From: Gemmatimonadota bacterium
GTDB taxonomy: Bacteria; Latescibacterota; UBA2968
Reading direction: 5' to 3'
Assembly: GCA_009838845.1 (NCBI GenBank)
Contig: VXRD01000079.1
Coordinates: 1 to 34,140 of the forward strand
DNA length: 34,140 bases
Every line of letters begins with the position of its first letter. The stretch's first letter is position 1. A model generated the notes under the pieces. The model was not told where the DNA came from. It worked only from the letters and a program-made list of their open reading frames with translations, and made no database searches. A program made the translations under genes and the position numbers. This document shows, one piece after another, positions 1-34,140 of the stretch.

Positions 1-144
1 GCGACATTTTTTGGTGAGCCAACCTATCCGGGCGTGGTTTATCCCATTATTCCAGTAAAAAATGCCCGGGTAGATGTCGGCGGAGAAAAAGTTTTTCAAT
101 GGCGTGATTCGTCGTCAAAATTTGAGGAAGTGGAAATTCGGTGA
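1..144 (+). CDS. C-terminal end of an unidentified protein (partial)
   Basis: An open frame runs from the first base to a TGA at 142-144 and gives 47 residues, ending in FEEVEIR. The start lies outside the window. It reads as a mixed strand/turn segment with no motif I can place. It sits 22 bases before the sulfur-carrier gene on the same strand, so it may belong to the same transcription unit and act in sulfur or cysteine metabolism. That link is positional inference only. Confidence 0.55.
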   Translation, partial: ATFFGEPTYPGVVYPIIPVKNARVDVGGEKVFQWRDSSSKFEEVEIR

Positions 145-166
145 AATATAAAAAAGGAGGTAACAA

Positions 167-451
167 ATGGCTGTGACAGTTCGGATTCCAACGCCTCTGC
201 GCAAATTTACAGGTGATCAATCCGATGTAGAAGTGCAGGGCGCGACGGTTGGGGAAGCTATCGACAATCTCGAAGCACAGCATGCGGGCATTAAGGAACA
301 CATGGTCGATGAGTCGGGCGCTATTCGACGCTTTGTCAATGTGTATGTCAATGAAGAGGATATTCGTTTTCTGGATGGACCCGATACTGACCTCAGAGAT
401 GGCGATCAGGTGACTATTGTGCCTGCGATTGCCGGTGGGTGTTCCTTTTAA
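167..451 (+). CDS. MoaD/ThiS-family sulfur carrier protein with a C-terminal CSF extension
   Basis: A 94-residue ubiquitin-fold sulfur carrier. Family members carry sulfur as a C-terminal thiocarboxylate after activation by an E1-like (ThiF/MoeB) enzyme. It has the usual start (VTVRIPTPLRKFT), the L-R-D-G-D-Q-V turn near residues 76-82 and the conserved ending VPAIAGG at 85-91. Unusually, the diglycine is followed by Cys-Ser-Phe (92-94), so G91 is not the C-terminus and the chain would need trimming before activation. A strong AAGGAGG lies 7-8 bases before the ATG. The Rrf2 regulator and cysteine synthase downstream suggest a role like Mycobacterium CysO, which donates sulfide to a cysteine synthase, rather than molybdopterin or thiamine synthesis. 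No E1 or JAMM protease gene is in view. Confidence 0.87.
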   Translation: MAVTVRIPTPLRKFTGDQSDVEVQGATVGEAIDNLEAQHAGIKEHMVDESGAIRRFVNVYVNEEDIRFLDGPDTDLRDGDQVTIVPAIAGGCSF

Positions 452-470
452 TCGGTAAGATATCTGACTT

Positions 471-902
471 ATGATGCACATTTCCGCTAAAGGTGACTAC
501 GGTTTGCGCGCGGTCTTAGATCTGTGTTTGCACGATGGGGAAGGGCCAGTTTTGCGTACCGATATCGCTGCGCGGCAAAATATCCCCGCAGCGTATTTGG
601 TACAGTTGCTCAATCTTTTGCGAAAAGCTGGTTTGGTACACAGTATTCGTGGTCCCAAAGGCGGACATGTGTTGTTGAAACGTCCGGATGAACTGACTGT
701 GGAAGAGGTATTGGCTGCTCTGGAAGGCCCCGTCAATTTGGTGGATAAGCGCGAGAAGGCTGAGGATGCGGGAACAGATGTGCTCAATGATGTGTGGGAA
801 GCTGTGGGGACTGCTGTACACGATGTCCTGTCATCGGTGACATTTGCCGATTTATGTCGAAAGTACCGGGCGCGTCAGATGCCTGTCACATTCCGGATAT
901 GA
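471..902 (+). CDS. Rrf2-family transcriptional regulator, CymR-like (no Fe-S cysteines)
   Basis: 143 residues. The N-terminal winged helix begins with the family signature ISAKGDYGLRAVLDL (residues 4-18). It continues through the recognition helix (IPAAYLVQLLNLLRKAGLV, about 38-56) and the wing (SIRGPKGGHVL, about 58-68). IscR and NsrR hold an iron-sulfur cluster with three clustered cysteines after about residue 90. Here only Cys19 and Cys129 occur, so a cluster is unlikely and the protein resembles CymR, the cysteine-metabolism repressor of Firmicutes. Its TGA (900-902) overlaps the ATG (899-901) of the cysteine synthase gene, which implies translational coupling. In Bacillus, CymR works in complex with CysK; a similar partnership here is inference. 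Confidence 0.88.
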   Translation: MMHISAKGDYGLRAVLDLCLHDGEGPVLRTDIAARQNIPAAYLVQLLNLLRKAGLVHSIRGPKGGHVLLKRPDELTVEEVLAALEGPVNLVDKREKAEDAGTDVLNDVWEAVGTAVHDVLSSVTFADLCRKYRARQMPVTFRI

Positions 903-1825
903 TTATGGATGGCGCGAAAACTGGACATACGGTGTTGGACCTCGTGGGCAACACGCCCATGGTAAAGTTGAACTCGATAAGACCTGCAAATGGTGCTCAG
1001 CTTTGGGCGAAATTGGAATTTTTTAATCCGGCGGGTAGTGTAAAAGATCGCACGGCTCTCGCTATGGTTGAGGCAGCAGAAAAAAGTGGACAACTCAAGC
1101 CCGGTATGACCATTGTGGAACCGACCAGTGGCAATACGGGTATTGGCCTTGCCATGGTGGCTGCAATAAAAAATTATCGGCTGATCATTACCATGCCCGA
1201 AGGCGTCAGCGACGAGCGCACCCGATTGCTCAAAGCTTATGGTGCCGAGGTTGTGCTAACACCCACCCGCGAGGGGATGCGCGGTGCGATTGAAAAAGCG
1301 TGGACGCTTAAGGATAAAAATTGTTTTATTCCGATGCAGTTTGAAAATCCCGCCAATCCCGAGATTCACCGGCAGACCACTGCCCGCGAGATGATTTCAC
1401 AACTCGAGGGCGTTCCCGATGCTTTTGTCGCAGGTGTGGGAACAGGTGGCACTGTGACCGGTGTGGGCGAAGTCTTTAAGCAAGTGCGATCAGATGTCGT
1501 GATCGTCGGGGTGGAGCCAGGGGATTCTGCAGTGTTATCGGGCGGAGAACCTGGTCCTACTGAGATCGATGGCCTGGGCGCAGGCATGATTCCAGATGTG
1601 CTGAATACGGAAATACTGGATCGCGTGATTGCCGTATCCAATTCGGATGCGCGCAAGATGTCAAAGCGATTGGCGCGCGAAGAGGGCTTGCTGGTGGGGA
1701 TTTCGTCTGGTGCAGCAGCACACGCAGCCGTTGTTGTCGCTTCAGCGATGAGACCCCAACAGATGGTCGCAACGGTATTGTGCGATACCGGTGAACGGTA
1801 TTTGGGCACGTTTTTGTTTGGGTGA
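899..1825 (+). CDS. PLP-dependent cysteine synthase (CysK/CysM family)
   Basis: 308 residues from the ATG that overlaps the regulator's stop codon. An upstream in-frame ATG exists, but the protein then starts inside the regulator gene and gains a tail foreign to the family. Features of O-acetylserine (or O-phosphoserine) sulfhydrylases are clear: VGNTPMVKL near 16-24, the PLP lysine in GSVKDR (K49), the substrate loop PTSGNTG (75-81), the phosphate-binding GTGGT (181-185) and ISSGAA near the end. It ends at GERYLGTFLF, the usual C-terminus, so it is full length. The reaction is O-acetyl-L-serine (or phosphoserine) plus sulfide, or carrier thiocarboxylate, giving cysteine. The adjacent sulfur carrier favours a CysM/CysO-type route, but sequence alone does not settle the substrate. 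Confidence 0.92.
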   Translation: MIMDGAKTGHTVLDLVGNTPMVKLNSIRPANGAQLWAKLEFFNPAGSVKDRTALAMVEAAEKSGQLKPGMTIVEPTSGNTGIGLAMVAAIKNYRLIITMPEGVSDERTRLLKAYGAEVVLTPTREGMRGAIEKAWTLKDKNCFIPMQFENPANPEIHRQTTAREMISQLEGVPDAFVAGVGTGGTVTGVGEVFKQVRSDVVIVGVEPGDSAVLSGGEPGPTEIDGLGAGMIPDVLNTEILDRVIAVSNSDARKMSKRLAREEGLLVGISSGAAAHAAVVVASAMRPQQMVATVLCDTGERYLGTFLFG

Positions 1826-1840
1826 TACACGCGGACAAAA

Positions 1841-1876
1841 AAACCCGGCATCTTTTTGAGATTGCCGGGGCTTTTT
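1841..1876. terminator. Bidirectional intrinsic terminator between cysteine synthase and rpsT
   Basis: The stem CCCGGCA (1844-1850) pairs with TGCCGGG (1863-1869) across a 12-base loop. It has a T-run on the + side (CTTTTTG) and an A-run on the left, which forms a T-run for the minus strand. It lies between two convergent genes and can end both transcripts. Confidence 0.8.
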
Positions 1877-1891
1877 GTTTTTGCAGATATT

Positions 1892-2149
1892 TTACGACTC
1901 AAGGGCAGCGACATGGCGCCGTACTCTCGATTTGTAGCGGGCGGCCGCATTGCGGTGGATAACGCCTTTTTTTGCTGTTTTGTCAATGATGGACTGCGTG
2001 CGATTGATCAGTGCTTCTGCTTCTTCTTTGCTATTTGTCTCCAATATCTTTTTTAGAGAAGTACGCAAAGACGAGCGCGTACTCTTGTTGCGGAGCCTGG
2101 CTCTTTCAGCCTGGCGCATGCGTTTTTTTGAAGATGCCAATGTGGGCAA
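1892..2149 (-). CDS. rpsT: 30S ribosomal protein S20 (TTG start)
   Basis: 85 residues, rich in Lys/Arg and alpha-helical, with the S20 pattern ASSKKRMRQAERARLRNKSTRSS at the N-terminus and a basic end RYKSRVRRHV. S20 binds 16S rRNA early in 30S assembly. The chosen start is TTG at 2147-2149. A strong AGGAGGT precedes it by 7 bases, and the protein then begins M-PTLASSKK, as in the family. A longer frame from an upstream ATG would read through the ribosome binding site and add 18 foreign residues. Escherichia coli rpsT also starts at UUG and is translationally autoregulated, so the weak start may be functional. The gene stands alone, convergent with the cysteine operon. Confidence 0.93.
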   Translation of the reverse strand: MPTLASSKKRMRQAERARLRNKSTRSSLRTSLKKILETNSKEEAEALINRTQSIIDKTAKKGVIHRNAAARYKSRVRRHVAALES

Positions 2150-2192
2150 GGGATTCACCTCCTTAGAGAGTTTTCCGAAATTCAGAGTACGA

Positions 2193-2221
2193 AATCTAAA
2201 CATTTACAGGTATTTGCACAA
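2193..2221 (-). promoter_or_regulatory. Candidate rpsT promoter
   Basis: Read on the minus strand, TTGTGC (2216-2221) and TAGATT (2193-2198) are separated by 17 bases. Transcription would start near 2186 and give a leader of about 37 bases before the TTG codon. The match to sigma-70 is moderate. Confidence 0.4.
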
Positions 2222-2307
2222 CCCATTTTTCATTTTCTTGTTTTTTTCTGCTTCTGTCTTATTTTATCGCTCAGGTCTTTAATCAAATCCAATCGGGAGG
2301 AATCACA

Positions 2308-3258
2308 ATGGCATCAACTATTTATGTCGGCACAATTGGTCAGGGTGTTTGGCGAAGCGAAGATGGTGGCGACTCATGGCGGCGTACGAGCAGCGGTATG
2401 TTCTCGGAATCGGATATTCGCGCCATTGCCGTGCATCCAGACAATGCGTCAATTCTGTTTGCGGGTACAGAGGCCGGTATTTATCGCTCGCAAAATGGGG
2501 GAGACAACTGGGAAAAATTGGATTCGCCAATGAACGGTATGCAAATCTGGTCTCTTGCGATTCATCCCAGAAGTCCAAATACGGTTTATGCTGGCACATG
2601 TCCTTCTGCGTTGTTTCGGTCGGACGATGGCGGTGAGACATGGAAGCAACTTTCCGTGGAACTCGTCGAGGATTGCGGTGCGATTATTCCGCGCGTCACG
2701 ACTATTATCATAGATCCGACAGATGATCAGACCGTCTATGCGGGTATTGAAATCGATGGCATGCGGATTAGCAGAGACGGCGGTGAGACATGGACATCTG
2801 GTAATGAGGGCCTTTCGAGCCTGGACATTCACGGCCTCGCGCTTGTGCCCGGAAGTCCAAAAACACTTGTGGCTGGCACCAATAATGATGTGTGCCTTAC
2901 AACCGATATGATAAATTGGACACGGCTCAATGTGAAAGCAGAGTTTCCCTGGCCCTATTGCAGGGGGGTGCTCTATATGTCAAGTGGTCGGGTGTATGTC
3001 GGCGCGGGAAATGGTCCGCCAGGCGATGAAGGGGGGCTGTTCTACACGTCTGATCTGGGACATTCGTGGGAGCGCGCCGATCTGAATGGCAATACCAACA
3101 GCACGGTCTGGGCGATTGTTCACAATCCCGCTGTACCGGATTTGATGATAGCGTATAGTATTGCCGGACAAATTTTTAGCAGCACCGATAATGGCGATTC
3201 CTGGACGAAGTTCACCCGCGAGTTCGGGGAGGTTCGCGCGGTGGCTATTGCGCAGTGA
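2308..3258 (+). CDS. Asp-box (BNR) beta-propeller protein, sortilin/photosystem-assembly-factor-like
   Basis: 316 residues built of about seven repeats. Asp boxes of the form S-x-D-x-G-x-T-W are visible at about 17-24, 61-68, 105-112, 155-162, 198-204 (degenerate), 247-254 and 291-298, each preceded by a strand such as TVYAGT or ILFAGT. This is the BNR/VPS10-type propeller found in exo-sialidases, sortilins and many uncharacterised proteins. Sialidase catalytic residues (arginine triad, nucleophilic Tyr/Glu) are not evident, so no enzymatic activity is claimed. There is no signal peptide, so it is probably cytoplasmic. GGGAGG lies 7 bases before the ATG. It converges on the lyase-like gene, whose stop codon is 18 bases away. 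Confidence 0.82.
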   Translation: MASTIYVGTIGQGVWRSEDGGDSWRRTSSGMFSESDIRAIAVHPDNASILFAGTEAGIYRSQNGGDNWEKLDSPMNGMQIWSLAIHPRSPNTVYAGTCPSALFRSDDGGETWKQLSVELVEDCGAIIPRVTTIIIDPTDDQTVYAGIEIDGMRISRDGGETWTSGNEGLSSLDIHGLALVPGSPKTLVAGTNNDVCLTTDMINWTRLNVKAEFPWPYCRGVLYMSSGRVYVGAGNGPPGDEGGLFYTSDLGHSWERADLNGNTNSTVWAIVHNPAVPDLMIAYSIAGQIFSSTDNGDSWTKFTREFGEVRAVAIAQ

Positions 3259-3276
3259 TGCAGGTGGGGATGGTGG

Positions 3277-4929
3277 CTAAACGAGTTTCTCTTCGGCGGC
3301 TGACCAGGTTCCGCATCTGATTTCCAGCAGGTGATCCACTGGCGTCGTAAATGTCATCAATACGCGGAAAGCAGTGGGGGCGGATTCGCTGCCCCGCAAC
3401 GCCCAGAAGCGATGGGCATACGCACCCGGTCCGATGGAAATGGCGTCGTTGTTTATGTGGTAGGTCGCATATCCGGATTTGAGGAATGCGACCTCTGCGG
3501 CCTGGCCACGCACGATCCCACTGTCAAAATCCAGTTCGCCACCGGGTACAAAATCGCACGCAATTTGAAATGGCACGCGGTCATAGCCCTCTGATTTTAC
3601 GTGCAGATTAAATCCGCTATCCACTTCTTCAATTTCCAATACTGTCGTTAGCGGCGGCAGGGCGTACACATCTCTTTCTTTTCGCAAGTTGTAAAATTCC
3701 TCAAATGCGACCTCGCGCCCCAATGGCAGGTCATAACCGGGTCTGCCTCCATCTGAACTTCGGCTTATGTGCGTCATTCTGATTTTGCCATCTACTTCCT
3801 CAAAGGTCTCGCCTGAAAATTGTGCGATAGAAAAATAGCTCGCGCACAGGTTCACCGAGGCCAATTCCACGTCTCCGTGTTTTACGCCAAATGGCGATGT
3901 TATACCTGCACCTGCTGTGGCACTCGTTTTTTCGCGCCGCACGCGCCACAATTGAGCGGTTGGGTAAACCCTGGCGTACGACTCGGGCAAAGGCTCGCGC
4001 TCAAGGTTATCTACTCGCCATTCGGGGTGGGTTAAAAATGGTTCGAGTGCCCATGGCAAACCGCCGGGGGATATGGCGTATAACCAGTCTGCGACTGCCG
4101 CGTAAAATCCATTTTCTTCCCGCCGCGCCATGTTGTAATAGCTATCGACCATACCTACCAGTACAACGCGGGTGCCGTGGTCCTGTCTGCGGGAAAAACT
4201 CGTTACAACGGTTCCGTCTGCATGTAACATGTGATAGGACAAATCCAGATTTTGACGCACGGGTTCCAGAAGTTGGGGGCGATTGAGTGCGTCGGAAGCC
4301 AGTCTCAGTGCGCGATTGCAGATGGCGTTATACGTGCCTGCACTGCGCTCGATGTATTCGCCATCGGCATTGTTGTCTATTGTTTCGGCGAGATAGCTTT
4401 CAATGGTGTCCATTCCATCCAGATCGGGGAATAATTCCAGCGCCTGGGAAAGCGCGGCGACCAATACCCAGCGGTGATTCGGCGTGTGGAATCCGCCCGC
4501 GATCATGCCGGGTACAGCCGTTTGAATAATTTCTCCGAGTACTTCGGCTATCTGGCCTGCGCCATCATCTTTGGCTTTGCGAGCCGCGCGGACTACTGGT
4601 GCGAGTCCCTCGACCAGAAATCCCGTGTCTGGCGATGAATCAAAATTGGTCGTTATCAGATCAAAGCACCCACTCTCTCGGCGAATCTTTCGCGCAAAAG
4701 CCGCGCCAGCGAGGATGCGTGCCAGAATTTCTTCGCTTTGATAATATCGACCGCCTTCCAGAAGATAGGCATAGCCCAGGGTGGATACCGCGCTCACATT
4801 TGTCGCACCGGCAATACCATCGCTGACAAACCCGCCGTAATCTTCTCGTCCTGCATCCATAATCTGACGGGGTAAAATGGTTTCTATTTGTTCATTCAGA
4901 TTTTCCAATAGTGCTTCGTATTTTAGCAT
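3277..4929 (-). CDS. Heparinase/alginate-lyase-like (alpha/alpha)-toroid protein
   Basis: 550 residues from the ATG at 4927-4929, which has GGGGGTT about 6 bases upstream; an alternative TTG start lies at 4962. The N-terminal two thirds is helical and the C-terminal third, from about residue 330, is strand-rich. This is the layout of heparinase II/III and alginate lyase families. NHRW (151-154) followed by DGEYIERSAGTY (189-200) resembles the Asn/His and Tyr-containing active-site segments of such lyases. That comparison is from memory and the family is not certain. No signal peptide or membrane segment is seen, so any substrate would be a cytoplasmic oligosaccharide. It is transcribed toward the propeller gene and lies downstream of tonB. 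Confidence 0.65.
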   Translation of the reverse strand: MLKYEALLENLNEQIETILPRQIMDAGREDYGGFVSDGIAGATNVSAVSTLGYAYLLEGGRYYQSEEILARILAGAAFARKIRRESGCFDLITTNFDSSPDTGFLVEGLAPVVRAARKAKDDGAGQIAEVLGEIIQTAVPGMIAGGFHTPNHRWVLVAALSQALELFPDLDGMDTIESYLAETIDNNADGEYIERSAGTYNAICNRALRLASDALNRPQLLEPVRQNLDLSYHMLHADGTVVTSFSRRQDHGTRVVLVGMVDSYYNMARREENGFYAAVADWLYAISPGGLPWALEPFLTHPEWRVDNLEREPLPESYARVYPTAQLWRVRREKTSATAGAGITSPFGVKHGDVELASVNLCASYFSIAQFSGETFEEVDGKIRMTHISRSSDGGRPGYDLPLGREVAFEEFYNLRKERDVYALPPLTTVLEIEEVDSGFNLHVKSEGYDRVPFQIACDFVPGGELDFDSGIVRGQAAEVAFLKSGYATYHINNDAISIGPGAYAHRFWALRGSESAPTAFRVLMTFTTPVDHLLEIRCGTWSAAEEKLV

Positions 4930-5034
4930 GCATAACCCCCATGAGTGAACGACTTCCAGCAAACCGAAGACCCGCTCAATATATCCCCAATTTGCCCGTA
5001 CTTCAAGAGAACTCGTTTCCCACAGGGGCCTGAT

Positions 5035-5670
5035 TCAATGCAAACTGAAACGGATCGGGATGGTCATGCGTACCGCAACTCCTCTGTCATTTTGCATGGC
5101 TGGCTTGAACTGAAATTGTCTGACCGCCTCCAGGGCTGCAGCGCGAAAAATCTCGGGGCCTTTTAAGACTCGTGGTTCGGTCACGCGCCCCTCTCTGGTC
5201 ACTATAAACGCCACAAGCACCTGGCCCTGCAAACCCGCTCTGCGAGCCATCTCTGGATAAACCGGGTTCACGAACTTGATCAACTCGGGTTTCTGTTCCA
5301 CGATCCAGAATTCCAAAATTTCTTCCTCGACTTCCACATCGCCCTTCTGCAGCGGTGGTGGGATATCGACGACAGGTGCATCGAAATCCAGTTCTGTATC
5401 GGCAATGGTCACATCATCTGGCACGTCTTCGTCTTCTGTTTCAAGGGGTATTTTGGGCCTTTCCAGAGGCAATGGTGGATCCGGTATCACAGGAATATCT
5501 ACAACATTGACCACCTCAATAGATCTTTTGGTCGGTTTAGAATCGATCTTCATATCTGGAAACAAAATGGCCAATCCGACCATCAGAAATAGCGTCAACG
5601 AAGTAGAACGTCTCATCATCTTTGGATAAATTGCTTTCAAATCGGCATCTGCATGTTTGTTGCGTATCAT
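5035..5670 (-). CDS. TonB-family energy transducer
   Basis: 211 residues. There is a short cytoplasmic basic head, one membrane segment at about 22-37 (TSLTLFLMVGLAILF), a Pro/acidic-rich periplasmic spacer (IPDPPLPLERPKIP and similar) and a C-terminal TonB domain from about residue 130 (NPVYPEMARRAGLQGQVLVAF, then AVRQFQFKPA). TonB links the proton-motive force to outer-membrane receptors, so the host is probably diderm. Two ATGs are in tandem; the second (5668-5670) is 5 bases from GGAGG and is preferred over the one at 5673, which is only 2 away. It follows the M56 protease gene after 82 bases that hold a promoter and a repressor-like dyad, so it may be controlled by the BlaI protein rather than only read through. 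Confidence 0.86.
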   Translation of the reverse strand: MIRNKHADADLKAIYPKMMRRSTSLTLFLMVGLAILFPDMKIDSKPTKRSIEVVNVVDIPVIPDPPLPLERPKIPLETEDEDVPDDVTIADTELDFDAPVVDIPPPLQKGDVEVEEEILEFWIVEQKPELIKFVNPVYPEMARRAGLQGQVLVAFIVTREGRVTEPRVLKGPEIFRAAALEAVRQFQFKPAMQNDRGVAVRMTIPIRFSLH

Positions 5671-5688
5671 CATTTCCTCCTTTTTGAT

Positions 5689-5716
5689 ATATTAATAATT
5701 TAATAGTTCGTCTCAA
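5689..5716 (-). promoter_or_regulatory. Candidate tonB promoter
   Basis: On the minus strand, TTGAGA (5711-5716) and TAATAT (5689-5694) are 16 bases apart. The dyad at 5690-5705 lies inside it, so a bound repressor would block polymerase. Confidence 0.5.
5690..5705. promoter_or_regulatory. Putative BlaI operator at the tonB promoter
   Basis: Perfect dyad TATTAA-TAAT-TTAATA, 16 bases. It overlaps the spacer and -10 of the tonB promoter. The same half-sites and spacing recur twice at the blaI promoter. Confidence 0.62.
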
Positions 5717-5755
5717 AAAAATATCTATTGGTTTATTACCCGGGTGTGTATAACA

Positions 5756-7783
5756 TCAGTATCCCCCCTTTCTCAGGTCCTCAGGATAGAAGGTGTGAGC
5801 CAGTACATCGAGTTGTCGCATCTGAAGCGCTTTTGTGCGGTTAGGCGCATAGATCCCCATGTTGATTAAAAAGAAGCGATTCTGAGCGACGTCAAAAAGT
5901 GCGTAACTCTTAAACGGTCCACCTTGCCACGCGCGTGTATTCTCCCACAGTCCTTCCAGACAGACGGCCAATTTTCCCAGGAACTCTGTCTGGTAAATAT
6001 TTACCTCCCCAGACGACGTTTGATCACCGCCATAAAAACGGCTCGATACGTCGTCCCACTTCTGCAAGCACCAATCTGGCGTCAATTGATCGGGATGTAC
6101 ACCATCTTCCCAATATATCCACAACCACAATTGTCGCCGATCTACTTGACGCGCCAGTGCCACAAAGTTCTCATTTGCATACTCATCCATTACTTCATAG
6201 CCCACCGGCACCCGCAGGCGCCAGCCAAATTGCCGTGATAGAGCTTCAGAATACTCGGTATTTTCTCCCGCGTGATACAGAATGGTTTCGAGCCATTTCG
6301 ACATAGATGCATCAATCGCCGACACAATGCGGTCGCCATTGAGCGCGACTTGTTCAGCTACACCCGGATCATCAGCTTTGACGACCACGACTATCTGATC
6401 AGATGCCCACATATCGCGGTGAATCACTGTCTCATTTTTGGAACGCCCGGTAAACAGCGGCTGTAAGTCCTTCGCCAGAATACTATTTGCAGATGAAACA
6501 AGGATCAAATTGCGGTAAGCCCGAAAATCCCGAAACGCTTCAGGAGAGACATATACGAGATCAAATACGTACTCGGGTTGCGGCGTCAATACCGGGTCTA
6601 ACAGTAAATCTTCCAGTACTGGTTTTAATTTTTCTCGGGTTGCGCCATCGGCCACAATCACAATTTTACTGGTTAGTCCAATGCCCCGGGGCAATGGATT
6701 GCCGATAAGTACATCTGCCAGCGGTTTGCTCCACCGAGAAATTTTCAGATGGGCTTCGGCTCTACCGGGCACGTCAATGAGGGGACCAATTTTTACAGCA
6801 ATGACACAGACAAATAGAAATATCGCGAGCCAGATGGCACTGTGCGACAGCGATGGGCGGCGCTGATTGAGCAGATATTCAAAGCGCTTTACCAGATTCG
6901 GATGGCGATTTATGATGCCCAATCCTATTGGGCGCACCCTGCCAATCATTTCTGTCAGGCGCGTCAGACAGATCGCATAATCACGTGCATTGTGACCGCG
7001 ATGCGCGGCATAATCATCGCAGGCCATTTCTCGTGTTAGTGACAGTTGCCGACTCAGCCACCAGATGCCCGGATTGCACCATAAAAAAACTTCTACGAGG
7101 CGCTGCACCAGAATGCCGAGAGCATCTCGGCGTTGAACATGCGCGATTTCATGCTTGAGAATTTGCTCCAGTTCAGACGCTGAGAGTTGCGGTATGAGAT
7201 GTTGCGGTATGAGTACGACCTGGCGAAAAATACCCAGTACTGCGGGGCTGGCAATAGCATCTGAAATTCGCAAACCAACATCCACTGAGCCAATCCATCT
7301 GCGTTTGCACCGCTCAAACCGGGCCTGAAGATCTTTTCCCGCCCACTTTCCGGATCGCTTTAACCGCATCATCTGACAATATCTCAGTGCAATCCGCACG
7401 AGCATTGCACAGGCAACGACCAGCCATAAAATCCAGACGACAATCGGCCAGGAAGATGTGCTGAGGATTGACCGGGTTTTCACAGGCGTTGCAATTTGAG
7501 GTTGTGATGCCTCACTGGCGAGATTGGTATCCAGAACCCTGGTTGGAGGAATCCTTGCATCCGATTCATCTGCGGCCTCGTATGATGCAGGTGTGACGAG
7601 AAACAGAGGCATAATTACCACACCAATCACGGCGACCCAGAGCAGGCGGTGCAACAAAGACGCAGGCACGCGCAAACGCGAGAGCACTGCCACAATCATT
7701 GCAGCCAAAACCCCCATCCAGATCCCATTCAGCAGATAAAATACGCTGAGCCGGGCAATGGTATCAATCCATTCGCCCATCAT
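5756..7783 (-). CDS. M56 (BlaR1/MecR1-like) membrane metallopeptidase with DUF4837-like C-terminal domain
   Basis: 675 residues. Membrane segments lie at about 12-34, 45-63, 112-134 and 316-336. Between the last two is the gluzincin domain, with the zinc motif HEIAH (211-215) and downstream REMACDD (251-257), whose Glu is the likely third ligand. In BlaR1/MecR1 a sensor signal activates this protease to inactivate the BlaI repressor. Here the region after the last membrane segment (about 365-670) is not a penicillin-binding domain. It resembles the Bacteroidota DUF4837 domain: IVIVADGAT, TPQPEYVFDL, DMWASDQIVVV, GLWENTRAWQGGPF and YAPNRTKALQMRQL. Its ATG overlaps the blaI stop (ATGA), so the two are coupled. 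The ligand is unknown; the DUF4837 assignment is from remembered family patterns. Confidence 0.85.
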   Translation of the reverse strand: MMGEWIDTIARLSVFYLLNGIWMGVLAAMIVAVLSRLRVPASLLHRLLWVAVIGVVIMPLFLVTPASYEAADESDARIPPTRVLDTNLASEASQPQIATPVKTRSILSTSSWPIVVWILWLVVACAMLVRIALRYCQMMRLKRSGKWAGKDLQARFERCKRRWIGSVDVGLRISDAIASPAVLGIFRQVVLIPQHLIPQLSASELEQILKHEIAHVQRRDALGILVQRLVEVFLWCNPGIWWLSRQLSLTREMACDDYAAHRGHNARDYAICLTRLTEMIGRVRPIGLGIINRHPNLVKRFEYLLNQRRPSLSHSAIWLAIFLFVCVIAVKIGPLIDVPGRAEAHLKISRWSKPLADVLIGNPLPRGIGLTSKIVIVADGATREKLKPVLEDLLLDPVLTPQPEYVFDLVYVSPEAFRDFRAYRNLILVSSANSILAKDLQPLFTGRSKNETVIHRDMWASDQIVVVVKADDPGVAEQVALNGDRIVSAIDASMSKWLETILYHAGENTEYSEALSRQFGWRLRVPVGYEVMDEYANENFVALARQVDRRQLWLWIYWEDGVHPDQLTPDWCLQKWDDVSSRFYGGDQTSSGEVNIYQTEFLGKLAVCLEGLWENTRAWQGGPFKSYALFDVAQNRFFLINMGIYAPNRTKALQMRQLDVLAHTFYPEDLRKGGY

Positions 7784-8169
7784 GTTTCATCCTCCTCTGC
7801 CTTCTGAATCATTTTGTGAATGCGGGCAAGGTCTTGCGCATCGAGTTCTTCATTTTCCACCAGATTGAGTACCAGAGTTTCTGGCGAATTGTCGAAAAAG
7901 CGACTCATCAGATACTGAATGGCGCTTCGCTGTGCATCCTCTCGCCCCACGATTGGATAATACACAAAAGCTCTGCCTTCTTTTTCATGCCGCAAATAAC
8001 CCTTCTGTTCCAGAATGCGCAATATTGTCAATACCGTGCTATACGCCGGAGATTCACGTCCAGCGAGTGTGTTGACAACCTCGCTCACTGTAGCCGAGCC
8101 GCGATCCCAAATAACCCGCATCAATCTCAGTTCGGCATCTGTCAGAGTAGGGGATCTTCGTCTGCCCAT
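7780..8169 (-). CDS. BlaI/MecI/CopY-family transcriptional repressor
   Basis: 129 residues. The N-terminal winged helix is typical: LTDAELRLMRVIWDRGSATVSEV (about 9-31), then YSTVLTILRILEQKGYLRHEKEGRAFVYYP (about 43-72). The C-terminal helices should dimerise and hold the protease-sensitive site. In the Staphylococcus bla/mec systems such repressors bind short dyads at their own promoter and are removed when the partner M56 protease is activated. The coupled M56 gene directly downstream and two dyads around its own promoter fit that logic. There is no beta-lactamase gene nearby; tonB, which has the same dyad, is the only other visible target. Confidence 0.92.
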   Translation of the reverse strand: MGRRRSPTLTDAELRLMRVIWDRGSATVSEVVNTLAGRESPAYSTVLTILRILEQKGYLRHEKEGRAFVYYPIVGREDAQRSAIQYLMSRFFDNSPETLVLNLVENEELDAQDLARIHKMIQKAEEDET

Positions 8170-8180
8170 AAAGCCCTCAC

Positions 8181-8196
8181 TATTAAAAATTTAATA
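8181..8196. promoter_or_regulatory. Putative BlaI operator 1 (blaI leader)
   Basis: Perfect dyad TATTAA-AAAT-TTAATA. It lies between the -10 and the blaI start codon, over the expected transcription start and leader. Confidence 0.62.
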
Positions 8197-8207
8197 CTTT
8201 CAAAACA

Positions 8208-8236
8208 AATATGACCAAGAAGAAAGTGAATGTCAA
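8208..8236 (-). promoter_or_regulatory. blaI promoter
   Basis: On the minus strand, the -35 TTGACA (8231-8236, consensus) and -10 CATATT (8208-8213) are separated by exactly 17 bases. It is flanked on both sides by repressor-like dyads. Confidence 0.65.
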
Positions 8237-8250
8237 TTAAAAAATTAATA
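8235..8250. promoter_or_regulatory. Putative BlaI operator 2 (overlaps -35)
   Basis: AATTAA-AAAA-TTAATA differs from the other two dyads by one half-site base. It overlaps the end of the -35 box and extends upstream of it. Confidence 0.55.
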
Positions 8251-8325
8251 GTTCAACAAAAAAAAAGACAAACTGGTAGGAGGGAGACGACCTCGCGCTC
8301 CAAAATCCCAAACGGGGACACGGGG

Positions 8326-9306
8326 TCACTTGAACTTCAAGGGCTTGCCTTCACGGGCGGATTGATAAACCGCTTCGAGGAGTGCTACTGTGCGGCGGCC
8401 TTCGCGTCCATCTACGGATAAGGGCGTTCCTGTGGTCACGGCATTTACCACGTCTTCGACAATACTGTGGATGTCATTTTCTACGCTGTCGAGTTTTTCC
8501 TGAAGCCCTGTGCCGTAAACCGTCATTTCGCCATTTAGAACGTCGTGTAGCAAAATGCCGCCTTCTGTTCCGTGTACCTCGGCGCTGAAGTACACACTCT
8601 GGGGAAAGGTCGTGGTGCCCAGGATTGTGCCTTTTGCCCCGTTCTCGAAATTCAGGATTGCCAGCCCGATGTCTTCGGTCTCAATCTCGTGATTTACAAT
8701 GTCGATTTCACCGTACACGGAAACCGGGTCGCCCATAAACCAGCTCAATACGTCGAGCAGATGCGCGCCCTGATTGGCCAATGAGCCGCCGCCGTCCATA
8801 GCCCATGTTCCGCGCCAACCATCGTCGTGGCGAAAATATTCGTCATTGCGGAACCACTTAAAACGCACTTCACCCAAAATCATCTTGCCCAGCCAGCCTT
8901 CCCGAATCGCGGTTGCTATCTTGACATTGCCATCCACGTATCGGCTTTGATAATCTACACCGCACAACACACCGGCATCTTCACAAGCCGCAATGAGCCG
9001 ATCACACGCTTCGGTGCTCACATCCATGGGTTTGGTGGTTATCACATGCTTGCCCGCTTTTGCCGCTTCAATTCCAACCTGGGCATGTTTGCCGCTCGGT
9101 GTCATCACCATCACGACATCCACATCATCTCGCGCAAACACATGTTCCATATTTATAACGCAGTCCGTCTCCAATTCCTGTGCCACTTCCTCGGCCAGAT
9201 CGCCGTGCAGATCGCACACGACCCTCAAATCTGCCCCGGCTGTCTCTTTAATCAACCGCGCCCTGTTACGCCCCATGCCCAGGCCAATAACGCCGAAACC
9301 GACCAT
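8326..9306 (-). CDS. Gfo/Idh/MocA-family NAD(P)-dependent oxidoreductase
   Basis: 326 residues, the normal family length. The N-terminal Rossmann motif is GVIGLGMGRNR (5-15), and the catalytic-region lysine-proline pair is at TTKPMD (90-95). A C-terminal alpha/beta dimerisation domain includes GDDGWRGTWAMDGGGSLANQGAHLLDVL-type sequence around 160-190 (the GG-L-x-x-Q-G-x-H signature). These enzymes oxidise or reduce hydroxyls on sugars, inositols and related polyols. TCCTCC on the + strand gives a good AGGAGG 6-7 bases before the ATG. The stop of the upstream PhyH gene is 23 bases away on the same strand, so the two are likely co-transcribed. The sugar substrate cannot be told from sequence. 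Confidence 0.9.
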   Translation of the reverse strand: MVGFGVIGLGMGRNRARLIKETAGADLRVVCDLHGDLAEEVAQELETDCVINMEHVFARDDVDVVMVMTPSGKHAQVGIEAAKAGKHVITTKPMDVSTEACDRLIAACEDAGVLCGVDYQSRYVDGNVKIATAIREGWLGKMILGEVRFKWFRNDEYFRHDDGWRGTWAMDGGGSLANQGAHLLDVLSWFMGDPVSVYGEIDIVNHEIETEDIGLAILNFENGAKGTILGTTTFPQSVYFSAEVHGTEGGILLHDVLNGEMTVYGTGLQEKLDSVENDIHSIVEDVVNAVTTGTPLSVDGREGRRTVALLEAVYQSAREGKPLKFK

Positions 9307-9329
9307 ATTATCCTCCTATCGTCTATTCT

Positions 9330-10337
9330 TCAGGCACAATCGGGATGGCCTTCTTTCCACCGCCCGAAGGGAACATCGGTCTGTCCGTCCTGATTGATTT
9401 TCGACATCGCCTTTCGAGTGTCTGACCACATTTGGGTCCACACTTTTGCATCTCTCAATTCGCGCTCTGGATGTTTGCGGCTGCGCGCGACAAAGCCCGG
9501 AAATGCCTCGCGTCCAGTCGTTTGACCGATGGGATTATACCGCAGATCAAAGCTCCAGCGGATTTTATCGCTTACATTGGGCAGCGATCCGTGTACTGTG
9601 CACTTGGGAAGAAAAATGACATCTCCCCGTTTGACCGGTAGCGGTATCATGCGTTCGGCTTCAAACAGCGATTCGGGTATCTGGCGCCCACCCGCTGTTT
9701 TGGGTCCATTTCCAAAATACGATGGGCAATGTGTCAAAAGCCCGTGTTTGTGGCTGCCGGGTACGACTTTTAGAGGGCCTTGTTCAATACCGACGTCTTC
9801 GAGTGCAAACCACACGGTCAACATATTTGTCTCATCTGCTTCTGGTACAACCACGCCCTGATCTTGATGCCAGATCGTTTCTCCCAAAACCGGATTTCCA
9901 AACTGGTTTTTGGGCAGAATATGCTCGGGTGGTTTAATCCGCACATGTTGTACGGGATTCGAGTATATCTCTGGTCCGATGAGCGATTCCACACAATCGA
10001 GCAGGGATTCAGCTGTAAAGGCATTGAGAACAGCCTGTCCCGCCCAGAAAGGCGTGTCTGGTTTCACATTTTGAAATGGTAGCGAGAAATCGAAATACTG
10101 TTTGTGTACATCGCCCGTTTCAATACAGACCGCGACGAATCGCTCGGCGAAATCAAGGTCTTCGAACAAGGAAGAAATCTCTTCTTGTTCGTAAAGATCG
10201 CGGACTAAGGTGTCGAGTACATCTGTATATTCTTCAATCACAGGATCCAACACGGTTTTTGGATCCAACACGCCCTCCACCACCAGATAGCCTTCTTCTT
10301 CAAACTGTGCGGTCTGCTCGGCAGTTAGGCAACCCAT
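9330..10337 (-). CDS. Phytanoyl-CoA dioxygenase (PhyH) family Fe(II)/2-oxoglutarate oxygenase
   Basis: 335 residues. The double-stranded beta-helix core is recognisable. The iron ligands are H157 and D159 in WHQDQG and a distal H249 in TVHGS, and R260 in the following segment (SDKIRWSFDLRY) is the likely 2-oxoglutarate anchor. The strand VVPGSHKHG (191-199) is typical of the family. It starts TAEQTAQFEEEGYLVV, the standard PhyH N-terminus. Members hydroxylate diverse small molecules, and the phytanoyl name does not define the substrate. It lies directly upstream of a Gfo/Idh/MocA gene, suggesting that hydroxylation and alcohol oxidation may be consecutive steps. All classical active-site residues are present, unlike the duplicated pair further right. 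Confidence 0.9.
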   Translation of the reverse strand: MGCLTAEQTAQFEEEGYLVVEGVLDPKTVLDPVIEEYTDVLDTLVRDLYEQEEISSLFEDLDFAERFVAVCIETGDVHKQYFDFSLPFQNVKPDTPFWAGQAVLNAFTAESLLDCVESLIGPEIYSNPVQHVRIKPPEHILPKNQFGNPVLGETIWHQDQGVVVPEADETNMLTVWFALEDVGIEQGPLKVVPGSHKHGLLTHCPSYFGNGPKTAGGRQIPESLFEAERMIPLPVKRGDVIFLPKCTVHGSLPNVSDKIRWSFDLRYNPIGQTTGREAFPGFVARSRKHPERELRDAKVWTQMWSDTRKAMSKINQDGQTDVPFGRWKEGHPDCA

Positions 10338-10402
10338 GGTATTTCTCCTTTTTGTGGGACGTTTAACAGCTTTTGCTATAAATCAATTTCAGAGCCCAGG
10401 CG

Positions 10403-11293
10403 CTATTGTTCTGCTGCGACCAGCGTTAGCGCACCGGGCATAATTTCAAATATCAGTTCTTTGGAGCCTTTCCCAACCTCGCCATCAAATTGAAACCAAT
10501 CACTTTTCTCGCGTGTGATATGGACTTTTTGGGCTCGAAATATCTCGACGCCGGGCATGCGGTCAAAAGTGCCATTAAAAAGTCGATAGGTATTCAACAC
10601 CAGGCGAATCCACCCCGGATGTGTAAACACGCATACATCGAGAAGTCCATCATCTGGCATCGCTTGAGGGGCTATGGTTGCGCCGCCTCCAAAGTCTGGC
10701 ATGTTAGCTATGACAACGAACAAAGGCGTGCGCTCAATTTCACTATCAGAATCCAATCTCAATCGCAATGTCTGAGGGCGATATGAGAGAAGCGACAGCG
10801 CAGTGAGCACCAGATAGGGCAAGAATCCGCGGCGCCCCGTCCGGTTTGCATACCGATGGGCAACCACTGCGTCTAAGCCAATACCCGCCGTAGAAAAAAA
10901 CAGGGCGTTGCCCACGCGCCCCACATCGAGTTTTCTAATCTCTGGCTGAATAAAAGCGCGACAGGCTTTTGCCGGGTCAAGAGATAAATTCAACGCACGC
11001 GCAAACGCATTGCCCGATCCAGCGGGTACTACTCCCAGGGGTATCTCTGTGCCGAGTAGCGCGCTTCCAACTTCGTTAATGGTGCCATCGCCTCCAATGG
11101 CGACCACCAGATCGAATCCCATTTCGGATGCGCTTGTTGCCAATTCCGTGGCGTGCCCCGCGTACTGCGTCACTTCAAGGGCGAAATCCATCCCCGCTTT
11201 CTCACACGCGGCAATCACGCGAGATCGAATATTGCGGTGTACTCCTGCATGTGGATTCGCAATGAAGAGCACGCGAGAGAATTGCACACTCAT
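10403..11293 (-). CDS. Diacylglycerol/lipid kinase family protein (DagK/YegS/BmrU type)
   Basis: 296 residues. The catalytic-domain motifs are IANPHAG (11-17), AIGGDGTINEV (65-75, nucleotide-binding GGDGT) and GVVPAGSGNAFARAL (87-101), followed by the beta-rich C-terminal domain (GIGLDAVVA, ANMPDFGGGATIAPQAMPDDGLLDVCV-like segment). Such enzymes phosphorylate diacylglycerol or other lipids at the membrane inner face; the substrate here is unknown. The ATG (11291-11293) overlaps the stop of the adenylate kinase-like gene (ATGA), so the two are translationally coupled. Confidence 0.92.
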   Translation of the reverse strand: MSVQFSRVLFIANPHAGVHRNIRSRVIAACEKAGMDFALEVTQYAGHATELATSASEMGFDLVVAIGGDGTINEVGSALLGTEIPLGVVPAGSGNAFARALNLSLDPAKACRAFIQPEIRKLDVGRVGNALFFSTAGIGLDAVVAHRYANRTGRRGFLPYLVLTALSLLSYRPQTLRLRLDSDSEIERTPLFVVIANMPDFGGGATIAPQAMPDDGLLDVCVFTHPGWIRLVLNTYRLFNGTFDRMPGVEIFRAQKVHITREKSDWFQFDGEVGKGSKELIFEIMPGALTLVAAEQ

Positions 11294-11877
11294 GTATGTA
11301 AAAAATCGACCAGGGTCTGACCGATATCTCTCAAAATTTTTGGCGAAGGTTGTGATACATCGATTTGTTGCACGATTTCTTTGGGATAATGCTCCAATAC
11401 AGCAATTGTTTGACGGTCGTACACATCGAATCTCTTGCGAATAATTTGTTCATTTGCGTCATCAATGCGATATGCCACGAGCGCGCGTCCAAAGAGGCGT
11501 TTGATCAGTACATCGCGGTCTGGACAATCCAATAAGATGATCAACTTTACATTTAAGTCTTCATCGGCCATTTGAGCCTGGGCCAGTGTGCGCGGTAGGC
11601 CATCTAAAATCAATGTCTGTTCGTCGGGCTTGAAATCGCCAAAATCAGCCAGGCGCAGCATGCGTTCTCGCCACAGTGCAACGACAAATTCATCGGGCAC
11701 CAGTTCGCCTTTGCGAATACTCGCCAAAGCCATTTCCCCGGGCTGGCTATTGACGTCCAATGCCCTGAGCATATCGCCACTTGAAAAATGGTATAAACCT
11801 GGTATTTGTTTTAACACACTTCCCCATGTGCCCTTGCCAGCACCAGGGGGCCCAAATAATAAGACAGTATCATACAT
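11290..11877 (-). CDS. Adenylate kinase-family nucleoside monophosphate kinase (short form)
   Basis: 195 residues. The P-loop is GPPGAGKGT (9-17), then FSSGDMLRAL (NMP-binding site), LILDGLPRTLAQA (the DGxPRT motif) and RLFGR...RIDDANEQIIRKRFDVY, the LID hinge with its Arg/Asp pattern. The LID is short and lacks the zinc-type insertion. At 195 residues it is shorter than E. coli Adk (214), in the range of short-LID forms. The family interconverts AMP/ATP with ADP in the cytoplasm. Pairing with a lipid kinase rather than the ribosomal-protein/secY operon where adk often lies hints at a paralogue, so I do not assign the symbol adk. GAGGGAG precedes the ATG. Confidence 0.85.
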   Translation of the reverse strand: MYDTVLLFGPPGAGKGTWGSVLKQIPGLYHFSSGDMLRALDVNSQPGEMALASIRKGELVPDEFVVALWRERMLRLADFGDFKPDEQTLILDGLPRTLAQAQMADEDLNVKLIILLDCPDRDVLIKRLFGRALVAYRIDDANEQIIRKRFDVYDRQTIAVLEHYPKEIVQQIDVSQPSPKILRDIGQTLVDFLHT

Positions 11878-11901
11878 CGGTATAACTCCCTCGATTGTTT
11901 T

Positions 11902-11930
11902 TTGACAGAATGGAAATGTGAGTGTATAAT
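11902..11930 (+). promoter_or_regulatory. Perfect-consensus sigma-70 promoter upstream of the DUF1854 gene
   Basis: TTGACA (11902-11907), a 17-base spacer and TATAAT (11925-11930), all exact matches. The transcript would start near 11937 and carry a leader of about 165 bases to the DUF1854 gene at 12102. Confidence 0.75.
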
Positions 11931-11981
11931 TAAGCTATCAGCGATCAATGCGATAAGAGTTAAAAGCATCTCCCATCCTGG

Positions 11982-12052
11982 ACGCCTGCTTTAGGCATGC
12001 AGGCGTGACGATAGGAATAGCGATTGTCATCGCGGCAGGATTAAAGCCGCGA
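11982..12052 (+). repeat. Two tandem hairpins in the DUF1854 leader (REP-like)
   Basis: Hairpin 1: ACGCCTGC (11982-11989) pairs with GCAGGCGT (11999-12006) over a 9-base loop. Hairpin 2: TCGCGGC (12030-12036) pairs with GCCGCGA (12046-12052), again over 9 bases. The second has the GTCAT-stem-ATCCAGAA outline of dispersed palindromic repeats seen in many bacteria. Neither has a T-run, so these are not terminators. Confidence 0.7.
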
Positions 12053-12101
12053 TCCAGAAGGTTTTTTCTTACCGCTGTCCGCTTTCTTACAGGAGAACAT
12101 C

Positions 12102-12719
12102 ATGAACCTCGATCCCGCTGCCATCTCGCTGAAAAAAAATGGCGATAAAATTGAAGCTCTTATCCATGGGAAGACCTCATTTGTCGATCGCCTTGCCCGC
12201 GCGTTTCCCCACAGCAATCCCGATCAATTTGTCAGTTTGATGGACGAATTGGGGCACGAAATTGGCATTATTGAAAATCCCAAAAAACTCGACGATACTT
12301 CGCGCAATTTGCTCGAAGCCGAACTCAAAGCCATCTACTTTGTCCCGACCATCAGTGCCATAACTTCCGTCGTACCCAAAGGCACGGGCAGTCAGTGGAC
12401 TGTTGATACCGACGATGGCGAATATACTTTCCGCATTCTGGGACGCGATGCTCTCAAGGGCAATGAACCGCCTGCAATTGAAATCACGGATGAAAATGGC
12501 AAGCGATACAAAATTGACAATTACTGGGATCTCGATCCGGAAAGCCGGGACCTGACTTCTGACCTGCTGCCCGATAAAGTTGTCAAGGCGCGCTATTACA
12601 CCCGATCGATCTCGAGTAGTAGAAGTGGCAGAGGCAGAGGTTCGAGCAGTCGCGGTGGTAGTAGTAGTGGCGGTAGTAGCGGTAGTAGCGGCATGGGCGG
12701 ATCGATTGGCATACGATGA
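12102..12719 (+). CDS. DUF1854-domain protein with Ser/Gly/Arg-rich C-terminal tail
   Basis: 205 residues. Residues about 25-150 fit the DUF1854 pattern: ARAFPHSNPDQFVSLMDELG, then a GIIENPKKLD-type segment, LEAELKAIYFVPTI, W-x-V-x-T-D-D-G-E and NGKRYKIDN. In other bacteria DUF1854 genes are reported next to ABC transporters linked to cyanophycin metabolism; the molecular role is unknown. Here no transporter is adjacent. From about residue 168 the chain becomes a low-complexity tail of S, G and R (RSGRGRGSSSRGG and similar), which is probably disordered and may bind nucleic acid or be modified. AGGAG lies 7 bases before the ATG. It is soluble with no membrane segment and is convergent with xylA. 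Confidence 0.8.
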   Translation: MNLDPAAISLKKNGDKIEALIHGKTSFVDRLARAFPHSNPDQFVSLMDELGHEIGIIENPKKLDDTSRNLLEAELKAIYFVPTISAITSVVPKGTGSQWTVDTDDGEYTFRILGRDALKGNEPPAIEITDENGKRYKIDNYWDLDPESRDLTSDLLPDKVVKARYYTRSISSSRSGRGRGSSSRGGSSSGGSSGSSGMGGSIGIR

Positions 12720-12740
12720 TTCGCCGGGCATAGTGATCTG

Positions 12741-13910
12741 CTACCGCACCCCTAACAATAAGTCGGCCAGCAACTGATCCAGACGCTCATAGCCCAATCC
12801 AACGCGCCCCATTGCATCGATGTCAAATTGCACTTGTTTGAGTGCCAGCGATTTTTCCGGGCTGTATTTGCCCAGATGCTGTTCGTATTCGGGGTTCTGG
12901 TTTCCAATTTCTTGCAAGATTCCCTGAATTTCGGCATCTGCTTCAAATTGTGCCACTTTATCCCTTAAGATATTGTACGTACGCATACACCCTGCGGCAA
13001 AATCCCATACCCCTTCTTCGTCTTCTGTGCGAAATGCGTGTGCGTCGAAGTGCCTCGGACCCGTATAACCGTTGTTTTCGAGCAAGCGCACGAGCAAAAA
13101 GGCGCTTTTGTAATCTTCTGAGCCAAACCGGAAGTCCTGATCATAGCGACCAAAACGCTGGTCGTTTAAGTCGATATGGAAGAGTTTGCCCGCCTCGAAT
13201 GCTTGCGCCACGCCGTGATGGAAATTTAACCCCGCCATGTGTTCGTGTGCAACTTCCGGGTTGACGCCCACCATTTCGGGGTAATCCAGCGTTTCGATAA
13301 ATGCCAGATAATGCCCGGTTGTGGGAAAGTACATATCGGCACGCGGTTCATTGGGTTTGGCTTCGAGGGCGAAATTCAAATCGTATTTCTGGTCGCGCAC
13401 GTAATCGCACAGATAATTTAAGCCATCCCGGTAGCGTTTGAGGGCATCGATGGGATCTTTTGCCACGTTGCATTCGGCGCCTTCGCGTCCGCCCCAAAAT
13501 ACATAGGTTTTTGCACCCAATTCGACGCCTAAATCAATGGCTTGCATAATTTTTTGCAAGCCATAAGCGCGAATTTTGGGATCGTTGGACGTAAAGCCCC
13601 CATCCTTAAATACGGGATGAGAAAATGTATTGGTGGTTGCCATGGGCACGACCATGCCGCAATTTTTTAGTGCGTTTTTGAAACCGCTTACGATTTTATC
13701 GCGCTGTTGTAGTGTGGCATCAATTGGCACGAGGTCGTTATCGTGCAGGTTAATGCCCCATGCGCCCAGTTCGCTCAAGCGTTGCACAATCCGCTCGGGC
13801 GCAAGTGTTTGGCGCGTTGGGTCGCCAAAGGGATCGCGTCCGGGATTTCCCACTGTCCACAAACCAAATGAAAATTTATCTTCTCTTGTGGGCGTATATA
13901 CATCGGCCAT
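12741..13910 (-). CDS. xylA: Xylose isomerase (class I, short form)
   Basis: 389 residues, matching the actinobacterial-type (class I) enzymes of about 390 residues. It interconverts D-xylose and D-xylulose, and often glucose and fructose, using two divalent metals in a TIM barrel. Visible signatures are [18 protein letters not shown] near the N-terminus, the catalytic histidine in NLHDND (H56), [19 protein letters not shown], the metal ligands in [10 protein letters not shown], the second metal region [21 protein letters not shown] and [15 protein letters not shown] precedes the ATG by 6 bases. It stands alone: no xylulokinase or xylose transporter is in view, and the HD-domain gene is divergent. 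Confidence 0.95.
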
Positions 13911-14029
13911 TGGACCTCCTCAAAATACGAATTAAAAATGCCAATAAAGCGTTGCAACTTCCGCGTGCAAAATATCATGGTGAAGTCTGACTGTCAATGG
14001 ACATTTCCACAACTCATCGGGAGCACAAA

Positions 14030-15265
14030 ATGATTATTCGCGATCCCGTTCACGGCGATATGTCGTTTAATGAATCCGAACGTCGGGTTATGGACACGCG
14101 ACAAATGCAACGCCTGCGCGGCGTGCGCCAAACAGGATCGGCATATCTGGTCTATCCGGGCTGTGTCCACACGCGTTTTGAACACTCGCTGGGCACAACG
14201 GCGATGTCGCGGCGCGTGCTCGATGTCTTGAGACGCGGTGGCGCGCAAATCGAATCCGAGCAGGCCGATGCGGTCGCATTGGCCGCGCTGGTTCACGACA
14301 TTTCGCACTTGCCCTTTGGACATACGTTTGAAGATGAACGCAAGCTCTTTCCCCGCCACGACACAGCCGCCCGCATGAAACATTTCTTAACGCAAACAGA
14401 AATCGCGCAAGCACTCGATGCTTCGGGCCTGCGCGATACGGTGATTTCTCTGCTTACAGATAAATCGTTTTCACCGGCGTGGATGCAGCAGATTGTGTCC
14501 AGCACCATCGATGCCGACTTGCTCGATTATTTGCGTCGCGATGCGTATTTTGCAGGCCTGCGTCAGGATTATGACGACCGAATTTTTAGCACCTTTATGC
14601 TTGCCGATGAAAATCTCGCGATTGATGTGACCCGTCTCAGTACGCGCACCGAGTTGCTGCACTTGTTACGGCTGCGCTATTTTCTTACCGAGCGCGTTTA
14701 TTATCACCACGCCAAAGTGTCATCGGGTGCTATGATTGCCAAAGCCGTCGAGATCGCCACCGAACACGGTCTTGCTGAAACCGATCTTTACACTTTGACG
14801 GACGATGCCCTTTTTCGCCATTTGCTCGGCTATAAAGACCCGCGCATTGACCGTTTGATCAACGGCGTTTGCGAACGGCGGCTGCTCAAACGCGCCTATA
14901 TGATTTCGACTGCCGAAGTGGGGCGCCGGGGGCGCGATGAGTTGATTGCCACCTACAATCGATCTGTCGAGAGTAGGCAGCAGATTGAGCGGCAAATCGC
15001 CGATGCTGTGACCATTAACCCCGACCAGGTTATTCTCTACTGCCCGGATATCTCTGCCATCAAAGAAGCGCGCGTGCGCGTTGTTACGCAAAATGGCTTG
15101 AGCCGCCTGAACGATCCCCCAGACAATCCGCCTTTTGATGTAAAGGTCGTGGAAGACCAGTATGAACGGCTCTGGAAATTTTACATTTTTGCACCCGAAG
15201 GTTATAGAGAGCGCGTTGGAAAAGTGTGCGAGCGCGTATTTGGCGAATCAAATGCGCTGGTATAA
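14030..15265 (+). CDS. HD-domain phosphohydrolase (dGTPase-like, COG1078 type)
   Basis: 411 residues from the ATG at 14030, which has GGGAG 6 bases upstream and gives the family start MIIRDPVHG. An ATG at 13997 would add 11 residues without a site. The metal-binding HD pattern is HTRFEHSLG (47-55), VHDISHLPFGH (88-98) and a distal Asp in STIDADLLDYLRRDAYF, which is also a family signature. Relatives such as B. subtilis YwfO hydrolyse (deoxy)nucleoside triphosphates or other phosphate esters; the substrate here is not known. It lies tail-to-tail with the HNH gene, with 6 bases between the stop codons. Confidence 0.88.
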   Translation: MIIRDPVHGDMSFNESERRVMDTRQMQRLRGVRQTGSAYLVYPGCVHTRFEHSLGTTAMSRRVLDVLRRGGAQIESEQADAVALAALVHDISHLPFGHTFEDERKLFPRHDTAARMKHFLTQTEIAQALDASGLRDTVISLLTDKSFSPAWMQQIVSSTIDADLLDYLRRDAYFAGLRQDYDDRIFSTFMLADENLAIDVTRLSTRTELLHLLRLRYFLTERVYYHHAKVSSGAMIAKAVEIATEHGLAETDLYTLTDDALFRHLLGYKDPRIDRLINGVCERRLLKRAYMISTAEVGRRGRDELIATYNRSVESRQQIERQIADAVTINPDQVILYCPDISAIKEARVRVVTQNGLSRLNDPPDNPPFDVKVVEDQYERLWKFYIFAPEGYRERVGKVCERVFGESNALV

Positions 15266-15271
15266 CGATCT

Positions 15272-15775
15272 TTATTGGGACCGTTGTGATCGGTGTTTGA
15301 CGCGATCAAATAACGGCGTGTCTGCCTGTCCCTCTATCTTTTTGTGGCATGAAGGGCATAGACTGATTAGATTGCTCAGTTGATTGGCCTCTTTTGGAGA
15401 GTCGAAAAGCCGGTACGGTATTTTGTGATGTACATCCATCTGTCGGCCGAGCGCGTCTTCTGTAATCCCACAAGACGCGCAACAAAACCCATCGCGCGCA
15501 CGCGCCTTGTCCGCTTGAATTTTCCAATTTCCCCCGCGATACTCTGGACGACCTTCCAGCACGAGTTCAAAATCCTCTTCAGATTCCCAATGGGTTCTGC
15601 ACTCGTTGCTGCAAAATTGGGAGCGCATGCCCTTTTCAATGTACCAGCGCGGCTGGGCAAATCGCTTGTCGCATTGCATACATCGCACGGTGATATCGTC
15701 TTCGCGCCGAACTTTTTGTTCTTCTTCAAACGATAGGCGCATTTGCGGCGATGATAGAGACTTTTTGTTGTTCAT
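15272..15775 (-). CDS. HNH endonuclease with N-terminal zinc finger
   Basis: 167 residues. An N-terminal four-cysteine finger is formed by C32-x2-C35 and C55-x3-C59 (MQCDKRF and SQFCSNECR). The HNH module has ARDGFCCASCG (93-103), DVHHKIPYRLF (114-124) and NLISLCPSCHKKIE (135-148), with H116/H117 and N135 as likely catalytic positions and C99, C102, C140 and C143 as the structural zinc site. Stand-alone HNH proteins of this type may act in DNA repair, restriction or phage biology. No methylase, integrase or intron signature is nearby, so the role is undefined. I see no clear Shine-Dalgarno site before the ATG. Confidence 0.85.
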   Translation of the reverse strand: MNNKKSLSSPQMRLSFEEEQKVRREDDITVRCMQCDKRFAQPRWYIEKGMRSQFCSNECRTHWESEEDFELVLEGRPEYRGGNWKIQADKARARDGFCCASCGITEDALGRQMDVHHKIPYRLFDSPKEANQLSNLISLCPSCHKKIEGQADTPLFDRVKHRSQRSQ

Positions 15776-15878
15776 CGTTTTAAAACCTCACACATCAATA
15801 GCGCACTTGATTAGTCCAAATATAGGTTGGAATAAATTGCAAGTCCATAGAAAGAATAGATTGTGCCCCACGTAGAGA

Positions 15879-15907
15879 TTGGATATTGTATCTGAATTTA
15901 TTATACT
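15879..15907 (+). promoter_or_regulatory. Promoter of the MacB/FtsX-like permease gene
   Basis: TTGGAT (15879-15884), 17-base spacer, TATACT (15902-15907). The transcript would start near 15914, about 25 bases before the GTG start. This supports the GTG over any upstream start. Confidence 0.6.
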
Positions 15908-15938
15908 ATCCGCACTTATACCTGAACAGGAGAAACCC

Positions 15939-18317
15939 GTGTTTAAGAATTATATCACAATCGCGATCCGCAATTTTTGGGGACAAAAAACCCATTCCCT
16001 GATCAATATTGCGGGCCTTTCCGTGGGCCTGACCTGTAGTTTTTTAATTTTTATGTGGATCACCCACGAACTCAGCTACAATCAATTCCATGTGGAAGGC
16101 GACCGAATTTACCGCTTCATGCGGCATCATCACGGCATGAATAAGATCTCGACATTGTCTTCTATCCCCCAGCCGAGTGCCAAATTGCTGGAAGAGCGAT
16201 ATCCCGAAGTTACCGAGACCGTGCTTGTGACCTGGACTCAGCCCATGCTTTTGACACAGGGGAAACAGACTTTTCGGGATCGCGGATATCACGCTGGACC
16301 GGCCTTTTTTAAAATTTTCACCTTTCCCCTCATCCTGGGAGATCCCGAAACAGCGCTTTCGGAACCGAATAATATCGCCATCTCAGAGCGACTGGCCGAG
16401 AAGTATTTCGGAGAGGATTGGAGGAGTATTGCGATGGGGCAGATATTTGTGGTGAATAGCACGCACGCCCTGATGCAATACGATAACAAAAGTTTTAAGG
16501 TGACCGGGGTTTATGAAAACATGCCCGTAAATTCGACGCTGAGATATGACTGTATTTTGCCAATTGCATCTTATTTGGCCAATAAACGCAGTTTTTCTCA
16601 GTGGACGGTAAATCACCTTCGGCTATACGTTCAGTTGCAAAAGGATGTCAATATCGATCAATTCAATGCCAAGATAAAAAATATTATTAGAGAGAATGAT
16701 AAGACGGTTACAAGCGATGCTTTTTTACAACCCTTTCAGGATATCCATCTGTATTCCGACTACAGGAATGGCAAACTGGTCGGTGGTCGGATTGACTATG
16801 TGCGGATGTTTATTGTCGTGGCTGTGTTCATCATCCTGATCGCGAGTATCAACTTTATGAATCTATCGACTGCGCGTTCTACGCAACGCGCCCGGGAAAT
16901 TGGGATTCGCAAGGTTGCCGGGGCACATAAAACAATTCTAATTGGGCAGTTTATGGGAGAATCTCTCATGATGACCATGTTCGCTGCCATTCTGGCTCTG
17001 GTCATGGTCATTTTGGTTTTGCCGTCGTTTAGCGATTTGATTAATCAGACGCTCACGACCGATCTTTTCAGTATCGAGATTCTTCTCATTTTTTTTGGTA
17101 TTGCGATTGTAACCGGTTTGCTCGCGGGAAGCTATCCCGCTTTTTTCCTGTCCAATTTTAATCCCGTCGTTGTTTTGCACGGTACTTTTACACCGGGGTC
17201 GGGTTCGAGTCAGTTGCGCCGGGTGCTGGTGGTGTTCCAATTCGGTCTTTCTATTTTGCTTATTATCGGCACGCTGACAGTTTATGAACAGATTGCGTAT
17301 ATGCGAAATAAAGATCTGGGAATTGACCGCGATAATCTGGTGTATATACGGTTGGAAGGTGCAGCTAAGCGGCAGTATGAGACTTTCAGACGCGAACTTT
17401 TGCAACAGCCGGGCATTGTCGGTGTGACCAGTACCGCACACAATCCACTCAGGGTAACGAGTACCGGAACAAATGCGATGTGGGCGGGTCGAGATCCCAA
17501 TTCAGAGCATATTTTTCACAGGTTACAGGCCAACTACGATGTGGTCAATACCCTGCAAATGGAGCTTGTTCACGGGCGCGAATTTTCCAGAGATTTTCCC
17601 GGTGATCTCAGAAGTTTTATCGTGAATGAAGAAATGGCCCGAGCCATGGGCATGGAAAACCCGGTTGGCACCCTTCTGCGGTTTGGTCGCGAGGGTCCAA
17701 TTATTGGTGTGGTTAAAAATTTTCATTTTCAATCACTGTACACCGCCATCGAACCGCTGATTATTCTTCTGAGTCCCGCCCGGACGGAGTATTTATTTGT
17801 TCGTATTGCCGCGGGACAAACGGCTGAGACTATTGCAGGTATTGAGAGGGTATTTAAGAAATTCAATGATCGTCCTTTTGAATTTTCTTTTCAGGACGAA
17901 CAGTTTGAAAGGATGTATCGCAACGAAAGCACAATGGGCACGCTGGCCACTTTTTTTGCAATTTTCGCCATTTTTATTTCTTGCCTGGGTCTGTTTGGTC
18001 TGGCGTCCTATACCGCCGAACAACGCACCAAGGAAATCGGTATTAGAAAAATTCTCGGTGCGTCCATTCCCAATCTCGTCATTCTGCTTTCCAAAGAGTT
18101 CATCAGGCTGGTTGTCGTCTCCTTTGCTCTGGCCGCCCCGCTGGCCTATCACTTTATGACCGAGTGGTTAAATGATTTTGCCTATCACACATCTCTGGGA
18201 TGGCGCGTCTTTGTTTTCGCTGGCGTCCTGTCCCTGATTATCGCCTGTATCACTGTGAGCTATCAAGCGATCAAAGTTGCCATGGCCAATCCGGTTGAAT
18301 CGCTGCGGTATGAGTAG
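15939..18317 (+). CDS. MacB/FtsX-family ABC transporter permease (duplicated FtsX domain)
   Basis: 792 residues from a GTG that follows AGGAG by 6-7 bases. An N-terminal membrane anchor at about 21-40 is followed by a large extracytoplasmic MacB-core-like domain (about 45-280). The first FtsX domain begins at about 283 (YVRMFIVVAVFIILIASINF, then AREIGIRKVAGAHK) with three more membrane segments. A second periplasmic domain follows, and a second FtsX domain from about 665 carries the same REIGIRK-x-x-GA signature (TKEIGIRKILGAS). This 'eight-helix' form is common in Bacteroidota-like genomes. These permeases usually work with an ATPase in efflux or mechanotransmission. No ATPase gene is adjacent here, so its partner must be elsewhere. 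Confidence 0.9.
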   Translation: MFKNYITIAIRNFWGQKTHSLINIAGLSVGLTCSFLIFMWITHELSYNQFHVEGDRIYRFMRHHHGMNKISTLSSIPQPSAKLLEERYPEVTETVLVTWTQPMLLTQGKQTFRDRGYHAGPAFFKIFTFPLILGDPETALSEPNNIAISERLAEKYFGEDWRSIAMGQIFVVNSTHALMQYDNKSFKVTGVYENMPVNSTLRYDCILPIASYLANKRSFSQWTVNHLRLYVQLQKDVNIDQFNAKIKNIIRENDKTVTSDAFLQPFQDIHLYSDYRNGKLVGGRIDYVRMFIVVAVFIILIASINFMNLSTARSTQRAREIGIRKVAGAHKTILIGQFMGESLMMTMFAAILALVMVILVLPSFSDLINQTLTTDLFSIEILLIFFGIAIVTGLLAGSYPAFFLSNFNPVVVLHGTFTPGSGSSQLRRVLVVFQFGLSILLIIGTLTVYEQIAYMRNKDLGIDRDNLVYIRLEGAAKRQYETFRRELLQQPGIVGVTSTAHNPLRVTSTGTNAMWAGRDPNSEHIFHRLQANYDVVNTLQMELVHGREFSRDFPGDLRSFIVNEEMARAMGMENPVGTLLRFGREGPIIGVVKNFHFQSLYTAIEPLIILLSPARTEYLFVRIAAGQTAETIAGIERVFKKFNDRPFEFSFQDEQFERMYRNESTMGTLATFFAIFAIFISCLGLFGLASYTAEQRTKEIGIRKILGASIPNLVILLSKEFIRLVVVSFALAAPLAYHFMTEWLNDFAYHTSLGWRVFVFAGVLSLIIACITVSYQAIKVAMANPVESLRYE

Positions 18318-18350
18318 AGGCACAGGCAAAGAATTAAATGGAGGAACTCA

Positions 18351-19127
18351 ATGGAATCCCTGCCCCTGCTTTCGGGCCATGCAATGCCTGTTGTCGGTCT
18401 CGGTACCTGGCCGATGAGAGGTAATCAATGTAAAGAGGTCATTAAACAGGCTCTCGAATTGGGCTATACGCACTTCGATACGGCCTGGATCTACCAGAAT
18501 CAGCGCGAAATAGGCGAAGCCCTGCGGGAGGTCGGTGCTGATCGCTCAAAACTTTTTATAACCTCCAAAGTCGGTAGAGATTATCTGCAATATGACGTCG
18601 CGATAGAACAAGCCGACGATATTCTCGAATATCTCCAGATGGATTACGTGGATCTGCTGCTGGTCCACTGGCCCAATGAAGCCGTGCCTATGGAAGGAAC
18701 TATTCGCGCTTTCAACGAGTTTTTCGATGCGGGTAAAGCGAGAAGTATTGGGGTTAGCAACTTTTCGGTCGAACAAATGGAACGCGCCCGTTCGCTCTCT
18801 ACAGCACCTATCAGTGTCAATCAGATCAAATACCATCCGGGCTACGAACAGCGAGATGTTTTGCAATGGTGCCTGGAAAACGATGTGGTGGTGACTGCGT
18901 ATTCCCCTCTGGGGAAGAAGGATATTCTTCGGGATCCCGTGTTGCTGAACATCGCCCGTATCCACGATAAGACCTCTGCACATGTCGCCCTCAAGTGGCT
19001 GCTGCAAAAAGGCATGATCGTTATTCCCAAAGCGAGTTCCCGAGCACATCTCCAGGCGAATCTCGATGTTTTTGACTGGTCCCTATCTGAAAGCGAGATG
19101 CAGTCCATTGACCGCATAGCGGGGTAA
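18351..19127 (+). CDS. Aldo/keto reductase
   Basis: 258 residues, (alpha/beta)8 barrel. The catalytic tetrad is visible: D43 (HFDTAWIY), Y48, K73 (ITSKVGRD) and H106 (LLLVHWP). The NADPH-binding C-terminal part includes GVSNFSVEQM, AYSPLGK and VIPKASSRAHLQANLDVF. It reduces aldehydes or ketones, including sugars, with NADPH in the cytoplasm. GGAGG precedes the ATG by 7 bases. The sulfatase gene starts 5 bases after its stop, so the two very likely form an operon. An aldose or ketone product from a desulfated sugar is a reasonable but unproven substrate. Confidence 0.92.
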   Translation: MESLPLLSGHAMPVVGLGTWPMRGNQCKEVIKQALELGYTHFDTAWIYQNQREIGEALREVGADRSKLFITSKVGRDYLQYDVAIEQADDILEYLQMDYVDLLLVHWPNEAVPMEGTIRAFNEFFDAGKARSIGVSNFSVEQMERARSLSTAPISVNQIKYHPGYEQRDVLQWCLENDVVVTAYSPLGKKDILRDPVLLNIARIHDKTSAHVALKWLLQKGMIVIPKASSRAHLQANLDVFDWSLSESEMQSIDRIAG

Positions 19128-19132
19128 ACGAA

Positions 19133-20767
19133 ATGGATGAGAAAAACAGGCCCAATGTCGTTCTTATCATTACGGACGATCAGGGGTACGGAACTGTGGG
19201 GGTACACGGGAATGATCAGATCAGGACGCCATATATGGATCGTTTGGCCAATGAAGGGGTGGCGTTTGACCGTTTCTACGGGCATCCGCTGTGTTCGCCT
19301 TCTCGAGCCGCATTGATGACGGGGCGGTATTTCTATCGAACCGGAATCCTACACACGTCTCGAGGGGGTGCATTAATGTCGGGCGATGAGGTCACTGCCG
19401 CCGAGCTATTTCGAGATGCCGGGTACCGCACCGGGATTTTTGGGAAGTGGCATCTCGGTGACAATTACCCAATGAGGCCCATGGACCAGGGATTTGAGAA
19501 AGCCGTGTGGCACAAAGGAGGGGGGATCGGGCAAGCCCCCGTAAGGCCAAATAGCTACTTTGACTCACTTCTGTGGCGAGAAGGGGAAGATTTCCAGGCG
19601 AAAGGGTACTGCACGGATGTCTTCTTTGACGAGGCCCTCGTGTTTATCGAGGAATATCAAAGCGAGCCGTTTTTTATCTATATTCCGACGAACGCGCCGC
19701 ACGGTCCTCTCGAGATCAGTGACGAATATGCGGATCCCTATCGCGAGATGGGTCTGGATGACAGCGTCGCACGAATCTATGGGATGGTCGAGAATATCGA
19801 CGACAATATTGGGCGACTCCTGGAACTGCTGGAACGCCTCGGGCTGGATGAAGATACAATAATCATCTTTACGTCCGACCACGGTCCCGCGGGCGGCAGG
19901 TACAATGCCGGACTCAGATCCACAAAAGGAGATGTGTACGAAGGCGGGATTCGCGTTCCGTATTTCATGAGGTGGCCGAAAGGGCTGCCGGCTGGTTTCA
20001 AAACCGACAAGATTGCCTCACACATCGATGTTCTGCCCACTTTGTTGTCGCTTTGTAACGTGGATTCCCCTTCTGATCTCAGGATGGATGGCGTGGATCT
20101 GACGCCCCTGATTCGAGGTCATGATGTGGAATGGCTTGATCGCACACTTTTCATTCAGACACACCGGGGGAGCCGTCCGCGACAGTACCACAACTGTACG
20201 GCGCTCACCCAGCGCTACAAGTGGTTGGGTGATCCCGGTACCGGCGGACAATGGGATTTTGAGACTTCTTCGACAGACCCCGTGATGGAGCTGTACGATC
20301 TCGAAGACGACCCTGGCGAAGAGAAAGAGATAGGTGGCCAGATGCCCGATCTTGTAGCGCAGATGAGGAAAGACTACGACGCCTGGTTCGACGATGTGGC
20401 TTCGGATTGGCAGGCGGGGGTTATTCACATTGGGAATTCGGCCGAGAATCCTCTCACGCTGTGCCGCTATCAGGATTCAGAATACATATCCGAACTGCCA
20501 CACGGCTGGCGTGTGAAGGTCGAACAGAGCGGAACCTATGAGTTTCGAATCAACCGCGAGTCGCTAAATGGCGCGGGTGCCCTGGGGGTTCAGTGGCAGG
20601 GGAATACCCAGAGAAGCCCGCTGGCTGCGGGAGAGAATACAGGACGATTCGAGCTTGAAGCGGGGGACGGCAATCTGGAGATCTGGTTCGAGCTCGAAGA
20701 TATAGGTCGCGTGACGTTTTCAAGCAATTTGACGATTGGGGATGTGGAGGTGGATTACCTGGGGTAG
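19133..20767 (+). CDS. Cys-type sulfatase (arylsulfatase family, S1)
   Basis: 544 residues. The metal-binding NVVLIITDDQGYG (8-20) holds D15/D16. The formylglycine site is C54-S-P-S-R in PLCSPSRAALMTGRY, which needs the formylglycine-generating enzyme, not present in this window. Further motifs are GIFGKWHLGD, NAPHGPLE and the C-terminal metal ligands IIFTSDHGPAGG. After the catalytic domain, from about residue 420, an extra beta-rich tail follows (TYEFRINRESLNG and similar), which may be a carbohydrate-contact module. There is no signal peptide, unlike most secreted sulfatases, so it probably desulfates an imported sugar in the cytoplasm. It is coupled to the aldo/keto reductase gene. Confidence 0.93.
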   Translation: MDEKNRPNVVLIITDDQGYGTVGVHGNDQIRTPYMDRLANEGVAFDRFYGHPLCSPSRAALMTGRYFYRTGILHTSRGGALMSGDEVTAAELFRDAGYRTGIFGKWHLGDNYPMRPMDQGFEKAVWHKGGGIGQAPVRPNSYFDSLLWREGEDFQAKGYCTDVFFDEALVFIEEYQSEPFFIYIPTNAPHGPLEISDEYADPYREMGLDDSVARIYGMVENIDDNIGRLLELLERLGLDEDTIIIFTSDHGPAGGRYNAGLRSTKGDVYEGGIRVPYFMRWPKGLPAGFKTDKIASHIDVLPTLLSLCNVDSPSDLRMDGVDLTPLIRGHDVEWLDRTLFIQTHRGSRPRQYHNCTALTQRYKWLGDPGTGGQWDFETSSTDPVMELYDLEDDPGEEKEIGGQMPDLVAQMRKDYDAWFDDVASDWQAGVIHIGNSAENPLTLCRYQDSEYISELPHGWRVKVEQSGTYEFRINRESLNGAGALGVQWQGNTQRSPLAAGENTGRFELEAGDGNLEIWFELEDIGRVTFSSNLTIGDVEVDYLG

Positions 20768-20842
20768 GGATAAAACGGTGCGGAATTGTAAAGATGGATG
20801 TAAGGTGTCTATTCAAAGCTGTAACCTATTTTGTTTTTTTGA

Positions 20843-21025
20843 GAAAATTCAGTCCGAACGTTTGATACCATTCGAGAACGTATGAATGACCTTGGTGTGC
20901 CAAATGAGGCTCTAACACTTACAGGTGGGATTCACGGTACGTGGAATTGGTTGCCGTGGTTTGATGTGACAATGATTCAGGTGGATCGGTTTTTGCAACG
21001 AACATGGAAGACAATAGAGAAATGA
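20843..21025 (+). pseudogene. C-terminal remnant of an alpha/beta-hydrolase (esterase) gene
   Basis: After a TGA at 20840-20842 an open frame of 60 codons runs to TGA at 21023-21025. It reads FDTIRERMNDLGVP, then GGIHGTWNWLPWFD and IQVDRFLQRT. The HG-x-W...PWF...VDRFL pattern is the usual C-terminus of acetyl-esterase/dienelactone-type hydrolases, where the His completes the catalytic triad. The rest of the gene is missing, so this is a decayed fragment. It overlaps the start region of the next gene. The assignment rests on recalled family pattern. Confidence 0.55.
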
Positions 21026-22137
21026 CTGATGGAATAGAGAAGCCACTAAGTGTAGCAATGAAACGGCATCGGTGTGATGATAGTGAGAATGAGTTATATA
21101 CGCGTTTTCGTTATTCTCCTGTCGAAGGGCTTGGTTACGAGCCTGGTGTTGGGCGAAGAGATCCGAGTTCGATTATCAAGGTTGGCGATCTTTATTACGT
21201 CTGGTACACACATTGCACTGATACGAGATATAAATGGTTGAACGCAGACTTGTGGTATGCGACGAGTCCCGATGGGTATGTATGGACAGAGCTTGGTCCA
21301 GCCGTGGAGCGTGGTCCGGCAGGTGCCTGGGATGATTACAGTGTGTTTACATGTAATATTCTCGTCGCCGATGGCAGATACTATCTGGTTTATCAGGCCG
21401 AGACCATGCCCGAACGCGGTTTGGGTATCAACGTAGTGGGCATGGCAAAGGCAGACTCTCCGGATGGGCCGTGGGAGAAGTTGCCTGAGCCAGTCTTGGA
21501 AACCGCTCCTGATGGAAAATTTGAGGTGCCAGATCTCGATCAGGTGCATAAACGGAAAGTTATTAAAAAAGGGTCGTGGGATAGTGCTGCAGTTCACGAT
21601 CCGGGGCTTTTGGTGCGCGATGGCAAGTACTGGCTATATTACAAAGGGCATGGAGTCGGAGATATCATGTTTGCCGATTCGAAGTGGGGCGTGGCGATTG
21701 CTGATCACCCTGAGGGCCCTTATGAGAAACATCCGCTGAATCCAATTACAAATAGCGGGCACGAGGTCTGGGTTTGGCCCTGGAAAACAGGTGTGGCTGC
21801 AATGGTTGATTGGGCGGGTCCTGAGAAGGGATCAATTCAATACGCGGAGGATGGCTTGAACTTTGAGGTGATGGCAACGCTGGAAGATATTCCACCTGCA
21901 GGAGGGGCTTATATTCCCGATAAATTTACGGATACAAAAGATGGCAAGGGGTTTAGCTGGGGGCTGTGTCATTACGGACGGTCCGACTGGAATTTTCTGG
22001 TGCGCTTCGATTGTGATCTGGAAAGAGGACGGGAAAAACAGCTTGCCTGGTCTTATTTCCAGCACTACAGCACGATCCGCGATGTGATGATTAATCCAGA
22101 AAGGTTCAATGTGCCACCAGAGGCGTTGCTGGGATGA
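21004..22137 (+). CDS. Five-bladed beta-propeller glycoside hydrolase, GH117/GH43-like
   Basis: 377 residues (the start is uncertain; ATGs at 21004, 21022 and 21058 have no strong ribosome binding site). Blade motifs include RRDPSSIIKVGDLYYVWYT (51-69), ADLWYATSPDG (81-91), WDDYSVFTCNILVADGRYYL (109-128), HDPGLLVRDGKYWLYYKG (198-215) and the later WGVAIADHPEGPY. Conserved acids D53, D110/D111 and D199 sit where GH43/GH117 enzymes keep catalytic residues. GH117 members release 3,6-anhydro-L-galactose from agar oligosaccharides, but many relatives act on other sugars. There is no signal peptide. Neighbouring enolase-superfamily and sulfatase genes fit the degradation of a decorated sugar. Confidence 0.75.
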   Translation: MEDNREMTDGIEKPLSVAMKRHRCDDSENELYTRFRYSPVEGLGYEPGVGRRDPSSIIKVGDLYYVWYTHCTDTRYKWLNADLWYATSPDGYVWTELGPAVERGPAGAWDDYSVFTCNILVADGRYYLVYQAETMPERGLGINVVGMAKADSPDGPWEKLPEPVLETAPDGKFEVPDLDQVHKRKVIKKGSWDSAAVHDPGLLVRDGKYWLYYKGHGVGDIMFADSKWGVAIADHPEGPYEKHPLNPITNSGHEVWVWPWKTGVAAMVDWAGPEKGSIQYAEDGLNFEVMATLEDIPPAGGAYIPDKFTDTKDGKGFSWGLCHYGRSDWNFLVRFDCDLERGREKQLAWSYFQHYSTIRDVMINPERFNVPPEALLG

Positions 22138-22167
22138 TAGAATTTTGAAGCTGTAATTTATGATGAT

Positions 22168-23277
22168 ATGAGCGAAATCGTTAAGATAAGAACGCGGCTG
22201 TTCGAAGTGCCATTGGCGGAGGTGCTGGTCGATGCCAAGCATGGCGACCATAGTCACTTCGAGTTGATTACCGTGACGATAACACTGAAGGATGGGTACG
22301 AGGGAACCGGGTACACTTATACCGGTGGTCGCGGTGGCAGGTCGATTAAAGCTATGATCGACGCGGATCTGGCTCCCAGGTTGATTGCCAGGAATGGGGC
22401 GGATGTGGAAGAGATCAACGATTGGTGCGAATGGTATATTCATTACGTCGGTCGTGGCGGGGTTTCGTCATTTGCGATATCGGCGATCGACATCGCTCTT
22501 TGGGATATCCGCTGCAAACGCAAGGACCTGCCCTTGTGGAAAGTCTCGGGTGGAGTGGGTGCGAGTTGCAAAGCCTATGGTGGAGGCATTGATCTGAATT
22601 TTCCACTTTCGAAACTTCTCGATAACATCCGTCGCTATCTCGACAAGGGCTTCAATGGGGTCAAGATCAAGGTTGGACAACCCACCCTTGATGAAGATGT
22701 AGAGCGGGTCCAAGCGGTTCGAAAGTTGATCGGTCCCGATATTGCTTTCATGGTCGATGCAAACTACTCCATGAGTGTTGAATACGCTATTGAGGCGGCG
22801 AACCGATTTAAGGCGTTCGATATTCTGTGGTTTGAAGAGCCTACGCTTCCAGACGACTATCTGGGGTATGCCGAGATTGCCGATGCTACGGGTGTGCCTC
22901 TATCGATGGGCGAGAACCTACATACGATACATGAATTTGGCTACGCTTTTGAACAGGCTAAGCTCTCTTATATTCAGCCTGATGCTTCCAATTGTATGGG
23001 GATTACGGGCTGGCTGAAGGTTGCCGAATTGTCGCGTAAGTACGAAGTCCCAATATGCTCTCACGGCATGCAGGAGTTGCACGTCAGCCTGGTTTCTGCG
23101 CAACCCAATGCAGGTTGGATGGAATACCACAGCTTTCCAATTGACGAGTACACAAAGCGTCGGTTGAAGATCGAAAACCACCGGGCGATTGCGCCTGATG
23201 ATCCGGGAATTGGCGTAGAATTCGACTGGTCTAAACTCGAACCTTATTGCGTCTCTGATCTGGTATTCGGCGAATAA
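22168..23277 (+). CDS. Mandelate racemase/muconate lactonizing enzyme family (enolase superfamily)
   Basis: 369 residues. The N-terminal capping domain is followed by the barrel with K166-x-K168 in GVKIKVG, metal ligands D197 (MVDAN), E223/E224 (WFEEP) and E249 (SMGEN), D272 and a general-base H299 in CSHGMQE. The Lys plus His/Asp dyad points to the mandelate racemase subgroup, whose members racemise or dehydrate hydroxy-acids such as sugar acids by abstracting a proton alpha to a carboxylate. A sugar-acid dehydratase would fit the neighbours, but the substrate is not determined. It lies 30 bases after the propeller gene on the same strand. Confidence 0.92.
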
Positions 23278-23297
23278 GCGTCTGGTTCCTCATCGAA

Positions 23298-24413
23298 TCA
23301 CGGTGAAATTTGCAACTTGCCGAAATGAATATGAGTACGCGGCGTATCTGGTGTGCCGCTGTCCCACACGCAACGGAAGTCCCCCGGCGCAATTTCAATA
23401 AGTGTGGGATAAGAGTTCTTAATCCCGGCATCGTAGAAGGTTTTCTCTTCGCTCCAGGTGTCTCCGGGATTTTTTGTTTTGTACCGCAGAGAGGTCCGAC
23501 CTCCGTTCGGAAATCCCGGTGCTTTTTCTCTTTGGGGAGGCCCGTCGCTGTACACATAGATATGCGTGCCATTCGAGGATCGGCCAAAGAAAGCTTTTGA
23601 CTTGGCGTTGTGCAGGTCGGGTTCGGGTTTGGCGACACTCCAGGTCTGGCCACCGTCACGGCTTACGCTCGAATAGGCTCTGGGCGGGTCCGTCGTGCGA
23701 TCGGTTTCGTCGTAATCGGCCGTTCGCATGACAATCCATAGTTCCTTTGGTGTTTCTCCCGGCGCGATATTTCCCTCGTGTAGGAAAACACGAGCATTGG
23801 TGGGTTGGGGAATATATGCTTCGAGCTTCCATTCCAGCAGGCTGGTACTGCTGAGAACGAAGTGGTCACGCGAACCGCGTGGGTCTTCTTGCAGCGTGTT
23901 GCGGTGGGCTGGCAGGAGATACTTGTGTACTGAGTCGATTTCTGTAGTAACGATGCTCGAGCATGTGATGAGCGGTCCTGCATAGTGCATCGCCATTTCC
24001 ACCTGTGTCCAGGAATAACCGCCATCTGCGGTGAATGCACCGACCAGTTGAGATTCTTCGCTATTCTTCTGAGCTATCGGGCAGCGCATCGCAAAGCACC
24101 AAATGACGTCCTGTCCGGGGGCGCGGTAAAGAACTGGATTCGCGTAGGCAAATTGCACTATACCCTGACGCTGGCGATGATCGAATATCATCACGGGTTC
24201 CTCCCAGGTATCCCCATCGTCGGTTGAGAGCGTCGCGAGAATGTCTCCCATGTCTTTCTTGCCGTTGACCATCGCCCCGAAGGCCACAATGAGATGCCTC
24301 TTCTTCTGCCCTGGAATAATGACCGGTTGCCACACGCGCCAGGCCTGCGGATGCTGCTCAACCCGGCGAACTACGCGAAGGTCCATAACATCTCCTCGAT
24401 AATTCTGCATCAT
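23298..24413 (-). CDS. Sialidase-like (exo-alpha-sialidase/BNR repeat) protein
   Basis: 371 residues. Asp boxes are at STDDGDTW (63-70), TADGGYSW (128-135) and SRDGGQTW (251-258) in a six-bladed propeller layout. R-x-x-x-P-type N-terminal elements (WQPVIIPGQ) and later GRTSLRYKTKN and SYPTLIEI resemble family GH33-type and related propellers. I cannot confirm the full catalytic set (three Arg, Asp, Tyr/Glu), so hydrolytic activity is likely but not shown. There are two ATGs, 24413 and 24386, each with its own GAGGAGA site within a repeated stretch, so two starts nine residues apart are possible. There is no signal peptide. It is convergent with the enolase-superfamily gene. Confidence 0.8.
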   Translation of the reverse strand: MMQNYRGDVMDLRVVRRVEQHPQAWRVWQPVIIPGQKKRHLIVAFGAMVNGKKDMGDILATLSTDDGDTWEEPVMIFDHRQRQGIVQFAYANPVLYRAPGQDVIWCFAMRCPIAQKNSEESQLVGAFTADGGYSWTQVEMAMHYAGPLITCSSIVTTEIDSVHKYLLPAHRNTLQEDPRGSRDHFVLSSTSLLEWKLEAYIPQPTNARVFLHEGNIAPGETPKELWIVMRTADYDETDRTTDPPRAYSSVSRDGGQTWSVAKPEPDLHNAKSKAFFGRSSNGTHIYVYSDGPPQREKAPGFPNGGRTSLRYKTKNPGDTWSEEKTFYDAGIKNSYPTLIEIAPGDFRCVWDSGTPDTPRTHIHFGKLQISP

Positions 24414-24568
24414 CTATCTCCTCGATTTGCGTTCAAAATTTTTTTAAATTTAAGATCTGCATAATTATCAGTACTTCCAAGCTGGAAATTACCTTCTGTT
24501 AAATCGCCATTCAATCTAAGGGGGTTGGGCATTGACATTCTATACAACTTTCATATAAGGAGGACAAT

Positions 24569-25585
24569 ATGACACCCATCAGACTTGGTGTTGTTGGTCT
24601 TGGTCTTGGTCAATGGATAGTAGAAACTGTGAAGAAAATCGAGGGTGCCCACGTTGTGGCAGCTGCTGAGAATATGCCTGCTCGATTGGACAGTATGGGT
24701 GGTTATAGAGCCTATGAGAAGAAAAATGATCTCAGGCTTTACGAAGATGCAGACCAGATGATGGATGCCGAATCGTTGGACGCGGTCGCACTTGCGGTGA
24801 CGCCCAAACATCGCAGGGCGCTGATTGAATCGGCTGGCAACAGGGGCATCCCAATGCTGATTGAGAAGCCCTGGGCAGGGACAGTGGAAAGTGGAAGAGC
24901 GTTGGTTGACTTGTGCAACAGTTTTGATTTGCCCTGTCAGGTCGAATTTCCGATCCGTTGTATGCCTGCAATGGTGCGGTTGCGAGAACTCCTGAAAGGT
25001 CCTCTCGGAAATGGGTGGATGGCGAATGGCAATCTGATGGTGGGCTGGTGTCCTCCGCCAGAATCAAAACACTGGGATCCGGAAAACCACAATGGGCTTA
25101 TCAACGAGTGCTATGTACATCTTTTCGACACGCTGGCATTTTTACTGGGCAAGCCCAAATCCGTATTCTCATTTGGGGGATCGTTCAGAGGTAGCCCAAT
25201 GCCGGATGCGGCCGCAGCAGTCATTGAGTTCGAATCTGGAGCCTCCGCTTCGCTGACTTGTGGTGGCATTGGTGCTGCGTGTGCTGATGGCGGACATCTT
25301 CTGGATATTTGGACAGAGAACGGACTGGCACGCATAACTGGCACGCAATGGCTACCGGATACGCTGGAATGGGCCTTGAGGGAGGCCAAAGAATCTACAG
25401 TCGAGACGTTTCAGGCGCCTGAGCGGACGACCCTGATGGAGTACAATATGCGTGCATTTTTCAACGCTGTCCGAAGTGGCACCCCTGTAGCTGCAACACC
25501 TGAAGACGGACTGATTGCGACAGCCGTCGCGATGGCCATTCAGGAATCTATTATTACGGGGAATCGCGTTGCGGTGGACTGTTAG
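24569..25585 (+). CDS. Gfo/Idh/MocA-family NAD(P)-dependent oxidoreductase (second copy)
   Basis: 338 residues. The Rossmann motif is GVVGLGLGQW (7-16) and the catalytic-region motif is LIEKPWAG (97-104), the classical EKP triplet, unlike the TKP of the 8.3-kb gene. The C-terminal domain has INECYVHLFDTLAFLLG with the usual helix holding the active-site His (YVHLFD). It is likely to act on a sugar, inositol or sugar-acid hydroxyl with NAD(P). AAGGAGG lies 6-7 bases before the ATG. It diverges from the sialidase-like gene; the 155 bases between them should hold both promoters. It is convergent with the creatininase gene. Confidence 0.9.
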   Translation: MTPIRLGVVGLGLGQWIVETVKKIEGAHVVAAAENMPARLDSMGGYRAYEKKNDLRLYEDADQMMDAESLDAVALAVTPKHRRALIESAGNRGIPMLIEKPWAGTVESGRALVDLCNSFDLPCQVEFPIRCMPAMVRLRELLKGPLGNGWMANGNLMVGWCPPPESKHWDPENHNGLINECYVHLFDTLAFLLGKPKSVFSFGGSFRGSPMPDAAAAVIEFESGASASLTCGGIGAACADGGHLLDIWTENGLARITGTQWLPDTLEWALREAKESTVETFQAPERTTLMEYNMRAFFNAVRSGTPVAATPEDGLIATAVAMAIQESIITGNRVAVDC

Positions 25586-25618
25586 GCAAACTCGATTCTG
25601 ATCCGCCCCCTCTCTGTT

Positions 25619-26506
25619 CTAACCCAGATCTGGCACTCGCCAGTTGGCATACCAGCGAGAGTCTTCTGGGGGTGCTTTATCCCCGCTCTGCATAGAAGCA
25701 AAATTTTTCATTCGGGGGCGGATCTCCTCGTCCCAGATACGCTCAATCTGCCCGTAGGTCAGCGGGGTGTGATCGGGTTTTAAACGCTCGTATTCCGTTA
25801 GAAGTTCTTTTGCTTTTTCAGATATATGTGCTGCCGTATCAGCCGCCATTTCTTCTCCTGCTCGCCGGCTGGATGTATCCACATAATCGCCCTGGGCGAA
25901 ATGAGGCCCTGGCACGTCCGGTCCGGGAAGCCGGGACAGATCTACACAGTCCGGGGCCACGGCCCACAGCAGCGATGTTTCGCCTCTTCCCGCGTGGCCT
26001 CCCATGCCCCGGTCGTCTTTGAATCGGGATTCCCCTGTGCCCATACTCATAAGAGAATAGAGGCGGACGGAAACGTGTTGCTGGAGGATTTCAAGTACAA
26101 CGGGTACGTCCAGGCGGTGTGGTCCCGAATGTCCGGAGAAGAGCACGGCTACGTGAAATCCCAGGGCATCGACGGCGCGGATGTGATAGCAGAGATTTTT
26201 TAAAAAGATCCACGGTGGCACCGCTGTAAGCCAGGGGCGGACGTCACCCACCCGTTCGTGTGCCCAGGTCCCGTAGCCTCCCGATTCGTGGCAGTGCCAG
26301 TATTCGGGCGGGGCTACAATGCCTCCGAATGACCGGGCGGCCTGACACACTACTCCGTGGGCACGCAGCGCGTCCAGGCCCAGGGCGTTCACCGGGCCGT
26401 GGGGTTCACACAGGCCATAGGGTAAATACACCACAGGACAATCTTCAAAAGCGGCTTCCAGTTCATCGGGAAACATGCGTTCCCAGCGGACTTCTCTGCG
26501 TTCCAT
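25619..26506 (-). CDS. Creatininase-family amidohydrolase
   Basis: 295 residues. Metal-ligand positions are clear: E34 and H36 (LCEPHGP), D45 (LGLDALRAH), H126 in SGHSGPH and E176 in GGHAGRGETS. This set and order match creatininase and its relatives (for example the MftE and FAPy-deformylase families), which cleave cyclic or linear amides with two metals. Creatinine itself need not be the substrate. The family signature GHAGxxETS is complete, so it should be active. AAGGAG lies 7-8 bases before the ATG. Upstream on the same strand is a terminator-like hairpin with its own candidate promoter, suggesting attenuation. Confidence 0.9.
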   Translation of the reverse strand: MERREVRWERMFPDELEAAFEDCPVVYLPYGLCEPHGPVNALGLDALRAHGVVCQAARSFGGIVAPPEYWHCHESGGYGTWAHERVGDVRPWLTAVPPWIFLKNLCYHIRAVDALGFHVAVLFSGHSGPHRLDVPVVLEILQQHVSVRLYSLMSMGTGESRFKDDRGMGGHAGRGETSLLWAVAPDCVDLSRLPGPDVPGPHFAQGDYVDTSSRRAGEEMAADTAAHISEKAKELLTEYERLKPDHTPLTYGQIERIWDEEIRPRMKNFASMQSGDKAPPEDSRWYANWRVPDLG

Positions 26507-26565
26507 GGTTCAGGCTCCTTATGTTGAATGGAGAATGAGGTAAAAGGCCGGATGAAATTTAGGCT

Positions 26566-26602
26566 ATTAATAAAAAAAGGCTATGATTAATCTCATAGCC
26601 TT
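26566..26602 (-). terminator. Intrinsic terminator in the creatininase leader (possible attenuator)
   Basis: A perfect 10-base stem, AAGGCTATGA with TCATAGCCTT (26577-26586 and 26593-26602), has a 6-base loop and, on the minus strand, a run of T (TTTTTTTATT). It lies 60 bases upstream of the creatininase ATG on that gene's own strand. No other minus-strand gene ends here. Confidence 0.7.
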
Positions 26603-26678
26603 AAAACAACAGATTGTTTTTTATGGCCCCGAACTGTTCCACTCACTGAACTTTTTACCATAAGAAACCTTTACCCTA

Positions 26679-26707
26679 TCCATAAGTACGACAAAAGCAC
26701 TTGACAA
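26679..26707 (-). promoter_or_regulatory. Candidate creatininase leader promoter
   Basis: On the minus strand, TTGTCA (26702-26707), 17 bases, TATGGA (26679-26684). It would start a leader of about 165 bases that runs through the terminator hairpin before reaching the creatininase gene. It overlaps the start of the repeat shared with 28.8 kb. Confidence 0.4.
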
Positions 26708-27801
26708 CGACTGCCGAAAACGCCTTCTTACCATCCATCCATACGCAAGAAATGGCCCTTGTAGTTCCTACACGTAGAGGAGATTAGAAGATGAACGACG
26801 CGATGCGTGACACGTTCGCACGACAAGGCTATATCGTCGTGCCCGATGTGCTCAATCAACAGCAACTGGACGAGCTCAATCAAGTCTATGATCAGCATAT
26901 CCACGAGCGGGATGAGGCACTGTCCACAGACGGCACCGACAAACAGAACCGTAAGAGCATCCGGGGGCGCAACACACGCCAGACAACGGATCGGCACGGC
27001 AACACCTACGTGGGGAGAAGGTTATGGAGCAAGGCGTATAGGGACCTGATCGACAACGAGATCATGCTGCCCATCCTTGAAGAGCTTCTCGGCGACCCAG
27101 CGTGGGGCCATGCCCCAGCACATATGCCGGCAGAGCTTCGCCCCTTGTTCCGGCTGGATCACGACAATATACATTACAAGCCCGGCCGGAAACCGACAGA
27201 CGGTGAGGACAAAGGCGGGACACTCCACGGCGGCCCTGGCAACTTTCATATCACGTGTGTTTATGAACTCAAGACAGTCGGACCAGATGACGGGGGCTTC
27301 GGGTGTGTTGCTGGCACACACAAGCCGGCCAATGAGCAGAAACTGACGGACATCGACGGCGACTGGCGGCGAAACTGGTGCGACACGAAATGGACGTCGC
27401 AGCTGCCAAACTGGGATGACGATGTGCCGGTGCACCGCGTCGAGGCCAGGGCTGGGGACTGCATTTTGTTCAGTGAGAAGCTCAAACACGGTACGATTCC
27501 GTGGGCAGGGAGCGGCGAACGTCGCACCCTCTTCTACAAGTATGTTCCTTTCGGCATGCACCACGGCGACGCCGCGTACGACACCAACGACCCCGAACTG
27601 ACTGAGCGGCAGAAACGGATTCTGGAGTTCTCGCCGTGCTGGTTTAACGATCCCCGTGAGGACAAAGACTATTCCGCGAACCCTGCGCTTACCAAGCTCC
27701 ATCCTCTGGCGTGTGTGGAGAGCGACCCGAGTGTGTTGCTGCCGGGCATGTCGCCGCCGCACATCCGGCTGACGGACGAGACCAGGGCAATGCTGAGTGC
27801 C
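26682..27801 (+). repeat. Direct repeat copy A (1120 bp, PhyH gene plus upstream region)
   Basis: It matches 28819-29938 at a constant offset of 2137 bases with no gaps. It includes 109 bases upstream of the gene (ATAAGTACGACAAAA onward) and all but the last codons of the PhyH gene. The last 369 bases (27433-27801) are identical to copy B, while earlier parts carry scattered changes. Confidence 0.95.
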
Positions 27802-27807
27802 AACTGA
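26791..27807 (+). CDS. PhyH-family oxygenase, duplicated copy A (HxG in place of HxD)
   Basis: 338 residues. The N-terminus MRDTFARQGYIVVPDVL and the strand DDGGFGCVAGTHKPANEQ (166-183) place it in the PhyH/2-oxoglutarate oxygenase superfamily. The distal histidine is H233 in KLKHGTIPW and the co-substrate arginine is R244 or R245. Where classical enzymes have HxD, this one has TLHGGPGNFH (144-153): H146-x-G148, so the carboxylate ligand seems absent. Fe(II)/2-oxoglutarate halogenases have a similar change (HxG or HxA), but other explanations are possible. GAGGAG is 8 bases before the ATG, and a terminator follows. It is near-identical to the gene at 28928; about 20 residues differ. Confidence 0.87.
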   Translation: MNDAMRDTFARQGYIVVPDVLNQQQLDELNQVYDQHIHERDEALSTDGTDKQNRKSIRGRNTRQTTDRHGNTYVGRRLWSKAYRDLIDNEIMLPILEELLGDPAWGHAPAHMPAELRPLFRLDHDNIHYKPGRKPTDGEDKGGTLHGGPGNFHITCVYELKTVGPDDGGFGCVAGTHKPANEQKLTDIDGDWRRNWCDTKWTSQLPNWDDDVPVHRVEARAGDCILFSEKLKHGTIPWAGSGERRTLFYKYVPFGMHHGDAAYDTNDPELTERQKRILEFSPCWFNDPREDKDYSANPALTKLHPLACVESDPSVLLPGMSPPHIRLTDETRAMLSAN

Positions 27808-27839
27808 AGATTCGAATCTAAAATAAAATGAATATTTTA

Positions 27840-27870
27840 GGCTGTGAGGGACTTCTCACAGCCTTTTTGT
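27840..27870 (+). terminator. Intrinsic terminator after PhyH copy A
   Basis: GGCTGTGAG (27840-27848) pairs with CTCACAGCC (27855-27863) over a 6-base loop and is followed by TTTTTG. Confidence 0.88.
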
Positions 27871-27874
27871 TTCG

Positions 27875-27915
27875 AAACCGTGGGTATTCAATTTGAATGC
27901 CTGCGGTTTTTGGTT
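27875..27915 (+). promoter_or_regulatory. Long hairpin with U-run just upstream of the methyltransferase gene
   Basis: Arms 27875-27891 and 27893-27909 pair along 17 positions around a central T at 27892. Three pairs are G-U on the + strand RNA, so the structure favours the + transcript. TTTTTGGTTT follows. It may be a second terminator or an attenuator; the ribosome binding site begins only a few bases after it. Confidence 0.6.
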
Positions 27916-27931
27916 TAAGGGAGTCTGTAAA

Positions 27932-28822
27932 ATGAATAAGATGCACGAGTCAAATCATACAAAATGGAATGCAGCTGCACCACGGTGGAAGGCACGCAGA
28001 GACTCAAAAGGCCCTTGGCATCGCGGTCATCTGGTACCAGAGCGGGTTGAAAAAGCACTCGAATATTGGAGGGAGAATGCATTGACTGAGCAGGGAGTTG
28101 AGCATATCGCTCAACATCTTGGATCCCTGGAGGGAAAAAACGCGGTTGTCTTGGGCAGTGGGGACAACTTCGCCGCCTTCGCCTTGGCATCAATGGGGGC
28201 AACAGTCACGTCAGTCGACATTTCCGAGCGACAATTGGAAATCGCCGCCGAAAGGGCAAAGGACCTTGGCCTTGAAATCACCTTCCACCAGGGCGACATT
28301 TCGGACCTCCCGACGTTGCCCGACGGAGGATATCACTTCGCGTGTAGCGTAGGCGTTGTGGCCATCTGGATTTCGGATCTCTGGCAATACTACGCAGAGG
28401 CAAGTCGGTTGCTGACCCCAGGTGGACTGTTTGTGGTAGGCGAGGTTCATCCCGTGCGGCAAATGTGGAGCAACTGTGAATACTTTATAGGTGAAGATGC
28501 GATGGTTGGCAAAGAGGGGGGCAACACTCCCGAAGCAGACTTCTTTTACTTCGATCGTGGGCCTCACCAATACTTGTATAACCCGGAGACAGGAGCGGCG
28601 ACAGAATTTGTGGATCCTGAAGACGAAGAGACCAGGGATGCCGAGAATGTTCAGTACATTTTTCAGTGGACTGTTTCTGACTACCTGATGGCGATGATTG
28701 ATGCTGGATTTGAGATCCTTCACGTTTGGGAAGAGCCGACCAAAAATCATGATCAATGGCGTCAGAATTGTTTTCACGCTCTGCCCAACGGATTCTATAT
28801 GGTCTGTAAGAAGAAGCAATAA
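27932..28822 (+). CDS. Class I SAM-dependent methyltransferase
   Basis: 296 residues from the ATG at 27932, 8 bases after AAGGGAG; a longer frame starting at 27893 would begin inside the hairpin. SAM-binding motifs are AVVLGSGDNFAAFALA (71-86, motif I with G-S-G), TSVDISERQLEIA (93-105, acidic end of strand 2), FHQGDISDLP (118-127) and LLTPGGLFVVGE (160-171). The C-terminal third (VEFVDPEDEE-like acidic loop, then IFQWTVSDYLMAMIDAGFEI) is typical of small-molecule methyltransferases. The substrate is unknown. It sits exactly between the two copies of the PhyH repeat, and its TAA stop lies inside the first bases of copy B, so its 3' end marks a duplication boundary. Confidence 0.88.
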   Translation: MNKMHESNHTKWNAAAPRWKARRDSKGPWHRGHLVPERVEKALEYWRENALTEQGVEHIAQHLGSLEGKNAVVLGSGDNFAAFALASMGATVTSVDISERQLEIAAERAKDLGLEITFHQGDISDLPTLPDGGYHFACSVGVVAIWISDLWQYYAEASRLLTPGGLFVVGEVHPVRQMWSNCEYFIGEDAMVGKEGGNTPEADFFYFDRGPHQYLYNPETGAATEFVDPEDEETRDAENVQYIFQWTVSDYLMAMIDAGFEILHVWEEPTKNHDQWRQNCFHALPNGFYMVCKKKQ

Positions 28823-29938
28823 GTACGACAAAAACACTTGACAACGACTGCTGAAAACTCCTTCTTACCAGCCATTCATGCGCAAGAAATGGCCCTTTTA
28901 GTTTCTACACATAGAGGAGATTAGAAGATGGACAATGCGATGCGTGACACGTTCGCACGACAAGGCTATATCGTCGTGCCCAACGTGCTCAATCAACAGC
29001 AGTTAGACGAGCTCAATCAAGTCTATGATCAGCATATCTTTGAGCGGGAGGAGACGCTGTCCACGGCCGGCACCGACAAACAGAACCGCTTCTACATCGG
29101 CGGGCGCGACACCCACGAGACAACTGACCGGCACGGCAACACCTACGTGGGGAGAAGGCTCTGGAGCAAGGCCTACAGGGACCTGATCGACAACGAGACC
29201 ATGCTGCCCATCCTTGAAGAGCTTCTCGGCGACCCGACGTGGGGCCATGCCCCAGCACATATGCCGGCAGAGCTTCGCCCCTTGTTCCGGCTGGATCACG
29301 ACAATATACATTACAAGCCTGGCCGGAAACCGACAGACGGCGAGGACAAAGGCGGGACACTCCACGGCAGCCCGAGCAGCTTTCATATCACGTGTGTGTA
29401 TGAACTCAAGACAGTCGGACCAGATGACGGGGGCTTCGGGTGTGTTGTTGGCACACACAAGCCGGCCAATGAGCAGAAACTGACGGACATCGACGGTGAC
29501 TGGCGGCGAAACTGGTGCGACACGGAGTGGACGTCGCAACTGCCAAACTGGGATGACGATGTGCCGGTACACCGCGTCGAGGCCAGGGCTGGGGACTGCA
29601 TTTTGTTCAGTGAGAAGCTCAAACACGGTACGATTCCGTGGGCAGGGAGCGGCGAACGTCGCACCCTCTTCTACAAGTATGTTCCTTTCGGCATGCACCA
29701 CGGCGACGCCGCGTACGACACCAACGACCCCGAACTGACTGAGCGGCAGAAACGGATTCTGGAGTTCTCGCCGTGCTGGTTTAACGATCCCCGTGAGGAC
29801 AAAGACTATTCCGCGAACCCTGCGCTTACCAAGCTCCATCCTCTGGCGTGTGTGGAGAGCGACCCGAGTGTGTTGCTGCCGGGCATGTCGCCGCCGCACA
29901 TCCGGCTGACGGACGAGACCAGGGCAATGCTGAGTGCC
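28819..29938 (+). repeat. Direct repeat copy B (1120 bp, PhyH gene plus upstream region)
   Basis: Counterpart of 26682-27801. It begins at the stop codon of the methyltransferase gene. Upstream and 5' coding parts differ at many positions, but 29570-29938 is identical to copy A. Confidence 0.95.
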
Positions 29939-29944
29939 GGATAG
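28928..29944 (+). CDS. PhyH-family oxygenase, duplicated copy B (HxS in place of HxD)
   Basis: 338 residues, the same fold and motifs as the gene at 26791, with distal H233 and R244/R245 unchanged. The iron-site loop reads TLHGSPSSFH, so the expected carboxylate position is S148 rather than G148. Changes also cluster at residues 38-63 (for example FEREETLSTAG against HERDEALSTDG, and RFYIGGRDTHE against RKSIRGRNTRQ). From residue 201 to 337 the two proteins are identical. The variable N-terminal segment and the altered loop after H146 suggest different substrate or ligand handling, while recent gene conversion kept the rest uniform. The upstream site GAGGAG-ATTAGAAG-ATG is conserved, and a strong terminator follows. 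Confidence 0.87.
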   Translation: MDNAMRDTFARQGYIVVPNVLNQQQLDELNQVYDQHIFEREETLSTAGTDKQNRFYIGGRDTHETTDRHGNTYVGRRLWSKAYRDLIDNETMLPILEELLGDPTWGHAPAHMPAELRPLFRLDHDNIHYKPGRKPTDGEDKGGTLHGSPSSFHITCVYELKTVGPDDGGFGCVVGTHKPANEQKLTDIDGDWRRNWCDTEWTSQLPNWDDDVPVHRVEARAGDCILFSEKLKHGTIPWAGSGERRTLFYKYVPFGMHHGDAAYDTNDPELTERQKRILEFSPCWFNDPREDKDYSANPALTKLHPLACVESDPSVLLPGMSPPHIRLTDETRAMLSAG

Positions 29945-29977
29945 AACTTTTTGGCCAAATGATAGCGAAAATAGAAA

Positions 29978-30009
29978 AATGCCGTGAGATTTTTTCTCAC
30001 GGCGTTTTT
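29978..30009 (+). terminator. Intrinsic terminator after PhyH copy B
   Basis: GCCGTGAGA (29981-29989) pairs with TCTCACGGC (29995-30003) over a 5-base T loop, followed by GTTTTTC. Its sequence closely resembles the terminator at 33353. Confidence 0.9.
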
Positions 30010-30042
30010 CATTGATTCACCGTAGAGAAAGGAGCTGTGTCG

Positions 30043-31911
30043 ATGAAGAAGCAAACCCCGGAAGCCATCCTGGCTGGATTTGAGAAACGGGTGGATGCAA
30101 TGTTCCGCGCAGAATCGGGCACCCCCCTGGTGCGCGCCAAGAAGCAGAAACCACTCGGCCTGGGGCGCGGTAACTACGTTCGAGCCTACTCCTATTCCAT
30201 GATGGCGTTTGCCGCACGTTGTCTCTACCTTGGCGAGATGCTGGATGAGGCAAATGCCGCACTGGCCGAAAATGCCCAGCACTACCTCGATAACCCAAAG
30301 GACATCAATGACCGCGACAGTTTCCACTGGCATGCGGAAATCGTCATGCGGCTGATTGAGATGTACGGCACCAACGGGACGGAGCATCCTGGCCGCATCA
30401 CCAAAGAGACCGAGGCCCTCGCGCTCAAGCCGGTCTGGCTCTATGCCAAAATGTGCTCGTGGCTAAGCAAGGCGGAGGTCAAGGACTCGCAGACCTGGCA
30501 CATTTACGGGTCCGAGAACCATCATGCCATGGACTTCACGGTGAATTGGCACTTCTCCAAGCTCGCCAGGAATCTGCCCGAATATAGGAACCTCAAGTTT
30601 GATGACGGCGCCACGGCCGAGGATCACTACCGCGCCTGGAACGAGTACTTCATCGCTTACTGCCGTGAACGGGCCCGCAAGAGCCTGTGTATCGAAATGA
30701 TGAGCGATGGATATAACGCCACGCTGATCAGAGGATTCTATAACTTCTACGACTTCGGTGATCCACCAGTACAGCGCTCGGCCGGGATGTTCCTCGATCT
30801 CTACTTTGCTTACTGGGCGCAAGAGCAGATTGGTGGGCATATGGGTGGCGGCGGGTCACGCAGAAAGGGGGAGAAAGCGTTCTACCAGAACCGGGATCAC
30901 GGAAACGCTCCGTTGGCCTGGTTCTACTTCGGCATCGGCAAGCAACCAACGGTCAATGGTCATGACGTCAACGCCGCACTCAGCGCTTACCGCCCCCCGA
31001 CCGTAGTGGCCGATATCGCGTCCGACGTAAAGGGACGCGGCCGCTACGAAGTGCGACAGCGTACACAGGGTCTCGGGAGACAAGGCCATTCGTTTCCCAT
31101 GGTGGCAGTTGCGAGCAAAGCGCCGAATCAATTACGGACCAACGGTGGTGGCATTCTGCGCTACAGTTTCTGTGACCCTGCCTTCATCTTGGGTACCCCA
31201 ATGACCGAGGCGCGACCGCTGTCCGATTGGGTCGCGATCAGCGCACAGAATCGTTGGCAGGGTGTGATCTTTGCTGGCGAAGACGATGCCCGCATCGTTC
31301 CTCTTGTGCGTCCCGAGGACAACAAGGTCGTTCTCAATGCTCAGTGGTCCGTCCAAAGCAAGGGTAGCCTGATCACACAGAAGCTCAAGTACCACAAGGG
31401 TGGCGCCGAGATGAATGTCTGGATGTCGGAAAAAGGCTTGAGCGCACCAGTTGAGGAAGATGGTGTGGTATTTGTGGAAGCAGAAGGCGCATGGGCAGCT
31501 ATTCGCGTGTCCGATGGAGGCTTCACGTGGAAGGATGGCTCATACACCGTCAAGGCTGAGGATGGCAGTACACGTAAGACACCTCCCGGAAGGATCATGG
31601 CGCTTAAGGGCGAATACGCCCCCGTCATTCTCGAGGTTATAGCCAAGAGCGATCTCGATAGCTTCGACACGTTCAAAGCGAAGGTAAAAGGTTGTGAGAT
31701 GAGCATGGATGGAGCCATTCTTAGATACACCACGATCTACAGCGACCTGTTGACCTTTGACACCAGCTTTGAGAAAACGCCCAGCATTAACGGCAAGTCA
31801 GTCAACTACGCCCCGAAGAAGGTCTTTGAAAGCCCTTTCCTCAATGCCGACTACAATAGTGGTATCGTCACCATTAGTAAGGGTAAACGGAAGAAGGTGT
31901 TGGAATTCTGA
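30043..31911 (+). CDS. Uncharacterised large protein, (alpha/alpha)-toroid lyase/hydrolase-like
   Basis: 622 residues from the ATG at 30043, 8 bases after AAAGGAG; a GTG two codons earlier is less likely. Residues about 1-330 are helical and rich in aromatic residues and His, with DSFHWHAEIVMRL (92-104), TWHIYGSENHHAMDFTVNWHFSKLA (151-175), YNATLIRGFYNFYDFGDPP and GHMGGGGSRRKGEKAFYQNRDHG. The remainder (about 370-622) is beta-rich. The SENHH element and the helix-then-strand order resemble polysaccharide lyases of the heparinase/alginate lyase superfamily, but I cannot name a family. There is no signal peptide. It is 16 bases from the next PhyH gene on the same strand, so it is probably co-transcribed with it. 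Confidence 0.62.
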   Translation: MKKQTPEAILAGFEKRVDAMFRAESGTPLVRAKKQKPLGLGRGNYVRAYSYSMMAFAARCLYLGEMLDEANAALAENAQHYLDNPKDINDRDSFHWHAEIVMRLIEMYGTNGTEHPGRITKETEALALKPVWLYAKMCSWLSKAEVKDSQTWHIYGSENHHAMDFTVNWHFSKLARNLPEYRNLKFDDGATAEDHYRAWNEYFIAYCRERARKSLCIEMMSDGYNATLIRGFYNFYDFGDPPVQRSAGMFLDLYFAYWAQEQIGGHMGGGGSRRKGEKAFYQNRDHGNAPLAWFYFGIGKQPTVNGHDVNAALSAYRPPTVVADIASDVKGRGRYEVRQRTQGLGRQGHSFPMVAVASKAPNQLRTNGGGILRYSFCDPAFILGTPMTEARPLSDWVAISAQNRWQGVIFAGEDDARIVPLVRPEDNKVVLNAQWSVQSKGSLITQKLKYHKGGAEMNVWMSEKGLSAPVEEDGVVFVEAEGAWAAIRVSDGGFTWKDGSYTVKAEDGSTRKTPPGRIMALKGEYAPVILEVIAKSDLDSFDTFKAKVKGCEMSMDGAILRYTTIYSDLLTFDTSFEKTPSINGKSVNYAPKKVFESPFLNADYNSGIVTISKGKRKKVLEF

Positions 31912-31927
31912 TTGCTGGGAGTGATAT

Positions 31928-32653
31928 ATGGGCGTAATGACAGATGAGCAGAAGAAGCACTTTCGCGAAGAAGGATATCTGCTGGCGTCGGGTTTGATCC
32001 CCGAGCATGTGGTTCGCAAGGCTGAAGACGCGATGTGGGCGGCGTTGGAAATGGACCGTGACGACTCTGAAACCTGGGGGCGTGTGTCCGTGCATGCGAT
32101 CAATCAACAGCATCGTGCATCGCCAGAAAATCGAATGATGAGTTCGCCGGATATCCTGGCGTGTTATACAGATGATATTTTGATCGCAGTATCCGAATTG
32201 ACTGGTGTAGATCGCGAGGAGATCCACGCGCCGACACAGGTTATGACTCAGAACACGTTTCCGACGGAAGGTGAATGGAGCCACTTGAAACCTCACCTGG
32301 ATGGTGGATCCGATCCGGTAAAGTACAATCGTCCGACGTTTCCCATTCCAATCCTGGTGCATTCAATTCTGTATCTGAGTGATACAGCACCGCACGGAGG
32401 ATGCACGTTTGGATGGCCTGGTTCACATCAAAAGCTTCAGGGTATTGCAGAGGACAACCCAGAGAAATATCCCTACTTGTGGGACGTGAATTCGGGTAAG
32501 GACACGGTAGATATTGGTGAAGGTGTAGAATTGGTGGCAAAGCGTGGCGACATTCTGTTTTACCAAAACTTTTTTTTGCATGCAGGAAGCAAGAATATAA
32601 ATGACTATCCTCGGCTTGCATGTCGTAATACATGGAAGTGGAATGCTGTATGA
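31928..32653 (+). CDS. PhyH-family Fe(II)/2-oxoglutarate oxygenase (short, HxD type)
   Basis: 241 residues, shorter than the other three PhyH genes but complete. It starts MTDEQKKHFREEGYLLASG, the usual first helix. Iron ligands are H123 and D125 (KPHLDGG) and H218 (FFLHAGSKN), and R229 or R233 is the likely 2-oxoglutarate anchor. The strand CTFGWPGSHQKL (159-170) is typical of the family. It therefore keeps the classical facial triad, in contrast to the duplicated pair 2-5 kb upstream. GGGAG is 7 bases before the ATG. It probably forms an operon with the toroid gene upstream. The substrate is unknown. Confidence 0.9.
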   Translation: MGVMTDEQKKHFREEGYLLASGLIPEHVVRKAEDAMWAALEMDRDDSETWGRVSVHAINQQHRASPENRMMSSPDILACYTDDILIAVSELTGVDREEIHAPTQVMTQNTFPTEGEWSHLKPHLDGGSDPVKYNRPTFPIPILVHSILYLSDTAPHGGCTFGWPGSHQKLQGIAEDNPEKYPYLWDVNSGKDTVDIGEGVELVAKRGDILFYQNFFLHAGSKNINDYPRLACRNTWKWNAV

Positions 32654-32772
32654 GTGAAACGAAGAGCAGACTGGATGTTGGGGCTCTCGGCTTGGCTTGA
32701 CTGCGTGTTTTTTATCTCTACCAGTGTACTGAAGTACCAGAATTAACCCACAAATCGTGCAGGAGGACCGAA

Positions 32773-33285
32773 ATGGAAATGACTTTACATCATATGACAT
32801 TTGAGGATCTGATCAATCGCCATACGTGGCCAGGTGTAAAATATCGTTTTTTGGAAACCTATCCCGATGAAGCAGATTGCATAGACGCATATGCAGATGT
32901 GTATGAACGCCTGATCTTGCTGACCCCTGTAGAAACTTCTATGCGACTGAGTGTCACTGAAAAGGTCGGTGACGACGGTCGTATCTGGGGAGATGTATCT
33001 GGTCTTGACGGCACACGCTGGAAAGATCAGGATGAAAACAGCAGAATGCCAGGATTGGCAGGAGAAGACGAGGTTTCCTGGGCTATTGAGTTTTGCCCCT
33101 GGAAGGAGTGGCTTGGAATGGAGATTGATCCTGAAACATTGCAGCAGTTAGACGAGGTGGATATTCTGGTCCACTGTCTTTGGGAAATGACGTTTTGTGG
33201 TTTTGAGCAGGAGACCATTCAACAGGAATACAAGCAAATTCTCGATGCCTGGGAATCTGTTAAGAATTCAGATTTTTCAACTTGA
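32773..33285 (+). CDS. Conserved hypothetical protein, DUF6557-like
   Basis: 170 residues, acidic and probably cytoplasmic, with no membrane segment. It has an N-terminal FEDLINRHTWPGVKYRFLETYPDE region, a beta-rich middle that includes GRIWGDVSGLDG, and a conserved C-terminal block: WAIEFCPWKEWLGMEID, then EVDILVHCLWEMTFCGFEQETIQ. This layout recalls a family found widely in Bacteroidota and others (I believe DUF6557); its function is unknown. AGGAGG is 6 bases before the ATG. It is the last gene before a strong terminator and lies 119 bases after the PhyH gene, so it may have its own promoter. I see none that is convincing. Confidence 0.72.
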   Translation: MEMTLHHMTFEDLINRHTWPGVKYRFLETYPDEADCIDAYADVYERLILLTPVETSMRLSVTEKVGDDGRIWGDVSGLDGTRWKDQDENSRMPGLAGEDEVSWAIEFCPWKEWLGMEIDPETLQQLDEVDILVHCLWEMTFCGFEQETIQQEYKQILDAWESVKNSDFST

Positions 33286-33352
33286 GCCGGAGTAACAAAT
33301 GGAGATCAGATAGGACTCGAACTTTCCACAAATAATCTGTTCAAATTAGAAA

Positions 33353-33386
33353 AATGCCGCGAGAAGAAATCTCACGGCATTTTTTC
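33353..33386 (+). terminator. Intrinsic terminator after the DUF6557-like gene
   Basis: AATGCCGCGAGA (33353-33364) pairs with TCTCACGGCATT (33370-33381) with one C-A mismatch and a 5-base loop, followed by TTTTT. Apart from the loop it is nearly the same as the terminator at 29978. Confidence 0.88.
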
Positions 33387-33473
33387 GATTTGTGATTGTT
33401 TTTCTTTCTATTTGCCAAAAAATAACTATAATTCTCATTTAATAATCATTTTTCCGGGATGTGCTATGGCTAA

Positions 33474-33764
33474 ACACCACCAAAATCAGTCGCTATACAA
33501 GCTCTGTTTCGGTTTATTGACCAGATCATTGATACCGAACTCGCCGACGAACTGGCCTTCCTGGCCAACTACGATGCGGCCAAACGAGCGATCCAAAATA
33601 CGGTAGATATGCCCGACAGACAGATTGATCTTTTCATTCGCTTCTGTCTCCAAAACAACGGCCGCCTGTCCGCACGAAAACGCGCAAGCCACTTTGATCA
33701 TCTGACAGATGAAGAAGTTGATGCTATGGAACAGGCTGTGCAATTCCCTGAGAGGTCTGCTTGA
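33474..33764 (+). pseudogene. C-terminal remnant of a Fic-family protein gene
   Basis: A frame of 96 codons is open from just after a TAA (33471-33473) to TGA (33762-33764). It reads ALFRFIDQIID, ADELAFLANYDAAKRAI, VDMPDRQIDLFIRFCLQN, GRLSARKRASHFDHLTDEE and MEQAVQ. This matches the helical C-terminal region that follows the catalytic domain in a subgroup of Fic proteins. The HPFxxGNGR motif is absent and no start codon with a ribosome site is seen near the front, so it is a decayed fragment or the tail of a truncated gene. An overlapping ATG frame at 33466 is in a different frame. The family call is from recalled pattern. Confidence 0.55.
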
Positions 33765-33905
33765 CGATGATCAAGCAATATCGCGGACGATGCTTCAAAG
33801 AAGCGCGGTCGCATTGAATCAAAGGGTTGAGATTAATTTCGTACCAGTGGTAGGGCAACAAGAGGTCGTGTAAAAGTAGCGGACTGAATAGCGGAATCTG
33901 TCCAT
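33765..33905. other. Intergenic stretch with no recognised feature
   Basis: No convincing gene on either strand. It lies between the Fic remnant and the MITE-like element. A minus-strand open frame crosses it but runs through the palindromic element and lacks a ribosome site. Confidence 0.5.
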
Positions 33906-34045
33906 AGAAACGATGCTGTTGCCGAATTGTTGATAGAGAGTCCGTGGTTGGGAAAATGGCTATTTGTAGCCTGAATTCAGGCTCTGTAAGCCCTATGTTT
34001 AGTGCGGCGAGACAGAATTCGGGATTCGGCAACAGCATCAGAAAC
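33906..34045. mobile_element. MITE-like element: 128 bp with 16-bp terminal inverted repeats and 6-bp flanking direct repeats
   Basis: The terminal repeats GATGCTGTTGCCGAAT (33912-33927) and its exact reverse complement (34024-34039) bound a 128-base unit. AGAAAC directly abuts both ends (33906-33911 and 34040-34045), as expected for a target-site duplication. At the exact centre is a perfect 16-base palindrome, AGCCTGAATTCAGGCT (33968-33983), concentric with the outer repeats. The unit is too short to code for a transposase, so movement would need one in trans. Confidence 0.68.
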
Positions 34046-34140
34046 GGGGTAACTCCAGAGCCCTTTTTTTCTTTTAAGGCGCTATCAGCAACAGCAACAT
34101 AAATTTCCAAAAAATAACCGTAACTTGTTTCTAAACAATA
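34046..34140. other. Terminal stretch with no recognised feature
   Basis: AT-rich sequence to the end of the window. No start site, hairpin with T-run or partial gene could be supported. Confidence 0.5.

Follow-up and report, generated by a model that had tools for sequence, protein, structure and literature searches.

A tandem pair of PhyH-family proteins without the HxD aspartate: probable HygX-like oxygenases with a candidate second-shell glutamate rather than halogenases

The window, i.e., the whole stretch of 34,140 nucleotides that was analyzed, contains two closely similar genes of the PhyH family, here termed copies A and B, which are separated by a gene for a SAM-dependent methyltransferase (Table 1). 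Both copies encode 338 amino acids, of which 21 differ, and both score above the gathering cut-off of Pfam model PF05721 (44.9 and 46.4 bits, respectively, with a cut-off of 22), the model by which the PhyH superfamily is defined. No named family was found for either copy in NCBIfam and PHROGs. The methyltransferase is likely translated from ATG 27926 or ATG 27932. The duplicated unit (26700-30036) takes in about 90 bp upstream of the gene. Across the final 40% of the gene, the two copies share 99% identity, which suggests recent gene conversion. Tandem copies were found again in relatives, with the HGS type in several of them; judged by this recurrence, the copy with HGG and the copy with HGS at the HxD site are an old pair. 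The neighborhood was considered as a clue to the substrate and rejected, as the methyltransferase, creatininase, BNR and oxidoreductase genes lie near the copies in close relatives only. Neighborhood comparison likewise found the methyltransferase gene 27893..28822 in close relatives only, and it is not a conserved partner. Sugar-related neighbors and the likeness to HygX described below weakly suggest a sugar-like substrate, weakly because the neighborhood is not conserved.

Table 1. Genes and predicted active-site residues of the duplicated PhyH locus (positions in the window).
Feature	Position	Strand	Evidence
Copy A, PhyH-family Fe(II)/2OG oxygenase, HGG at the HxD site	26791..27807	+	ORF; Pfam PF05721 E 2.2e-11; orthologues 79-93% identical
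Copy A H146-G147-G148 (CAC GGC GGC), usual HxD site	27226..27234	+	Profile alignment, MAFFT, sequence reading
Copy A E229, acid at H233−4, candidate carboxylate (second-shell or iron-binding)	27475..27477	+	Invariance; covariation with HxD loss
Copy A H233, predicted distal iron-ligand His	27487..27489	+	Profile alignment, MAFFT
Copy A R244, predicted 2-oxoglutarate Arg (H233+11)	27520..27522	+	Orthologue and profile alignments
SAM-dependent methyltransferase between copies A and B	27893..28822	+	Pfam Methyltransf_11 E 4e-16; neighborhood comparison
Copy B, PhyH-family oxygenase, HGS at the HxD site	28928..29944	+	ORF; PF05721 E 7.7e-12; 95% nucleotide identity with copy A
Copy B H146-G147-S148 (CAC GGC AGC), usual HxD site	29363..29371	+	Sequence reading; S148 also in L003, L004, L005 and L015 copies
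Copy B E229	29612..29614	+	Sequence reading, orthologue alignment
Copy B H233, predicted distal iron-ligand His	29624..29626	+	Sequence alignment
Copy B R244, predicted 2-oxoglutarate Arg	29657..29659	+	Sequence reading

The HxD...H facial triad of the PhyH superfamily is absent from copies A and B, while the distal His and the 2-oxoglutarate (2OG) Arg are kept; HygX-type members of the superfamily are likewise without the triad. The original prediction had placed TLHG followed by Gly (copy A) or Ser (copy B) where HxD is expected, and this was confirmed by ORF reading, profile alignment and MAFFT. In the genome-wide PhyH profile alignment, LHGG of the paralogues falls on the HxD column; the same profile put both copies of the window slightly out of register (by a few residues), and their placement was corrected by hand. 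In the MAFFT alignment, HGG and HGS of the window copies themselves lie on the HxD column. At residue 148, Gly of copy A (GGC) and Ser of copy B (AGC) differ by a single-base change. The claim that no other HxD precedes the VAGTHK/VVGTHK strand was borne out as well: when the whole proteins were scanned, no H-x-D/E was found upstream of the distal His in copy A or B. The sole H-x-D/E in either copy, H258-G-D260, lies farther downstream, past the 2OG Arg. It was rejected as a displaced HxD motif on account of this position, and it is not expected to act as a ligand because D260 is replaced by Asn in L013 and L015. The other PhyH proteins of the window carry WHQD (9330-10337, minus strand) and PHLD (31928-32653), as had been noticed before, and the contrast between HxD and non-HxD proteins within one locus is real and represents one instance of a large genome-wide split.

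The gene shared by copies A and B is present in 18 of 41 related genomes. Orthologues with 79-93% identity come from contigs that bear the labels Latescibacterota, Poribacteria and Gemmatimonadota. The HxD site of 27 distinct full-length orthologues reads HGG (20), HGS (6) or HGR (1), and E229, H233 and the Arg at +11 are kept in all 26 orthologues that are readable there. In comparison to copy A, dN/dS of the orthologues is about 0.10-0.30. Since the site is common to 27 full-length orthologues under purifying selection, chance or sequencing error was rejected as the cause of the lost Asp, and from these alignments the loss is old and conserved. The one HGR sequence, L016:7117-8136, is a tandem copy with Arg where the carboxylate is missing.

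At least 154 matches to the PhyH family were counted in the genome of 5.75 Mb, and a PhyH expansion of a similarly extreme kind has been reported for Poribacteria (PMC3909097). For a census, the stretches of the listed PhyH matches were gathered, yielding 170 PhyH ORFs that were profile-aligned. In this alignment of the own genome, the first-His column holds His in 146 of 161 sequences, and the third residue of the motif is Asp in 111, Gly in 29 and Ser in 4. HQG of L137 was judged to be a misalignment of WHQD and was discarded. In a tree of 160 domains, the non-HxD proteins group essentially into a single clade with about 35 members; outside it stands one independent case, L111, in which HAG occurs with FNDCCYH, i.e., the lost HxD and an acid are paired again. 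Of 64 genomes of the phylum that were searched with a profile of the class, 46 gave matches at E <= 1e-20, frequently tens of them in a single genome (at most 40 were scored in each), a count that may include other PhyH proteins. The class also has a member with HGG and FTEALIHG in IMG/VR, one sequence on two contigs classed as viral (L198/L199, about 1501-2235); it was the single relevant protein in the viral contigs searched, and it had no match in the phage collection.

Two further arrangements were seen among the PhyH proteins. Fused double-PhyH proteins occur in the own genome (L179, L191 and L135), and similar ones were found at L011:7113-8759 and L016:4109-5740. Their N-terminal domain carries EGG, TGG or VGG with Gln in place of the distal His and is, from its sequence, apparently dead; the C-terminal domain carries HDS, HGS or HDA with an acid at −5. 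In addition, WHSH was read at the HxD site (HxH...H) of L007:4301-5071 and of L215 of a second genome of the same class (G037), where the sequence would allow a 3-His iron site.

The loss of HxD covaries with an acid close to the distal His. In the own-genome census, 36 of 37 non-HxD members carry an acid at −4 or −5 of the distal His, compared to 29 of 106 HxD members. At −4 alone, the counts are 27/37 and 6/106 (Fisher p 2e-15, a statistic that ignores phylogeny), and one clade dominates the signal. In genome G037, an acid at −4 was found in 25 of 31 non-HxD and in 3 of 38 HxD proteins, where shared ancestry is again ignored and part of the sampling relied on a profile that includes the FTEA motif. 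The acid at −4 alone does not define the class because a few HxD proteins carry such an acid too, namely L071 (HAD and FSEALTH) as well as L047 and L049 (NER/TER). L071, encoded in the own genome, lies within the HGG clade and combines the HxD acid with the Glu at −4, which makes it a natural comparison. The option of another ligand in the original prediction stood in spirit, as E229 is conserved through the subfamily, but not for the acids it had proposed to survey, D123 and D125. These are rejected because DHD is missing from the HGG-class paralogues L063 and L066 (RYSNANG, RYGNANG), which retain the acid at −4.

A search with the class profile returned HygX, the hygromycin B oxygenase (PDB 4xc9/4xca/4xcb/4zpi), as the top solved relative (E 1.6e-14). 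With copy A as single query, HygX was matched with an E of 0.56 only, copy A being too divergent for firm single-sequence evidence. A model of AF2 computed from a mixed alignment reached a moderate mean pLDDT of 69.7 and a pTM of 0.75, with about 76-96 in the catalytic blocks; with close orthologues alone, the mean pLDDT was 43.6 and the model was of no use. In a fold search with the AF2 model, HygX ranked third (E 1.9e-10) after two ColD entries. HygX and copies A and B share the PhyH-type fold, GSHK and the distal HGT motif; when they are aligned by fold, about 15% of the residues are identical. At the HxD site HygX reads LYLHGGN, and NEALMHG places a Glu at −4; likewise, A and B combine LHG[G/S] with Glu at −4. 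The strict A/B family differs from HygX in that a loop insert behind LHGG is missing, DHDN is present and the C-terminus is extended. E229 of the AF2 model sits next to H233, in the turn that joins strands 224-228 and 232-236.

A mechanistic parallel is offered by human AspH, which belongs to a different 2OG oxygenase family. AspH carries HXG...H and binds iron by H679 and H725; the vacant iron site is filled by water W1, which is hydrogen-bonded by D721, and activity is much reduced in the D721A variant (PMC13168262; PMC12816917). AspH does not halogenate, and W1 is said to hinder the binding of (pseudo)halides (PMC13168262; PMC12816917). The spacing is the same as in copies A and B, with D721 at H725−4 and E229 at H233−4, and in both cases the 2OG Arg follows downstream. 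Canonical PHYH and EctD share with A and B the Pfam model PF05721, the first His, the distal His and the downstream Arg; unlike A and B, they keep HxD and are without an acid at −4. Ordinary 2OG oxygenases are usually killed by removal of the Asp, as reported for P4H (D414A/G; PMC2767507) and PHYH (D177A/G; PMC12816917). Because Asp-to-Gly exchange inactivates other 2OG oxygenases, copies A and B would need to make up for the missing Asp through the acid at −4 and further second-shell features.

Taken from sequence and analogy, copies A and B are probably (at a probability of roughly 0.6) working HygX-like Fe(II)/2OG oxygenases with a center of two His and a second-shell Glu, and not halogenases. 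The iron would be held by H146, H233 and 2-oxoglutarate, the latter anchored by R244, and residue 148, the third protein position, would contribute no ligand. The vacant position would most likely be filled by water on the carboxylate of E229, like W1 on D721 in AspH. Such an E229-held water would favor O2 activation, followed by hydroxylation or by oxidative cyclization as in HygX, and would disfavor the binding of halide; for this reason, the proteins would not be halogenases. By analogy, we infer metal binding, the role of E229 towards water or as ligand, activity and reaction type, and hydroxylase- or cyclase-type enzymes are most likely.

The original prediction had raised the possibility of halogenases. 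In this reading, residue 148 would leave room for a halide bound to iron, and HxG/A is an accepted flag for these enzymes (PMC12871659), to which HGG of copy A conforms. HGS of copy B does not, and residue 148 varies between Gly, Ser and, in L016, Arg among the orthologues. The same source warns that HXA/G searches yield false positives (PMC12871659), and AspH is an HxG hydroxylase that does not halogenate. SyrB2 and CytC3 (PDB 2fct, 3gja) resemble A and B in the PhyH-type fold and the replaced Asp, which is part of HQA in both halogenases. However, the context of the site is WHQA in SyrB2 and CytC3 versus LHGG in the A/B class, and the non-acidic residue at −4 of the halogenases, Ser in STLMH and SNTMH, is not found in A and B, where both copies carry E229. 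Copies A and B were unlisted for TIGR01762 (chlorinating enzymes) even at E 10, no gene in the genome scored above the cut-off of this model, and no halogenase occurred in the match list of the class profile. With the variable residue 148, the acid at −4 and these searches against it, a halogenase is unlikely and, as far as sequences tell, not supported; a halide bound at residue 148 is given very little weight.

In a relocated facial triad, E229 would bind iron directly, next to H146 and H233, and the carboxylate would come from −4 of the distal His and no longer from +2 of the first His. The invariance of E229, the strong covariation of the acid at −4/−5 with HxD loss, the same LHGG/Glu pair in HygX and the turn beside H233 in the AF2 model would all suit this arrangement, and the abstract of the HygX paper reportedly mentions variation in the metal coordination of HygX. 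The acid of the same spacing in AspH, however, is second-shell and acts via water, and we regard direct binding by E229 as rather doubtful. Equally tentative is its extension to the whole expanded clade, in which HxD would be replaced by an E-x3-H ligand pair in dozens of paralogues per genome. A site of three His completed by H153 is hardly credible: H153 is invariant across the strict orthologues, but HGG-class paralogues without it (the position lies within GLTV) share the Glu at −4. It was also proposed that the proteins may be non-hydroxylating or inactive, i.e., that the fold would be retained for binding or for dimerization (of A with B, or with other PhyH proteins) without catalysis. 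The absence of the canonical carboxylate would agree with such pseudo-oxygenases, as would the fused PhyH proteins of the same genome in which one domain is apparently dead (EGG/TGG/VGG, Gln for the distal His). They are nevertheless improbable, since both His and the 2OG Arg (H233+11) stand in every readable orthologue while the dead domains lose the His, and since purifying selection acts on the A/B orthologues; HygX, with the same motif, is moreover an oxidative cyclase according to the title of a paper cited in PMC8748661. The retained His and Arg and the purifying selection argue for activity.

HxG/A in 2OG oxygenases is widely taken as a halogenase flag. In this genome, HxG/A/S/L/N goes together with an acid at or beside −4 in about 35 PhyH domains, as in the non-halogenases HygX and AspH. 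If this rule holds, many proteins wrongly called halogenases would be weeded out by a check of the residue at −4, and a large set of enzymes would be marked as working without the standard iron carboxylate. With the Gly/Ser near-twins A and B, the natural Arg variant and the HAD relative L071, the question is directly testable.
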